Positions 1 to 64,000 of a stretch of DNA of 64,000 nt are shown here, piece by piece. Positions within the stretch are counted from its first letter, which is position 1, and the number at the start of each line of letters is the position of its first letter. Both the position numbers and the translations under genes were made by a program. This stretch comes from Lactococcus carnosus. Lineage in GTDB: Bacteria; Bacillota; Bacilli; Lactobacillales; Streptococcaceae. The stretch spans positions 1,488,001-1,552,000 of the forward strand of contig NZ_CP017194.1 in the NCBI RefSeq assembly GCF_006770265.1, given 5' to 3'. The notes under the pieces were generated by a model. It ran no database searches, was not told where the DNA came from, and saw nothing but the letters and a program-made list of their open reading frames with translations.

Positions 1-157
1 TTGCTATAAATGCCATATCAGCTTCTGATACATCCGTATTTAATAACATAATAAAGTCGGTATAGCTGAGTTTTTTTGCATATCTAAAGACATAGCGCAA
101 CTCTTCAGGTCGCGCCAATTCTTTTTCGTATGTTTGAAATAATTGTAAATAAGTCAT
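1..157 (-). CDS. prmC: PrmC/HemK release factor glutamine methyltransferase, N-terminal part (cut by window edge)
   Basis: Only the first 52 codons are in the window, reading [14 protein letters not shown]... with a LRYVFRYAKKLSYTDF stretch. This matches the N-terminal helical domain of streptococcal PrmC, which methylates the Gln of the GGQ motif in release factors; the SAM-binding NPPY domain would lie beyond the window. The start codon overlaps the mutY stop in an ATGA junction, so translation is probably coupled. The usual prfA-prmC pair is here separated by mutY, and prfA (its substrate) is two genes upstream in the same operon. The family call rests on a short segment and on gene order. 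Confidence 0.75.
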   Translation of the reverse strand, partial: MTYLQLFQTYEKELARPEELRYVFRYAKKLSYTDFIMLLNTDVSEADMAFIA

Positions 158-1221
158 AAATTTTCTTTCAGAGCAGCCTGTAATTTCAGTTGCAAAGTGG
201 TTTGGGGTAACCCTTCATAGGCTTCTGGTGTCAGGTAGGTCCACTGCTCATCACCTGCAGCCACTTGAACTAACATCACTTGCCATTTTTGATGAGTAAA
301 AAGATGTGTTAGAGGTGAGATGTTCAACTGCTTTGCATCAGCATAGGTTGTGCTGACCCCCTCATAAATCGCATCCCAAGAGTCAAACTCATGCAAGGGA
401 AAAGTCCAAAAATTAGCCAGTAAACCAGTTTTAGGGCGTTGCATGTAGGCAAGTCCCCCCTCTTTTTCAGAGATAATCGCTGCATAAAACTTGGGCACTT
501 GCTTTATTTTCTTAGACTTGATGGGAAAGGTTAATTCTGTCCCATCCTGGTAGCTGAGATTGAACTTAGCAAATGGCGAGTCAGCTTGGGTTTCTGCCTT
601 AGCACGCATAAGTGATGTCCCTAAATCCATAATCGCCTGATTAAAATCTCCTGGTCGTTTGGGATCAACGATCGGTAAAATCACCTCATAAAAAAGGTGA
701 CGTGATTTTGGCTGGGCAATATCAGCCTCTATTTTGAGTAAGCGTGAAAAGACACGAAACATGTTGCCATCAAGGGCAGGCACAGCCTCGCCAAAACTAA
801 TACTTGCGATTGCTGCAGCTGTATAAGGGCCGATGCCTGCTAATGTTTGCAAGGATTTGGCAGTAGTCGGAAATTCACCATCAAAATCAGCCATGACTTG
901 CTGGGCAGCTTTTTGCATATTTCGTACACGCGAATAATACCCGAGACCTGACCAGAGTTTGAGTAAGAGCTCTTCATCGGCACAAGCAAGTGCCTTAACA
1001 GTCGGTAATGCAGCTAAAAAGCGTTCATAATAGGGTATCACCGTCTCAACTTGTGTTTGTTGGAGCATAATTTCGCTAATCCAAACATGGTAGGGTAGCG
1101 TGTTCATTCGCCAAGGCAGGTGTGTCCGGCCTTTTTGGTCATACCAGTCGAGTAAGGTTGCCCTAAATTCAGTCACAACTTTATCAGATAAGTTGCCTGC
1201 TTTATCATACCAGTTGATCAC
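154..1221 (-). CDS. mutY: A/G-specific adenine glycosylase MutY (lacks Fe-S cysteines)
   Basis: Base-excision repair enzyme that removes A mispaired with G or 8-oxoguanine. The helix-hairpin-helix/GPD fold is visible: LPWR near residue 35, [12 protein letters not shown] with catalytic Glu50, [12 protein letters not shown] near 127-138, and PALDGN with catalytic Asp151. A NUDIX-like recognition domain follows from about residue 233. After MDLG (about 199) the four cysteines that hold the 4Fe-4S cluster in E. coli MutY are absent; the segment has no Cys at all, as I recall for streptococcal MutY. The start is GTG, overlapping the prfA stop by four bases (GTGA). The stop overlaps prmC. It is therefore the middle gene of a tightly packed tdk-prfA-mutY-prmC operon. 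Confidence 0.93.
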
Positions 1222-2291
1222 TGTTTCAGGTCCTCAAGTTTTTGCGTTTGATCAGACAAAATTAAGGCATCAATCACATCCCCAAGCTTACCTGAAATGA
1301 TAGTATCTAGCTTTTGTAGCGTCAACCCAATACGATGGTCTGTCACGCGGTTTTGTGGAAAATTATAGGTACGAATACGCTCTGAGCGATCGCCTGTCCC
1401 AATCGTTGACTTACGCATCTCATCATTCTTATCTTGTTCGATCTGTGCGAAGTGGTCGTAGACACGAGCGTTGATAATTTTTATCGCCTTATCTCTATTT
1501 TTCTGCTGGTTACGTTCTTCTTGCATCTCAACTTTGATACCCGTTGGCACATGGACCATACGTACAGCAGTCGCAACTTTATTGACATTCTGTCCACCAG
1601 CACCAGATGCGTGGTAGATATCTATTCTAAGATCTTTCGGATCGATGTTAATATCGAAATCTTCTATCTCAGGCATAACAAGTACGGTAGCTGTTGAAGT
1701 ATGTACTCGGCCTTGTGTTTCTGTTTTTGGGACACGTTGGACACGGTGTGCACCACTTTCATATTTTAATTTTGAGTAGACTGAGTTCCCTGAAATCATC
1801 ACGGATACTTCTTTAATCCCACCAATTTCTGTCACATTTGACTCTAGTATCTCAAATTTCCAGCCCTGATTTTCAGAATATTTTTGATACATTGATAGAA
1901 GATCTCCTGCAAAAAGGGCAGCCTCATCCCCACCTGCGGCACCACGAATTTCCAAAATAATATTTTTTTCATCATTTGGATCCTTTGGTAAAAGTAAGAT
2001 TTTAATAGCTTCTTCTAGTGCTTTTTTCTCGTTTTTAAGGTCTTTCAGTTCTTCCTTGAACATATCAGATTCTTCTGATTCCAAGCTTGAATCTGATAGC
2101 ATTTCCTCGGCATCAGAAATCCCCGTCGTAACTGTAACATAGCGCTCATAAGCAGCAACTGTTTCACGTAATGACGCTTCTTCTTTAGATAAGGCCATAA
2201 AGCGTTTGGTATCGGTAACGACCTCAGGGTCACTCAGTAATTCACCCAACTCTTCATAGCGATCTGCCATTATTTGTAACTGGTCAAACAT
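1218..2291 (-). CDS. prfA: Peptide chain release factor 1
   Basis: Class I release factor that reads UAA and UAG and triggers peptide release on the ribosome. The 357-residue length is normal. The GGQ motif sits in [11 protein letters not shown] (Gln234, the residue methylated by PrmC), and the codon-recognition loop reads PKT at 188-190 within [15 protein letters not shown] coiled N-terminal domain covers about residues 1-110. The gene starts one base after the tdk stop and overlaps mutY, so tdk, prfA, mutY and prmC appear to be one transcript. The shorter open frame inside it on the same strand is a shadow. Confidence 0.97.
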
Positions 2292-2292
2292 A

Positions 2293-2883
2293 TTATTTCA
2301 TTTCCTTCATTTTTTCTAAATCTGGCTTAAACCAGTGCTTGCGACAAACCGGAAGATAACTATCATTGCCACCTATCTGAATTTGACTGCCTACATAGAC
2401 TGGCTCACCATCTTTTGTGCGTAAGACCATAGTTGCTTTTTTACTACAGAACCAACAGATTGTCTTAATCTCTTCGATTTTGTCAGCTAATAAAAGCAGA
2501 TATTTACTACCTTCAAATAGCTGATTTTGAAAATCATTTTTAAGACCAAAGGCCATCACTGGAATGCCCAGTTCATCGACAACCTTAGCAAAATCATAAA
2601 TATTTTTTTTACTGAGAAACTGTGCTTCATCTATCATGATACAAAACGGTTTTGGTGACAGTTCAGCGACATAGTCAAATACGTCAAGATGGTCATCTAT
2701 CGGTACTGCTTTTTCTCGCATCCCGATTCGACTACTCACGACACCGATTTCATCTCTATTATCGATTGCACTCGTCATGATGACAACAGGTTTACCCTGT
2801 TCTTCATAGTTGTGTGCCACTTTCAAGATTTCAATCGACTTACCACTATTCATCGTGCCGTATTTAAAATATAATTTTGCCAC
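2293..2883 (-). CDS. tdk: Thymidine kinase (type II)
   Basis: Phosphorylates thymidine for salvage into dTMP. Seen in the sequence: P-loop GTMNSGKS at residues 9-16, MIDEAQFL with the likely catalytic Glu86, and a zinc lasso with Cys143, Cys146, Cys180 and His183 (CWFC and CRKH). The 196-residue length fits the bacterial/human-TK1-like class. The start is GTG, chosen because an AAAGGAGAT ribosome-binding site lies just upstream and because the protein then begins VAKLYFKYG as in relatives. It leads the prfA-mutY-prmC operon. A short GAAACC/GGTTTC hairpin lies in its leader at 2913-2935. Confidence 0.96.
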
Positions 2884-3024
2884 CGGTTATCTCCTTTTGT
2901 AAATACCTACTTGAAACCCTTTATATATAGGTTTCCTCGTTTATAAAATAATTTATTAAATTAGTTCCCAGCCCTATATTACCCTATTTTACACGCGTTT
3001 TTGCCCAGATTATGCCCAGAATTT

Positions 3025-3087
3025 TCAATCTGGATCATCTATCATTCCAACAAGTTTTTCTCGCATTTTATCTGCCAAGTCAAACGC
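3025..3087 (-). pseudogene. Possible C-terminal remnant of a phage/ICE integrase
   Basis: On the minus strand about 20 codons read AFDLADKMREKLVGMIDDPD and then stop. The composition is like the basic/acidic tail of tyrosine recombinases. Directly after the stop come two closely spaced TGGGCA repeats (around 3001-3019), a pattern I associate with the DNA just behind integrase genes of Streptococcaceae phages. An in-frame stop lies just upstream, so nothing longer survives. This is a weak call: the fragment is too short to prove homology by eye, and no partner attachment site was recognised. Confidence 0.3.
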
Positions 3088-3194
3088 TATCTATTTCCAT
3101 GTCTCACATTAGTTATCTCTGTAAAATAAAAAAATATAGAGATAGCAATTACTACTAATTATATCACTATATTTGTCTTTTTTCTAAATTATTA

Positions 3195-3247
3195 TTTGAT
3201 GGCAGATATCTTAAAATGCTTCTTTTTACTGCCATCAAAATTTTTTT
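3195..3247 (+). terminator. Orphan intrinsic terminator
   Basis: An 11-bp perfect stem (TTTGATGGCAG pairing with CTGCCATCAAA) followed by seven T on the + strand. No + strand gene precedes it, so it may be left from a lost gene or end a small RNA. Confidence 0.55.
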
Positions 3248-3370
3248 AAAGCTGGTAACCAAACTCTTCCTGATAGTCTGAAACAATTAGCACTAAAATA
3301 AGCTTGATTTTAATGCATTACACTAATTTAACTTGCAAGTCAAAAGGTATGAATTAACAATTACCAACAA

Positions 3371-3410
3371 AGAATCTGGGTCAAGTCTTATCATGATCCA
3401 GATTCTTTTT
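3371..3410 (+). terminator. Orphan intrinsic terminator
   Basis: The arms AGAATCTGGGTC and GATCCAGATTCT pair with one mismatch and are followed by a T tract on the + strand. There is no + strand gene in front. Confidence 0.55.
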
Positions 3411-3429
3411 ATGCATAGGACTTTTGAGT

Positions 3430-3470
3430 ACAAAATAAGGCCTATCATTCACTGATAGACCTTATTTTGT
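3430..3470 (-). terminator. Terminator after the rpsN/small-protein operon
   Basis: A long stem (ACAAAATAAGG-CTATCA with TGATAG-CCTTATTTTGT, one mismatch) lies 8 bases past the stop of the 36-residue gene. The T-rich side of the stem supports termination on the minus strand. Confidence 0.7.
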
Positions 3471-3477
3471 ATTTAAC

Positions 3478-3588
3478 CTATTTTTTATTCTGTTTTTCTG
3501 CCCTTATCAATTTCAATGCACGTTTACGTGTTTTTATATTTGCACTTTTTAAACGACGATATGCACTAGATAAATCAGTTCGCTCCAT
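3478..3588 (-). CDS. 36-residue basic protein, putative metal homeostasis protein
   Basis: A short gene that starts ATG at 3588 and stops TAG at 3478. It encodes MERTDLSSAYRRL followed by a Lys/Arg-rich tail ending EKQNKK. A GAGG ribosome-binding site lies 7 bases before the start, and a terminator follows the stop. It begins 27 bases after rpsN, downstream of two zinc-repressor boxes, so it is probably expressed in zinc starvation. The sequence resembles the tiny proteins that databases call putative metal homeostasis protein; no biochemical function is established to my knowledge. No Cys or His is present, so it does not itself look like a zinc binder. It might act on the ribosome, given its charge and its partner, but that is inference. 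Confidence 0.72.
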   Translation of the reverse strand: MERTDLSSAYRRLKSANIKTRKRALKLIRAEKQNKK

Positions 3589-3615
3589 ATTATACCTCAC
3601 TATATATCAGAAGTT

Positions 3616-3888
3616 TTACCAGCTTGCTTTTTTTACACCTGGAATCTTACCTTCATGTGCTAATCTTCTAAAATTGATTCTAGACATGCCAAATTTTCGC
3701 ATATAAGCTCTTGGTCTTCCGTCCAAATTATCTCTTAGTCTCATTCTATTTGGATTAGCATCTCTAGGAAGCTTTCGAAGTGCTTCATAATCACCTATTT
3801 CTTTTAACTCTCTCCTACGTTCTGCATATCGTTCAACAAGTTTTTTTTGCTTCTCAAATTTTGCGATCTTGGATTTTTTTGCCAACAT
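3616..3888 (-). CDS. rpsN: Ribosomal protein S14, zinc-independent paralog
   Basis: Small-subunit ribosomal protein of 90 residues. The family signature is clear in [24 protein letters not shown] and the C-terminal [11 protein letters not shown]. It has no cysteine, so it is the long C-minus form that replaces the 61-residue zinc-ribbon S14 when zinc is scarce (established for Firmicutes). The start ATG at 3888 follows a GGGAG site. A promoter flanked by two AdcR/ZitR-like boxes lies directly upstream, and the 36-residue gene follows in the same operon. The zinc-binding copy is expected in the main ribosomal operon outside this window. Confidence 0.95.
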
Positions 3889-3914
3889 AGTCTCCCATCT
3901 TTTTCAATAAATAG

Positions 3915-3962
3915 TTTACCAGTTAAGTATATGTCATTTCGGAAATAAAGTCAACTGGTTAA
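3915..3962 (-). promoter_or_regulatory. Zinc-repressor (AdcR/ZitR-like) controlled promoter of rpsN
   Basis: On the minus strand a TTGACT -35 box (3949-3954) and a TATACT -10 box (3926-3931) are spaced by exactly 17 bp. Two sites match the AdcR/ZitR consensus TTAACYRGTTAA at 11 of 12 positions: 3951-3962 (TTAACCAGTTGA) overlaps the -35 box and 3915-3926 (TTAACTGGTAAA) abuts the -10 box. Repression by zinc-loaded AdcR/ZitR and release in zinc starvation is the expected mode. The consensus is from memory of published streptococcal and lactococcal zinc regulons. Confidence 0.8.
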
Positions 3963-4038
3963 CTATATGTGTAACTTCTGGAATTTGATTAAAAGCTTTT
4001 GTTAACTTACTAAAATAAATACTTTTTTATCTTTTTCA

Positions 4039-5001
4039 TTATGCTACTTGTAAATTTAAAATGGCCAGTGCGACTTCAAGTTCGCCAAGTAATTGCCAGA
4101 CCTTTTTGGCTTCCTGATCATGGTGCATAATTTTTGATATGACCAAATTATAGGCGATAAAGGGTAACATAACGACCGCATTCAAATAGTCAAAAAACAC
4201 TTCTCCTTCAGATCCCGTTTTGACCCGAAAAGACAAGCCAACTCTTGAAATGGCTTGAATCGGTTTTAGATTATCGACTAAAGCAGTTTGAAATGGTGTC
4301 TGGATTTTAGCAACTTTTTTGGCAATTGCGATTGTCTGTACTAAATAACTCATACTATTTAGCTCGGTTTCTAAAGCAACCTTCTTAAACTGATAATAAC
4401 AAATATTAAAGACCAGCGACCCAATCAGCAGCAATACCCCAAGGACAGGTTGGAAAATCGCCACGATGAGTGCCACGATGGGTAGGCAAGCACAAATTAG
4501 ATAAAAGGTTAAGTTTGGTAATTTTTGCGACTTGGTCTCCGATAGATATTGGGCCACAAAATTATGATCTCTCTTCCCTAAGCAGGCAAACTGATAACGC
4601 ACCTGCTCTCGTCTATCTGGATGCGCCTCAAAAAAAAGAATGAGTTTTTCTAAGCGCGCATTATCCTCTGAAGAGAGATTATAGTGTCGTAGTCTCTGAT
4701 AAAGGGCCTCAGAGCCAATACTAGACTGGGTACTATTTAGGTTTTGGAAAACACTAAATAAATCTAAATCATACCAGGTTAACTCATCGACTTGGGCATC
4801 AAATGCTGTATATTTCTGTGCCATCTGCCAAGCCTCTTTTAAACTTGCTTCGCTGTCTTTTCTAGTTCGTCTGGCAGGTCTTCCCCAGTTTCGACGGACT
4901 TCCCGTCTAAGTTTTATACGTTCAACACAAGTTATCAAGCTTGTGATGATAAAAAGTAGGCCTAAAATACCTAAGAAAATCCATACATTTGTCATACTCA
5001 T
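4039..5001 (-). pseudogene. MutS-family protein truncated before its ATPase domain
   Basis: 320 residues with an N-terminal membrane segment (about 5-26) and two more (about 165-200). The segment WYDLDLFSVFQNLNSTQSSIGSEALYQRL matches the core of membrane-linked MutS-like proteins of Firmicutes, which are usually near 590 residues and carry a C-terminal MutS ATPase. Here the frame stops right after LLGELEVALAILNLQVA, the point at which the ATPase domain should begin. No Walker motif is present, and downstream DNA is already the rpsN promoter. So it is either a decayed gene or a stable ATPase-less variant. The ribosome-binding site AGGAAG before the ATG is intact. The family's role is not established. 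Confidence 0.7.
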
Positions 5002-5301
5002 CTACTTCCTGCTCTATACTTAGCCATATCATGGCGATTATTTTACGCTTGCTAGTTAAAGTTCATCTCAGTAAGGAAATCGCTATTACCTAAATTATAG
5101 CTCAAAACTGGTCTCTAAGTCCACGGTTTACTGTGACTATGGGCTATTTGGACGAGATGCTTAAGGCTATCAGAAAAATACGAATCTATTTTACATAGGT
5201 AAACTAAGTCCTTTTCCTAATGCAACAAGTTTAGCATCTGTTACTGAAAAAATGTGTTAAAATGAGACTATCAAAATCGGAGACATGATAAGGAAGCAAA
5301 A
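5002..5301. other. 300-bp intergenic region between the divergent MutS-like and apbE genes
   Basis: No open frame with a ribosome-binding site, no clear terminator and no riboswitch motif was recognised. A TTAAAAT element near 5255-5263, about 40 bp before apbE, could be a -10 box, but I see no matching -35. Nothing else to report. Confidence 0.4.
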
Positions 5302-6231
5302 ATGTTCACAGAAAAAAGTAGCAACCTGATGGGGACTGTCATCAGGTGTGGTGTTGCGCATCCACAACACCAGGCATTGTTAGATGAAGCATTTAACAGA
5401 TTAAGGGAGTATGAACATATATTTAGTGCAAATGATCCTAGCTCACACTTAATGCAGATTAATCGACAAGCAGGTAGACAAGCAGTCAAGGTACCGCAAG
5501 ACTTGTTTGACCTCATCAAAATCGGTAAGAGGGAAAGCCTCAAAGCAGAGGGGTTGCTCAACATTGCGATTGGTCCCTTAATCAAACTCTGGCATGTTGG
5601 GTTTAAAGACGCGCAGCAGCCTAGTCAGGATAGCATTAATCGCACCTTACCCTTTGTAGATCCTAACAACATCATCTTAGATGAGGAACAGCAGACGATC
5701 TTTTTGAAGGAAAAGGGAATGGAGATTGATTTAGGCGCCCTAGCCAAAGGTTATTTCGCTGATCAAATCATGGCCTATTTTAAAAGTGAGCAGGCAAGTG
5801 CTGGCTTTATCGACTTAGGTGGCAATGTTCTGACTTTTGGTAAGTCGCCTAGAGAAACGTCTGATGCATGGCACATTGGCATTCAAAATCCTGCTCTCCC
5901 GAGAGGCAACAATGCCCTTGTCTTAAAAATAAACGACCTATCCGTCGTAACGAGTGGCATCTATGAACGTAACTTAAAACGAGATGGGCATATTTTCCAT
6001 CATATATTTGATAGTAAAACAGGTTATCCTGTCGTAAATGACCTAGCAAGCTTAACCATCATCTCAAAACAATCATTAGATGGGGAAATATGGACAACTC
6101 AGCTTTTTGGTAAACCAGCCGCTGCTATCATCAAACAAGTCAACCAGATTGAGGGTATCGAAGCGATTGTCATCACAAAAGATAATCAGATGGCTACTAG
6201 TCAAAACGCCATGAAAAATCAGTTACCCTAG
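5302..6231 (+). CDS. apbE: FAD:protein FMN transferase (ApbE family), cytoplasmic form
   Basis: Transfers FMN from FAD onto a Thr of target proteins. Family signatures: FSANDPSSHL near residue 42, DLGALAKGYFAD and FIDLGGN in the middle, SGIYER, and HIFDSKTGYPV before the C terminus. At 309 residues it is somewhat shorter than secreted ApbE and has no signal peptide or lipobox, so it should act in the cytosol. The obvious client is the fumarate reductase 1.7 kb downstream, which has an FMN_bind domain with an SGASVT acceptor site. The 3' end overlaps the convergent LysR gene by 9 bp. The start ATG follows AAGGAAG. Confidence 0.92.
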   Translation: MFTEKSSNLMGTVIRCGVAHPQHQALLDEAFNRLREYEHIFSANDPSSHLMQINRQAGRQAVKVPQDLFDLIKIGKRESLKAEGLLNIAIGPLIKLWHVGFKDAQQPSQDSINRTLPFVDPNNIILDEEQQTIFLKEKGMEIDLGALAKGYFADQIMAYFKSEQASAGFIDLGGNVLTFGKSPRETSDAWHIGIQNPALPRGNNALVLKINDLSVVTSGIYERNLKRDGHIFHHIFDSKTGYPVVNDLASLTIISKQSLDGEIWTTQLFGKPAAAIIKQVNQIEGIEAIVITKDNQMATSQNAMKNQLP

Positions 6232-7149
6232 TTTAGCGCTGGCCTTTTCAAAATAAGTAAGGAATTCTTGATCGATTGGATCGAGAATTTTTTTTGTATC
6301 ATAGCTAATAAAATAGTCTAAAGACAGCAAGGATAGTGGCAGTTTGTAGATATTAAATGCCCTATGCTGATCAACCACTTTAATACTTTCAGCAAACAAG
6401 GTTACCCCTGCATTTTCTCTAGAGAGATTAATCGCCGTATAAATGTTATTGGTCTCTAAGACAATATTAGGCTGTATCTTATACTTTTGCAGGAGATAAT
6501 CCACTTGTCTGCGAATCGCAGACCCTCTCTTAGTCAAAATTAAGGGTTCCTTTAAGAGCGTTTTGAGCGGGATAGCTTGGTCTGGTATGCGATAGTGACC
6601 TGGTTGATAAAGCGTAGAACATTTGGGAATCAAGGCAAAATAACCATGGTTGCCAAAATGTATCTTCTTAAGATTCGGGGAAATTGTTTCAGGATTCTGA
6701 CCGATGAAAAAATCAATCTGCCCATTTAGAATTTTTGCTTCATTTATTTCAGGCAATGCTTCATGCAACTCTATTTTGACATCTGGAAAGGTCCGCATAA
6801 ATTCTGGTAAAAATAAGGGCAGTAAAAATGAGCCTAGACTGGATAAAATACCGATATGTATGACTTTTTTATCCGGATTGGTATATTGGAACAGCTGTTG
6901 CCGAAACTTTTCCTTTCTATTTTCAGCAGTCATTAAATACTGATGATAGACTTTTCCTGCTGCTGTCAGTTGCAATGGGGTAACATCTCGATTAATGATT
7001 TTTGCCCCCAGTTCAATTTCAATCCGTTTAATTGTTTGTGTCAGATGTGGCTGTGAGACATATAAATCTTTGGCCGCCTTGGTGAAATTACCATGTTTTA
7101 ACAAGATATCCAAGTAGTGTAAGGTTTGTTGAGAATAAAGTTGTGCCAT
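6223..7149 (-). CDS. LysR-type transcriptional regulator of the flavin/fumarate module
   Basis: 308 residues with an N-terminal winged helix (QTLHYLDILLKHGNFTKAAKDLYVSQPHLTQTIKRIE, residues about 8-45) and an effector-binding domain of the periplasmic-protein fold. It is divergent from the FMN reductase/fumarate reductase pair with a 149-bp gap and convergent with apbE, overlapping it by 9 bp. LysR proteins usually control the divergent neighbour, so it probably regulates the reductase operon in response to an unknown effector. No specific ortholog was recognised. Confidence 0.88.
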   Translation of the reverse strand: MAQLYSQQTLHYLDILLKHGNFTKAAKDLYVSQPHLTQTIKRIEIELGAKIINRDVTPLQLTAAGKVYHQYLMTAENRKEKFRQQLFQYTNPDKKVIHIGILSSLGSFLLPLFLPEFMRTFPDVKIELHEALPEINEAKILNGQIDFFIGQNPETISPNLKKIHFGNHGYFALIPKCSTLYQPGHYRIPDQAIPLKTLLKEPLILTKRGSAIRRQVDYLLQKYKIQPNIVLETNNIYTAINLSRENAGVTLFAESIKVVDQHRAFNIYKLPLSLLSLDYFISYDTKKILDPIDQEFLTYFEKASAKLG

Positions 7150-7209
7150 GCTATGCTCCTTTTCACTTATTATAACAAAATTATTATGACCTGATAACCA
7201 TAAAACTAT

Positions 7210-7238
7210 TTTACATTTTCGATGGATAGGATTAAACT
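7210..7238 (+). promoter_or_regulatory. Promoter of the FMN reductase/fumarate reductase operon
   Basis: TTTACA (7210-7215) and TAAACT (7233-7238) with a 17-bp spacer, about 60 bp before the FMN reductase start. The upstream A/T-rich dyad area around 7165-7200 between the divergent genes would suit LysR binding, but no exact box was assigned. Confidence 0.55.
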
Positions 7239-7298
7239 TAAGTTAGTTAAGTCACAAACTTTGAAAGCGAATTCAAAGTTACTCAGAAAGGGAAACTC

Positions 7299-7922
7299 AT
7301 GAACCTAATCGGAATCGTCGGCACCAATGCAGACAGCTCAACCAATCGCAAGTTGCTCCAATTTATGAAGCAACACTTTGCTAAATCAGCAACAATTACA
7401 ATTTGTGAAATTGCTGATATCCCTGCTTTTAATGAACCAGATGACAAAACAGCGCCACTTGAAGTCAAATTGTTATCTGAGAAAATCACTGCTTCTGACG
7501 GTGTTATCATCGCAACGCCAGAATACGATCACTCCATCCCTGCTGCCTTGAAGAGCGTGCTTGAGTGGCTATCGTATACAACACGCCCGTTAATCGAAAA
7601 GCCAGTCATGATTGTCGGTGCCTCACACGGCTCACTTGGCACCTCTCGCGCACAAACTCATCTGCGTCAGATTCTAGATGCACCTGAGCTGAAAGCGCGA
7701 ATTTTACCAGGATCAGAATTTTTCTTAGGCAGATCTCTTGAAGCCTTTGATGAGACGCCTACCTTGCTTAATCAAGATAAGGTAGTTGAACTAGAGGGAG
7801 ATTTCGCTGAATTCTTATCATTTGCAGACATGACAAATGAGATTAGCAAAAAAAATCCTGAGCAGGCAGCAAGTAAACGAAAATTTGCTTGGGAAAACGT
7901 AAATGGAGGTGTGGCAAAATGA
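7299..7922 (+). CDS. NADPH-dependent FMN reductase
   Basis: 207-residue flavodoxin-fold protein. It starts [20 protein letters not shown] (phosphate-binding loop) and has the family hallmark [21 protein letters not shown] near residues 70-90 and [18 protein letters not shown]. It reduces flavin with NAD(P)H. The stop overlaps the start of the next gene (ATGA), so the two are co-translated. The next protein begins with a close copy of this entire domain, so the pair arose by tandem duplication and fusion. It could supply reduced flavin or electrons to the fumarate reductase; this is inferred from position. Confidence 0.9.
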
Positions 7923-10345
7923 AATTTATCGGACTTGTAGGCACAAATGCCAAAGCATCATACAATCGCTTGTTATTGACTTTTATGAAAGATCATTTTA
8001 GCGAGCAAGCAGAAATAGAGATTCTCGAAATTAAAGATGTGCCCATGTTTAACGAATCAAAGGATGTCTCTTATTCCCCTCTCATTCAAGCATTTAATCA
8101 AAAAATAACGGATGCTGATGGTGTGATCATCGCAACGCCAGAATACAATCATTCCATCCCCTCTAGTTTAAAGAGTTTACTTGAATGGTTATCATTTAAT
8201 TTACATCCACTTGATGGCAAACCAGTCATGATCGTCGGAGCTTCATTAGATGTTCAAGGCTCATCACGCGCGCAATTACATTTGCGTCAAATTCTAGATG
8301 CGCCCGGCGTTAACGCAGCAGTCATGCCTGGCTATGAATTCCTACTCGGACAGGCTAATCTTGCCTTTGATGCAGCTGGTCAATTAAAAGTTGAAGGGAC
8401 CATTAATTTCCTTGAAAGCTGTTTCTTGCGATTCATGAGGTTCACTAAAGTCGCTAACTTGTTAAATGTTCCTGAGGATCTTGTTTTTGAACCCGGTGAC
8501 TATGCTGTAACGACTGTTGGTCATAACGGCGACCTACCGATGGTTGTCACATTTACCGAAGATAGCATTAAAACGATCGACATCGATACATCTGGTGAAT
8601 CACAGGGAATAGCTGATGTTGTCTTTACTAGAATGCCAACACAAATCATTGAAGGACAAACCTTAAATGTGGATATCATTTCTGGTGCTTCAGTAACAAG
8701 TAATGGGGTACTTGATGGTGTCGCAAAAGCGGTTAAACTAGCTGGTGCTAATCCTGATACGCTTAGAAAACGCGCAAAAGCGGCAAGCGCACAATATCAT
8801 GGCGACGAAACATATGAGACTGATGTTGTCGTTGTTGGCGCAGGTGGCGCTGGATTAGCTGCTGCTGCTACTATTTTGCAGTCAGGTAAAAAAGTCATCG
8901 TCGTTGAAAAATTCCCAGCTGTAGGTGGGAATACAGTCAGAACTGGCGGCCCTATGAATGCGGCTGATCCTACTTGGCAAAATACATTTGCGGCTAATCT
9001 TGGAGAGAGCCATACCCTACAAGAAATGGCAGCTATCGATGAAAGTCAAATAGACCCAGAATATTTAACAGATTTTAAATCTTTTAAAGCCCAAGTCACA
9101 ACCTACCTGAATGATATCGAGGGGACACAGGGTTACTTGTTTGATTCAGCCATTTTCCATAGACTACAAACCTATCTTGGTGGCAAACGGACTGACCAAC
9201 TCGGCAATGTGATTTATGGTCAATATGATCTAGTCAAAATCCTGACGGACCGCGCTCTAGAGTCTGTTAAATGGCTAGAAGAGATTGGTGTTGCATTTGA
9301 TCCAGATGAAGTGTCAATGCCGGTTGGTGCCCTTTGGCGTCGTGGTCATAAACCACTTAAAAGTGAAGGCTATGCCTTTGTTTCAGCGCTACAAACCTTT
9401 GTTGAAGCAAATGGTGGGAAAATCATTACGGATACACCAGTAGAAAGCCTCATCATCAAAGATGGGCAAGTCAGCGGGATTGAAGGCACTGGTTTAGCTG
9501 GTGGGAAAGTCACTGTTCATGCCAAAGCTGTCATCTTAACAACAGGTGGATTCGGTGCCAATACTAAGATGCTGAAAGCCTATAATACCTACTGGACTGA
9601 AATTGCCGATGACATCAAAACCTCTAATTCTCCAGCAATTACAGGTGATGGTATTGTACTCGGACAAAGTGCTGGAGCTGATTTAACTGGCATGGGATTT
9701 TCTCAAATGATGCCCGTCTCTGATCCTGAGACTGGTGCCTTATTTAGTGGTCTTCAAGTACCACCACAAAACTTCGTCATGGTCAACCAATCAGGTAAAC
9801 GGTTTGTCAATGAATATGGCAGTCGTGACCAGTTAACCCAAGCTGCGATTGATAATGGGTCATTGTTCTACTTGATTGCTGATGAAAACATCAAAAATAC
9901 AGCCTATAATACCAGTCAGGAAAAAATAGATCGTCAAGTTGCAAACGGGACACTATTTAAAGCGGATTCTCTTGAAGCGCTAGCCGAAAAATTAGCAATT
10001 GATCCCACTGTATTCGTCACAACGATCAACAACTATAACAGTTATGTTGATAAGGGAGAAGATCCAGAATTTGGCAAGGATGTGTTTGACTTGAAAGTTG
10101 AACAGGCACCATTTTACGCAACACCAAGAAAACCAGCCGTGCATCATACAATGGGTGGCTTGAAAATCGATACAAAAACGCATGTCTTAGATGCATCTAG
10201 CCAAATCATTCCAGGTCTTTACGCTGCAGGTGAGGTAGCAGGTGGTATCCATGCTGGTAACCGCCTAGGTGGTAACTCTCTAACAGACATCTTCACATTT
10301 GGTCGTATCGCAGGCAAAACTGCGATTGCAGATAAGGTTGACTAA
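7919..10345 (+). CDS. Three-domain soluble fumarate reductase (FMN reductase-FMN_bind-FAD_binding_2)
   Basis: 808 residues from ATG 7919, chosen because GGAGGT lies just upstream and [10 protein letters not shown] matches the paralog. Domains in order: NADPH-dependent FMN reductase (1-175), FMN_bind (about 185-275) with [10 protein letters not shown] and Thr260 as probable covalent FMN site, and a flavocytochrome c type FAD domain (about 300-808) with GAGGAG at 307-312, [12 protein letters not shown] and HHTMGG. It should reduce fumarate (or a related enoate) with NAD(P)H in the cytosol, like the Klebsiella NADH:fumarate reductase, which is flavinylated by ApbE. No signal peptide and no haem motif. 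Substrate could also be urocanate or acrylate-like acids; fumarate is the best guess. Confidence 0.87.
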
Positions 10346-10388
10346 ATAGAGAATTAGAGGCAACCGTATCGGATAGACTTATCATACG

Positions 10389-10423
10389 AAAAAAATACGA
10401 CAGATCAAATTGTCGTATTTTTT
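10389..10423 (+). terminator. Terminator between fumarate reductase and the ROK gene
   Basis: Perfect 13-bp stem (AAAAAATACGACA with TGTCGTATTTTTT, 8-base loop), T-rich on both strands, so it serves the two convergent genes. Confidence 0.88.
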
Positions 10424-10465
10424 CTATTTCACTTGAATAGGTTAAGGACTCAGGTCTACCTAATT

Positions 10466-11650
10466 CTATAAAGAAAATGTTAGCACATAATCGGATAAGC
10501 CTAATATTTTACGTGAAATCAAGGCGACACCGCCTAGCATCGACGCATCATGGACAGAAGAATCTGAAATAATCAAGTCAGGCTTATGGACACTATCAAG
10601 CTCGTCAACAATCGTCAAAGTAGCTTGTGTAATCTCTGGAAAATTATCAAATATTCTTGAAGAGATAAAAATCGCTTGTGGTGCGTAAAGTTGATTGAGA
10701 TTATAGATGAACGTTGCAATCGCAATCTGCCACTCTGCCATCAAGGGCATGACGCTGCTATCTTTTTCTCTTAGTAGGTCAAGAAATGCTTTGCGTGATA
10801 GATGAGGGATCTGTTTACTGGCTGCAACGCGACTAATTATCGCATTTTCTGAATATAAATCCTCTAGTCTAGGTAAGGTGTCTCCCGCAGTCAGAATTGA
10901 CTCAGGATCAAACATGATCGTCCGTCCTACTTCTCCTGCCAGACCATTCACACCCCTAAAAATTTGCCCGTTACAGATAATACCTACGCCAATCCCATTA
11001 TGGATATTTAATGAAATAAAGTCTTGATACTCAATCGTCTCATCATACACATGGTAATCTCGATAAAAAATAGCAGCAAGGTTTGCTTCATTTTCCATGA
11101 TAACCGGTACATTTGTCAATTTTTCTAATTCCCCAACCAAGTCGAAGGCATCAAAATCAAAGAAAGGACTATAAATAATTTGATTATTAAAGACAGGGGC
11201 ATGTACAGCGATAGAGATACCAACCAAGCCATTGATTGTATCAGGGATCGCTATCGTATCGATGATTTTCTTCATCTCCTCAAAGACTGGCCCAACTTCC
11301 TTTGATTTAATAGCGATTGCCCCATCACGAATCGTTTCTCCACTCAAATGGTTGAGGGTATATCTCAAATGTCTAACCCCAAAATCAAAAGCTAAGACAT
11401 AGCCATATTGCCGATTAAAGCGGATCATACTCGGTTTTCTACCACCAACGTTTGACGATTCGCCAATACCCAGTTCTTGAACAAACCCTTCAGCTTCCAA
11501 ATCTAAAAAAATAGAAGAGACTGTTGACTTTTGTAGGCCAACTAGTTTAGAAATTGAGCTTCGAGATGTTTTATCGGCATTAAATAGCGTTTGTAGGACT
11601 AGCTTACGATTATTTTCTCGAACAACATCAAGATTTGCTTTTTTTGCCAT
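10466..11650 (-). CDS. ROK-family repressor (XylR-like), lacking the zinc motif
   Basis: About 394 residues from ATG 11650, chosen over the upstream GTG 11659 because an AGGGGTG site is correctly placed for the ATG. An N-terminal winged helix (SRSSISKLVGLQKSTVSSIF) precedes the GGRKP hinge and a sugar-kinase-like ROK domain. The usual CxCGxxGC zinc cluster is missing: after NGLAGEVGRTIMFDPES there is no Cys pair. It is the last gene on this strand after kdgK but has its own strong promoter, in which a XylR-like operator overlaps the -35 box, suggesting autoregulation. It may be the regulator of xylB, whose promoter has a near-identical operator. Confidence 0.85.
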   Translation of the reverse strand: MAKKANLDVVRENNRKLVLQTLFNADKTSRSSISKLVGLQKSTVSSIFLDLEAEGFVQELGIGESSNVGGRKPSMIRFNRQYGYVLAFDFGVRHLRYTLNHLSGETIRDGAIAIKSKEVGPVFEEMKKIIDTIAIPDTINGLVGISIAVHAPVFNNQIIYSPFFDFDAFDLVGELEKLTNVPVIMENEANLAAIFYRDYHVYDETIEYQDFISLNIHNGIGVGIICNGQIFRGVNGLAGEVGRTIMFDPESILTAGDTLPRLEDLYSENAIISRVAASKQIPHLSRKAFLDLLREKDSSVMPLMAEWQIAIATFIYNLNQLYAPQAIFISSRIFDNFPEITQATLTIVDELDSVHKPDLIISDSSVHDASMLGGVALISRKILGLSDYVLTFSL

Positions 11651-11735
11651 TTCACTCACCCCTAGTTCAGTATGTCATGCGCTTCATCTATTCATTAGAT
11701 TAACTTAACTTTAACATCTGTTCTCTCTCTTTTTT

Positions 11736-11768
11736 ATTATACCATATATGTTAGTTGGGTCAACGAAC
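11736..11768 (-). promoter_or_regulatory. Promoter and XylR-like operator of the first ROK gene
   Basis: Minus-strand TTGACC (11758-11763) and TATAAT (11736-11741), spacer 16 bp. Over the -35 box lies the dyad GTTAGTTG-GGT-CAACGAAC (11750-11768). Half-sites GTTAGT and ACGAAC are 7 bp apart, the same layout as the Bacillus XylR operator and the site before xylB. Confidence 0.75.
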
Positions 11769-11787
11769 TTTTGTAAGCAAGATTAGC

Positions 11788-12789
11788 TTAACGCTTGATG
11801 TCTCCAGACCCTTGCTTTTGAAACCTTAGTACTTCTCTTTCAGTAAACAGGTTACGGTCCCCTTCGATTGTGTGCTTGAGGACACATGCCGCTGTCCCAA
11901 ATGTGATGATTTCCTGTACATCCCACCCCTTTAAAATACCATGTAAGATACCAGCTGAAAAAGCATCCCCACTACCAACACGGTCAATGATCGGGCTGAT
12001 GTGATATGCTTGAGACATGCTCAAGTGTCCATCCCTATAAATAAACCCTTGTAAGTCATTTTCTGAAGCCGATCTGACTTGACGCTTGGTCGAATAAATG
12101 ACAGCAAGATTCGGATAGGTCGCTACCATTTTCTGATAGCAAGTTAGCAAGTCAACTGATATCGCTTTGTCATCAAATAAGGCTAGAATGTATCTGGCAT
12201 CCAGCTCACCTGCCGAACAATAGTCAACTAGTGGTAATAACTCCCGAATAACCAGACCTGCAGCTGCTTGTGTCCAAAGTTTGCCTCGATAGTTGATATC
12301 CAAACTGATTTTACACCCTGCTAGCCTGGCTTTTTGAATGAGTTGTTTGGTTAAGACTTGCCAGTCCTCAGATAAAGCTGGGGTAATCCCTGAGATATGA
12401 AACAAGTCAATCCCTGTAAACAGCGTGGCATCTTGCCATATATCATTTGAGATTTGAGAAAAACTTGAGTATGCACGGTCATATATGACCTGACTCCCGC
12501 GCTGACTGACACCTGTCTCTAGATAATAAGTCCCTAAACGTTCGCCACCAAATAGCAAATAATCCGTATGCACCCCATAATACTGTAAGTGTTGTTTGAT
12601 ACCTAGACCTAGTAGGTTATCTGGCACCAGACTGGCAAAGTAGGCGTCATGACCAAAATTTGCTAAAGAAATGGCAACGTTAGCTTCACCACCCCCATAA
12701 TGACAGCTCATAGATGACGTCTGTGATAAACGCTGCCCGGTTGCTGATGACAAACGTAGCATGATTTCACCTAAGGTTAATATTTTCAT
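11788..12789 (-). CDS. kdgK: 2-keto-3-deoxygluconate kinase
   Basis: PfkB-family sugar kinase of 333 residues that phosphorylates KDG to KDPG. Seen: GEIMLRLS at the N terminus, substrate-binding GGGEANVAISLANFG near residue 32, and the PfkB signature DRVGSGDAFSAGILHG near residue 265 with the catalytic Asp. It is the last enzyme gene of the uxaC-uxuB-uxuA-kdgA-kdgK operon, 14 bp after kdgA, and provides the substrate of the aldolase encoded just upstream. PfkB kinases vary in substrate, but the operon makes KDG very likely. Confidence 0.92.
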   Translation of the reverse strand: MKILTLGEIMLRLSSATGQRLSQTSSMSCHYGGGEANVAISLANFGHDAYFASLVPDNLLGLGIKQHLQYYGVHTDYLLFGGERLGTYYLETGVSQRGSQVIYDRAYSSFSQISNDIWQDATLFTGIDLFHISGITPALSEDWQVLTKQLIQKARLAGCKISLDINYRGKLWTQAAAGLVIRELLPLVDYCSAGELDARYILALFDDKAISVDLLTCYQKMVATYPNLAVIYSTKRQVRSASENDLQGFIYRDGHLSMSQAYHISPIIDRVGSGDAFSAGILHGILKGWDVQEIITFGTAACVLKHTIEGDRNLFTEREVLRFQKQGSGDIKR

Positions 12790-12803
12790 CTCTTACCCAC
12801 TTT

Positions 12804-13451
12804 TTATTGCTGAGAAATTTCAGCATATTTTTCAGCATATTGTTTTGCCATCGCTGTGACACCAGCATAATCGCCACTAGTTGCTGGGGCTAGCAGATTA
12901 CCACCCGCACCGACAGCGATCACGCCTGCTTTAAACCAGTCGGCTAAATTGGCTACGGACACCCCACCTGTTGGCATGATGTTAAGTTGGGGCAATGGGG
13001 CTTTAAAACTTGAGATAATACTAGGATCATAGACATTACCTGGAAAAAGTTTAATGATGTCTACCCCTGCCTTAAGTGCAGTCTTCATTTCAGTAATCGT
13101 CATACAGCCCGGTAGATAAGGGATTTGATAGAGATTACAGATTTCAGCGGTTGCTTGGTCAAACGTTGGGCTGACGATGAATGTTGCACCAGACATGATT
13201 GCTAGTCTTGCAGTTATGGCATCCAGGACTGTCCCAGCACCAATCACAATGTCGTCATGATCTTGATATGCGGCGCGCAACTCTGAAATTGCTTGACTAG
13301 CATCTGGAACCGTATAGGTTATCTCAAGACCAACAATCCCACCTAAAACAAGGGCATTTGCAGCCTTTACCGCCGCCTCTTTTGACTCACCACGAACAAC
13401 AGCAATCACACCTGCCGATGCAATCTGATTTAAAATAACTTGTTTTTTCAT
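12804..13451 (-). CDS. kdgA: KDPG/KHG aldolase
   Basis: Splits 2-keto-3-deoxy-6-phosphogluconate into pyruvate and glyceraldehyde 3-phosphate, the end step of hexuronate breakdown. 215 residues from ATG 13451, chosen because GAGGTG stands 6 bases before it; the longer frame would overlap uxuA. Motifs: IAVVRGES, GLEITYTVPDA with the catalytic Glu, GAGTVLD, FIVSPTFD, and ADIIKLFPGN-like DIIKLFPGNVYDP with the Schiff-base Lys, then MPTGGVS. It sits between uxuA and kdgK. Confidence 0.95.
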   Translation of the reverse strand: MKKQVILNQIASAGVIAVVRGESKEAAVKAANALVLGGIVGLEITYTVPDASQAISELRAAYQDHDDIVIGAGTVLDAITARLAIMSGATFIVSPTFDQATAEICNLYQIPYLPGCMTITEMKTALKAGVDIIKLFPGNVYDPSIISSFKAPLPQLNIMPTGGVSVANLADWFKAGVIAVGAGGNLLAPATSGDYAGVTAMAKQYAEKYAEISQQ

Positions 13452-13462
13452 CCCACACCTCA

Positions 13463-14539
13463 TCACATATGTCTCTTTTCTAATGCTTCCCACAGGCCAG
13501 TCAAGTACATGGCACCAAGGGCTCTATCATATAGCCCATATCCTGGCCGACCTGTTTCTCCCCAAATCATGCGACCATGATCCGGACGAATATAGCCATC
13601 AAATCCATTATCGTATAAGGCTGCCATGACCTCAAATAAATCATGTGAGCCATAGGGACTATAATGGGCTGATTCATAACAGTCACGCCCGCCTGCTTCT
13701 ATAAACTTGACATTTCTAACGTGGGCAAAAGGAATCCGATCTCGTTTGGCAAACTCTGCCACAATCGCAACTAGATCATTATCAGGATCTTCACCGATAG
13801 AGCCTGTACACATGGTAATCCCATTATAGGGCGAATCAACTCCCTCACAAATAAACGCTAGGTCATCACGATTCTTAACGATGCGCGGCAAGCCAAAAAT
13901 AGAATAGGGTGGGTCATCTGGGTGGATAGCCATTTTAATATCAACTGCCTCACAAACCGGGATAATTTGCTGTAGAAAATAGGTGAGATTGTTTCTCAGA
14001 TCTGCTTCTGTTACATCTTGATATTGGGCGATGAGTTTTGTGATATCTACTAGACGTTCTGGTTCCCATCCTGGTAAGGCTAGGCCTTCGTTTTGTGACA
14101 TGACATCATCAGCGACTTCTTGCGGCGTTTTTTGGACTCCTTCTAGGAAGAAGGCCATGGTTGTTGACCCATCTTCTAGTGGATAGGCCATTTCCGTCTT
14201 CATCCAATCAAAGACTGGCATAAAATTATAGCAGATCACTTTAATGCCAATTTTTGCCAGGCGACGAATCGTCTCTTTATAATTCTCTATGTATCTATCA
14301 CGTGAGGGCAAGCCTAACTTAATATCCTCATGAATATTTACTGATTCGATTACTTCTAAGGTTAACCCTGCTTGTTCAACATCTGTTTTAAGTGCTAAAA
14401 TTTTATCTTCTGGCCAAACTTCCCCTACTGGGACATCAAACAAACTACCGACGATCCCTGTCATTCCAGGGACTTGTCGAATGTAGTCAATCTTAACTGG
14501 ATCATCTTGTTTACCATACCAACGCATCGTCATTTTCAT
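13463..14539 (-). CDS. uxuA: Mannonate dehydratase
   Basis: Dehydrates D-mannonate to 2-keto-3-deoxygluconate. 358 residues from ATG 14539 ([15 protein letters not shown]), preceded by a GAGAG site; the upstream TTG start in the open frame would overlap uxuB and is unlikely. The Gram-positive UxuA length is about 360. Features include the N-terminal RWYG motif, [20 protein letters not shown] with metal ligands, [19 protein letters not shown] and [11 protein letters not shown] near the C terminus. It works between uxuB and kdgK products and lies between these genes. Confidence 0.95.
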
Positions 14540-14558
14540 CTTTTTTCTCTCTTCTTTA

Positions 14559-16208
14559 TTATTTTTCAATCAGCTTAGCATGTGATGCTAAGGTCTCTTT
14601 CAGCACACGTCTTACACTAGCAGGGCCTTGTATCAGTTGGGCAAAAAATCCTGATATTTTATCAGATAGGCCAATCTCGACCAAGTCAACGCCAAAAATG
14701 CGTTTGTTACTTAAAATCGGTGCTAGCACAGGCCGCATATCTGCTTGATCACCCAATGCCACACTTGATAGCTGTGATTGGAGTTCATCAAGCAAGGGAT
14801 CAGAACTGACCTCAAATGGGAGACCTTGATCATCAACTGCTAGTAAATAGCGACACCATGCAGCAATCGTTAAGGGAATGAAGGTTAATGCCTGCACCTC
14901 TTTATCAGGTGCTAAGACATACGCTTTTAGCGTTTCACCAAAGCGTATCCCAATCTTTTGAGAGGTGTCAGCTGCAATTCTTTGCGGTGTATCAGGAATA
15001 TTAGGATTAGCAAAGCGTTGATAAATGACTTCATTCATAAAGGCAACCGGGTCAATAATGCCTGGATTTTCTACCACAGGCAAGCCTTCAACAAACCCTA
15101 TTTGTTCAATCAAACTTAATAAATCCTTGTCATTGACTTCCTTGTAGATGCGATCAAAGCCAAGTAAACACCCGAAAATAGCAAGCGTTGTGTGTAAGGG
15201 ATTCAAGCATGTACATACTTTCATCAGGTCTGCCTTATTGATCGTATCACGGTTACTTAATAACACCCCACTAGCCTTGTCAAGTGCTGGCCGACCATTT
15301 GGAAAGTCATCTTCTATTGCCAGATAGTGAACTGCTTCTGTATTGACAAAAGCTGATAAGCGCATGCCTTGTGTGGTTGAGATAAATGGTAGCATATCAT
15401 CAATCCCTGCGTCAGCTAGCTGCTTGCCAATCTCCTGATTCGGCTGTGGCGTAATGCGATCAATCATGGATAAGGGGAAACTAACCTTATCTCCTAGTTT
15501 GACATAATCAATAAAGGCTTGTGTAACATACCCTGCTGTCTGCCAGCTGTCTGCAATTTCAAGGATTGCAGCCTTCAATCTATCCCCATTATGGGAAAAA
15601 TTATCAGTCGATACGACAGCCAGCGGGGAAGCACCACCTATAAATCGCTCATATAAAAGGCAAGCTAACTGAGACATGGTATGTTGCATATTTTCAAACT
15701 TGACGACTGCCTGCGTATCAGCAACAACCTTTGGTAATAATTTGCCGGAGGAGTCCTTGATGGCATAGCCTTTTTCTGTAATGGTTATCGTGACCAACTT
15801 TAGACTGGAATTTTGAAAGACTGTTCGTAATCTCGCCACATCTTCTGGCCGACTGGCATGCGCAAACAAGCTCTCAGCAGTCGATGCAACCAGCTCTCTA
15901 TCAAAAGTCCCATCCGCTTTCATCACCACAGTCAAGGACCGATTATCAAATCTGTGATAAAGGTCGTCAATCATATCCTTACCAAAAGTTTCCACAAGCA
16001 CAATACCTGCCGTCATATCCCCACTATTTAGCAACTCTTGTGCGACTTGCGTGTGAAAACAGCGATATAAGTTACCACCACCAAAATGAACCCACTCCGG
16101 ATTGTCTAGCGTATGTTGTCGGATGAGGGACGTATCATATTTTGGTATCGTGATTGCTTGTTGCGCAAACAGCTCGCTGTGCGTTAGATAGTTATCTGTT
16201 AGTTTCAT
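14559..16208 (-). CDS. uxuB: Fructuronate reductase (mannitol dehydrogenase family)
   Basis: NAD-dependent reduction of D-fructuronate to D-mannonate. 549 residues, typical for the long-chain polyol dehydrogenase family: an N-terminal Rossmann domain beginning [13 protein letters not shown] near residue 39, [13 protein letters not shown] near the middle and a helical C-terminal domain with [17 protein letters not shown]. The ATG at 16208 follows GAGGAG. It lies 15 bp after uxaC and directly before uxuA. Tagaturonate or mannitol are alternative substrates of the family, but the neighbours favour fructuronate. Confidence 0.93.
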
Positions 16209-16223
16209 TAGGTAGCTCCTCTT

Positions 16224-17648
16224 CTATTTGTCTGAGTCACTGAGTGAGTTGAACTTAAAATAGGACTTGGCATTGTTGTAGCAGATGTCTCCTATCAGTT
16301 GACTGAGTAAGGTCAGATTATCTGGATAAAGCCCTCTTTTCACCTTATCAGCAATATAATTAGCCAAAATACGACGAAAATAATCATGGCGTGAATAACT
16401 AAGAAAACTTCTGGAATCTGTTAGCATGCCAACAAAGTTCATCAGTAGCCCGTTATCAGCGAGACTTTCCATCTGACTAATCATGCCTCTATAAGTATCA
16501 TTAAACCACCAGCCTGCACCAAACTGCACCCGACTTCTGATGCCGTCATCATTCATCTGGAAGTTAGCACAGCTTGTCACGATCAGATCGTTTTGGCTTG
16601 GATTAGTCGTATACAGAATCGTCCTGGGTAACTCATTTGTTTGATCAAGCGCATCTAGCAAACGGTTTAGCTGCCAAGCAAGATCAGATTGATCATAACT
16701 GCTATCTCCACCACTATCAGCACCTGCTAGCTCAAACAAGCGGGTATTGGTCTGACGCATTGCACCAAAGTGTAGTTGCATGACCCAGTCATAGCGCTTA
16801 TATAGTCTACCTAAGGCAACCATCAGTTGACCTTGCCATTTGGCGACTTCATCAGCCGTGAGTTGCTGTTTGCTCATTGCTTTGTTAAAAATTCGATCCA
16901 GTTCCTCTGGACTGGCAGGTGCATATCGTAAAGCTGTAAAGCCATGATCACTTACGCTACCGCCATTTGCTGTGAAGTATCGCAGTCGTGTTTCTAGAAA
17001 CTCAACCAAATCTAGAAACCCCGTCACCTTACTGCCTCTAAATTCAGATATGCTCTGTATATAATCGCTAAACCCACATGCCTCAATCCCGATCACTGGA
17101 TCAGGACGAAAACTTGGTGAAACTTGACAAGGGAAGGTTGAAGCCGCAAGCTGTTGGTGGTAGCTTAAGTCACTTAACATATCGTCAGTCGTCCCGATGT
17201 ATTTGACATTAGCAGCTAAAATCAAGGACTGAGCTGTGACCTCATGTACACTCAGATAGTGATTACATGCCTTAAAAATCCGCTCCGCACTTTCCCTACT
17301 CAGCAGTTCTGTGATGCCAAAAAATTGCTTTAACTCTAAATGTGTCCAATGATAAAGCGGATTGCCTAATGAACGCTCAACAGTTTGTGCCCAGGAATAA
17401 AATTTTTCCCACTCACTGGCATCCCCTGTGATAGCAGCCTCCGGTATCCCACATGCCCGCATCGCTCGCCATTTATAGTGATCCCCAGAAAGCCATAGCT
17501 CCGTTATTGAGTCGAATCTCACATTTTCAGCAATTTGCTTCGGATCTAAATGGCAGTGGTAATCAATAATTGGTGCTTTTTCTGCAACATCATGAAATAG
17601 CGACTTTGCTAGATCACTCTCAAGTAAAAAATCATTATCAATAAACAT
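16224..17648 (-). CDS. uxaC: Glucuronate isomerase
   Basis: Isomerises D-glucuronate to D-fructuronate (and galacturonate to tagaturonate), the entry step of the branch. 474 residues. Seen: PIIDYHCHLDPKQIAENV near residue 31 with metal-binding His residues, LWLSGDHYKWRAMRACG, HWTHLELKQFFGI and C-terminal MLTDSRSFLSYSRHDYFRRI. The ATG follows GGAGGAAAT. It is the first gene of the hexuronate operon. Its 280-base leader begins at a promoter holding a perfect cre site. Substrate glucuronate would come from the GH67 enzyme encoded at 21708-23669. Confidence 0.96.
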   Translation of the reverse strand: MFIDNDFLLESDLAKSLFHDVAEKAPIIDYHCHLDPKQIAENVRFDSITELWLSGDHYKWRAMRACGIPEAAITGDASEWEKFYSWAQTVERSLGNPLYHWTHLELKQFFGITELLSRESAERIFKACNHYLSVHEVTAQSLILAANVKYIGTTDDMLSDLSYHQQLAASTFPCQVSPSFRPDPVIGIEACGFSDYIQSISEFRGSKVTGFLDLVEFLETRLRYFTANGGSVSDHGFTALRYAPASPEELDRIFNKAMSKQQLTADEVAKWQGQLMVALGRLYKRYDWVMQLHFGAMRQTNTRLFELAGADSGGDSSYDQSDLAWQLNRLLDALDQTNELPRTILYTTNPSQNDLIVTSCANFQMNDDGIRSRVQFGAGWWFNDTYRGMISQMESLADNGLLMNFVGMLTDSRSFLSYSRHDYFRRILANYIADKVKRGLYPDNLTLLSQLIGDICYNNAKSYFKFNSLSDSDK

Positions 17649-18201
17649 ATTTCCTCCGTTTTATACGTGATATGAGTTGGCAACAGCGCTTCTCATCATC
17701 ACTTGACATCGGTTTAGCCTTTTCAACACTCAGCTAAACCCGTCTACTTTTAAAAAGCAGTTAGTTTCTAAAAAAATCTTTTTCGACTTATAGTTACCAA
17801 CCCATTTTTATAACAGTAAATAATTAGTTATATCCCTTATATCTCATGCTGAAATCATTAGGGTTATTGTAAAAAATAATTTTAAAACGCAATAATTAAA
17901 TAGGTTAGTAATAATTATTAACTAACTCGTGATAATTACATTGTAATCGTTTTCATGTTTTTTTGCAAGTCCTTATTTAACTTTATTTTTTTCAGTATGT
18001 AGATACGCTTATTTGTTTTACAATAAGGGAATAATCTGATACATCATTTTATTTATGATACCTTGAAAGCTAAAATACCAATTAATCACAACATACAAAC
18101 TAATGTTTTCCCTTTAGCCTATTTTTTGATACAATATAGGGATAGCGATAGGTTTAGATCAGCTATTCTTAAACGCAGATTAAAAAGAAAGTGTCCACTC
18201 T
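17649..18201. other. 553-bp divergent control region between uxaC and the second ROK gene
   Basis: No gene. It holds the uxaC promoter with cre and dyad (17904-17968) and a probable promoter of the ROK gene: an extended -10 TGATACAAT near 18129-18137. The remaining uxaC leader of about 280 bases has no hairpin that I could assign. Confidence 0.6.
17904..17968 (-). promoter_or_regulatory. uxaC promoter with cre site and ROK-type dyad
   Basis: Minus-strand TTGCAA (17963-17968) and TACAAT (17940-17945), spacer 17 bp. A sequence matching the CcpA cre consensus at all 16 positions lies at 17941-17956, inside the spacer and -10. Just downstream is a 23-bp dyad, GTTAGT-N11-ACTAAC (17904-17926), whose centre is also nearly palindromic. 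This predicts catabolite repression by CcpA and control by one of the two ROK regulators. Confidence 0.78.
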
Positions 18202-19386
18202 ATGAAAACAGATCAATTTAAAGTCCGGGAGCAAAATGTATCGATTGTCTTGCAAGAAATTATAAAATCAAACGGTATTTCACGTATCCAGCTATCAAAA
18301 ATTACCGGTTTAAATAAAACTTCCATCACATCAATCACTGCTAACCTACTCGATCGAAAAATCATTTTTGAAAAAGGGACCGGAGAAGGTGGCGTCAGCG
18401 GGGGCAGAAAGCCGATCATGATTTACTTTAATGAAAAATCAGGCACCTCTCTGCTCTTGGATATTGATGCTGGCTATCTGAAATTTACAGCCAGCTACCT
18501 GAATCAGCAACTTATTTTTCAAACCAAGCAGACCGATGTCAATACGACAAAAGATAATGTCATCGAAACAATCACCCAACTCATAGACCAAAATCTAGCC
18601 AATTTGCCACAGACTGATCTCGGCGTAATCGGCTTGACGATTGCGATACATGGCTCAGTCGATCACAAAAAAATTACCTTTACACCACGATCAAACATTG
18701 ATCAAATTGATTTATTTCATATATTACAAGAAAAATATGATTTTGCGATTCATATTGAAAACGAAGCTATTTTATCAACATTCGGCGAATATTCCTTCAC
18801 CTCCCATAGTAACTTTCTCATCAATTTCAGCCTAGGAAATGGCATCCGTGCCGGTATTATCCAGAACGGCATCCTTGAAACCGGCCGTAGTGGAAACGCT
18901 GGCGAAATTGGCCATATGATCATCAAGCAAGATGGCCTACGTTGTATCTGTGGCAATTCAGGGTGTTTAGAACAATACACCAGCCTGTCTGCCATCTATC
19001 GACAATTCGGCGAGCTTAAGCATATGAATTTCGTCAATATGATTATTATTCGAGAGTATTTCAGAAATGGCGATCCCGAGACACAGCAATTTATTAAAGA
19101 AATCGTAGGTCTATTATCTATTGGCATCAATACATTGGTCATGATGTTTGATCCTGAAATCATCACCTTAAATGGTGACTTATTCAAAGAATTACCTGAA
19201 ATTAGCGATATGATCAGAGCAAACTTAAAAAGTACTTTTGCTAAAAACTTGATCCTTCGCAACTCTTCTCTGCACGAGCGTGCAACAGTTTTTGGTGCAA
19301 TTGCGCTAAATGTCCAACATTATTTTGATATACCAAATCTTAAATACAATCGCGAGGATCCCCAAAGCAGCACCCATCTGAACTGA
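18202..19386 (+). CDS. ROK-family transcriptional repressor with zinc motif (XylR-like)
   Basis: 394 residues. An N-terminal helix-turn-helix (SRIQLSKITGLNKTSITSITANLL, about residues 27-50) is followed by the GGRKP hinge and the ROK sugar-binding domain. Zinc cluster CICGNSGCLEQY is complete, unlike in the other ROK protein. It is transcribed away from uxaC and lies between the hexuronate and xylan enzyme operons. It probably senses xylose or a glucuronate product and binds the dyads before uxaC and xylA; this is inferred from position. The gene ends at a strong bidirectional terminator. Confidence 0.88.
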   Translation: MKTDQFKVREQNVSIVLQEIIKSNGISRIQLSKITGLNKTSITSITANLLDRKIIFEKGTGEGGVSGGRKPIMIYFNEKSGTSLLLDIDAGYLKFTASYLNQQLIFQTKQTDVNTTKDNVIETITQLIDQNLANLPQTDLGVIGLTIAIHGSVDHKKITFTPRSNIDQIDLFHILQEKYDFAIHIENEAILSTFGEYSFTSHSNFLINFSLGNGIRAGIIQNGILETGRSGNAGEIGHMIIKQDGLRCICGNSGCLEQYTSLSAIYRQFGELKHMNFVNMIIIREYFRNGDPETQQFIKEIVGLLSIGINTLVMMFDPEIITLNGDLFKELPEISDMIRANLKSTFAKNLILRNSSLHERATVFGAIALNVQHYFDIPNLKYNREDPQSSTHLN

Positions 19387-19389
19387 TTT

Positions 19390-19428
19390 AAAAAGAGACA
19401 GCGCCTTAAAACAGGCTGTCTCTTTTTT
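19390..19428. terminator. Bidirectional terminator between ROK gene and GH3 gene
   Basis: Arms AAAAAGAGACAGC and GCTGTCTCTTTTTT pair perfectly; both strands end in T tracts. It closes the ROK gene on + and the long xylA-to-GH3 operon on minus. Confidence 0.88.
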
Positions 19429-19501
19429 GGTATCCAGCAAGCTTGACCAGTAATAGTCGTCTTTCAAATTTTTAGGAACGCTAACTACTAGGCGTTCACC
19501 A

Positions 19502-21591
19502 TCAGCCAAACACTTCTGTTAAGCTGATGGTCTTAAGCAAACTGTCTGCAGTAGGCTGCCCAAAATCAACAGATAGTATCGCTGTAGCGCCGTCTGCTAT
19601 CCACTCACCTTGGGTATTGACCACCTTGAAGCTATCGCTTTTTAGGTGAACCGTCACCTGTACATCCTCAGCTTTCGGCAAGACAACCCGTTCAAAAGCA
19701 ATCAATTTATGATGCTTCGGCGCAAATTCAGACGCAATTTTAGCATAAACTTGAAGCACTTCTTCACACGCGTATTCTCCCGCATTTGACAGCGTTATCG
19801 TCAAAGCCAAGTCTTCAAGCGTGGCAGACTTAACAACTGCCCGACCATAAGTTAAGCCATAGCCAAATGGATAGAGCACCTCAAGCTGCGTATTTTGATA
19901 AGTCCGCTCGCTCATACTGTAGTCCGAAAAATCTGGCAAACCGACTGTATCTTTATAAAATGTAACGGGTAGTTTACCACTTGGACTAGCATCGCCAAAT
20001 AAAATATTAGCAAGCGCCCTACCACCATGACTGCCGGGATACCAAGCATGGATTATCGCCTTAACATTTGGGTGACCCTCTAAGCCATCCAAACTTAAGG
20101 CACTACCTGCGGTCAACACAACGATGACAGGCTTACCAGTTGCTAAAACTTTTTCTAGCAAGCATTTTTGTTGACCCGGCAATGACAGGCTTGCTTTATC
20201 ACCAGATCCATAGACATTTCCTGAATCGCCTTGCTCGCCTTCAATCGTTGGATCCAATCCAAGACAAAGTACGGTGATATCCGCATGGGCTGCCGCAATA
20301 ACTGCCTCACTTTCTCGCTCGTTAGCACGCGATAAACTACTTTCAGCATGATCAGCATAAAGATGACAGCCCAATGCGTAAGTGACACGCGCATCTTCAG
20401 ATAAGACTTGTCGAATCCCCGCATCAAAGGTCACATATTGATTTGCTGTTCCTGCATAGTTCCCTGCTAAAGCGCCGATATTTCTGACGGTCGGTCCGAT
20501 AACAGCGACTGAGCTAATTCTGGCTTTCTCTAATGGTAAGAAGTGGTCATTTTTTAGCAATACCATCGATTTTTCTGCAGCTTTTAAGGATAGTGCTTCA
20601 TGCGCCTTAGATGCATTGGCTTCATAAGGAATCTGATCATCTTCATTATCAGTCGCAAACATCCCTAACCTGACACGTGTTGTGTAAAGTTTAACGACAG
20701 ATGCCGCGATTTCATCCTCGGTGACCAATCCCTTGCCAACTGCTTCAAATAAGGCATCCGAAATTTTCCCCGCACAAAGATTAGTGCCAATTTTCATGGC
20801 TAGCGCCATCGTTTCAGCAGCAGTTTTTGTATAATGGTGGTTCTCGTGGACATCTTCTAGTGCCATATAGTCACTAACGACATGGCCTTCAAAGCCCCAT
20901 TTGTCGAGCAAAATTTCTTTTATCAACTGCTCATTAACACAAGCCGGCTGACCATTAACCGCATTATATGCCCCATGAAAGCTTCTACATCAGCTTCTTT
21001 AATGGCGGCTTCAAACTGGGGTAAGTAGAATTCACTTAAGTCTTTTGGATTAACGACTGCATCAAAATAGTGTCGCTCTTCCTCTGGCCCACTATGCACA
21101 GCAAAATGTTTGGCACAGGCTGCCAGACGCAAATACTTACCATCTCCTTGCAAGCCTTTGATAAAGGCGATGCCTATCTGTGCTGTTAAATAGGGGTCTT
21201 CACCATAAGTTTCTTGTCCTCTTCCCCAACGTGGATCTCGAAAGAGATTGATATTTGGCGACCAGAAAGTCAAGCCCTTATAGATATCTCGGTCCCCATA
21301 TTTTGAATAGGCATTATATTTTGCTCGCCCTTCAACAGATATCGCCTCAGCCACAGCTTGAACTAAGGATTTATCAAATGTCGCAGCAAGCCCAATAGCT
21401 TGGGGAAAAACAGTTGCAACACCCGCCCTAGCAACACCATGAAGCGCCTCATTCCAATAATTATAGTGGGGAATGCCTAAGCGCTCAATAGCTGATGCAT
21501 CGAAATCAATTTGACTGATTTTCTCTGCTAGACTCATCCGTGAGACGATTTCAATCGCTTGCTTTCGAGCTTCCTGATGGGTGATTGTCAT
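19502..21591 (-). pseudogene. GH3 beta-xylosidase/beta-glucosidase, broken by a one-base frameshift
   Basis: Two frames together form one glycoside hydrolase family 3 enzyme. The first (ATG 21591) runs through NYWNEALHG, FWSPNINLFRDPRWGRGQE and the KHF..HSGPEEERH block, then leaves frame after EAFMG. The second continues in another frame with AYNAVNGQPACVNEQLI and VVSDYMALED, which holds the nucleophile Asp (about residue 238), then the C-terminal GH3 domain and a fibronectin-like end. Restoring one G in the GGGG run at 20971-20974 gives a 696-codon frame, a normal length. No signal peptide, so it would act inside the cell on xylo-oligosaccharides. The shift is either a real mutation or a homopolymer read error. 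Confidence 0.88.
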
Positions 21592-21707
21592 TTCTACACT
21601 CCTTAATTTAATCGCTAGTACCTAAACATTAACAAATAGGACACTTACTCAGTCTTGCCTTACTTGATGCCAGTTATTGGCATCACCTGATTACGCGCAT
21701 CAGCATA

Positions 21708-23669
21708 TCAATCATAAATTTGCCGATTATGCGCGTCCGCAATGCCAGATTTCCCCCAAAAATAAGTATTGACCTGATCCCGCCAGTCTTTGGCAACACG
21801 ATACTGTTCTGCTAAAAGCAATTTGACGTTTTCAAAAGAGACGACATCTAGTTCATCTTCCAATCCTTCCCAAACGGCAATATAGTGTTCAACCCGTTCG
21901 ACACCTTCAAAATGGGCGTCATAGATGTGCTGAATCAACGTCTTGCCACTTTCTTGAAGTCTGTGTGTATAGGGGAGATGATGGAAAAATAGGACTAGAT
22001 TATCAGGGCAAGTCGCTGGATCATTGTACTGTGCTTCACGCGCTGCAGCATACTGAGCTGCATACCCTGTACCGTCTATCGACGTCCGGTTAACACCAAT
22101 CCCATTACGATCGGCAAAATGATACGTCCCCCAGCGATCATATTCGTAGCCATCGACATCAGGCCCGTAATGCAACTGCGGTTTAACCATAAAACCAATC
22201 CCAAGCGGCGCCGTATAAAACTCATAGGTTTCACGGGAGCTTAATAAGATAGCTAAAAGTGCCGCCTTGGCTTTGGCACTTAAGTCGAAGGTCAGCTTGA
22301 GCCACTCATCTGCGATCTCCTGAGAGGTCAAGGCGTTATCCCAGCATAACCTACCATAGGCAAACAGGTTAATCTGCATCAGTTTATGATGGGTCCAATT
22401 GTCATCCATACCGACACTACCGACAGCCGCAATCCCAGAAAGAGAGGGGTTAACGGAATGTTCTTTGAGTGTCGTTTTCACCAAACTCTTGCCATCCGTC
22501 ATTTGCGTATCAAAGTCCAACGCTTCCTTCCAAACAGGGGCCAAATAGTAAATATGCTTTTGGTGACCAGTGTACTCCTGCGTAATCTGAAATTCGATCA
22601 TGTGATTGGTCTTTTTCAAGGCACCAAAGAGAGGGGTTACAGGTTCTCTCGTTTGAAAATCTATCGGCCCTAATTTGATTTGTAGCGTCACATTATCATC
22701 AAATTTACCATCTAATCCGATAAAGTGATCGTAGGCAGCACGTGCACGATCTATCGACCTGTCACGCCAATCCTGTTTACAATCATAGACAAAACACCGC
22801 CAAATGACATGACCACCATAAGGTGACAGGGCACGGGCGAACATGTTGGCACCATCATCGTGTCCTCTACCATAAGTAAAAGGACCAGGTTCTCCTTCTG
22901 AGTCAGCTTTAACGACAAACCCGCCGAAATCAGGAATCGCACGGTAGATGGTTTTAGCAATATTCGCCCAAAATTTATTGACATCATCAGCTAATGGATC
23001 AGATGTCGCCAAGCCACCGACGAGTTTAGGAGATGCAAAATTCACACTCAGATAGGTTTTAATACCATAATGGCTAAAAATATCTGATATAAATTTAACA
23101 TCTGGTAAACTTTCTTCTAGAATTAACCGCGTTTCAACTTGATGTACATTGACATTATTAATCGATATGGCATTAATCCCTACTGATGCAAGCAGCCGTG
23201 CATATTGGCGAATTAATTTAAAATCTCGCCTAAAGGTGTTATCTTTGTAGAAGATAGAATCTCCCGCATACCCACGTTCGATCGAGCCATCCATATTGTC
23301 CCAGTGATTGATCATCCGGATACTTTGATCAGGAATCGACGTGAGGCTGACAATGTCTGCTCCCTGCGCTAAAACAGTATAGAGATGATAAAACCCATAG
23401 AGTAAGCCTTTTGAGTGATTCGCTAAAATAGTGATAACATGATTTTCTAGGACAACTTCAAATCCTTCTTGTCCCAAACGCGCATCAGAAACAAGATCAA
23501 ACACAATGTCTGCATCTTCCTGATTGTTTCTCTTGTGCATACCAACAAACAAGGCCGAGAATTCATCAGCAATGGTTGTTGCTATCTTTGATGTATCATT
23601 TAAATAATAGCCTTGATATCTGTCATCTGCGATTTTTTTAGTTAACCAACAGCTGTCTTTGTTCGACAT
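21708..23669 (-). CDS. aguA: Alpha-glucuronidase, GH67
   Basis: Cuts 4-O-methylglucuronic acid from the non-reducing end of aldouronic acids derived from glucuronoxylan. 653 residues; family hallmarks include IRMINHWDNMDGSIERGYAG near residue 110, VVKADSEGEPGPFTYGRGHDDGAN near 255-280 (proton-donor Glu), KLGPIDFQTREP near 338 and QITQEYTGHQ near 360 (acid residues of the catalytic pair). No signal peptide, so substrates must be imported first. It is in the operon between the SGNH esterase and the GH3 enzyme. Its product glucuronate feeds uxaC. Confidence 0.95.
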   Translation of the reverse strand: MSNKDSCWLTKKIADDRYQGYYLNDTSKIATTIADEFSALFVGMHKRNNQEDADIVFDLVSDARLGQEGFEVVLENHVITILANHSKGLLYGFYHLYTVLAQGADIVSLTSIPDQSIRMINHWDNMDGSIERGYAGDSIFYKDNTFRRDFKLIRQYARLLASVGINAISINNVNVHQVETRLILEESLPDVKFISDIFSHYGIKTYLSVNFASPKLVGGLATSDPLADDVNKFWANIAKTIYRAIPDFGGFVVKADSEGEPGPFTYGRGHDDGANMFARALSPYGGHVIWRCFVYDCKQDWRDRSIDRARAAYDHFIGLDGKFDDNVTLQIKLGPIDFQTREPVTPLFGALKKTNHMIEFQITQEYTGHQKHIYYLAPVWKEALDFDTQMTDGKSLVKTTLKEHSVNPSLSGIAAVGSVGMDDNWTHHKLMQINLFAYGRLCWDNALTSQEIADEWLKLTFDLSAKAKAALLAILLSSRETYEFYTAPLGIGFMVKPQLHYGPDVDGYEYDRWGTYHFADRNGIGVNRTSIDGTGYAAQYAAAREAQYNDPATCPDNLVLFFHHLPYTHRLQESGKTLIQHIYDAHFEGVERVEHYIAVWEGLEDELDVVSFENVKLLLAEQYRVAKDWRDQVNTYFWGKSGIADAHNRQIYD

Positions 23670-23672
23670 GTC

Positions 23673-24785
23673 TCATTCTCCTAATATCTTTAATAGTGTT
23701 ACTCTAGGTAAGCGCTGCGCCAGTAGATGACCACCAGCTCGACTATAATGCAGGCCGTCTCCTCGATCGACTTCATCCGCTAGCTTGACTTGTGATACAG
23801 CATCTCGTGCCAAAAAATCCAAATCTAATACACTGTCAAATAAGGACGTCTCCCTAATCCAAGCATTGACAACCTGTCGCTTAGTCTCAAATAAGGGATG
23901 ATAAAAATCAGACTTACCAGCAGGCGTCAACGTACAGGCGACTAATCGACTACCATACCGTTTGACGATATCAGCGTAGTGCATCAATCCTGAAATAATC
24001 ACTTCTGCACTGGCAGTTCCAAACAGGCAGTCATTAATGCCATGGTATAGCAAAACTGTGTCTGGTACCGCTAAGGAAAACACATCCCTCTCAAACCTTA
24101 AGAGACCAGAAACACCATGACGCTGATAGGCATCTGATGCAGGTTGATCTGTCCCAACTAATATTTGATTGCCACCAATACCAAGATTAACAAGGCCAAA
24201 CGCGTCTAGCTGCTCCTCTCGTAGTCTTTTTTTTAGACCATCCATTAGCCAGCCTTGCTGCGTCAATGAATCTCCAAAGAAATGAATCGTTTTAGCATCC
24301 GTCACAGCTTCTAAGTATTGAAAGCCATAGACAAACTGCAAGGCAGGATTTTCTTGTCTTGTCCTAAATCTTTTTTCTTGTGGCTCAACTTGATTTTGGT
24401 AACTATTTTTAACGCTTATATTTTGATCTGAATAAGTGATAATGCCACTCGTTATAATCGTCGGTTTAGCTAACTGTGTCGTGATAACAATCTGATCCCC
24501 CGCCTCAAACATTACCGCGATTGGATCGGTCTGAATCCGCTCACCTGGTCGAACACAAATCGTATCTTGCCTTAGCACCTGAACTAGGTAGACCTCGCCC
24601 TGGTGCGATAAGGTTACCTCGCTAAATATTAAAGACTCAATGCCATACTCATTTTCTAGCACTAAACGCAGACTAGCCCCACCGGCATCAAGCGTTAATG
24701 TAATGACCTGTTGCTCAGCTTGTAAATAACTTGGCCACGATCGATAATCCGAACTTAAGTAGCCAAAAATCGGCTTCCAATTCAT
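23673..24785 (-). CDS. SGNH/GDSL-family esterase, probably deacetylating xylo-oligosaccharides
   Basis: 370 residues. An N-terminal beta-rich part (1-165) resembles a carbohydrate-binding jelly roll, followed by an SGNH hydrolase: block I FFGDSLTQQG (nucleophile Ser), block II GIGGNQ, block III GINDCL, block V GDGLHYS with the catalytic His. No signal peptide. Located 3 bp before aguA in the operon. In this setting removal of acetyl groups from imported xylan fragments is the natural role, but the exact substrate cannot be read from the sequence. Confidence 0.8.
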   Translation of the reverse strand: MNWKPIFGYLSSDYRSWPSYLQAEQQVITLTLDAGGASLRLVLENEYGIESLIFSEVTLSHQGEVYLVQVLRQDTICVRPGERIQTDPIAVMFEAGDQIVITTQLAKPTIITSGIITYSDQNISVKNSYQNQVEPQEKRFRTRQENPALQFVYGFQYLEAVTDAKTIHFFGDSLTQQGWLMDGLKKRLREEQLDAFGLVNLGIGGNQILVGTDQPASDAYQRHGVSGLLRFERDVFSLAVPDTVLLYHGINDCLFGTASAEVIISGLMHYADIVKRYGSRLVACTLTPAGKSDFYHPLFETKRQVVNAWIRETSLFDSVLDLDFLARDAVSQVKLADEVDRGDGLHYSRAGGHLLAQRLPRVTLLKILGE

Positions 24786-24895
24786 CTTGCTATCCTCTTT
24801 CCCTCTTTAATTGATATCATACTGCTATCACCCGTTTCTTAACAAAGTGAAGACAGCTAATCCACCTTTTTTGACATCAGACTCACACCCCTGTT

Positions 24896-25585
24896 CTAGA
24901 AGCCAATCTTACCTGACACATCTCCAAAATACAGGCTAACTGAGAACCGACGCTGACAATTTAGATAAATCAAATAATTGATCAAGCCACCAAGTATACA
25001 GATATAAGCGATAGGAAATAAAACTAAGGAAATGGCAATCCCAACAAGACATATCATGTTAACCAAAGTGACTAAAGGTAATCTATAAGCAATTAACAAG
25101 GCTGAGAAAAATTTTCTACCTAAGCTAAGTTGCTTTGATCTTGCGTCCGTTGCTATCAAGATCATAAAAAACAGACTACTGATGAGAAAACCACTTGTTA
25201 TCAAGAACGGCACATAAAGCAAGCCATTTTTTAGCACACTTAAAATACGAAAGTCAAAAACCAGAAAAGTGATTAGTAGGGTGTAAAAGACACTCATTTG
25301 CCACTGATCCTTTAGATTTCTTTGATAAAGGCGGCAATATGCTTTAAAAGATAGCGGTCCTTTACCGGTTTCATTTATGGTAAATTGTGTTAAAAAACTG
25401 ATGAGCATTAGGAAAATAGGGACTAGAAATAAGATAAAATTATTGAGCGTCATTTTAAATACCAAAAGCATCATAAGAAACAGACTATTCGATAAAATAA
25501 AATACAGGCTTTGAATCGTCAAGCGATAGACAGCATTGACAATATCAACTGTCCAATCTGTCAAAAAATCAAAATTAAATTTCAT
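24896..25585 (-). CDS. YesL-family (DUF624) membrane protein
   Basis: 229 residues with about five or six membrane segments (around 20-45, 48-68, 100-120, 125-145, 165-205). DUF624 proteins are typically encoded beside carbohydrate ABC importers of the YesMN/LplABC type in Firmicutes, as here directly behind the second permease gene. Their function is not known; they may assist the transporter. ATG 25585 follows GGAGG. A 110-bp gap separates it from the esterase gene. Confidence 0.8.
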   Translation of the reverse strand: MKFNFDFLTDWTVDIVNAVYRLTIQSLYFILSNSLFLMMLLVFKMTLNNFILFLVPIFLMLISFLTQFTINETGKGPLSFKAYCRLYQRNLKDQWQMSVFYTLLITFLVFDFRILSVLKNGLLYVPFLITSGFLISSLFFMILIATDARSKQLSLGRKFFSALLIAYRLPLVTLVNMICLVGIAISLVLFPIAYICILGGLINYLIYLNCQRRFSVSLYFGDVSGKIGF

Positions 25586-25609
25586 GATTCCTCCTTATCA
25601 TAAGTCGTA

Positions 25610-26485
25610 TTATCCTTTAATACCTGAAGAGGTTACCCCATCAACAAAGTATTTTTGGGCACTAAAGAACAAGATAATCGCAGGTAAAAGTGAGATAAGC
25701 GACATGGCAAACACTTGATTCCAAGGTGTATTCGTCGATGGATCAATATTCAACTTCAAGGCTAGGGATACCGGGAATTTATCTTGAGACGTGATATAGA
25801 TAAGTGGTCCAAGGAAATCACTAAAACTCCAGACGAATTGGAAAATCACACACGAGATCAAAGCTGGTTTCAAGGCTGGCACTAGAATCCGCCATAAAAT
25901 GCCAAATTCGCCACAGCCATCTATCGTTGCTGCTTCATCTAAATCTCTTGGAATCGACCGCAAGAACTGAATCATCATAAAGACAAAGAATGGCTCTTGG
26001 GCAAACACCGAATTAGCAATCAAAGGGATATAGGTATCCAATAGGCCAAGATTTTTCCAAAATAAATATAAGGGAATACGTGTGACAACTTGAGGCAAGA
26101 ACATGGTTGCCATCATTAAAGAAAACATAATTTTCTTGAAAGGAAACTCAAATCGAGCAAAACCGTAAGCTGTAATCGTTGCAGAGAACAGTGTGAAAAT
26201 GATCTTTGGCACGACATATTTAAAGGTATTAATGAAGTATAATGTAAATGTATAATCTCCTTTGGTATTCCAGCCGTCAATATAAGCTTGAAAATCTAAA
26301 CGCTTTGGAATAAACCCAATGGATGTGAAAATCTCATTATTCTCTTTAAATGAAGCACCTACCAGCCAAATAATGGGATAAAGCATGACCACTGCAACCA
26401 GCGTTAAGACGACATATCTCATTACGGCAGAGAATTTTTGATTTTGCAATTTTCTATTTTCAGATAAACTAGGTGTAACAGCCAT
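25610..26485 (-). CDS. Sugar ABC transporter permease (MalG/LplC type)
   Basis: 291 residues with six predicted membrane segments and the EAA loop DEAATIDGCGEFGILWRILVPALKPAL (about residues 190-216) that docks the ATPase. It pairs with the upstream permease; start and stop of the two genes touch at 26485. Together with the lipoprotein it makes a CUT1 importer. No ATPase gene is present in the locus, so a shared MsmK-like ATPase elsewhere is expected. Context points to xylo-oligosaccharides or aldouronic acids as cargo. Confidence 0.92.
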   Translation of the reverse strand: MAVTPSLSENRKLQNQKFSAVMRYVVLTLVAVVMLYPIIWLVGASFKENNEIFTSIGFIPKRLDFQAYIDGWNTKGDYTFTLYFINTFKYVVPKIIFTLFSATITAYGFARFEFPFKKIMFSLMMATMFLPQVVTRIPLYLFWKNLGLLDTYIPLIANSVFAQEPFFVFMMIQFLRSIPRDLDEAATIDGCGEFGILWRILVPALKPALISCVIFQFVWSFSDFLGPLIYITSQDKFPVSLALKLNIDPSTNTPWNQVFAMSLISLLPAIILFFSAQKYFVDGVTSSGIKG

Positions 26486-27369
26486 TATTTCCCACCTCCA
26501 TCAGAGTAATAGACCCATTTTCTTTGACTAGAAAATAAGATTATCGTTGAACCAACAATCAAGGCAAACAACACCCAGCTCGCGGCACTTGCATAGCCCA
26601 TATCAAATTCTTTAAAGGCTTTATCATAAATATACATAGATGCCAGATACGTTGAATTTAGCGGACCCTTACCTGTAACAATGTAGGGACCATTAAACTC
26701 TTGAAAGGCATTATTGAGCTGCATGACCAGATTAAAGAAAATCGTCGGTGTTATTAGGGGGATTGTGATTTTCAAAAACTGGGACAACTTAGATGCCCCC
26801 TCAAGACTAGCTGACTCATATAGTTCACCAGGAATATCTTTTAGAGCCGCCAAGAATATAAGCATCGCTGATCCAAACTGCCAAACTTTTAATATGACCA
26901 GAACAATCATTGCCCCAGTTGCTGTTGATAGCCAATTGATTGGTTGCACCCCAAATATCCCTAAGAACGAATTCACTAAGCCTTTAGGTTGAAACATAGA
27001 ACGCCATAGGACACCCACAGCGACATTCCCACCTAAAATAGAGGGAATATAGTAGGCTGTTCGATAGAAATTAATCGCTTTTAACTTAAAGTTTAATATG
27101 AAGGCAACAAATAAAGCAAACCCCAACTGAAGTGGCACTGTCGCCACCGTATAAATCAACGTCGCTTTTAAAGAGGCGATGAAGGTCTGATCTTTGAATA
27201 AATTGATATAATTTTGTAACCCTAAAAATTCAACTTTTTGTCCAACACGTGCCAGTGAGTAGTCCGTCAACGCGTAATAAAATGATGATAGAATTGGCCA
27301 AATTGTCAAACCGATAAACCCAATGAGCCATGGGGTTACAAAAATTAATCCAATTTTTTTACTTCTCAT
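26485..27369 (-). CDS. Sugar ABC transporter permease (MalF/LplB type)
   Basis: 294 residues from ATG 27369 (MRSKKIGLIFVTPWLIGF), chosen for the GAGGAGGG site 5 bases upstream; the open frame runs 17 codons further without support. Six membrane segments and the EAA loop YESASLEGASKLSQFLKITIPLITPT. It forms the channel heterodimer with the following permease. A hairpin sits between the lipoprotein gene and this one, probably lowering permease expression relative to the binding protein. Confidence 0.92.
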   Translation of the reverse strand: MRSKKIGLIFVTPWLIGFIGLTIWPILSSFYYALTDYSLARVGQKVEFLGLQNYINLFKDQTFIASLKATLIYTVATVPLQLGFALFVAFILNFKLKAINFYRTAYYIPSILGGNVAVGVLWRSMFQPKGLVNSFLGIFGVQPINWLSTATGAMIVLVILKVWQFGSAMLIFLAALKDIPGELYESASLEGASKLSQFLKITIPLITPTIFFNLVMQLNNAFQEFNGPYIVTGKGPLNSTYLASMYIYDKAFKEFDMGYASAASWVLFALIVGSTIILFSSQRKWVYYSDGGGK

Positions 27370-27463
27370 TTTTCCCTCCTCGGAATTCAATAATTGGAAT
27401 AAGGCATTTACAGCTATCAAACGGCTAGAAACACACCACTATAGAATAACTGAGTAAATGATT

Positions 27464-27495
27464 ATGGGAACAAACATTAGCATATTTGCTCCCAT
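27464..27495 (-). promoter_or_regulatory. Intercistronic hairpin after the binding-protein gene
   Basis: Arms ATGGGAgCAAA and TTTGtTCCCAT (one mismatch) with a 10-base loop, without a T tract on the minus strand. Such hairpins often protect the upstream mRNA and keep lipoprotein levels above permease levels. Confidence 0.5.
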
Positions 27496-27513
27496 ATCTT
27501 TGATTAGAACGAC

Positions 27514-28839
27514 TTATTTTAGTTTATAATCTTTTGCAAGTTTCGCAGCTTGATCTTTGGTCTTTGTAAACACATTTTTGGCTGCTGTTTTCAAATCAGT
27601 TTTGCCAAGTTCTACAGCCTCAATCTCTGTTGTGTAGATGGTTGTCAAACTACCATCTTCATAGAAAGGCGTCTCGTTCATCTTGACTGCTTTTTGTCCA
27701 TAGTCATAACCATCTTTCATGAAACCAGTTAACTTACCAGATTTAGTTAAAGACTTAACAGCTGATGATGACGCTGGAATACCACGAGATAGACCTAGTA
27801 TTTCGTTTGCTTTCTCACCATTAAGAAAGTCATTTAAGAATGTCCCTACTTGCTCAGGATTTTTTTCATTCTTTTTAACACCAAATAACATAGACGGTTT
27901 CGATAAGAGGTTAACCTTCTTGCCACCTTCTGCAATCGGATAGTCAACAATAACAAGCTCGCTACCAATAGCTTTTAAAGATTGGTAGTCAGATGTAATA
28001 CCCGCATTCCAACCAATACCGCCACCATATTCACCGTTCAACCATTTTTTATTCGTCGCCAATGAAACCGGCTCTGTCCCAACATTTTCTAAGTAGTCCT
28101 TACGAGAAACAAAGACACGGGCATCAGCCATTTTTTTATACCAAGTCATGCCATCAAGATAGTCTTGCTCTGACCAGTTCAAATCACCTTTTGCATTAAA
28201 CTCAGTCTTGCCAGTTTTTTGTTGCAACCAGACAGTGACTGGAAAGCGCCAAGTAGGTGAGGCAATCATGAAGGATCCTTCAGGTAATTTTTTTGCTGCT
28301 GTTGCATAATCATCCCAAGTCTTAAGGGATGCAACATCAATGCCATTTTTTTCATATGCCGTCTTATTGACATACATGACAAGTGTGTTTTCGCCATAAG
28401 GCACAGCAACTTGTTTGCCGTCAACCTGACCAAACTTCAAAAAGTCTTTGTTATATGTCGATAAATCTAGACTCTTGATTTTGTTTAAATCATAGAAGCC
28501 ACCATTTTGGCCAAACTGAGGCACCCAACTATATAATAAAGTCGTCACATCAGCCAGAGTATTTCCTGCGTAACGCGTTGTAAAGACTTGGTCCAAGTCA
28601 CCAAAGCCACTTGGTTCTCCCTTAACAGAGATATCTTTATGATCCTTTTCAAAATTAGTGATCATATCCTGTGTGGCTTTATGACGATCGTCATTCCCCC
28701 ACCAACTAAAGCTGACTTTCACAGCACCTTTATTTTCAGTCGTATTGCCTTTTTTCTTACCAGCCGAACACCCTGTAGCTAACGCTGCAATCGACAGAAT
28801 TGTCACAGCACTCACTGCCACTTTTTGCCATTTTTTCAT
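27514..28839 (-). CDS. Sugar ABC transporter substrate-binding lipoprotein
   Basis: 441 residues. A signal peptide with lipobox LATGC puts the lipid-anchored Cys at residue 24, followed by a Lys/Gly linker and a solute-binding domain of the MalE/LplA type (VSFSWWGNDDRHKATQDMI...). The protein should capture the sugar at the outer face. Its place between xylA and the permeases, and the GH67 enzyme downstream, suggest aldouronic acids or xylo-oligosaccharides as ligand. The ATG follows AAGGAGATTAC. Confidence 0.92.
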   Translation of the reverse strand: MKKWQKVAVSAVTILSIAALATGCSAGKKKGNTTENKGAVKVSFSWWGNDDRHKATQDMITNFEKDHKDISVKGEPSGFGDLDQVFTTRYAGNTLADVTTLLYSWVPQFGQNGGFYDLNKIKSLDLSTYNKDFLKFGQVDGKQVAVPYGENTLVMYVNKTAYEKNGIDVASLKTWDDYATAAKKLPEGSFMIASPTWRFPVTVWLQQKTGKTEFNAKGDLNWSEQDYLDGMTWYKKMADARVFVSRKDYLENVGTEPVSLATNKKWLNGEYGGGIGWNAGITSDYQSLKAIGSELVIVDYPIAEGGKKVNLLSKPSMLFGVKKNEKNPEQVGTFLNDFLNGEKANEILGLSRGIPASSSAVKSLTKSGKLTGFMKDGYDYGQKAVKMNETPFYEDGSLTTIYTTEIEAVELGKTDLKTAAKNVFTKTKDQAAKLAKDYKLK

Positions 28840-28910
28840 TGTAATCTCCTTATTTGCTTTTTTTGAGAGACATCTCTCTAATCAGTATCAGATTATCTTA
28901 CCTATATGCA

Positions 28911-30221
28911 TCAAACCAAGTAATCATTCAGATGTGATTTGACGAGTTCAATATGACTTGATGCATTTGTAATTTCCCCACCATGCTCTAGCGAGTAGGC
29001 AGTCAAGGACTCAAGGTCTTCTTTGTCAGCTAAAATGTTGGCACCAATGCCTGTTTGATAGCTGGCGTATCGTTTGGCTTTTAAATCTGACAAGAACTGA
29101 TCCTCTAAAATCGCCGCTGCACCTTTCAAGCCGCGTGCAAAGGTATCAAATCCTGCGATATGTGCCAGGAACAAATCTTCAGCCGCAAATGATGAGCGAC
29201 GCACTTTTGAGTCAAAGTTAATGCCACCAGGTGCCAGACCATCATTTTCCAAAATCTCAACCATGACAAGCGTTGTGTCTAAAACATTTGTTGGAAATTC
29301 ATCGGTATCCCAGCCAAGTAAGACATCCCCCTGGTTGGCATCGATAGAGCCAAGCGCATCATTGATTCGAGCGACAGTTAATTCATGCTCAAATGTATGA
29401 CCAGCTAATGTCGCATGGTTGCCTTCCAAATTGAGTTTGAAATCCCCTTGCAAGTTATACTTCAAGATGAAGGCAAGCGCTGTTGCCGCATCAAAATCAT
29501 ATTGGTGTTTCATCGGTTCTTTTGGTTTCGGCTCAATCAAGAATTGGGGTTTGTGACCAATTTTTTCACCATAGGCAATGGCCATTTTAAAGAGACGAGC
29601 GATATTGTCTTGTTCAAGGGCCATATCCGTATTTAACAAGGACTCATAGCCTTCACGACCACCCCAGAAGACATAGTTTTCACCGCCTAATTTTTTAGAG
29701 ATATCCAGGCCTTTTTTGATTTGGGCTGCTGAGTAAGCAAAGACATCAGCGTTATTTGATGACCCGGCACCATTAACAAAACGCGGATTTGAGAATAGAT
29801 TGGCCGTGTTCCAAAGGAGTTTAATACCTGTTTCATCCATCTTTTCTTTAATCAAGTCAGTGATGATATCCAGATTATCAAAGAATTCTGTTAGCGACTC
29901 TCCTTCTGGTGCGATGTCGATATCATGGAAACAAAAGTAAGGGGCATCTAGTTTGACCAGGATTTCAAAAAAAGCCTCAACACGATTTTTCGCTGTTTCA
30001 AGAGCTGTCTCACCAAACCAAGGCCGTTGATTAGTTGCACTACCAAAGGGGTCTGAGCCATCTTGTGTCATGGTATGCCAGTAGGCAATGGCAAAGCGAA
30101 GATGTTCTTTCATCGTCTTGCCTGCAACCACTTCCTCAGGGTTGTAGTGCCTAAATGCAAACGGATTTTTTGTGTCTACACCCTCGTATTGAATGTTGTC
30201 AATCTCTGGAAAATATGTCAT
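28911..30221 (-). CDS. xylA: Xylose isomerase
   Basis: Converts D-xylose to D-xylulose. 436 residues, class II length. Motifs: [58 protein letters not shown] and DANQGD, which carry the metal-binding acidic residues and His. It is the promoter-proximal gene of an operon that continues through the ABC importer, YesL, esterase, GH67 and GH3. The promoter at 30374-30402 is near perfect and holds a cre site. The stop is 71 bp before the binding-protein start, with no terminator seen between. Confidence 0.97.
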
Positions 30222-30340
30222 CTTGCGCTTCTTCCTACTCGTCTTTTACGAGCCAATGAGTTAGGAAATTTTATAAACTAACCCAACAATACGGTGTTAA
30301 AAAAATTATTAATCGCAAGTACTTTTTTAAACAACCTTTA

Positions 30341-30402
30341 GTTAGATTGTTCGTCGTACTAACTTATAAATTAATTGTAACCGCTTCCACTTATTTTGTC
30401 AA
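30341..30402 (-). promoter_or_regulatory. xylA promoter with cre site and dyad
   Basis: Minus-strand TTGACA (30397-30402) and TACAAT (30374-30379), spacer 17 bp. A cre-like site (30375-30390) matches 15 of 16 consensus positions and lies in the spacer. A 23-bp dyad with GTTAG/CTAAC arms (30341-30363) starts 10 bp after the -10 box, the same place as in the uxaC and xylB promoters. Confidence 0.82.
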
Positions 30403-30491
30403 TAGTTTTACTAAGTTTTTTTAAAACTAATTGCGTAGACTTATGCTACTTGCCTTTTTAGGTGCCTCAATTCGTCACCTAAAAAGACCTC

Positions 30492-30534
30492 AAAAAAAGG
30501 TATGACGCCCAGTCTTACAAGCATCATACCTTTT
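30492..30534 (-). terminator. Terminator after the ThuA-domain gene
   Basis: Arms AAAAGGTATGA and TCATACCTTTT, perfect 11 bp, followed by T residues on the minus strand. Confidence 0.82.
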
Positions 30535-30587
30535 CATATTTAGTGACTTCCTCTTTATCATATCCAGATCTATTTATGTCTTGATAC

Positions 30588-31253
30588 TTACAAGAAACGC
30601 TTCCATCTCACACTTGATTGTTGCTTGAGTAGCCAAGTGATCACTGTTTTCAAGATAAGTAAATTCGTATCATCTGCCATACCCGTAGTATTATGACTAG
30701 GCGTATAGCCTGCAACCTTACCACTACCGTAGAAATGTCGCCAGCCTGCGACTGACTCTCCATAGCTTGAAAAACTTCGCATAAAGACTGTCGTATAATC
30801 ATCTAGGATGCCGACTTGATACTGTTCGTCTGTGATTGTAAATTCACTTGGCATTTCTGCCAAGTAGGACTGGTAGGTCACCGCAACTTGCTTGGGATGC
30901 ATGATGAAATAGCCTTTTAGCATATCGATGTAAGTTGAGTCCAAGGGATAATTTGACATGCCTGAATGCAAAGCAAGGCAACTCCCCCCTTTGTCGACGT
31001 AACTTACAATCTTATCACTAATCTCTGGCGTCAACCATTCTTTTACGCTATCCTGCGCGCCTTCTATCTGATTTTCAACTGATAAAATCAGCAAATCAGG
31101 ATTCTCAGATAGGGCTTGAGTTAATTTTTCAATCGGTATATTTTCGTAATGGACTAACTCATCAAGTAAATCCAAAGCATGTTGAATATAGTCTTTGCTA
31201 TCAGATCTTTGATGATAGGCATCACCAGTAACACTTATCACTCTTTTTACCAT
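30588..31253 (-). CDS. ThuA-domain protein
   Basis: 221 residues of the ThuA/trehalose-utilisation fold, related to class I glutamine amidotransferases. It has a GDAYHQRSD start, LLILSVENQ, and GGSCLALHSGMSNYP at about 88-102, where the nucleophile elbow of the fold lies with Leu/His in place of Cys. It is 1 bp after the epimerase gene and ends at a terminator. Members are often found next to sugar catabolism genes, but no reaction is firmly established; a role in handling xylose or uronate derivatives is a guess. Confidence 0.75.
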   Translation of the reverse strand: MVKRVISVTGDAYHQRSDSKDYIQHALDLLDELVHYENIPIEKLTQALSENPDLLILSVENQIEGAQDSVKEWLTPEISDKIVSYVDKGGSCLALHSGMSNYPLDSTYIDMLKGYFIMHPKQVAVTYQSYLAEMPSEFTITDEQYQVGILDDYTTVFMRSFSSYGESVAGWRHFYGSGKVAGYTPSHNTTGMADDTNLLILKTVITWLLKQQSSVRWKRFL

Positions 31254-31254
31254 C

Positions 31255-32259
31255 TTATCTTACCCCAAATTTATAGTTAATCATTTTTGATGCTGGCTGA
31301 TTAGGTAAAAGTGCAATGCTTCCCCATTCTGGATGATTGGGCGTATCAGGCATTTCTTGAAACTCTATCGCAAGGCCTAATGCACTTACCATCGGCCGAT
31401 GATTCACGTGAGTTGTATGCTGCCAACCACTGGCACTATAGACGATAACACTACGCGCATGACTCGTCACCTCTAATGTTCGGCCACTGGCATCGTCTGA
31501 GAAGCAGACGGTATTAATAAGTGATGCTGGTGAAAAAACAAAAGCAGTATCCAAGCCATTTGGCAAGCTGTCCAAATGGCGAGCCAATCGGGTTGCTGTT
31601 GTAAAATCATAGGGAGTATCCACAACAGGCATAAAAGCACCTGTCGGAATTAAGGCATCATCTGTTGCTAAAATATGGGCGGCTGAAATCATCAAATTTT
31701 GCTCTCGGATATCCTGTTTCAGCTCTCCACTAAGATTAAAGTAGCTATGATTAGTTGGATTAAAGTAACTTTTAACAGGTGATACACCAGTAAACGTAAT
31801 ACTTAACTGATTACCTGCTAGTCTATAGATAACCGCTGCTTTAATCGGACCAGGAAAACCAGATTTATCATCTAAATAGCTAAAGGTAACAGTAATGACA
31901 TTTTTTGCTTCATGCCATGCCAAATTCCATTCTTGAAAGGACCATCCTTGTGATCCACTATGGAGTGAATGCCCATGATCATTAGCTTCCAGCGCTAATT
32001 CTCCAATCTTAGCCTGTTTAATACGACCAGCAACTGGACCAACTGTCGCACCAAAATATTGCAAGTCATCTCTTAAGTCAGAAATTGGTGTCACGTTTAA
32101 GACAATATTTTCTAATTTACCTGCTTTATCTTTAGTAAGCACCCTGTATAAGTGAGCACCATAAGCAACTAACTCCACTGTCACATCATCATTCTTCAAT
32201 ATGATTAAGGAAGTCGTCCTATCTTGACCAAGGCTAATTTTTTTAATTGTTACACACAT
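31255..32259 (-). CDS. Aldose 1-epimerase (mutarotase)
   Basis: 334 residues from ATG 32259, chosen for the GAGGAG site 6 bases upstream. GalM fold: GAHLYRV, GRIKQAKIG, LHSGSQGWSFQEW with the catalytic His, FNPTNHSYFNLSG with the second His, and IEFQEMPDTPNHP near the C terminus with the catalytic Glu. It interconverts anomers of xylose or another released sugar before isomerisation. The gene is preceded by a 240-bp leader with three stem-loops and forms an operon with the ThuA-domain gene. Confidence 0.9.
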   Translation of the reverse strand: MCVTIKKISLGQDRTTSLIILKNDDVTVELVAYGAHLYRVLTKDKAGKLENIVLNVTPISDLRDDLQYFGATVGPVAGRIKQAKIGELALEANDHGHSLHSGSQGWSFQEWNLAWHEAKNVITVTFSYLDDKSGFPGPIKAAVIYRLAGNQLSITFTGVSPVKSYFNPTNHSYFNLSGELKQDIREQNLMISAAHILATDDALIPTGAFMPVVDTPYDFTTATRLARHLDSLPNGLDTAFVFSPASLINTVCFSDDASGRTLEVTSHARSVIVYSASGWQHTTHVNHRPMVSALGLAIEFQEMPDTPNHPEWGSIALLPNQPASKMINYKFGVR

Positions 32260-32285
32260 ATTGCTCCTCTCAAACCTATAAAAAT

Positions 32286-32459
32286 ATGCACGTCCACTGG
32301 TCAACAGGGATCGTGCATCATCTGCATCTCATCTCATCGTGAGATGAGCTACTATATTGAATAAAGCATGACCGGTGTCTCGTTAAATTAGCTAAGGAGG
32401 CACAATCATAGAGGGTATAACCAACAGTTGGCTGACTGTTAGTTGGCACCTATCATGCT
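32286..32459 (-). ncRNA. Candidate structured leader RNA of the epimerase operon
   Basis: Three consecutive stem structures on the minus strand before the epimerase start. The first (32365-32459) is closed by AGCATGA/TCATGCT and GGTG/CACC pairs and contains an inner hairpin, AACAGT-TGGCTG-ACTGTT (32423-32440). The second (32328-32348) is a perfect 9-bp stem with a TCG loop. The third (32286-32318) pairs ATGCACG with CGTGCAT and ends 27 bases before the start codon. No known riboswitch class was recognised. Expression as part of the epimerase mRNA is assumed. Confidence 0.45.
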
Positions 32460-32547
32460 CTAGTACAATCATTTTGTTTGTAAAGACAAGCTACTGTCTT
32501 TATTATCATTGCTAATCACTGCCCTATATACTAGGCCTATCATTAAC

Positions 32548-34044
32548 TCATTTTAAAGCCAATAAGGCATGGCTGAGTGATTGGGTTGCCTGATAAACTT
32601 GTCTATAAATCTGATAAATCGCGTCATAAGCTACTACATTTTCAGCAATCGGCTTAACGGCTGCTTTATAATGCACAAATACCTCAGCTGCGTCGGCAGC
32701 AGTATCAAACCAGCCAGCGCCAATGGCAGCTAACATGGCAGCCCCTAGGCCTGGGCCTTGCTCAACCGTCAAATTTAGGATTGTAGCATTAAAGATATCA
32801 GCCTGCATCTGTAGCCAGTCTGCATTTTTGGCACCGCCACCAACAGATACGATACGATCAAATTTTCGGCCTGCCATTTCCTCCATCAACAGTTGAGAGT
32901 CTTTGAGTGAAAAAGTAATCCCCTCAAGTACTGCCCTAGAAAAATGTGGCAATCTATGGTGCGTATCAATGCCAATAAATGAGCCACGAATTTGACTATC
33001 AACATGTGGCGTACGCTCGCCCACAATATAAGGGGAAAACAATAAGCCATCCGAGCCGGGTTTGACCTCAGAAATCCCTGCTAGCAATTCTGAGAAAGTT
33101 TGCTCTTGGGCAAATGTTCTTTTGAACCACTCTAAACTATTCCCCGCAGCCAATGTGACACCCATGGCGTAATAGTCATTTTTTGCTGCGTGATTAAACA
33201 AATGCAGTTTGCCTTGGTAGTCTGCACTGGCATCTTTTTCAAATGATAAAAATACACCACTTGTGCCAATTGAGCACATTCCTGCGCCATCCTTGATAAT
33301 ACCGGCACCTAAAGCGGCACAGGCATTATCGGCACCACCTGCGAAAACTGGCACATCGACTTTAAAGCCAAAAAATGTTTTCATCTCATCTGTCAAGTCG
33401 CCTACTTTATCTTGTGATGACAATAATTTCGGCAGTCTCTCGATTGGAATATCAAATAAGTCTAAAATCGGAGTCGCCCATTCTTTTTTTGCGACATCAA
33501 GCAATAGGGTTCCTGCAGCGTCCGAAAAATCCGTGACATAGTTACCCGTTAAGCAAAAACTTAAGTAGTCTTTGGGTAACATCATATACTGTACTCGATC
33601 CCAATTTTGGGGTTCATTTTCTTGAATCCAGACTATTTTTGGCAAGGTAAACCCTTCAAGAGCCCGATTTTTGCTTACCTCTAATAACAAGTCTCCAGCT
33701 TTTTCAGTGATTGTTTGACACTGTTTGCTTGTTCTGACATCATTCCAAAGTATAGCTGGTCTAATAACTTGCTTCTGCTCATCTAAAATGACTAAACTAT
33801 GCATTTGACCAGAAAAACTAATCCCTTCTAGGTCCGTTTTCATATCAGGGTGTAAACCAATCAGGTCAATGATGACATTTTTTACTGCACCCATCCAAAG
33901 CTCAGGATTTTGTTCACTATAGCCAATTTTTGGTGTCTCAATTGGGTAGTCGTAGCTTGATTCCCCAACGACTTCGCCCTGTTTATTAATTAATATACCC
34001 TTTAGAGAGCTTGTCCCCAAATCAATTCCTAGTACATACGCCAT
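32548..34044 (-). CDS. xylB: Xylulokinase
   Basis: Phosphorylates D-xylulose to xylulose 5-phosphate. 498 residues of the FGGY kinase family: LGIDLGTSSLKGIL at the N terminus (phosphate 1), SFSGQMHSLVILD, the catalytic Asp in GGADNACAALGAG near residue 235, FSPYIVGERTPH and VSVGGGAKNADWLQMQADI. It is transcribed from its own promoter, which has cre and XylR-like operator elements. The structured leader and epimerase gene follow it on the same strand. Confidence 0.96.
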   Translation of the reverse strand: MAYVLGIDLGTSSLKGILINKQGEVVGESSYDYPIETPKIGYSEQNPELWMGAVKNVIIDLIGLHPDMKTDLEGISFSGQMHSLVILDEQKQVIRPAILWNDVRTSKQCQTITEKAGDLLLEVSKNRALEGFTLPKIVWIQENEPQNWDRVQYMMLPKDYLSFCLTGNYVTDFSDAAGTLLLDVAKKEWATPILDLFDIPIERLPKLLSSQDKVGDLTDEMKTFFGFKVDVPVFAGGADNACAALGAGIIKDGAGMCSIGTSGVFLSFEKDASADYQGKLHLFNHAAKNDYYAMGVTLAAGNSLEWFKRTFAQEQTFSELLAGISEVKPGSDGLLFSPYIVGERTPHVDSQIRGSFIGIDTHHRLPHFSRAVLEGITFSLKDSQLLMEEMAGRKFDRIVSVGGGAKNADWLQMQADIFNATILNLTVEQGPGLGAAMLAAIGAGWFDTAADAAEVFVHYKAAVKPIAENVVAYDAIYQIYRQVYQATQSLSHALLALK

Positions 34045-34096
34045 CTTATTCCCTTTCTTACTACAAAAATGCTTATCTTAGTATCGTATTTCAAGA

Positions 34097-34156
34097 AAGT
34101 TCGTATAACCAACAAACTTACATTGTCATTGTAAACCCTTACACTATATTTGTCAA
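34097..34156 (-). promoter_or_regulatory. xylB promoter with cre-like site and XylR-like operator
   Basis: Minus-strand TTGACA (34151-34156) and TACAAT (34128-34133), spacer 17 bp. A cre-like site (34129-34144) matches 14 of 16 positions. The operator at 34097-34119 has half-sites GTTTGT and ACGAAC, 7 bp apart, extended by AA/TT on both sides, and is 18 of 23 bases identical to the site at the first ROK promoter. Confidence 0.82.
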
Positions 34157-34324
34157 GCACCAGTCTGCTATTTTTATATCATTGGCCCATCTGCTATCTT
34201 GTCTATCAAAAAATGACTGATAGTCAAGGTAAGTCTTTTTCTCAATGCTATGCGCATTTAATATTATTTTAAGCTTTGTTCATTATAATAAACTCATCCC
34301 TAAAATTTTTCATAACAACTCCTT

Positions 34325-34362
34325 AAGACGCCTAGGTTTGGATAACCTAGGCGTCTTTCTTT
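34325..34362 (+). terminator. Strong orphan terminator
   Basis: Perfect 14-bp stem (AAGACGCCTAGGTT with AACCTAGGCGTCTT), 5-base loop, T-rich tail on the + strand. It shields the next gene from upstream transcription or ends a small RNA. Confidence 0.85.
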
Positions 34363-34391
34363 TATGGTCTCTTAGTCGCACATCTCTATAA

Positions 34392-34429
34392 AGGTAAGCG
34401 TTTACAATATATGCTATTCATGATAAACT
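34392..34429 (+). promoter_or_regulatory. Promoter with cre site for the small membrane protein
   Basis: TTTACA (34401-34406) and TAAACT (34424-34429) with a 17-bp spacer. A cre site overlapping the -35 box (34392-34407) matches 15 of 16 consensus positions, so glucose repression through CcpA is expected. Confidence 0.68.
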
Positions 34430-34450
34430 TATGATAAAGGGAGGTGACCT

Positions 34451-34867
34451 ATGATACATCTAAACCGTATCTCTTTATATCATTTTTTTCCGATATGTGC
34501 GATCATCAGTTTAGTCTTAATCAGGTTCATCGAACTTAATTATGCTGATGGAAACCCACAAATCATTCGAACTTATTTATTCTTTAATCTACTTTTCCCT
34601 TCAGTTTACTTTTTTCTAGTTGCTTATTTAGTGCCTTTATTTATATCACTTACCCATAAAATTAATATGAAACGCTTGCTAAAAGTCACCTGGGTAACGC
34701 TACTATCACTATATCTGTTAGTTAGTATCTACGTTTGTTTGATCAAACAACAACCTGATTTATTCCCACAAAATATAGATATTAGCTTAGGTATCCTTGG
34801 TGGCTTATTACTAGGTTGTGACATAGCTTGTCCAAAATCAGGCACTAGCGTAAAGAACCCTAGTTAA
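34451..34867 (+). CDS. Small membrane protein of unknown function
   Basis: 138 residues with four predicted membrane segments (about 10-28, 38-66, 78-98, 108-123) and a polar C-terminal tail. No family recognised. A very good GGGAGGTGACC ribosome-binding site precedes the ATG, and it has its own cre-bearing promoter and terminator, so it is a real single-gene unit. It lies between the xylose and malolactic loci. Control by CcpA suggests a role tied to carbon status. Confidence 0.72.
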   Translation: MIHLNRISLYHFFPICAIISLVLIRFIELNYADGNPQIIRTYLFFNLLFPSVYFFLVAYLVPLFISLTHKINMKRLLKVTWVTLLSLYLLVSIYVCLIKQQPDLFPQNIDISLGILGGLLLGCDIACPKSGTSVKNPS

Positions 34868-34890
34868 CGACGACTGTGTATTTATATTTA

Positions 34891-34926
34891 AAAATCCCCA
34901 TAACGTCTAGCGTTATAGGGATTTTT
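34891..34926. terminator. Terminator between the membrane protein gene and mleR
   Basis: Arms AAAATCCCCATAACG and CGTTATAGGGATTTT, one mismatch, T tract on + and A/T-rich on the other side; serves both convergent genes. Confidence 0.82.
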
Positions 34927-35001
34927 GAGGTACTTAGTTATAAACAAGTCTGATATGTTTAAACCAGTAAACAAGTCAAGATTGCTGTGCCAAATAAACA
35001 G

Positions 35002-35910
35002 TCACTTCAAGCCATCTGCTTTAGCTAGTTTATCTAACATTTCGATAAATGTTGCTAACTCGTCAGCTAGTACCGCATGCCTTAAATAGGCATATTGAAC
35101 GTAAAATAGAACTTTATCTTCTACCACGAGTGGGATCTTAACGAGTCCTGCCATATCTTGGAAGGGCAGAAAATCGGTCATTAAGGTAATACCAGCATTG
35201 GCCTTCACCATCTGCCCAATCGTGTGCACATCTGAAAATCGGAATAAGACTTGCGCTTTTTTTCTATATTTATCACTCAGATTTTTAAACGCCTTGGTAT
35301 GGACAAAGCCATCCTCAAGTAAGATATATGGATAGTCTAGCGTCTCTTCAAATGTCACCTCTGTCTTTTGGGCTAATGGATTATCCTTAGCAACAAAAAT
35401 ATAAAACTCACGCTGATATAAGAGGTTAACGGTTAGATTAGGATGCGTCAAGGGGACAATACTGCCAATTAGACTAAAGTCTAGTTGACCCGATAGTAGT
35501 TTTGTCAGCAACGACTTTGAGCCACCTGAAACCAAGTCAAATTTTGAGATTAAGTCAACAGTCCCTGGCACTTCCAGTAAGCTTGAAAGCAATCTAGCCC
35601 GAATGATAGGTGGAAAACCGACATAGATTTTATGCTGCTTAGCATGTTCGATGGCACTTTCTACTACCGTAAATTCATCTAGTATATGACTAATATGTGA
35701 CTTTAAAATCTCACCTTCTTGCGTCAATACAACAAAGCGATGTGAGGGATCTTTCTGAATTAAATCGCAGTTGTAATAATCTTCTAAGCGCTTCATGGCA
35801 TGGCTAATCGTTGGCTGGCTGACATTGAATTGCTTGGCAACCTGAGTAAATGATAGTAATTCAGCTAAAGCATTAAAAAAATCAAAATCTCGTAAATTCA
35901 TCTTCCACAA
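35002..35910 (-). CDS. mleR: LysR-type regulator of malolactic fermentation
   Basis: 302 residues with an N-terminal winged helix (RDFDFFNALAELLSFTQVAKQFNVSQPTISHAMKRLEDYY) and a LysR effector domain. It is divergent from mleS with a gap of about 150 bp, which contains a perfect 16-bp dyad between the mleS -35 and -10 elements. MleR activates malolactic genes in response to malate in Lactococcus and Streptococcus mutans (established). Assignment rests on family and position. Confidence 0.9.
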   Translation of the reverse strand: MWKMNLRDFDFFNALAELLSFTQVAKQFNVSQPTISHAMKRLEDYYNCDLIQKDPSHRFVVLTQEGEILKSHISHILDEFTVVESAIEHAKQHKIYVGFPPIIRARLLSSLLEVPGTVDLISKFDLVSGGSKSLLTKLLSGQLDFSLIGSIVPLTHPNLTVNLLYQREFYIFVAKDNPLAQKTEVTFEETLDYPYILLEDGFVHTKAFKNLSDKYRKKAQVLFRFSDVHTIGQMVKANAGITLMTDFLPFQDMAGLVKIPLVVEDKVLFYVQYAYLRHAVLADELATFIEMLDKLAKADGLK

Positions 35911-35978
35911 CTCCTTTTCATTATTCTATCATATTTGAGACAATTTGTTATTCTTAAATCTTATCATATCTAGAAGAT

Positions 35979-36008
35979 TTGACTATAATAACTTATAAGT
36001 TATAGAAT
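35979..36008 (+). promoter_or_regulatory. mleS promoter with LysR-type dyad
   Basis: TTGACT (35979-35984) and TAGAAT (36003-36008). Between them is a perfect palindrome, ATAACTTATAAGTTAT (35988-36003), a probable MleR site. The 18-bp spacing is longer than ideal, as often seen at activator-dependent promoters. A second dyad, TTGTAAA/TTTACAA, follows at 36014-36032. Confidence 0.65.
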
Positions 36009-36058
36009 AAAACTTGTAAATGAGTTTTACAACATTATATTAATTGGAGGATGTACAA

Positions 36059-37681
36059 ATGCGTGCACATGAAATTTTAAACAACCCTTTCTTAAATAAA
36101 GGGACAGCCTTTACAGAGGCCGAAAGAAAATCACTTGGTTTAGTGGGTATTTTACCCCCTTATGTTCAAACAATCGACCAACAAGCTGAACAAACTTACC
36201 AACAGTATTTGACCAAACCTAATGATCTAGAAAAACGTCATTTCTTAATGGAAATTTTCAACACAAACCGGACTTTATTTTATTATTTATTTAATCAACA
36301 TATCGTTGAATTTAATCCAATCGTATATGATCCAACAATTGCGGATACGATTGAAAATTATAGCCATCTATTTGTGGATACACAATATGCTGCCTACCTT
36401 GATATCAACCATCCAGAGAATATCAAAGAAACACTTGAAAATGCTGCTGGAGATAGAAAAATTCGCTTAATCGTTGTCACTGATGCGGAAGGGATTCTGG
36501 GTATTGGCGACTGGGGCACACAAGGTGTTGATATTTCTGTCGGTAAATTGATGATTTATACGGCTGCCGCTGGGATTGATCCTGAATGTGTCTTACCGAT
36601 TGTTATCGATGCAGGGACAACGAGACAAGAACTCTTGAATGATCCCTTGTACTTAGGTAATCATCAAGAACGTCAATATGGTGATGACTACTACGACTTC
36701 ATCGATCAATTCGTTAACACAGCTGAGGATATGTTCCCTAAATTATATTTACACTGGGAAGACTTCGGTCGTTCAAACGCCGCAACTATTTTGAACAAAT
36801 ATAAAAATGTCATCCCAACTTTCAACGATGATATCCAAGGTACAGGTATCGTTGTCCTCGGTGGTATCTTCGGCTCTCTTGATATTACAGGTGAAAAGTT
36901 AACTGATCAAGTCTACCTTTGCTATGGTGGTGGGTCTGCTGGAGCAGGGATATCAAATCGTGTTCATGCAGAAATGGTCAGCGAAGGGCTTTCTGAGGAA
37001 GAAGCCTACAAACGTTTCTTTATGGTTGATAAACAAGGGCTATTATTTGATGATATGACTGACTTAACACCAGCTCAAAAACCATTTGCTAAAAAGCGAA
37101 GTGACTTTGCGAATGCTGATGACATGACAGATTTATTGACAATTATCAAAACTGTCAAACCAACTATTCTGGTTGGGACATCTACTGATCCAGGTGCCTT
37201 CACTAAAGCAGTCGTCGAAGCCATGTGCGCGAATACAGCACGTCCTATTATCTTCCCAATTTCAAATCCAACCAAAAAATTAGAAGCAACAGCGCAACAA
37301 GTAATCGAATGGTCTGACGGTAAAGCCTTCGTCGCAACTGGTGTACCATCAGACACCATCACTTACAAAGGGGTTGACTATCAAATCGGACAAGCTAATA
37401 ACGCCCTAATCTACCCAGGATTGGGACTTGGTATGCTTGCATCAGAAGCCTCACTTTTGACTGACGAAATGATTGGTGCTGCAGCACATTCTCTAAGCGG
37501 TCTCGTTGACTTAACACAAGCTGGTGCACCTGTTCTCCCACCATTCCAATATGTTGCGGATGTCTCTATCAAAGTTGCCGAAGCAGTTGCCAACATGGCC
37601 AAATCACAAGGTCTAGCACAAGCTAAAGAAACAGATATGTCTAAAGCAGTAAAAAACCTCAAATGGTATCCAGAATACTAA
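36059..37681 (+). CDS. mleS: Malolactic enzyme
   Basis: Decarboxylates L-malate to L-lactate with NAD+ and Mn2+. 540 residues from ATG 36059, chosen for GGAGG 8 bases upstream; the open frame starts earlier at a TTG. Malic-enzyme family signatures: [41 protein letters not shown], and the Rossmann-like [12 protein letters not shown]. Length and N terminus fit lactococcal MleS rather than true malic enzyme. The permease gene follows 16 bp downstream, forming the mleS-mleP operon. Confidence 0.95.
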
Positions 37682-37697
37682 GAGGACTTAAACAAAA

Positions 37698-38978
37698 ATG
37701 AAAAAGTTAAAATCAATCAAAATTTCTGGGATTAGCCTCCCACTCTATGCTTTCGTTATGATTGTCCTTGCCATCGTCATCAGCTTAGGCAAACTCCCAC
37801 TCAACATGGTTGGGATCACTTTACTTTTAGTTGCCCTAGGACATCTGCTCTACTATATTGGTGAGAAGCTACCGATTATGAATGCCTATCTTGGTGGGGG
37901 ATCTGTATTTACTCTGATAGGGGCAACGCTTCTGTCCACTTTCCACTTAATCCCGGCACATGTTATTGGTGCTGTTGGTAAATTCATGGGTGGTCAATTC
38001 GGCTTTCTGGATTTCTATATCGCAGCGCTTATCTGTGGGTCTATTTTAGGGATGAATCGCAAACTTTTGATTAAAGCATCAACTAAATTTATCCCCGTTG
38101 CTTTGGTCACGATGGTCGTTGGCTTCTTCGCAGTAGGTTTTATGGGCATGTTACTTGGTAAGGGCTTTGCTCACTCTGTTATGTATGTATCGATGCCGAT
38201 GATGGCTGGTGGTATGGGCGCAGGCATCACGCCGCTCTCTCAAATCTACGCATCTGGCCTATTTCATGGCAATCAAACTGCGATTTTCTCTCAATTAGCA
38301 CCAGCAGTTACTTTCGGGAATATTATCGCCATCATCGGCGCATTATCTATCTCAAAAGTATTTGCCAAAACGAAATACAATGGCCATGGTACGCTGATTA
38401 CAGCGACTAAGGAAGAATTAGCTAAACCCAAAATAGTTTTAGATGCCCAACAAATCGGTGTCGGACTCTTGTTTTCCTTCTCTCTTCTCATGGTTGGTAA
38501 TATCCTCAATAACTTTTTCCCAAAAGTGCATGAGTATGCCTTTATGATTATTATTGTCTTCATCATCAAAGCAACTGATACTGTGCCTAAAAAATTAGAA
38601 GATGCTGTGGTAATGTTCAATCAAGTCATCATGACAAATTTGACCCATGCTGTATTAGCTGGTATCGGGTTGGCTTTGATTGACTTAAAAACACTTGCTT
38701 CTGCTTTTACTTGGCAATTTGTCGTCCTTTGTTTGACAAGTGTCATCGCAATGGGGCTTACCAGCTGGTTCCTAGGTCTAGCCCTCGGTATGTATCCCGT
38801 TGAGACCGCAATCGGTGCTGGTATGATCAACAACTCCATGGGTGGTACAGGTAATATCGCAGTATTATCTGCATCTGATCGTATGGAAATGATTGCTTTT
38901 GCACAGATGGCCAATCGGCTATGTGGCGCAATCGTCCTCATCATGGGTGGTATTCTCATCCGATTCTTCTATCACTAA
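37698..38978 (+). CDS. mleP: Malate permease, 2-hydroxycarboxylate transporter (CitS/MleP) family
   Basis: 426 residues with about eleven membrane segments. The 2HCT signatures are present as two reentrant Gly-rich loops, MAGGMGAGITPLSQIYA and GAGMINNSMGGTGNIAVLSASDRM, the latter with the conserved Arg. It exchanges malate for lactate or imports malate with protons, giving a proton motive force with MleS. It lies directly behind mleS and ends before a strong terminator. Confidence 0.95.
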   Translation: MKKLKSIKISGISLPLYAFVMIVLAIVISLGKLPLNMVGITLLLVALGHLLYYIGEKLPIMNAYLGGGSVFTLIGATLLSTFHLIPAHVIGAVGKFMGGQFGFLDFYIAALICGSILGMNRKLLIKASTKFIPVALVTMVVGFFAVGFMGMLLGKGFAHSVMYVSMPMMAGGMGAGITPLSQIYASGLFHGNQTAIFSQLAPAVTFGNIIAIIGALSISKVFAKTKYNGHGTLITATKEELAKPKIVLDAQQIGVGLLFSFSLLMVGNILNNFFPKVHEYAFMIIIVFIIKATDTVPKKLEDAVVMFNQVIMTNLTHAVLAGIGLALIDLKTLASAFTWQFVVLCLTSVIAMGLTSWFLGLALGMYPVETAIGAGMINNSMGGTGNIAVLSASDRMEMIAFAQMANRLCGAIVLIMGGILIRFFYH

Positions 38979-39019
38979 CCACACTTTAGCTTTAACTTAA
39001 GCTTTAACTAGCAACATCG

Positions 39020-39067
39020 AAAAAGTAATGTCTATCATGTTTTACTCTGATCGACATTACTTTTTTT
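39020..39067 (+). terminator. Terminator of the mleS-mleP operon
   Basis: Arms AAAAAGTAATGTC and GACATTACTTTTT pair perfectly and are followed by more T residues. Confidence 0.88.
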
Positions 39068-39185
39068 ATGTTTTAAGAAAACAGAAAAATCGTATTAGTT
39101 TTTCTACTACTGGATATGATGGGCGTGATGACTATCTAATCGTTATTGATATATTGACAGACTTTCTTAAACTTAGCCTTCTATA

Positions 39186-39214
39186 TTGCTAAATTCGGTA
39201 ATATATGCTAGAAT
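39186..39214 (+). promoter_or_regulatory. Promoter of the kup leader
   Basis: TTGCTA (39186-39191) and TAGAAT (39209-39214), spacer 17 bp with an extended TGC before the -10. Transcription would start about 39221, ten bases before the aptamer. Confidence 0.6.
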
Positions 39215-39230
39215 TAGCATACTTTGTTAG

Positions 39231-39368
39231 TTTATGGGGAGTAGCAGCAGTCTTTTTTGACTGGAATGAATCAACATTTACCCGTATGCCTCACAGCATA
39301 CTGGTTCATTCTTAATTTGCCAGACCAAGAAGATAGGTCTATTTTAGGCTTGATTTTCTTGGTTTTTT
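39231..39368 (+). ncRNA. yybP-ykoY type (Mn2+) riboswitch with overlapping terminator, upstream of kup
   Basis: The aptamer (39231-39331) has the class-defining GGGGAGTAGC (39237-39246), a CAGTC/GACTG hairpin, a long stem GAATGAA/TTCATTC whose internal loop carries TCAACA and whose tip is GTATGC/GCATAC, and the closing GCCAGACC. P1 would pair TTTATGG (39231-39237) with CCAAGAA (39325-39331). An intrinsic terminator (39324-39368) uses ACCAAGAA of that same strand with TTCTTGGT and a T tract. Aptamer and terminator therefore exclude each other, giving an ON switch when the ligand binds. Compared from memory with the lactococcal yybP-ykoY structure; not run against a covariance model. Confidence 0.78.
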
Positions 39369-39393
39369 ACTAGCAAAAAATTTGGAGGAAAAC

Positions 39394-41403
39394 ATGTCTA
39401 AAGGAAATCTCAAATCAAAAGCAACACTCGGCGGTGTGCTAGTTGCGACAGGAATTGTTTATGGCGATATTGGTACTAGTCCACTATACGTTATGAAATC
39501 AATCGTCAGTGGGCAGGGTGGGCTACATAATATTTCAGAGTCATTCTTAATCGGATCGGTTTCACTCATTCTTTGGACCCTCACTTTGTTAACAACTTTT
39601 AAGTATGTCTTAATCGCCTTACAAGCAGATAATCATGGTGAAGGTGGTATTTTTTCGCTCTTTACCCTGGTACGTAAGCAAGCTAAGTTTCTGACGATCG
39701 TGGCGATGATTGGGGGTGCAGCATTACTTGCTGATGGGGTCCTGACGCCAGCGATGACCGTGACGACCGCTATAGAAGGACTAAAAGAAATCCCCGCCTT
39801 TACATCGGTATTCGGCAACAGTCAAACTGTCATCGTGGTCATTACTTTAGCAATCATTACCCTACTATTTTTCATACAGCGCTTTGGCACAGATAAAATC
39901 GGTAAAGTGTTTGGCCCAATCATGTTCCTATGGTTTACTTTTATCGGCCTTATTGGGCTGGCAAATATGATGTCTAATTTGAATGTGCTTCGTGCCATTA
40001 ATCCTTACTACGCCTTTCATGTCTTATTTAGTGCTGACAATAAGGCTGGCCTATTAATCTTAGGTAGTGTATTTTTGGCTACAACAGGAGCAGAAGCCTT
40101 ATATTCAGATTTAGGACATGTTGGCAAGTATAATATCTATGCCAGCTGGCCTTATATCAAAATCAGCTTATTACTCAGCTACTTTGGACAGGCAGCCTTC
40201 CTATTGAGAGCCAAGGAATTGCCAAACTATCACTTAATGGATGATTTCAATCCCTTTTTCAATATGATTCCAGATAGCTTAATGCTAGTTAGCGTTATTT
40301 TTGCCAGTGTTGCTGCAATCATCGCTTCACAAGCGCTGATTACTGGCGCATTTACGCTCGTTTCAGAAGCTATGAAACTCCGTCTACTCCCCAAATTAAA
40401 AATTCTCTACCCTGGTAATACACGTGGACAGATGTATCTGCCCCTAGTGAATGCCTTATTATGGATACTCACCAGTTTAGTCGTGATCATTTTTAAAACC
40501 AGTCACAAAATGGAATCAGCTTATGGTCTAGCCATCACGGTTACCATGCTGATGACCACCATTTTATTGCATTATTTCTTAAAGATAAATCATTGGAACA
40601 GAATCGTATCCAACATCACCATTCTCTTGTTCTTAACGATTGAAACGATCTTTTTCATGTCAAGTCTAGCTAAGTTTTTCAATGGTGGTTATATTGCCAT
40701 TTTAATTGCCATCGCCATATTGAGTGTCATGTATATCTGGGAAAAGGGGAATATCATTCAAGAAAATATGTTGAAGACCCTAGATTTGACGGATTATGTC
40801 GAGCAAATTAGACAATTAAAATATGATCGCAACTATGATTTATATCAAACGAACTTGGTCTATCTGACAACCCATATGAAGGGAGATCGGATTGAAGAAG
40901 GCATCATCTATTCTATTTTAGACAAACATCCAAAAAAAGCTTCCGTCTATTGGTTTGTCAATATTGAAGTGACAGATGAACCTTACACCAAAGAATATAC
41001 GGTTGACATGATGGACACTGATTTTATTGTCATCATAAAACTCTACTTAGGCTTCCGAGTGAAACAAGATATTAATATTTATATCAATCATATCGTAAAA
41101 TCACTCATTGCTGATGGTGACTTACAAGCCCAGTATCAAAAATATTCGATCAAACCAGGTCGTAATATCGGTGACTTCCAGTATGTGCTCATTCAAGAAA
41201 GGCTGTCAAATCACCTAGACATGTCTAAATTTGATAGACAAATCATGCAAGCTAAACTCTTTATCAAACGCTTTACCACAACACCTGATAAATGGTTTGG
41301 ACTTGAATTTAGTGATACAACTTACGAAGTCGTCCCCTTAATGATTGGTAAGGATCCTGAAATACAGTTAATCAAACGTCAAACTGAAACGCTGCAACCT
41401 TAA
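39394..41403 (+). CDS. kup: Potassium uptake protein Kup
   Basis: 669 residues from ATG 39394, chosen for GGAGG 6 bases upstream. KUP/HAK family: ATGIVYGDIGTSPLYV near the N terminus, ALQADNHGEGGIFSLFTL with conserved acidic residues, ADGVLTPAMTVTTAIEGL, TTGAEALYSDLGHVGKYNI, about twelve membrane segments and a cytosolic C-terminal domain (about 430-669). Imports K+ with protons. The gene sits behind a manganese-type riboswitch, unusual for a K+ transporter, and faces the c-di-AMP synthase operon; Kup proteins of Lactococcus are inhibited by c-di-AMP (established). Confidence 0.96.
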   Translation: MSKGNLKSKATLGGVLVATGIVYGDIGTSPLYVMKSIVSGQGGLHNISESFLIGSVSLILWTLTLLTTFKYVLIALQADNHGEGGIFSLFTLVRKQAKFLTIVAMIGGAALLADGVLTPAMTVTTAIEGLKEIPAFTSVFGNSQTVIVVITLAIITLLFFIQRFGTDKIGKVFGPIMFLWFTFIGLIGLANMMSNLNVLRAINPYYAFHVLFSADNKAGLLILGSVFLATTGAEALYSDLGHVGKYNIYASWPYIKISLLLSYFGQAAFLLRAKELPNYHLMDDFNPFFNMIPDSLMLVSVIFASVAAIIASQALITGAFTLVSEAMKLRLLPKLKILYPGNTRGQMYLPLVNALLWILTSLVVIIFKTSHKMESAYGLAITVTMLMTTILLHYFLKINHWNRIVSNITILLFLTIETIFFMSSLAKFFNGGYIAILIAIAILSVMYIWEKGNIIQENMLKTLDLTDYVEQIRQLKYDRNYDLYQTNLVYLTTHMKGDRIEEGIIYSILDKHPKKASVYWFVNIEVTDEPYTKEYTVDMMDTDFIVIIKLYLGFRVKQDINIYINHIVKSLIADGDLQAQYQKYSIKPGRNIGDFQYVLIQERLSNHLDMSKFDRQIMQAKLFIKRFTTTPDKWFGLEFSDTTYEVVPLMIGKDPEIQLIKRQTETLQP

Positions 41404-41415
41404 AAAATTTGATCG

Positions 41416-41468
41416 CATAAAACCGCATGATATAGGCCTCTAAGAGACCTATATCAAGCGGTTTTATG
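41416..41468. terminator. Bidirectional terminator between kup and glmM
   Basis: Long stem of CATAAAACCGC-TGATATAGG paired with CCTATATCA-GCGGTTTTATG, with a few mismatches; serves the convergent genes. Confidence 0.82.
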
Positions 41469-41486
41469 TGTTGTGCAAAGCATAAG

Positions 41487-42842
41487 TTAATCTATACCGA
41501 TTTCGGCACTGACGACGGCTACGATGGTGTCAACATAGTCGTTCACTTCTTCATCAGTTGGTGCTTCAGCCATCACACGTAAGAGTGGCTCTGTACCGCT
41601 TGGGCGAACGAGGATACGGCCATTTCCTGCCATCTTCTCTTCCATTTCTCCAATAACAGCAGCGATAGCCGGTACTTCCATGGCCTTAGCTTTCATGCTA
41701 TTTTCAACACGAACATTGACTAATTTTTGTGGGTAAATCTTAACTTCACTGGCTAATTCAGATAATTTTTTACCCGTTTCACGCATCACGTTCACCAATA
41801 ATATCGCTGATGCTTGACCGTCTCCAGTTGTGTTATTGTCCAGATAGATAATATGTCCTGACTGTTCACCACCAAAATTATAGCCATTTTGCTTCATTTC
41901 TTCAACAACATAGCGATCACCAACGCCAGTAATCACCGTATTGATGTTAGCTGTCTCTAATGCCTTATGGAAGCCTAAATTAGACATAACGGTGGTGACG
42001 ACAGTGTCTTTGGTCAACAATCCCTTATCTTGTAAGTATTTACCGATGATAAACATAATCTTATCACCATCAACAATGGCACCCGTTTCATCTACCGCAA
42101 TTAAGCGATCGCCATCGCCATCGAAAGCTAAGCCTAAATCTGAATGCGTTTCAAGTACTTCTTTAGCAAGGTTTTCTGGGTGAGTTGAGCCAACACCTAA
42201 ATTAATATTCAAGCCATCAGGTGTTTCACCAATCACATGGATGTCTGCAGATAAATCACTGAAAACAGTTCTTGCACTCGTACAAGTTGCCCCATTCGCC
42301 GTGTCTAAGGTGATTTTGAAGCCTTCAAAACTACCATCTGCAGTATTTTTTAGAAACTCATCATACTTTCGAACAGCCTCAGCATAATCATGCAAGACAC
42401 CTAAGCCTTGAGCAGAAGGTCGAGGTAGTGCATCTATTTCAGCGTCAAGCAAGGCTTCAATTTCAAGCTCTTGGCTATCTGCCAATTTAAACCCGTCTCC
42501 TCCAAAAAATTTAATGCCATTGTCTAAAGCAGGATTGTGGCTGGCAGAAATCATAACACCAGCAGAAACTGAATCTTTTTTCACTAGATAAGCAACACCA
42601 GGTGTCGCAATAACGCCTAAGTCAAATACTTCTATACCAACACTTAAAAGCCCTGAAATCAAAGATGTGCCTAGCATCTGACCTGAAATCCTTGTATCTC
42701 TTGCGACATATACTTTTGGTGTCTCAATCTCATGCTGAGATAGCACATACCCACCAAAGCGACCAAGTTTAAAAGCCATTTCTGGTGTTAAGTCAACATT
42801 TGCTTCGCCACGAACACCATCAGTTCCAAAATACTTACCCAT
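41487..42842 (-). CDS. glmM: Phosphoglucosamine mutase
   Basis: Converts glucosamine 6-phosphate to glucosamine 1-phosphate for cell-wall precursor synthesis. 451 residues: [12 protein letters not shown] at the N terminus, VMISASHNP with phospho-Ser101, metal loop AFDGDGDRL near residue 240, GGEQSGHII and [12 protein letters not shown] at the C terminus. It is the last gene of the conserved cdaA-cdaR-glmM operon. GlmM is reported to bind and inhibit CdaA in Lactococcus and Bacillus. A 165-bp gap without a clear signal separates it from cdaR. Confidence 0.97.
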
Positions 42843-43007
42843 TATTATCTCTTTTCAATTGTTTAGTTAATTAGCATGACACAAGAAAATTAGTGCAAAT
42901 GAGCTGCACTAGTTTCACTATAGCCCTAAATTTCAAGTACTGGTTTTACGCATTTACCTACCATAAAATCAGTTATCTAATTTTTTCTTCATTTAACCTA
43001 TTATAAC

Positions 43008-43967
43008 TTATTTTTTAGTTGGTGTCACTGTTACCTCTATTTGATTTGGTGAGGTCGTTATATTGTCTGCAGAAAGTGGTACCTTAATCACGGTTTCTTT
43101 AGTAATATCAGTCACATCGATATTAGCCGTGATATTGGAAATATTATCAATATATTTTTGCTCACCTGAAATGGTTACAGTATCTTTTGCTAGTTTAAAG
43201 GCGTAGTCTTTTATTGAACTATCTTTTTTACCCGTAATTTGACCAACAACAGGTACCGTCTTATTTGGTAAGCCAACATCAACTTGCATCTTCACAAAAG
43301 TTGGCGATAACTTAGTTGGTAAAACCTTACCTGAACTATCTACTGCTCTTAAATAGACTTTCCCCGAAAAATTATTATTCAGCATGACATCACTAGGCAA
43401 TACGGCTTCAACTCTAGCAATTTGTGTGATAATAGAGGCACCAGAAGTGACTTTAACCGTTTTCTTATCCGTACTGATTCCTGTTAATTTATAGCCTTCT
43501 GGTAATTGTTTCTCCGAAACAACCGGTGTAATATCGAATGTTTTACTTGCTTTTTTCTCTATCGTAACTGAGATATTACCTGGATCAACCTGCGCATTAA
43601 CCCCTGTTGCCAACTCAACAACTCGAATCGGTACCTCAGCTGTCCCTTCTTTGGCTTTACTCAAGTCCGCTACTAGGTGAAAACTTCTTGTATCTGGCGT
43701 TTTTTCAGCTGTCAGCCGAACCTGATTATAGGACGTTAGATAAACATTAGCAGTGCCGTCATAACCTGAGACAAAGTAACGTTCATTGTCATATTTCAAG
43801 TCAATCGGCATATCATAAATTGTTGTAGAATGTGTTTCTGATGTATTGTTACGATCACTTGAATTTTTTAATAAGACGGTATTTGCATTAAAAAATAAAA
43901 TAATCGCAAAGAATATACTGATTAAAATATAAATGACTTTAGAGGACAAAAAATCTTTATTTTTCAT
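43008..43967 (-). CDS. cdaR: CdaR (YbbR-domain regulator of diadenylate cyclase)
   Basis: 319 residues from ATG 43967 (MKNKDFLSSKVIYI), chosen because AGAGG stands before it; the longer frame would reach deeper into cdaA. One N-terminal membrane segment (about 10-30) is followed by extracellular YbbR repeats (about 40-320), visible as repeated patterns of the VPVRVVELATG / VPVVGQITG type. CdaR modulates CdaA activity at the membrane. Its start overlaps the end of cdaA by 11 bp, so the two are co-translated. Confidence 0.92.
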   Translation of the reverse strand: MKNKDFLSSKVIYILISIFFAIILFFNANTVLLKNSSDRNNTSETHSTTIYDMPIDLKYDNERYFVSGYDGTANVYLTSYNQVRLTAEKTPDTRSFHLVADLSKAKEGTAEVPIRVVELATGVNAQVDPGNISVTIEKKASKTFDITPVVSEKQLPEGYKLTGISTDKKTVKVTSGASIITQIARVEAVLPSDVMLNNNFSGKVYLRAVDSSGKVLPTKLSPTFVKMQVDVGLPNKTVPVVGQITGKKDSSIKDYAFKLAKDTVTISGEQKYIDNISNITANIDVTDITKETVIKVPLSADNITTSPNQIEVTVTPTKK

Positions 43968-44844
43968 TTCCCTTACCTCTCTTTGCAAGTAATTTAGTCA
44001 GAAGACTCGTTGTTTTTTTAGATGTGGCCGTATCCTCTAGATGCTTAATCAGAAAATCATGAAACTCACTTTTTGATAAGTCTGAATAGAACTCACCATT
44101 TTCTGTAATTGACATACCACCTGTCTCTTCGGAAACGATCAGCGTGATGGCATCAGAAACTTCTGATATACCGATAGCAGCACGATGTCGCGTCCCAAAT
44201 TCTTTAGAAATTTTACCATCTTCTGTTAAGGGAAGATAGGCTGATGTCACCGCAATTTTATCGCCTTGAACAATGACTGCCCCATCATGGAGCGGTGTAT
44301 TCGGAATAAAGATATTAATCAAGAGCTCTGCTGAGATATCTGCATCCAGTTTAATACCTGTCGATACAAATTCTTCTAATGTCTGTGACTGTTCGATCAC
44401 AATCAAAGCACCAATTTTGCGCTCACTCATATAATAAAATGCTTTTTCATAAGCCTTAATATAGCTAGTGCGCTTTACATTACGCTCTGACGATCCTAAA
44501 TTAAGTAAATTAGTCGTCCGGCCAAGACTCTCAAGACCACGACGAATCTCGGGTTGAAAGATGATGACCGCAGCAATCACCCCATAGGTAACAACTTGAT
44601 TGAGTAACCACTCGAAAGTCCCTAACCCTAGCCAACCGCTGACAACTTTAAGCATGATAAATAAGAGGACACCGCGCACTAATGTCATCATTTTAGTGCC
44701 TTGGACACTCCTTAAGGCCTTATAAATTAAGAAAGTAATCAAGGAAATATCCGCAACAGCGATAAATAGTCGCCATGGGGTTAAATTCAATTGAATTATT
44801 TCCTGCCAATACTGTAAATTAAAAATCTGATTGAAATCATTCAT
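43957..44844 (-). CDS. cdaA: Diadenylate cyclase CdaA
   Basis: Makes c-di-AMP from two ATP. 295 residues with three N-terminal membrane segments (about 25-45, 55-75, 80-97) and the DAC domain (about 110-270): DGA at 187-189 in PLHDGAVIVQGD, and RHR at 219-221 in GTRHRAAIGISE. Both motifs are intact. The ATG lacks a ribosome-binding site and lies only 6 bases after an extended -10 element, suggesting a leaderless mRNA. c-di-AMP controls K+ uptake, including Kup, whose gene is convergent. Confidence 0.96.
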   Translation of the reverse strand: MNDFNQIFNLQYWQEIIQLNLTPWRLFIAVADISLITFLIYKALRSVQGTKMMTLVRGVLLFIMLKVVSGWLGLGTFEWLLNQVVTYGVIAAVIIFQPEIRRGLESLGRTTNLLNLGSSERNVKRTSYIKAYEKAFYYMSERKIGALIVIEQSQTLEEFVSTGIKLDADISAELLINIFIPNTPLHDGAVIVQGDKIAVTSAYLPLTEDGKISKEFGTRHRAAIGISEVSDAITLIVSEETGGMSITENGEFYSDLSKSEFHDFLIKHLEDTATSKKTTSLLTKLLAKRGKGNEK

Positions 44845-44850
44845 GTTTTT

Positions 44851-44859
44851 ATTCTACCA
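44851..44859 (-). promoter_or_regulatory. Extended -10 element giving a possibly leaderless cdaA transcript
   Basis: Minus-strand TGGTAGAAT; the -10 hexamer (44851-44856) ends 6 bases before the ATG, so the transcript would begin at or next to the start codon. No GGAGG-like site is present. Confidence 0.5.
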
Positions 44860-44976
44860 TTTTTGCCACTTTTTATCAGGAGAGAATACTGATAATTTTC
44901 TAAGGATACCTATCTAGACCTATCTGTTTAGCCTAAAATCAGATGTTTACAAGCCAGTAAACATGTTTAGATAAGC

Positions 44977-45016
44977 AAAAAAACATTGGTGTACATCACT
45001 GTTACCAATGTTTTTT
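44977..45016 (-). terminator. Terminator after the pyruvate:flavodoxin oxidoreductase gene
   Basis: Arms AAAAAACATTGGT and ACCAATGTTTTTT pair perfectly, with T-rich ends on both strands. Confidence 0.85.
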
Positions 45017-45025
45017 ATAGGGTAT

Positions 45026-48000
45026 CTAGTTCACTTCACGTTTTGCAGCACGTTCTGCACGTCTGGCAGCACGACGTGCTTCTGCCTGAGGATCTTTTTC
45101 TCGTTTTGGTCGTTCTGCCGTGATAGCCCCAACCTCAACGACCTGCTCACCTTTAGCCTTGGCTTCTTTGGCTAAAAATTTGTCTAAATCTCCAGAAATT
45201 CTGGCATAGCGGACAAATTTTCGGCGTGCATCAGCTGTTGTCTTATCAAACAAGGCTTGTGCAGCATCAGGTTTAATCCTTTTTAGACTAGCAAATCGGA
45301 CCTGTTGGGTCATAAAGTCAGTCATCTTATCAAAATCAGGTTTTTTATAATCCAGCGTTAATGGATTTTTACCTATATCTTCTAAATTAGGATTATAGCG
45401 GTATAACTGCCAATAACCTGACTCAACTGCTTCCTTGGCCTCACGTAATGTCTCAGACATACCACCACGCAACCCATGCGAAATACAGGGTGTATAGGCG
45501 ATAATAATAGAGGGGCCATTATGACGTTCTGCTTCTTCAAATGCTTTGATTGTTTGCATTTTATTGGCACCTGATGCGATTTGTGCGACATAAACATTTC
45601 CATAGGTCATGGCCATGAAACCTAGATCTTTCTTAGCAGCTGTTTTACCTGCAGCTGAGAATTTTTCAATCGCTGATCGTGGTGTCCCTTTAGAGACTTG
45701 ACCACCAGTGTTAGCATAGACTTCATTATCCATGACAAGCATATTAACATCTGCGCCACTTGCAATGACATGGTCGATTCCACCAAAGCCAATATCATAG
45801 GCCCAACCATCGCCACCAATCATCCACTGTGTCGGTTTGACAAATTGGTCTTGTCGTGCTCGGATACTGTCGAACTCAGGACCAAGTTCTGATAGCACAT
45901 GCTTGAGCTTTTCTGCACGTTGTCGTGTCCCATCAGACATATCTTTATGGTCGATCCAGTCTTGGATCAAGGCTGCTATTTCTGCAGGCACTACTGTATC
46001 AGACAGCAAGGTCGTCAAATCTTTGGCTAACTTATTACGGCGTGCTTGAGAGGCTAGCCACATACCATAGCCAAACTCTGCATTATCTTCTAGTAGTGAG
46101 TTTGACCAGGCTGGACCTTGTCCTGCATCATTGGTCGTATAAGGGCTAACTGGTGCAGCGCCTCCCCAAATAGAAGAACATCCTGTCGCATTAGCAATCA
46201 TCATCCGATCACCAAACATCTGTGTTAGCAACTTGACATAAGGTGTTTCACCACAGCCGGCACAGGCACCTGAAAACTCAAGTAACGGGGTATTAAACTG
46301 TGAACCGATGACCGAATTCGCTTTGGCAGGATTGGCCTTGGTCTTCAGGGTCATAGAGAAGGCCCAGTTTGCTGCCTCAGCCCTGACTTCTTCGTAGGGT
46401 TTCATCTCTAGCGCCTTACCTTTTGCTGGACACGCTTCTACACAAAGACCACATCCTGTACAGTCCTCAACAGAGACCTGAATCCGATACATGAGGCCAT
46501 CAGCACCCCTGTAATCTTTAACAAGGTACCCTTCTGGTGCTTCATTCATTTCGTCTTCGTCTAAAAGGAAAGGGCGAATAGCTGCATGTGGACAGACAAA
46601 ACTACAGTCATTACACATGGTACATTTGTCCACATCCCAAATAGGGACTTCTAAGGCAACCCCACGTTTTTCATAGGCTGTTGTTCCGAGCGGCATACGA
46701 CCATCTGTCATCTCATTTGCCATCAAATCACCAACTGATAGACCATCGCCTTCCTGGGCATTGACATTGTTAACGATCTCAAATACATATTTAGTTGTCG
46801 GTTTCCCATCCACTTTTACAGCTTCTGGATCCTTGGCCGTCGCCCAATTCTCTGGTACAATCACGCGATGCAAGCCATCAACTGCTAAGTCCATAGCCTG
46901 CCAGTTTTGTTCAACGATTTTCATCGATTTTCTGGCATAACTATCATGGGCATCCTTTTTCAGAATACTAAATACATCGTCAAATGGCATGATTGCTGAT
47001 AGCTTAAAGAAGCCTACTTGCATGGCTGTGTTGATCCTGCGACCCAGCCCTGCTTTACCTGCTATTTCTACAGCATTCATCGTGTAAAACTGAATGTCAT
47101 TTTCCGCGATATAGCGTTTCACTCGACTTGGTAAATGATGCCCGAGTTGTTCATCAGTCCAGACTGTATTTAATAAGAAAGTGCCACCTTTTTTCAAGCC
47201 TTTAAGCACATCATACTGGTGGACATAGCTTGCGGTAGATAGACTAACAAAGTCAGCATGTTGAATCATATACGTTGATTTGATTGGTGTGTCGCCAAAA
47301 CGCAGATGACTCACTGTCAACCCACCAGATTTTTTAGAATCATAGGAGAAAGCGCCTTGCACGTATTTTTCAGTATGATTACCAATAATTTTGATGGCAG
47401 ATTTATTGGCGCCAACTGTCCCATCAGACCCAAATCCCCAGAATTTAGCTTGGAAAGTTGAACTTGGTGTTAAATCAAGCGAGTGACCAGGATCAAGTGA
47501 GAGATTGGTCACATCATCCGTAATCCCAATCGTAAATTGTTTTTTAGGTGTTGGCTTAAGCAACTCATCAAAAACTGATACAATCTGGTTTGGTGTCGTG
47601 TCTTTAGAGCCGATACCGTAGCGCCCACCAATTACTGTCAACTCTCTTGCTTGGTCAAAAAGAACAGATTTGACATCTAGATAAAGCGGTTCTCCATCAG
47701 CACCAGGTTCTTTAGTCCGATCCAGAACGGCGATTTTTGTCACGGTTTTAGGTAACTTGTCCAGGAAATTTTGGCTAGGAAATGGGCGATATAAGTGAAT
47801 ATTCAAGAAGCCAACTTTACGGCCTTGTGCGTTTAAATGGGCAACAGTTTGCTCGATTGTTTCACCGACTGATCCGATAGAGACGATGACTTCACTAGCA
47901 TCTGCTGCGCCATAATAATTGACTAGATCATAGTCAGTACCACGTAGCGCATTGATTTTACCCATATATTTTTGAACGATGGCTGGGACTTTTTCATAGT

Positions 48001-48694
48001 AACTATTTGTCGTTTCACGTTGTTGAAAGTGAATATCTGCATTTTGATTCGTGCCTGAAACAGTCGGATGATCAGGATTCATGGCCCGATCTCGAAAGTC
48101 TTGCAGTTTTTCTTGGTTAATCATTGGCCCTAAATCAGCATAGTCCAAGACCTCTATTTTTTGCAGTTCATGAGACGTTCTAAAGCCATCAAAAAAGTTC
48201 ATAAATGGCACAGATGCTTCTATCGTTGCAAGGTGGGCCACAGCAGATAAATCCATGACTTCTTGAACTGAAGACTCTGCTAACATGACATAACCAGTCG
48301 CTCTAGCAGTCATGACATCTGATTGGTCCCCAAAGATATTTAAGGCATTAGTAGAGACGGCACGCGCTGCGACATGAATCACACTAGGTAAAAGTTCGCC
48401 AGCGATTTTATACATGTTTGGTAACATCAGTAAAAGCCCTTGCGAGGCAGTATAAGTCGTTGCTAAGGCACCCGCTTTGAGCGCACCATGAATCGCTCCC
48501 GCAGCGCCAGCTTCAGATTGCATTTCACTGATAGAGACGGTATCTCCCCAGATATTTTTTCGACCATTTGCCTGCCACTCATCCGTATATTCAGCCATAG
48601 GACTTGACGGGGTAATTGGATAGATAGATGCAACTTCGGTGAACGCATAAGCGACGTGTGCTGCTGCCATATTCCCGTCCATTGTTTTGCGCAT
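45026..48694 (-). CDS. nifJ: Pyruvate:flavodoxin/ferredoxin oxidoreductase
   Basis: Oxidises pyruvate to acetyl-CoA and CO2, passing electrons to flavodoxin or ferredoxin. 1222 residues from ATG 48694 (MRKTMDGNMAAAHVAYAFTE), chosen for GAGG 5 bases upstream. Domains in order: pyrimidine-binding YPITPSSPMAEY, the gamma/CoA domain, a ferredoxin-like domain with CTMCNDCSFVCP (near 690) and CTGCGLCVEACP (near 745), and the TPP domain with SGACAGCGETPYVKLL, GDGWAYDIGFGG and NEVYANTGGQ. All Fe-S cysteines are intact. A single-gene unit with its own promoter (TGGTAGAAT near 48894-48902) and terminator. An Arg/Ala-rich tail of about 25 residues closes the protein. Confidence 0.95.
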   Translation of the reverse strand: MRKTMDGNMAAAHVAYAFTEVASIYPITPSSPMAEYTDEWQANGRKNIWGDTVSISEMQSEAGAAGAIHGALKAGALATTYTASQGLLLMLPNMYKIAGELLPSVIHVAARAVSTNALNIFGDQSDVMTARATGYVMLAESSVQEVMDLSAVAHLATIEASVPFMNFFDGFRTSHELQKIEVLDYADLGPMINQEKLQDFRDRAMNPDHPTVSGTNQNADIHFQQRETTNSYYEKVPAIVQKYMGKINALRGTDYDLVNYYGAADASEVIVSIGSVGETIEQTVAHLNAQGRKVGFLNIHLYRPFPSQNFLDKLPKTVTKIAVLDRTKEPGADGEPLYLDVKSVLFDQARELTVIGGRYGIGSKDTTPNQIVSVFDELLKPTPKKQFTIGITDDVTNLSLDPGHSLDLTPSSTFQAKFWGFGSDGTVGANKSAIKIIGNHTEKYVQGAFSYDSKKSGGLTVSHLRFGDTPIKSTYMIQHADFVSLSTASYVHQYDVLKGLKKGGTFLLNTVWTDEQLGHHLPSRVKRYIAENDIQFYTMNAVEIAGKAGLGRRINTAMQVGFFKLSAIMPFDDVFSILKKDAHDSYARKSMKIVEQNWQAMDLAVDGLHRVIVPENWATAKDPEAVKVDGKPTTKYVFEIVNNVNAQEGDGLSVGDLMANEMTDGRMPLGTTAYEKRGVALEVPIWDVDKCTMCNDCSFVCPHAAIRPFLLDEDEMNEAPEGYLVKDYRGADGLMYRIQVSVEDCTGCGLCVEACPAKGKALEMKPYEEVRAEAANWAFSMTLKTKANPAKANSVIGSQFNTPLLEFSGACAGCGETPYVKLLTQMFGDRMMIANATGCSSIWGGAAPVSPYTTNDAGQGPAWSNSLLEDNAEFGYGMWLASQARRNKLAKDLTTLLSDTVVPAEIAALIQDWIDHKDMSDGTRQRAEKLKHVLSELGPEFDSIRARQDQFVKPTQWMIGGDGWAYDIGFGGIDHVIASGADVNMLVMDNEVYANTGGQVSKGTPRSAIEKFSAAGKTAAKKDLGFMAMTYGNVYVAQIASGANKMQTIKAFEEAERHNGPSIIIAYTPCISHGLRGGMSETLREAKEAVESGYWQLYRYNPNLEDIGKNPLTLDYKKPDFDKMTDFMTQQVRFASLKRIKPDAAQALFDKTTADARRKFVRYARISGDLDKFLAKEAKAKGEQVVEVGAITAERPKREKDPQAEARRAARRAERAAKREVN

Positions 48695-49020
48695 GTTAAC
48701 CTCTTTCTTTTGTTTAATCGTCATCGTAAGTAGTGATCAGATATAATCACCGAATATTTTTATTTTTCAACACGAATAGCTCATTTAAGACACACTTATC
48801 TTGCACTGTACTTGCTAGTTTTTACCTAAAAAATCAGTTTAAACCTGACTTTTTTTCTGGGTAGATGACTAGTCTAAAAAATGATATAGCTTAATTCTAC
48901 CACTTTTATGCATGTTTTAAAGATAAAATCAACAAATTTGTCTCGCTAATTTACCGAATTCAAGCAAAATAAAAAGCAATGTAAAAGGCTATTTACATTA
49001 CTCTTATCGACTATCAACAA
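48695..49020. other. 326-bp region between nifJ and uvrA
   Basis: Holds the nifJ leader and promoter (extended -10 TGGTAGAAT on the minus strand at 48894-48902, no good -35), a small TCAG/CTGA hairpin flanked by A and T tracts at about 48826-48856 inside the leader that could act as an attenuator, and the uvrA terminator at 48971-49003. No gene seen. Confidence 0.5.
48971..49003 (-). terminator. uvrA terminator
   Basis: Arms AATGTAAA and TTTACATT with a short loop, followed by GCTTTTTATTTT on the minus strand. Confidence 0.78.
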
Positions 49021-51846
49021 TTAATTCAATTTTTCTTTTAAATAGCTACCTGTATAAGAATCAGCCACTTGAGCAACGGATTCAGGTGTGCCAACAGCCA
49101 AGATCGTACCACCGCCAATACCGCCTTCTGGACCCAAATCAATAATATGGTCTGCTGTTTTGATAACATCTAAATTATGCTCGATGACAACAATCGTATT
49201 GCCTTGTTCAACAAGACGATTTAAAACGCCTAGCAAGGTTGCGATGTCCTCAGTATGTAAGCCCGTTGTTGGCTCATCCAAGATATAGAATGACTTACCA
49301 GTTGAGCGTTTTTGGAGTTCACTGGCCAGTTTCATCCGTTGTGCTTCGCCACCTGAAAGTGTCGTCGCTGGCTGACCTAATGTGACATAGCCTAGACCGA
49401 CATCAACGATGGTCTGTAGTTTGCGCTCAATTTTTGGAATATGCTTAAAGTAATTAACCGCATCTGAGACACGCATCTCCAGTACTTCTGAGATATTCTT
49501 TTCTTTATAGTGAACTTCCAGTGTTTCCGAATTATAGCGTCTACCACGACACACTTCACAAGGGACATAGACATCTGGTAAGAAATGCATCTCAATTTTA
49601 ATAATCCCATCACCAGAACAGGCCTCACATCTGCCACCCTTGACATTAAAAGAGAACCTACCCTTTTTATAGCCACGAATTTTAGCTTCATTGGTATTGG
49701 CAAACAAATCCCGAATATCATCAAAAACTGATGTATAGGTTGCTGGATTGGAACGCGGTGTTCGACCGATAGGACTCTGATCTATATCTATCAAGCGTTC
49801 AATGCCTTCATACCCAGAGATTGACTTGTATTTACCAGGTTTCTCACTATTGCGATTGAGTTTCTGAGCAAGTGCTTTTTTAAGAATGCTATTGACCAAA
49901 GTTGACTTACCAGATCCTGATACGCCTGTAACGGCTGTCATAATCCCTAAAGGAAAATCAACAGTCAAGTTTTGCAAATTATTTTCTGATGCACCTGTTA
50001 TCTTCACAGTTCTTTCTGCATCTACTGGTCTACGGCTAGTCGGTACTGGAATTTTCTTCTTACCTGATAGGTATTGACCAGTGATCGATTTTCTGTTTTT
50101 AGCGACTTGTTTAGGTGTACCCGCTGCGATAATTTCACCACCTAAATCACCAGCCCCAGGGCCGATGTCGATCAGATAATCAGCTGCCATCATCGTATCT
50201 TCATCATGCTCAACAACAATCAAGGTATTGCCTAAATCCCGCATTTTTTTCAAGGATTCGATCAATCGATCATTATCTCGTTGGTGAAGGCCAATAGACG
50301 GCTCATCTAAGATGTAGAGCACACCTGACAAGTTAGACCCGATTTGTGTGGCTAAGCGAATACGCTGACTCTCACCACCTGATAAGGTACCTGAATTACG
50401 CGACAAGGTCAGATAATCTAAGCCGACATTTTTCAAGAAGCTCAGGCGATCGCCTACTTCCTTAATAATCGGTCGTGCAATCATCTCTTCATTTTCTGTT
50501 AAGGTCAATGACTGAATCAAGGCCAGATGTTCACCGATTGGTAAGGCTGACAAATCAGCGATATCATAGCCTGCTTCGCCATTCATTTTAACGGATAGGG
50601 CTTGACTATTTAACCGTTTACCGTGACACGTTTGACAAGGCAACTCATTCATATAGGCACGCATTTGTGTCTTTGTCCCATCAGACCCTGTTTCATATCG
50701 TCTGAAAATATTTGGGATGACACCAACAAAGGCCATATCTAAATCGCGTAAACCAAAGTCACCCTCGTGATAAAAATGAAACAGCCGGTCGCCAGATCCA
50801 TCAAAAATCAGCGTTTTATCTGCATCTGATAAGCTGTCAAATGGCGTATCTAGACCAACACCAAAAGCTGTCATCGCTTGCTCTAAGATAGCAGGATAGT
50901 AAGTCGATGTGCCAGAGTACCAGGGAACGACTGCACCCTCACGAATTGTCTTACTGCCATCAGGGACGACTAAGTCAAGGTCAACTTCTAGTCGCATGCC
51001 CAGACCATCACAGTCAGAACAGGCCCCTTGCGGCGCATTAAATGAGAACAAGCGTGGTTCAAGTTCGGGAACAGAAAAGCCACAGATTGGGCAGGCATAA
51101 TACTCACTAAAAAGTAATTCATTGCCATCCATCGTGTCTATTTTCACATAACCATCGCCTTGACGAAGAGCAGCCTCAACAGAGTCAAAGAGCCTACCGC
51201 GAATCCCGTCTTTTAGGACAATCCTATCGATAACGACGTCAATATCATGCTTTTTATTTTTATCAAGTTCAGGTGCATCAGATACATCATATACGTCACC
51301 ATCTACCCGGACACGGACATAGCCATCTTTTTGAATTTTCTCAAAAATCTTCTTATGCTGGCCTTTTTTTGCTCGAACGATTGGTGCTAAGATTTGCAGG
51401 CGTTGCTTTTCAGGTAAACCAAGCACATTATCGACGATTTCCTCGACAGATTGTGCCGTAATTTTACCGTGACCATTAATACAAAAAGGTGTGCCAACTC
51501 GAGCATAGAAGAGGCGCAGATAATCATGAATTTCTGTCACTGTACCTACTGTCGACCGTGGATTTTTAGAGGTCGTCTTTTGGTCGATTGAAATCGCAGG
51601 TGATAAGCCATCGATACTGTCAACATCTGGTTTATCCATATTGCCTAGAAACTGTCTTGCATAGGCTGACAGACTTTCAACATAACGGCGTTGTCCTTCT
51701 GCATAAAGGGTATCAAATGCAAGTGACGATTTTCCAGAGCCTGACAGTCCTGTCATGACCACCAATTTATCTCTGGGAATGGTGACATCTATATTTTTAA
51801 GATTATGGGCGCGAGCGCCGTGTATTACAATATTTTCCTGTGCCAA
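49021..51846 (-). CDS. uvrA: Excinuclease ABC subunit A
   Basis: DNA-damage recognition ATPase of nucleotide excision repair. 941 residues with two ABC modules: Walker [13 protein letters not shown] near residue 34 and [12 protein letters not shown] near 645, signature motifs LSGGESQRI and LSGGEAQRM, Walker [12 protein letters not shown] and [11 protein letters not shown]. Zinc modules: CPICGF...CSDCDG near 255-283 and CEACSGDG...CEVCRGRR near 740-765. Own promoter upstream with the extended -10 TGGTATAAT (51903-51911). UvrB is not in the window. Confidence 0.98.
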
Positions 51847-51970
51847 TTTTGCCTCTTTCGCTCATCTTGTTTTATCTGAATTGCTTTTATTCAACTGTTT
51901 CAATTATACCATTTACACAGGTCTTTATCATAAATTTGACTTTGTTTTGTATGATATCGCCACTTATTTC

Positions 51971-53380
51971 TCATACGATTATCTGACGTAAGGTCTCAAC
52001 TAAATCATCAATTTCAGAGAAAGGCAATCTAGCAATATTTAATCGAATGGCAGGTGTTTTGTCCCCAAAAATAAAGCTGGGTAAGCATAAAATACCTGCT
52101 GCCATTAACTGATCTAATTGCTTAGTCAAGTTTTTTTCTGGATTTAAGCGCACCCACACATAAAAGCCACCCAGGGGTCTACGGCTGCTAAGGCTATCCC
52201 CTATTTTATCAAAGAAATAAGCATGTCGATCTCTTATTTGCTGACGTAATTCCTTTATTTTATCTGGAAAACTCGCATCAGAAAGCGCATCTTTTGCAAG
52301 AACTTGCGGAAAGATACTTAGGGTCAAGTCTAAATCTTGACGTGCAGTAGATAGTTTATCTAACACCGCAAGAGGTGCAGAAATCCAACCAATTTTCGTT
52401 GTTGATCCCAAAAATTTGGATAGGGAGCCGATATAGATGACATTTTGTGGGTCTAATTGCTTAAGCGGTGGGAGGATTTTTTTCTGATCAAAGTGCAGAA
52501 GTCCAAAGGCATCATCTTCAATAATGGGAATCTGATAGCTTCTACATAGCTTGACAATCGCCTGACGTCTGGATAAGGACATGGTGATACCAGTTGGGTT
52601 TTGAAAGGTTGGATTTAGGATAACCAGCTTAATCCGATGTTTTAAAATTTCATCTTCCAGACTTGATACACACATGCCCTCACTGTCCATTTCAATCCCA
52701 AATAAGCGAATCCCTGCTGTCTGAAATAAGGGTAAGGCATATAAAAAGGACGGCAGGCAAATACCAATCGCATCCCCACTAGTTAATAAGGTTTGGATGA
52801 TCAGAAAAATCGCCTGATGCCCACCAGAGGTTATCATCATCTGCTCAACTGGTAGTGACATCTGGTGGTCTGCTTGGACCATGTCTGAAATCGCTTGTCG
52901 TAAGGGGACATAGCCAAATGCATCTTGTTTTTTGTCTGCCTCCATAAAGTCACGCCAATTGGTTTTGGGTAGCTCAAATGCTGGAACCAATTCTATAGGT
53001 AGCTCACCTGTATAGGCATCAATTACAGACTCATCTTGTAATTTTGCTTGCAGGCGTGCCATAAATACCTGCTGTGGATCGGATTGATCGGATTGTATCA
53101 ACTGATGCCAACTGACGACAGGCTCATTTAGCATCCCCCATTTTCCATCATTAATGATTGTCCCACTACCTTGTTTACGCTTAACAATGCCTTTTGCTTC
53201 TAACTCTGTCATGACACGGACAATGGTGGAGCGATTCACACCAATCAAGTCTGAAAGTCGCCGCTCAGATGGGAGTTTCTCACCTGGTAAGAGTTGTCCA
53301 GATTGAATCTGCTGCATGATATATTTCATGATCACTTGATAAAGGGGTGTCTTATCTTCCCTAATAATTTGCCAATCCAT
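51971..53380 (-). CDS. MocR/PdxR-type regulator (GntR helix-turn-helix fused to aminotransferase fold)
   Basis: 469 residues. A GntR winged helix (about 10-76: [45 protein letters not shown]) is joined to a class I aminotransferase fold (about 100-469) with [10 protein letters not shown] and the PLP-binding [14 protein letters not shown]. PdxR proteins sense pyridoxal phosphate. It is divergent from a pyridoxine kinase gene and an ECF-type uptake gene, with a 9-bp inverted repeat in the gap, so it most likely controls vitamin B6 salvage rather than synthesis. Confidence 0.88.
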
Positions 53381-53396
53381 TTGCCTCTCCTTTTTA

Positions 53397-53458
53397 CAAT
53401 TGGATGGTTATAAAACAATCCAATTGGCTCTTTTATTTACTATAGCAAATGCTAGAAT
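53397..53458 (+). promoter_or_regulatory. PdxR-type operator and promoter of the kinase/transporter operon
   Basis: Perfect inverted repeat CAATTGGAT (53397-53405) and ATCCAATTG (53418-53426), 12 bp apart, upstream of an extended -10, TGCTAGAAT (hexamer 53453-53458), that lacks a good -35. This is the layout of an activator-dependent promoter. Confidence 0.68.
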
Positions 53459-53511
53459 AGATTACAAGCTTCATAGAAAAATAGTTAGGTTAAAGGAAAG
53501 AGGCATATCAA

Positions 53512-54327
53512 ATGAAAAAAACACTTACCATTGCAGGCAGTGATTCAACAGGTGGTGCGGGATTACAGGCCGATTTAAAGACCTTTCAAGAATTTGGCAC
53601 CTTTGGTATGAGTGCCATCACCTCTATCGTCACGATGGATAGCACACGTAACTGGTCACATGAGATTGATACGATTGAACCGGCTATTGTCAAAAAACAA
53701 CTCGAGACCATTTTTTCAGCCGGTAATCCTGCTGCGCTTAAAACTGGCATGTTAGGAGATATCAGAACGATTTCAGTCGTCAGGAAGCTACTTGATCACT
53801 ATCAACCTAAGAACATCGTGATCGATCCAGTCCTTGCCTGTAAAGGAACTGCTGGTATCTTACTTTCTGAAAATGCGGAAACGATACGCACACAACTCTT
53901 GCCCATTGCTGATATCACCACACCCAACCTGATAGAAGCTGGTATATTATCCGGTCTTGGTGACTTAAGCAGTGTCAATGAGATTGAGCATGCCGCAAAA
54001 ATTATCCATGAATTTGGTGCCAAACATGTTGTCATTAAAGGGGGGAGACGCTTTGATGACCGTGAAGCCATTGATGTCTTTTATGATGGTAAGTCCTTTG
54101 ATTATTTAAGCAGTCCTATCATCCATACAGATAATAACCACGGTGCAGGGTGCACCTTTGCTGCTGCAATCACAGCCGGTCTAGCAAATGGTCACACGAC
54201 TTTAGCCGCTGTAAAAACGGCTAAGGCATTTGTCCACCAAGCGATTATGGCAGGTTCCCCATTTAATACCTACCTTGGGCATATCTGGCATGGTGCCTAC
54301 CGCGATAATGGCAATCGCTTAACTTAA
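53512..54327 (+). CDS. Pyridoxine/pyridoxal kinase of the ThiD family
   Basis: 271 residues of the ribokinase-like ThiD/PdxK2 family: LTIAGSDSTGGAGLQADLKTFQEFG at the N terminus, SIVTMDS, DPVLACKGTAGILL, TPNLIEAGIL, VIKGGRR and the anion hole/catalytic NNHGAGCTFAAAITAGLA near residue 210. ThiD kinases phosphorylate hydroxymethylpyrimidine, but Gram-positive paralogs act on pyridoxine/pyridoxal. The PdxR-type neighbour and no thi genes favour vitamin B6. An ECF S-component gene follows 15 bp downstream. Confidence 0.85.
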   Translation: MKKTLTIAGSDSTGGAGLQADLKTFQEFGTFGMSAITSIVTMDSTRNWSHEIDTIEPAIVKKQLETIFSAGNPAALKTGMLGDIRTISVVRKLLDHYQPKNIVIDPVLACKGTAGILLSENAETIRTQLLPIADITTPNLIEAGILSGLGDLSSVNEIEHAAKIIHEFGAKHVVIKGGRRFDDREAIDVFYDGKSFDYLSSPIIHTDNNHGAGCTFAAAITAGLANGHTTLAAVKTAKAFVHQAIMAGSPFNTYLGHIWHGAYRDNGNRLT

Positions 54328-54342
54328 AAAGAAAGTACAGAT

Positions 54343-54933
54343 ATGACACATAAAAAAACAGCTCTCATCGAGCCATCCTACGTCTTAACACAGAATAAAA
54401 CAAAGCAGGTCATTTTAGCTGCCCTTTTCGCCGCACTAGCCTATGTCTCAATCCAGTCACTACATGTCAGTATTTTTGCACCTATTGGTGCCCCTTTTTT
54501 CCATGTTGGTAATGCAATGGTTGCCTTAGCCGCTCTCTATCTCGGCATTGGTTACGGTACGTTTGCAGGTGCGATTGGCCTTGCCATGTTTGATGTCATG
54601 AACGGCTATGCCGTGGAGATGCCCGTTGTCTTTATCGGCAATGTCCTAGTCGCCTTAGCCATTCAGCTAGTTTACAGACAGTTTTATCCCCGTTTTTCAG
54701 ATAAACTCTGGATTATTACACTCGCCGTCTCATCTGGCGTGGTTGTCAAACTATTGACCGATTTTATAAAAGGGTTGATTCGGGCGCTAGTTACGGGTGT
54801 CTCATTTCAGCCAACTATTGCCATCTCCTTTACCTCGCTATTAGCTACTGCTGTTAATGGCATCGGGACAATTATACTAGTCGCCCTTTTATATGCACCA
54901 GTCAAGCGTATTTTGGTCAAATTAATCAAATAA
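54343..54933 (+). CDS. ECF transporter substrate-binding (S) component, probably for vitamin B6
   Basis: 196 residues with about six membrane segments. The N-terminal KTKQVILAALFAALAYVSIQ carries the small-residue AxxxA pattern used for docking to EcfT. The families of ECF S subunits use a shared EcfA1-A2-T module encoded elsewhere. Being in one operon with the pyridoxine kinase under a PdxR regulator, it probably imports pyridoxine or a relative; the ligand is inferred from context only. Confidence 0.82.
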   Translation: MTHKKTALIEPSYVLTQNKTKQVILAALFAALAYVSIQSLHVSIFAPIGAPFFHVGNAMVALAALYLGIGYGTFAGAIGLAMFDVMNGYAVEMPVVFIGNVLVALAIQLVYRQFYPRFSDKLWIITLAVSSGVVVKLLTDFIKGLIRALVTGVSFQPTIAISFTSLLATAVNGIGTIILVALLYAPVKRILVKLIK

Positions 54934-54958
54934 CGCTACTAGTGCTTTTCAAATCATC

Positions 54959-54984
54959 AAAAAAACGTCCGAAGACGTTTTTTT
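54959..54984 (+). terminator. Terminator of the kinase/ECF operon, hit by the insertion sequence
   Basis: Stem AAAAAACGTC-CGAA-GACGTTTTTT with a TTCG-type tetraloop complement. Its T tract is the target of the adjacent insertion sequence: the 8-bp duplication begins at 54979. Confidence 0.88.
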
Positions 54985-54986
54985 AT
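54979..54986. repeat. Left copy of the 8-bp target site duplication
   Basis: TTTTTTAT, identical to 56417-56424 on the other side of the insertion sequence. Eight bp is the usual duplication length of ISL3-family elements. Confidence 0.9.
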
Positions 54987-56416
54987 GGCTCTTTGTCAAA
55001 TCGTGTGGGAAATAGCCAAACTCTATAAGCAAGCACTTCGGTGCTTGTTTTTTAGTTGGTTAAAACAGTGTTCATTAACAGGATGCGTTTCTTGAAGTTT
55101 CTAAAGGTCCTAAAGCCAAATGCACAGCGCTTGATTGCCTTAATTTTGTTGTTCATACCCTCCAGACAGCCGTTGGAATAGGGGAGCTTTAGTGCTAATT
55201 CAATAGATGGTCGTTTTCTTAATAAAAATTGATACTTTTTTACAAAGGATTCAGGCAGAATACGGGTATCTAACCCATCGATCAGATCGAAAAAAGCATC
55301 CGAGTCTTTGTTTCTAAAGTGTCCTATTGCGACTTGTAATACCTGCCAAGCCTCGTATAGTACAGGATCGTAGTTAATCAACTGTTCAACTAGTTGGCGA
55401 CTAGATGTCCATCTGCGTAAAGAACGGGAGTAAAAATAGGTTTCCGATAAGTCATCGTAATGCTTAAGCAAGTGCTTCCAATAATACTTAAGATGCCGGT
55501 ATTGTGAACTCCTTGTGTCAAATGATTTCATGACTTGTATGCGTAGAGTATTAAAGGCTCGTGTCATTTGTTGGACAACATGAAACCGGTCAGTGATGAG
55601 TTGCGCATTAGGGAAGCACCGCTTGATTAGCTTGTCATAGCTGTAATTCATGTCCATAACCAAATACTTGACTTGCATGCGAACCTGTCTAGGAAATCTC
55701 AAAAAGTAGGTGACCAAGTGCGCAATCCGTCTATCCTCAAGCACCGTCACAATCTCATGAGACTCACCATCCATGGCAATAAAGGCCATATTCCCAGCAC
55801 AATCTTTGGTCGCTTTAAATTCATCCAGACAGAGGACTCTTGGTAATCTACTAGTCTTATCTTTCTCTGAGAATTGGTCAAGCAGTCTGTAAAAAGAATG
55901 GCTACTCAAGTGCAAGTCATGACTTGCATCAGTAATGGCTATTTTCTGTGTTAGTTTTTTAATGATCTGAGTTTTAAGCAAAGTTGAATCTTTATGTCCT
56001 TTTAAGACCAAACGTTCAGGGATTTGTGACGCGTGGGTTACGCCACAAGTCACACAGCGATAGCGTGCTATTATGATCATAAGAAAGCAGGGCAAGCCCA
56101 TATACTCGGTCAATTGGACTTTCCTAGGCCTTGGTGTCCTTCCGTGTTTATGAAACCTGATACCAGAACATGATAGACATTTCCTATTTGGTTTATCAAA
56201 TTTCACAGCCAATTCAAAGTGATTCTTGATTTTAGTAGGTGCTGAGCTATAGCTAATCCAGTCTTTTGCTTGTAAGTGATAGTGTTTTAGGATATAATTA
56301 AGCATGTCTTTCCTTCTTTTTTGTGTGGTCTAGTAACTTACATTATAGAGGGAAGGATTTTTTTATGCAAAAAAATCGTATGGGAATATATTTCCCACAC
56401 GATTTATTATAGAGCC
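54987..56416 (-). mobile_element. Complete ISL3-family insertion sequence, 1430 bp
   Basis: One transposase gene between 28-bp imperfect inverted repeats (54987-55014 and 56389-56416; both start GGCTCT and share AAATCGTGTGGGAAATA; 24 of 28 bases match). It is bounded by an exact 8-bp direct repeat, so the element is intact and the insertion probably recent. A hairpin with TTCG loop and T tract (55026-55050) reads on the + strand and would stop outside transcription entering from the left. The right end contains a second inverted copy of the repeat core, able to form a hairpin. Confidence 0.95.
55052..56305 (-). CDS. ISL3-family transposase
   Basis: 417 residues, full length. An N-terminal zinc finger has Cys43, Cys46, Cys84 and Cys87 (CLSC and CVTC), then a helix-turn-helix region (about 105-140) and a DDE catalytic core: Asp161 in CLDEFKATKD, Asp218 in YLVMDMNYSYD and Glu382 in NGCLEGMNNKIKAIKR, followed by the ISL3 hallmark AFGFRTFRNFKKRI. 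No frameshift or stop, so the enzyme should be active. Confidence 0.96.
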   Translation of the reverse strand: MLNYILKHYHLQAKDWISYSSAPTKIKNHFELAVKFDKPNRKCLSCSGIRFHKHGRTPRPRKVQLTEYMGLPCFLMIIIARYRCVTCGVTHASQIPERLVLKGHKDSTLLKTQIIKKLTQKIAITDASHDLHLSSHSFYRLLDQFSEKDKTSRLPRVLCLDEFKATKDCAGNMAFIAMDGESHEIVTVLEDRRIAHLVTYFLRFPRQVRMQVKYLVMDMNYSYDKLIKRCFPNAQLITDRFHVVQQMTRAFNTLRIQVMKSFDTRSSQYRHLKYYWKHLLKHYDDLSETYFYSRSLRRWTSSRQLVEQLINYDPVLYEAWQVLQVAIGHFRNKDSDAFFDLIDGLDTRILPESFVKKYQFLLRKRPSIELALKLPYSNGCLEGMNNKIKAIKRCAFGFRTFRNFKKRILLMNTVLTN

Positions 56417-56424
56417 TTTTTTAT
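56417..56424. repeat. Right copy of the 8-bp target site duplication
   Basis: TTTTTTAT. It contains the stop codon of ridA (TAA on the minus strand at 56421-56423), so the element landed exactly at the end of that gene without changing its protein. Confidence 0.9.
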
Positions 56425-56807
56425 TTACCTAAATAAGCAATAATTTCAACTTCTACTAACACATCCTTAGGTAGACGTGCCACTTCGACAGCTGAACGTG
56501 CTGGAAATGAGGTTCCAAAAGCCTTAGCATAGGCGGTATTAAATGGCACAAAGTTTTCCATGTCACTTAAGAAACAGGTTGTCTTGATCACGTGTGCAAA
56601 ATCTGTCTCTGCCGCAGCAAGTAGGCCACTGATATTTTTCATCACTTGATCTGTTTGCTCTGTGATTGTTTTACCGACAATCTCACCGGTTGCGGGGTCC
56701 AAGGGAATTTGACCAGATGCAAACAAGAAATCTCCTGCTATGTTACCTTGTACATAAGGGCCGATAGCACCTGGTGCTTTATCTGTTACAATTGTTTTAA
56801 TCGTCAT
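56421..56807 (-). CDS. ridA: RidA-family enamine/imine deaminase
   Basis: 128 residues from ATG 56807 (MTIKTIVTDKAPGAIGPY), chosen for AAGGAG 8 bases upstream. YjgF/YER057c/UK114 fold: GPYVQGNIAGDFLFASGQIPLDPATG, the conserved Arg in FPARSAVEVARLPKDVLVEVE. It hydrolyses reactive 2-aminoacrylate made by PLP enzymes. The stop codon lies inside the target duplication of the insertion sequence, so the gene is intact but has lost its native downstream terminator. Confidence 0.94.
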   Translation of the reverse strand: MTIKTIVTDKAPGAIGPYVQGNIAGDFLFASGQIPLDPATGEIVGKTITEQTDQVMKNISGLLAAAETDFAHVIKTTCFLSDMENFVPFNTAYAKAFGTSFPARSAVEVARLPKDVLVEVEIIAYLGK

Positions 56808-56901
56808 ATCTATTCTCCTTCTTATTGCCACAGTTCATGCCCCAACCAAGTCACGACATCTAGTGGTTACTCTGACACCTATTCAGCTACTGCTACACTT
56901 A

Positions 56902-57718
56902 CTAATTGCCAATTAAGCTCATAAAGCTCGTTTCCGTTTGACCAAAGGCAACGCGCACGCGATTAAGTGACAATAACCCATCAGTGCTACTTGCTAAACC
57001 ATGGTGTGTTGTCAAGCCTAGTTTATAGCCAGCAGCTGTAGCGATTGCAGGTGTCTGAGCGTTATAACGGCCAGATGGGTAGCAAATCACAGAAGTATCT
57101 TGCTGTAACAACTTATCTAAGTATGCTTTAGAGTCCGTCAACTCTTTGGTCGCTGTGTCATGTGTCGCATACTGCAAATCTGGATGATTAACCGTATGAC
57201 TACCAAGTGACATGAGCGGATTCGACTTAATCGCTAATAAGCCGTTATCAGCCATCTTATCCTCGTTACCGACCATGCCAGTAATGATGAAAAAGCTGCC
57301 CTTCATACCAAGCTCAGTCAAAATTGGTACTGCTGTAGTCTGGGCTCAAGGTGTAGTAGCCTGCATTTTTAAGCGCCGTCATCTCCATCTTAAACTCATT
57401 GGCAGGTACAAATAGGGTGTTGCCGTTGACGACATCTGCGATATGATGATACATCAAGATTGGAAACTTGATTGGCGTATCAGATTTCGTCCACTTAGGC
57501 TCAGTTTTTTGCTTGTCCTCAGGTGCTAAGGCTTGTGATGTGGCATCTTTTTTGCTTGTGTCACTCTTTTTGGTCACCACTTTATTAGACGTCTGACTAC
57601 TGAGTTTTATGGGACGATTAACCGACTGACTAGTTTTACTCGCAACAACCTGAAAAATCAGCACACTAGCTAAAGCCGCTAACAGGATAAAAAATGAGAT
57701 GGCTAGTACTTTTTTCAT
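56902..57718 (-). pseudogene. Polysaccharide deacetylase inactivated by internal deletion
   Basis: Two frames. The first (ATG 57718, 134 codons) has a membrane anchor (about 5-27), a Ser/Lys linker and the start of a NodB domain, FPILMYHHI and FVPANEFKMEMTALKNAGYYTLSP, then runs out of frame. The second resumes with TAVPILTELGMKGSFFIITGMVG, SLGSHTVNHPDL and ICYPSGRYN. Between SP and TAVP about 25-30 residues are missing, including the TFDDG motif with the catalytic base. So this is a deletion of roughly 80 bp with a net frameshift, not a sequencing slip. The product would have been a membrane-anchored deacetylase of cell-wall or extracellular glycan. Confidence 0.86.
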
Positions 57719-57734
57719 AACGCTCCCTATCTGA

Positions 57735-59072
57735 TTAAGGTTTCAATCTATGCAAAAGACGTGGGAATGGGATTGCTTCTCTGATGTGTTCATTTCCTGT
57801 AATCCATGTCACAGCACGCTCTAGTCCTAGACCAAAGCCTGAGTGAGGCACGCTGCCATATCTTCTCAAATCAAGGTACCAAGCATACTCTTCTTCTGAT
57901 AGGCCGAATTCGACTAATTTCGTTTTGAGATATTCATAATCAGTTGCACGTTCAGATCCACCGATAATTTCACCATAGCCTTCTGGCGCTAGTAAATCAG
58001 CACAGATAACAACATCATCACGTGTTGGATGTGGCTTCATATAAAAAGCTTTGATTGCTTTAGGATAATTAATGATAAAAGTTGGTAAGCCAAAATGATT
58101 TGAAATCCAAGTCTCATGAGGTGAGCCAAAATCATCTCCCCATGTAATCTCTTCATAGTCGTTATCAGCTTGATTATCTTGTAACAAACTCACAGCATCA
58201 TCATAAGTAATCTTTTTAAATGGTGTGTTCACGTACTTTTCAAGTACGGAAATATCACGTTCCAACTCATTTAAGGCGTAGGTTTGATTGTCAATGACAG
58301 ATTTAATGAGATGTTTAACATAAGCTTCCTGCACTTCAAGAGATGCTTCATGTGTTGTGAAGGCCATCTCAGGTTCAATCATCCAAAACTCAGTCAAATG
58401 ACGACGTGTTTTAGATTTTTCTGCACGGAAAGTCGGTCCGAAAGTAAAGACTTTACCAAAGGCCATAGCCCCTGCTTCAGCATAGAGCTGACCAGTTTGT
58501 GATAAGAAAGCAGGTTGACCAAAGTAGTCCGTTTCAAATAATTCAGTTGTGCCTTCAGGCGCAGAACCTGTTAAGATGGGGCTATCAATCTTGATAAAGC
58601 CACGATCATTAAAGAACTCATAAGTCGCACGGATCAGTTCATTTCTAACTAACATGATGGCATGTTGTTTGCGGCTACGTAACCAAAGATGGCGATTATC
58701 CATCAGGAAATCAGTCCCATGTTCTTTGGGTGTAATCGGATAGTCAACTGACTCGCCAATTACTTCGATATCAGTCATATCTAGTTCATAGCCAAATTTA
58801 CTACGATCATCGGCTTTGACGATCCCTGTAATTTTGACAGAAGTTTCTTGAGATAAATGTTTGATGACATCAAATTTTTCAAGACCCGCTTCTTCACCAA
58901 ACTTTTCGATAAAGTTAGGTTTGAAAGCAACTGCTTGGAAGTAGGCTGTGCCATCTCTTAATTGTAAGAAGGCAATTTTACCTTTGCCTGATTTATTGGC
59001 AACCCAGGCACCGATAGTAATTTCTTGATCTACATAATTTTTCACATCAATGATTGATACTACGTTTTCCAT
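57735..59072 (-). CDS. asnS: Asparaginyl-tRNA synthetase
   Basis: Class II aminoacyl-tRNA synthetase of 445 residues. N-terminal OB-fold anticodon-binding domain (about 15-100), motif 2 [21 protein letters not shown] and motif 3 [15 protein letters not shown] near the C terminus. The order dinG-ypmB-aspC-asnS is conserved in Firmicutes. No T-box was found in the 96 bases before it. The ATG follows a weak AAAGAAAAA site. Confidence 0.97.
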
Positions 59073-59168
59073 TTTTTCTTTATTCCTATTCTTTTCGTTG
59101 ACACGTGTCTCAGGTCAAACGCTTTAGTCGTGTTACTTTTTTCATGTTACTAGCAGGCTTATGCTGTC

Positions 59169-60347
59169 TTACTTTTCCATGTAGGCTTTGAGGCGTTTAA
59201 CTGCTGCTAACAGTGTCTCGATATCCGTTGCATAACTCAGTCTCAAGTTTTCAGGTGCGCCAAATCCTGCACCTGTGACAACGGCAACACCAGTTTCCTC
59301 TAAAATATCATCACAAAAGGCAGTGATATCTGAAAATCCCTTCATCTCCATCGCCTTGGCAACTTTAGGAAACAGATAAAATGCACCTTGTGGCTTGATT
59401 GCTTCAAATCCTGGCACCTCATTAATGAGTGGCAAGATGGTATTTAGGCGCTCTTCAAATGCAAGTCGCATCGTCTCAACCGTTGATTGGTCACCAGTCA
59501 AGGCCTCAATTGCTGCATATTGGGCTACTGCTGAAGGATTTGAGGTCGTTTGACTCGCAATTTTACTCATGGCACCGATAATCTCAGGATTGCCAACAGC
59601 AAACCCAATCCGCCAGCCTGTCATGGCATACGTTTTAGAGACACCATTAATAATAATCGTTTGCGCCTTGATTGCGTCAGACAATGTCGAGATTGGCGTG
59701 AAGTTATTGCCATTATAGACAAGACGACCGTAGATATCATCAGCTAAAATCAAGACATCATGCGCAACCGCCCAATTCCCAATCTCAGTCAATTCTGCTG
59801 ACGTATAAATCATGCCAGTCGGATTAGACGGTGAATTCAGGAGCAGGACACGTGTCTTGTCTGTTTTTAGGACATCTAGTTGGGCTACTGTCACTTTGAA
59901 ATCTGTTTCTTGTGTCCCAACTGCAAAAACTGGACGACCGCCCACCATCTTGACTTGGTCGGCATAACTTACCCAATAAGGTGTTGGAATGATGACTTCA
60001 TCATCCTGATTTAAGACGCTGGCAAAAAAAGCATACAGCGCAAATTTAGCACCAACTGTCACCACCACCTCATTTGGTGCTAGACCATAGCCATAAAACG
60101 ATTCAAAATAGCTGCTAACCGCCGATTTGAGTTCTGGCAGTCCACCAGCTTGTGTATAAAAGCTCGTTTTACCTGATGCGATAGCTGCCGTCGCTGCTGC
60201 TGCAATATTCTCTGGTGTTTTAAAATCAGGCTCGCCAAGTGTTAGCATCAGGATATCACGTCCTTGAGCTTTTAAAGTTTTAGCACGTGCTGAAGCCGCC
60301 AGTGTCACTGACTCTTCTAGTTGATTGACTAGGTTTGATAAGACCAT
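59169..60347 (-). CDS. aspC: Class I aspartate aminotransferase
   Basis: PLP enzyme of 392 residues, subgroup Ib: GEPDFKTPENI, YTQAGGLPELK, LLNSPSNPTGMIY, LADDIYGRLVY, and NGVSKTYAMTGWRIGFAVG with the PLP Lys. C-terminal NLRLSYAT carries the substrate carboxylate-binding Arg. Makes aspartate from oxaloacetate and glutamate; aspartate is the precursor used for asparagine, and asnS follows 96 bp downstream. Confidence 0.95.
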   Translation of the reverse strand: MVLSNLVNQLEESVTLAASARAKTLKAQGRDILMLTLGEPDFKTPENIAAAATAAIASGKTSFYTQAGGLPELKSAVSSYFESFYGYGLAPNEVVVTVGAKFALYAFFASVLNQDDEVIIPTPYWVSYADQVKMVGGRPVFAVGTQETDFKVTVAQLDVLKTDKTRVLLLNSPSNPTGMIYTSAELTEIGNWAVAHDVLILADDIYGRLVYNGNNFTPISTLSDAIKAQTIIINGVSKTYAMTGWRIGFAVGNPEIIGAMSKIASQTTSNPSAVAQYAAIEALTGDQSTVETMRLAFEERLNTILPLINEVPGFEAIKPQGAFYLFPKVAKAMEMKGFSDITAFCDDILEETGVAVVTGAGFGAPENLRLSYATDIETLLAAVKRLKAYMEK

Positions 60348-60455
60348 TATTCGTGTTCTCCCTCATTCAGTTAAAATAGACGTCACCAATAGCAATTACT
60401 TAAAATTATATCAAAAACTGACTAAAAAATCAGTGTTCATATAGCTTTCATCCTA

Positions 60456-60878
60456 CTATTTTTTAACCTGATCACCTGTTTTGAAGTCATAATATGACCC
60501 GTCTGCTGCCACCCAAACGACATTACCGTCATTTAAGCCTAATTTAGCTGTTTTTTCATTCAGCTTACTCTTATTATCTGACATAGTAACTACTGTGATC
60601 TCGCCGCCTTTTTCAGGGATAAGTACACCCAGCTTTTTATCCTGCTTATCCAAGCCAATCACACTATAGGTTGTGGATTGTGTGGTGACCATATCAAAAT
60701 ACGTCGCTTTTTTGATTGATGCTTTATCTTTAGCTAGACTAATGGCATCTGCTTTTGCCTGTGTAAAGGGACGCATAGCCTGTGTATAAAAGAATAGGAT
60801 GCCAATGAGGACGGCAAGTATAACCAGTAGCACACCTATCCAAATTTGTTTTGTCTTCGTTAATCGCTTTCTTTTCAT
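60456..60878 (-). CDS. YpmB-like (DUF5590) membrane-anchored protein
   Basis: 140 residues. A basic N terminus (MKRKRLTKTKQIW) and one membrane segment (about 12-32) are followed by an extracellular domain of two small cystatin/PepSY-like halves. Same position and length as B. subtilis YpmB between dinG and the aspartate aminotransferase gene. Function unknown. It lies 12 bp after dinG and probably belongs to the same transcript. Confidence 0.8.
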   Translation of the reverse strand: MKRKRLTKTKQIWIGVLLVILAVLIGILFFYTQAMRPFTQAKADAISLAKDKASIKKATYFDMVTTQSTTYSVIGLDKQDKKLGVLIPEKGGEITVVTMSDNKSKLNEKTAKLGLNDGNVVWVAADGSYYDFKTGDQVKK

Positions 60879-60890
60879 CGCTGTCCTTTC

Positions 60891-63248
60891 TTATCCTAAA
60901 AATGTTTTAGTTTGATCCGTTATCTCGTCAAATGGTAAAAAATCAATCTCATATGTTTGCCCTAGTTTAGAAACCATCTTCTTAGCATAGGTTTTACCAG
61001 CAAGTCGTTTATCAAAAACAAGCACACTTGATTGCTGCTGTTTGCGTCTATTGACGCGGCCAAAGGCCTGCTTGAGTTGCAAAGTTGCTAGGGGTACTGA
61101 AAAATCATAGAAGGGATTTTTAAACCGCTTGGCATACTTTCTAATCAAAATATCATCCGGGACTGAAAATGGTAATCTCGTAATCACGAGAAGTAGCTCA
61201 TCTTGCTTGTCAAAGTCGACACCCTCCCAAAATCTTTTACTGCCTAGCAGAATGGGATTATGCTGTTCATCAAATTTTTTCTTGACGCGACTGGCATCTC
61301 CTATCTCATCAGCATGTAAAAAATTAACATGAGCGTCAGATAAAGCTTGTGCAGTCAAGGCTAAACTCGCATGACTGGTAAACAAGACAAGCATCGGTTT
61401 GCCAAGTTTTTTCAATTCCTGTATCTTCTCAGACAAAAAATCGGCATAGGCTTGTGGTGAGAGCGTCGTAATATCCGGGCTGTCTGTTGCAACAAAAACT
61501 TTTTGGTTGGTGATTTTATCAGCGGCTACTGTATCAAACGTATAGTCTGAAAAGCCAAGTAATTCTGGAAAGACTGCTTTTGTTTCAGACATGGCAAGCG
61601 TCGCCCCAATCAAATAGACTTTGGTGGCTTTAGGAATCATGGCAGAAAAATTCAAGAAGTCTGTCGGACTAGATTTTAGCACATGATCTTGCATCCAGAT
61701 GAAGTCGTCCGGGTTAGCCAGGACATCTGTGATAGCATCTAAGCCTAGTTCTGTCGCATCTAACCTAATTTTTTCGATGTCTAATTGCCTTAGTGATAAT
61801 TGATAAGTCAACCGCTCTACTAACCGTTTACGTAATTGGGAAGTATGTGAGACCACTTTGACAAGTTCGTCCAGAATTTTGACAGACTTTTGCTGGGCAT
61901 TTTCTAAAACAGAAAACAACTGTTGTGCCTCGTCAACTAACAGTACTTTGTGTTCAAACATCTCTGTTTGGTCAACAATTCTTTCTGCCAAATAAGCATG
62001 ATTGATGACAATGACTTGTGCATTTTTTGATTTTTGTTGGGTTAACTGCCAAAAATCTTGTTCATAATGGAGTTGCCCTTGTCTAGCATCTCCTGTGTGT
62101 CGAATACTATCAAGATAGGTGTGACTGGTCATGGTTGAACTCACCTCATCCAGTTCACCTGTTTTTGTTTCTGTCAGCCAGACCAAAATCTTCATCTTGA
62201 AGATTTCAAAATTTTTACCATCATCACACTTATATAGTAACTTGCTAAATCTTTCTAGGGAGATATAATTTCTTGTTCCGAGAATTTTGGCAAAGTTGAC
62301 ACCAAATTTCGACTTGAAAATCGGTGCCAAGTCCTCCATCAACTGGTCTTGTAACACCTTGGTCGGGACAGAAACAATCACTTGCTTGCCTTGACCTAGT
62401 AAGGTTAGTAAATAAGCATAGGTTTTACCAATTCCTGTTGGTGCTTCAATAAAGGATGGTGCTTGATCTGTTAATCGCTCACGCAAAATATCAGCGAATG
62501 CCTTTTGCTGAGTACGCTCATCCAACTTCAGTAATTTCAAATTAGCACGAAAGTTTTTCTTAACTAGATTTTTATTTTCGGAAAAATAAGGTTTCAAAGT
62601 GGCAATATGATTGACCTTGATCATATCCGCATGCTTACGATTAGCTACTTTGAGCTGTTCTGAAATCACACAAGGCGTTTCATAGACCAAATTATCGCTT
62701 GCATGGTGCAAAATTTCAGACAGAACATTCTTAGGCAGATTTGCCATTTTTTCTTGCATCTTGATTAACAAATTAGCCGTTGCATAGGCATCTGATAGTG
62801 CTTCATGCGGTCTATCATGTTGTAAATTCAAGACATGTGAAAGTGACTCTAGGCCATACTTTTTCAGACTGGGAAAGAAAACCCTTGCCAGCTCAATCGT
62901 ATCCACTCTAGGCATATCTAAACTAGCCCCATGCTGTTCAAAGGTACGCGCAAGTAAATGATAGTCAAACTTAACATTATGCGCAACAAAAATACAGTCC
63001 TGCAATATATCAGCAACTGCTGGCATAATCTCCCTAAAATCTGGCGCACGTTCTACCTGTGCGGTGGTAATTCCTGTTAAAGCTGTAATATGAAAGTCTA
63101 ATGCCTCATGGGGGTTCACATCAGTCTGATAGGTCTTTGTAATCTTGCCATCTTCAACTATTGCGATCCCAATTTGGATAATTTTACTCGTGTGGCTGGC
63201 GCTAGTCGCCTCTAAATCCACTACTGCATATGTCGTCATAATCATCAT
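60891..63248 (-). CDS. dinG: DinG-family helicase with N-terminal DnaQ-like exonuclease
   Basis: 785 residues. Residues about 1-170 form a DEDD 3'-5' exonuclease (YAVVDLEATSASHTSKIIQIG, FVAHNVKFDYHLL, RPHEALSDAYAT). The XPD-like helicase has Walker A EAPTGIGKTYAYL (near 270), a DEAQ box in LLVDEAQQLF (near 437), GSKRFWEGVDF and motif VI FGRVNRRKQQ. The Gram-positive form lacks the Fe-S cluster cysteines of E. coli DinG, and none are clustered here. The start is uncertain: ATG 63248, 63245 and 63239 are all possible and none has a good ribosome-binding site. Confidence 0.92.
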   Translation of the reverse strand: MMIMTTYAVVDLEATSASHTSKIIQIGIAIVEDGKITKTYQTDVNPHEALDFHITALTGITTAQVERAPDFREIMPAVADILQDCIFVAHNVKFDYHLLARTFEQHGASLDMPRVDTIELARVFFPSLKKYGLESLSHVLNLQHDRPHEALSDAYATANLLIKMQEKMANLPKNVLSEILHHASDNLVYETPCVISEQLKVANRKHADMIKVNHIATLKPYFSENKNLVKKNFRANLKLLKLDERTQQKAFADILRERLTDQAPSFIEAPTGIGKTYAYLLTLLGQGKQVIVSVPTKVLQDQLMEDLAPIFKSKFGVNFAKILGTRNYISLERFSKLLYKCDDGKNFEIFKMKILVWLTETKTGELDEVSSTMTSHTYLDSIRHTGDARQGQLHYEQDFWQLTQQKSKNAQVIVINHAYLAERIVDQTEMFEHKVLLVDEAQQLFSVLENAQQKSVKILDELVKVVSHTSQLRKRLVERLTYQLSLRQLDIEKIRLDATELGLDAITDVLANPDDFIWMQDHVLKSSPTDFLNFSAMIPKATKVYLIGATLAMSETKAVFPELLGFSDYTFDTVAADKITNQKVFVATDSPDITTLSPQAYADFLSEKIQELKKLGKPMLVLFTSHASLALTAQALSDAHVNFLHADEIGDASRVKKKFDEQHNPILLGSKRFWEGVDFDKQDELLLVITRLPFSVPDDILIRKYAKRFKNPFYDFSVPLATLQLKQAFGRVNRRKQQQSSVLVFDKRLAGKTYAKKMVSKLGQTYEIDFLPFDEITDQTKTFLG

Positions 63249-63453
63249 TTCTATGTAAAAGATAAGTTACCCTATTATAACATATTATCCGGTTGCCTCT
63301 GGATCAGCACATTTTTTTAGTGCACAAAATATCAGCTATTTAGCTATCAATTTAATCCTATTAAGCAAGGCCTCTTTAAAAACCTGTAATATTTAAGATA
63401 CCTTAAATCACTTGATAAATTAGCTATTCGTGTCAAGTTTTCTTAATTTCTGA

Positions 63454-63459
63454 TATAAT
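63454..63459 (+). promoter_or_regulatory. -10 box of a possibly leaderless hydrolase transcript
   Basis: TATAAT with TGA before it (extended -10), ending 6 bases before the ATG at 63466. No ribosome-binding site lies between. The transcript would start at or beside the start codon. Confidence 0.5.
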
Positions 63460-63465
63460 GAAGCT

Positions 63466-64000
63466 ATGAAAATTCAAATGATTCGAAACAGCATTGCTGC
63501 TGAAAACACTTATTTTTTAACCAATGACACGGCTACGATTGTCATCGATCCAGGCAGTGAAACTGACCAAATCCTGGCAGTCATTCGTGACCTTGGTACA
63601 CCTGTCGTGGCTATTTTGCTGACACATGCGCATTATGATCATATCATGAGTGTTGAAGCAGTCCGTAAGGAAACAGGTGCACCTGTTTATATCAGCGCGC
63701 TTGAAGCTGACTGGCTCTATACGCCTGTGCTAAATCTTTCGGGTTTGCCACGTCATGATAAGGATCTACCAAATGTCATCGTAAATGCTGCAGAGTATAC
63801 CTTCGAAAACAATGTTCCCTATGACTTATCTGGCTTTTCATTTACTGTCCTTGCGACACCGGGTCACTCACAAGGTGGTGTCTCTTTCGTCTTTGAAGAT
63901 GAAAAAGTCGTTTTCACAGGAGATGCTCTTTTCTCTGGGACGATTGGCCGGACTGACCTAAATACCGGTGATTTAGAAACGCTAAAAACATCAATCCAAA
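63466..64000 (+). CDS. Metallo-beta-lactamase-fold hydrolase, glyoxalase II-like (cut by window edge)
   Basis: The first 178 codons are in the window. The zinc-binding motif LTHAHYDHIMS gives His54, His56, Asp58 and His59; further ligands lie in TPGHSQGGVSF and FTGDALFSGTIGRTDL. This is the small YqgX/GloB-like hydrolase, usually about 210 residues, that hydrolyses thioesters such as S-lactoylglutathione or bacillithiol conjugates; the true substrate is uncertain. The ATG has no ribosome-binding site. Divergent from dinG. Confidence 0.9.
   Translation, partial: MKIQMIRNSIAAENTYFLTNDTATIVIDPGSETDQILAVIRDLGTPVVAILLTHAHYDHIMSVEAVRKETGAPVYISALEADWLYTPVLNLSGLPRHDKDLPNVIVNAAEYTFENNVPYDLSGFSFTVLATPGHSQGGVSFVFEDEKVVFTGDALFSGTIGRTDLNTGDLETLKTSIQ

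Follow-up and report, generated by a model that had tools for sequence, protein, structure and literature searches.

We report that the kup gene of Lactococcus carnosus, which encodes a KUP-family K+ importer, is preceded by an RNA leader that, judged from its sequence, is probably an old and selected yybP-ykoY-type riboswitch through which Mn2+ would switch transcription of the importer on. The leader lies in the window, the stretch of 64,000 nucleotides (nt) of contig NZ_CP017194.1 that we analyzed; coordinates are positions in the window, and all elements of the leader are on the forward strand. The anatomy of the aptamer, its conserved core, covariation, the overlap of helix P1 with an intrinsic terminator and the linkage to kup across four family groups can all be read from the alignments and searches described here.

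Structure of the kup leader

The leader extends for approximately 170 nt from a candidate promoter, between a 2-hydroxycarboxylate transporter gene (PF03390) and kup. As originally predicted, the downstream gene (39,394 to 41,403, with its ATG at 39,394 and a Shine-Dalgarno sequence, GGAGG, at 39,384 to 39,388) is kup, matching PF02705 with an E-value of 2.4e-145 and PF22776 with 1.6e-12. A consensus scan gave four candidate promoters where 1.4 were expected; one of them, at 39,186 to 39,214 (TTGCTA, 17 nt, and TAGAAT preceded by TG), is also kept in L. piscium DSM 6634. Its candidate -10 element is spanned by a perfect inverted repeat, TATGCTA-GAAT-TAGCATA (39,204 to 39,221), which is kept in L. 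piscium DSM 6634, less so in G038, and is possibly an operator.

The aptamer occupies 39,226 to 39,336, the extent matched by both of the covariance models that we built, R1 (69.3 bits) and R2 (41.2 bits). The 5' strand of P1, TTTATGG (39,231 to 39,237), has one A.A mismatch against the 3' strand. It runs into the L1 motif, GGGGAGTAGC (39,236 to 39,245), the first GG of which is paired in P1 while the last GC pairs with the GC at 39,319 to 39,320; the class motif within it, GGGGAGUA (39,236 to 39,243), has at most one change in 34 rows of alignment A2. The P2 hairpin, CAGTC/GACTG (39,248 to 39,263), is followed by the P3 arm (39,264 to 39,311), composed of P3a, GAATGAATCA/TGGTTCATTC, and P3b, GTATGC/GCATAC. 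The internal loop TCAACA (39,271 to 39,276) overlaps the 10-nt L3 loop, ACATTTACCC (39,274 to 39,283), in which A39276 is the counterpart of the invariant Mn-sensing adenine (A41 in L. lactis, A48 in Xanthomonas oryzae). Next comes GCCAGACC at 39,319 to 39,326, part of a segment (39,319 to 39,331) made up of GCCAGA and the P1 3' strand, CCAAGAA (39,325 to 39,331).

The P1 3' strand is common to the aptamer and to a predicted intrinsic terminator, a hairpin and T run at 39,322 to 39,368. In the predicted fold 39,322 to 39,365 are paired, with -20.6 kcal/mol for 39,318 to 39,370 and six T residues at 39,363 to 39,368; the dual role that had been proposed for CCAAGAA, as P1 3' strand and terminator 5' arm, is thus borne out by the fold. 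A simple terminator scan listed no terminator at the kup leader. The leader folds far below shuffled sequences (z = -4.99, reached by 0 of 200 shuffles). Static folding strongly prefers the terminator (-48.4 kcal/mol, versus -31.2 kcal/mol with P1 forced), and switching would therefore need kinetics and the aid of a ligand. The P4 hairpin, which is present in the crystal structures as part of a four-way junction, is absent from the window aptamer; because 32 of the 38 exporter-type aptamers from the order lack it too (columns 107 to 120 of alignment A3), we did not treat it as class-defining.

Class membership

The Rfam model of the class, RF00080, matches the leader with 28.7 bits (E = 4.5e-6, for 531 bases searched with all 4,227 families), and in a search of the whole genome the kup leader (E = 4.3e-6) is its sole match at E ≤ 10. 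The original prediction, which the lack of a significant covariance-model match would have refuted, survives this check by E-value but not at the RF00080 gathering score of 45 bits; at gathering score, Rfam returned nothing over the window. All 18 named kup loci in which we found an aptamer fall short of that score, and in group g9 only two of eight genomes reach it, with matches that lie before P-type ATPase genes. At E ≤ 0.05 RF00080 found 2 of 14 further kup leaders and 0 of 6 controls, and this weak result led us to build R2.

R1, the first joint model, has the window in its training set together with 12 of the 18 named kup loci, so that its matches to those 12 are by construction. R2 was built from 38 aptamers that R1 finds before non-kup genes and holds no kup leader; its rows were aligned with R1, so that kup leaders influence the alignment alone and not the sequences. 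The genes downstream of these 38 aptamers were confirmed by Pfam in 11 cases (ten P-type ATPases and one TerC); the other 27 we took to be P-type ATPases from inspection of their proteins.

R2 matches the window leader with an E-value of 2.9e-9. Of 80 named kup loci it matched 18, identical to those found with R1, and every one of these matches lies immediately upstream of kup; a single additional match in 600 kb scored no better than noise (13.3 bits, E = 2.7). Five of the 18 are from Lactococcus (piscium, laudensis, plantarum, raffinolactis and reticulitermitis) and 13 from Enterococcus, where the carriers include E. avium, E. raffinosus, E. malodoratus and relatives, E. sulfureus and E. phoeniculicola. 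R2 also found all 34 kup leaders with an R1 match, a set that includes a few genomes also among the 18 loci, and none of 16 leaders without one, drawn from 107. Two weak matches were taken as noise: the second one that R2 gave in the window (5,394 to 5,459; 13.9 bits, E = 0.19) and the third that R1 gave across the genome (17.6 bits, E = 0.47).

By core, predicted fold and model, the kup leader belongs to the yybP-ykoY class, and it lies outside RF00080 as Rfam delimits that class. The original observation holds, and the arrangement extends beyond the single locus on which it was made. Since the kup loci fall below the Rfam gathering score, routine annotation would miss the kup leaders that we tested.

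Distribution and history

In a census of 395 Lactobacillales genomes, R1 matched 346 (E ≤ 0.001), and a KUP gene was found in 178 (E ≤ 1e-20). At least 43 of the 150 kup genes listed have a same-strand aptamer no more than 1 kb upstream, in addition to the window's own; 33 were found by coordinates among the matches listed, and 10 after searching the upstream stretches of the other 117. Two kup genes outside the 150, L291 (confirmed by Pfam) and L294, also carry the aptamer. The 43 belong to groups f3 (32), f8 (8) and f2 (3), to which the window adds f1, making four family groups; within f1 the aptamer precedes kup in G005, from another genus, and in G038, from the window's genus, with matching leaders in G015 and G031. 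Among the kup genes listed for the remaining groups, no aptamer was found.

We placed aptamer presence on a Kup tree of 63 rows, comprising the window and 62 of the 80 named loci (18 Bacteroidota were left out). Presence changes four times, and all 19 carriers fall in one supported set of 31, which also holds 12 Enterococcus rows without the aptamer. Possible long-branch artefacts are flagged at some joins in the tree, all of them outside the set of 31. We prefer a history of one old gain and a few losses, while the aptamer may instead have been gained repeatedly inside the supported set.

The genome (2.16 Mb) is close to L. piscium, and its Kup shares 99% identity with the L. piscium DSM 6634 protein. 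The census found one KUP gene in it; its other transport genes include one of the TrkH family and one Nramp. A second aptamer (L142; G000:C1:2045558-2045658, reverse strand) lies upstream of a P-type cation ATPase gene and is not listed by RF00080 at E ≤ 10 in the genome search. Elsewhere in the order, in group f7, an aptamer of the class (L301, 89 to 210) precedes a TerC-family gene (PF03741).

Proposed mechanism and ligand

Because the P1 3' strand doubles as the start of the terminator, ligand should switch kup on. With ligand absent, CCAAGAA would be taken up by the terminator hairpin, and transcription would end before kup. Mn2+, with Mg2+ at an adjacent site, would dock L1 on L3 and stabilize P1; the stabilized helix would then keep CCAAGAA with its 5' partner, no terminator would form, and the K+ importer would be made. 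We infer that Mn2+ is the ligand, that its binding drives read-through, and that the cell benefits from high K+ under high divalent metal. The benefit might be one of charge balance, or of keeping pace with metal-dependent c-di-AMP turnover, for which a metal-dependent c-di-AMP phosphodiesterase is a conceivable link. Counting against this mechanism, K+ import is not known to be a means of relieving Mn2+ stress.

This mechanism is taken from that of a relative in L. lactis, as described in passages of PMC11087558 and PMC6754395. The L. lactis yoaB riboswitch (PDB 4Y1I) resembles the window leader in its L1 motif, its Mn-sensing adenine in L3, its ON logic, and a switch helix, P1.1, that is common to an intrinsic terminator. 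It differs in that its target is an exporter gene rather than kup; moreover, the window aptamer has no P4 hairpin, a mismatch in P1 and a 10-nt L3. In the sections of PMC6754395 and PMC9190785 on the L. lactis and X. oryzae structures, five phosphate oxygens where L1 meets L3, together with N7 of the invariant adenine, form the Mn2+ site, and L3 reads UCAAUUC and ACAUACU, respectively. The X. oryzae aptamer, from another phylum, thus has a 7-nt L3, although like the window it begins this loop with ACAU and has the invariant adenine.

The P-type ATPase leaders of Lactobacillales, the one in this genome (L142) among them, share with the window the aptamer class and, by eye, the kind of terminator platform, and differ in their target and in an L3 of 7 to 8 nt where measured. 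Several groups of them have GGGAGTAAC...GTGAGAC in place of GGGGAGTAGC...GCxAGAC. In the census, ATPase-type aptamers of several groups, for example L285, L292 and L300, have GGGAGTAAC...GTGAGAC at the position of GGGAGTAGC...GCGAGAC in others such as L005 and L013; this is a compensated G-C to A-U change in the short helix adjoining L1.

In L3, 54 of the 60 distinct kup aptamers that were parsed have A as the third base and read ACA. The other six, from groups f2 and f8 (L146, L147, L148, L149, L180 and L185), read ACUA with an 8-nt loop. Their sequence fits one U inserted before the adenine, though it could also be that the adenine itself has changed; ATPase aptamers from four of the six genomes (L162, L163, L284 and L287) keep ACA or CCA. 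Among 61 kup aptamers, L3 has 7 nt in 39, 8 in 12 and 10 in 7, the window being one of the 7 (L219 was unparsed and reads ACA by eye, L049 yielded no length, and the 5 nt measured for L158 are doubtful). In the exporter-type aptamers, of which 35 of 38 were measurable, it has 7 nt in 31 and 8 nt in 4; the sole row without A as third L3 base, L288, was mis-parsed and reads CCA by eye. The enlargement of L3 in some kup aptamers, including the window's, makes a shifted specificity possible. The aptamer core argues for Mn2+, while the loop changes leave room for such a shift, and either the ACUA reading or the 10-nt L3 could mean another ion. A review (PMC7266159) raises the possibility that certain yybP variants respond to divalent ions other than Mn2+, which would account for gene contexts inconsistent with Mn2+.

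It is on the unlikely side that the kup aptamers keep the yybP-ykoY fold and answer another cation state, a high divalent-to-K+ ratio signifying K+ shortage. K+ would be a competitor of the pair of divalent ions bound where L1 docks on L3; as K+ falls, docking would hold, P1 would form and kup would be on, giving feedback free of c-di-AMP. Such a sensor would naturally control a K+ importer, the ON logic fits, and L3 is enlarged or altered in part of the kup aptamers, with 8 nt in 12 and 10 nt in 7 of the 61. Furthermore, c-di-AMP riboswitches are nearly absent from the order (2 of 395 genomes in our searches), and a passage of PMC10243994 states that lactic acid bacteria do not appear to have them. 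Mg2+ and K+ levels change inversely during osmoadaptation of B. subtilis, as noted in part of PMC8844918, and the reading as a divalent-versus-K+ gauge is therefore worth testing. Against it, L1 and the Mn-sensing adenine are unchanged in most kup aptamers, and no core change was seen that sets all of them apart from exporter-type aptamers. We find it rather doubtful that the kup-linked aptamers of Lactobacillales form a distinct variant group whose docking core would read the balance of divalent metal and K+ as a K+-shortage switch. The K+ target leaves us with two accounts: K+ import is needed when Mn2+ is in excess, or the aptamer gauges divalent metal against K+.

Conservation of the proposed switch

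In 32 distinct kup aptamers, 94.3% of cells are paired, in an alignment that was fitted to the structure. Ten of 20 pairs changed on both sides (6.7 in shuffles, 0 of 500 reaching ten), and the covariation score was 0.327, against 0.149 in shuffles (0 of 500). The number of further pair types in these aptamers was no better than in shuffles (267 of 500), nor was the number of pairs changed on both sides in the joint alignment (105 of 500).

We examined P1 and the terminator in 61 distinct kup leaders, from 70 kup loci picked by motif and therefore a subset of all kup loci. At least five of eight P1 pairs are present in all 61, and 58 have a terminator stem that opens with the P1 3' strand and leads into a T run, an arrangement that occurred in 31 of 3,050 shuffles that preserve base composition only. 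(A looser terminator test also matched 709 of the 3,050 and was replaced by this stricter score.) Related kup leaders thus keep P1 and the terminator, the loss of which would have refuted the original prediction, and the pattern is that of ON-type terminator logic as far as sequence can indicate it. One of the three exceptions, L158, has the hairpin with a T-poor tail. In the other two, from genus g20 of group f3 (L157, 409 to 508, and L282, 603 to 702), AACTTAGGAGGA, located at the Shine-Dalgarno sequence ahead of the start codon, can by eye pair with the P1 strand CCTAAGTT; these leaders can be read as a change from a transcriptional to a translational platform with the ON logic kept.

These data bear on the view that the leader is a relic, the aptamer having been inherited with kup and the leader having become constitutive here through loss of switching. 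The A.A mismatch in P1, the weak RF00080 score and the enlarged L3 would be in keeping with decay. P1, P3 and the terminator are nonetheless kept, with P1 and P3 covarying over four family groups; L. piscium DSM 6634 and G038 retain the elements in leaders that differ in sequence; and two kup leaders appear to have swapped the expression platform and retained the ON logic. We regard a relic as very unlikely.

Relation to c-di-AMP

In Bacillus, K+ importer genes are controlled by the ydaO-yuaA c-di-AMP riboswitch, which has OFF logic. The kup leader is like it in being an RNA switch before a K+ importer gene; it is unlike it in Rfam family and logic. If such a riboswitch controlled kup here, it would accord with the proximity of cdaA and with the binding of c-di-AMP by L. 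lactis Kup proteins, reported in part of PMC10243994. However, RF00379 has no match in the window's genome at E ≤ 0.001 and none in 38,970 to 39,500 at E ≤ 10, neither of the two genomes of the order with a match is among those listed with a KUP gene, and the anatomy is that of yybP-ykoY. This reading is refuted at the sequence level, within the sensitivity of the model, and we give it next to no weight; the connection to c-di-AMP that the original prediction drew finds no support at the RNA level.

That prediction also placed kup next to the c-di-AMP synthase gene. A CdaA gene (PF02457) is indeed nearby, approximately 2.5 kb past the end of kup, but it is convergent with two genes between, so that kup is outside its operon, and the nearness is only local. 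Genes for a phosphoglucomutase-family protein (GlmM-like), YbbR (CdaR-like) and CdaA stand in a row on the reverse strand at 41,487 to 44,844, convergent with kup. On the other side, at 35,002 to 38,978, kup is adjoined by genes for a LysR regulator, a malic-type enzyme and the 2HCT transporter, probably a malate or citrate cluster.

Finally, although the matched motifs are short, a chance resemblance near an ordinary terminator is refuted by the E-value of 2.9e-9 with a kup-free model and by recurrence at kup, and we see practically no likelihood in it.

Significance

The yybP-ykoY class is known, and its linkage to kup is possibly new: we did not find it in a literature search that did not extend to the founding papers (Dambach 2015, Price 2015), which is not to say that it is absent from print. 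In the portions of the literature consulted, the targets of the class are Mn2+ exporter genes, tellurium-resistance-type transporters and other putative cation transporters, and potassium transporters appear in the part of PMC3766115 concerned as a category of RNA-regulated genes not tied to yybP-ykoY. The same search found no tests of a Mn2+-K+ link.

A K+ importer under this aptamer in four family groups implies either a link between Mn2+ and K+ or a variant aptamer for another ion. The ATPase and kup aptamers of one genome are a built-in pair that makes the remark on variants in the passage of PMC7266159 directly testable, and studies of yybP variants that bind other ions are announced in that review. 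A K+-shortage switch, if true, would be a manganese-sensor fold reused in an order almost devoid of c-di-AMP riboswitches. The aptamer recurs before kup in many lactic acid bacteria and related organisms, a pattern suggesting that K+ uptake is connected with metal sensing in an unexpected way.
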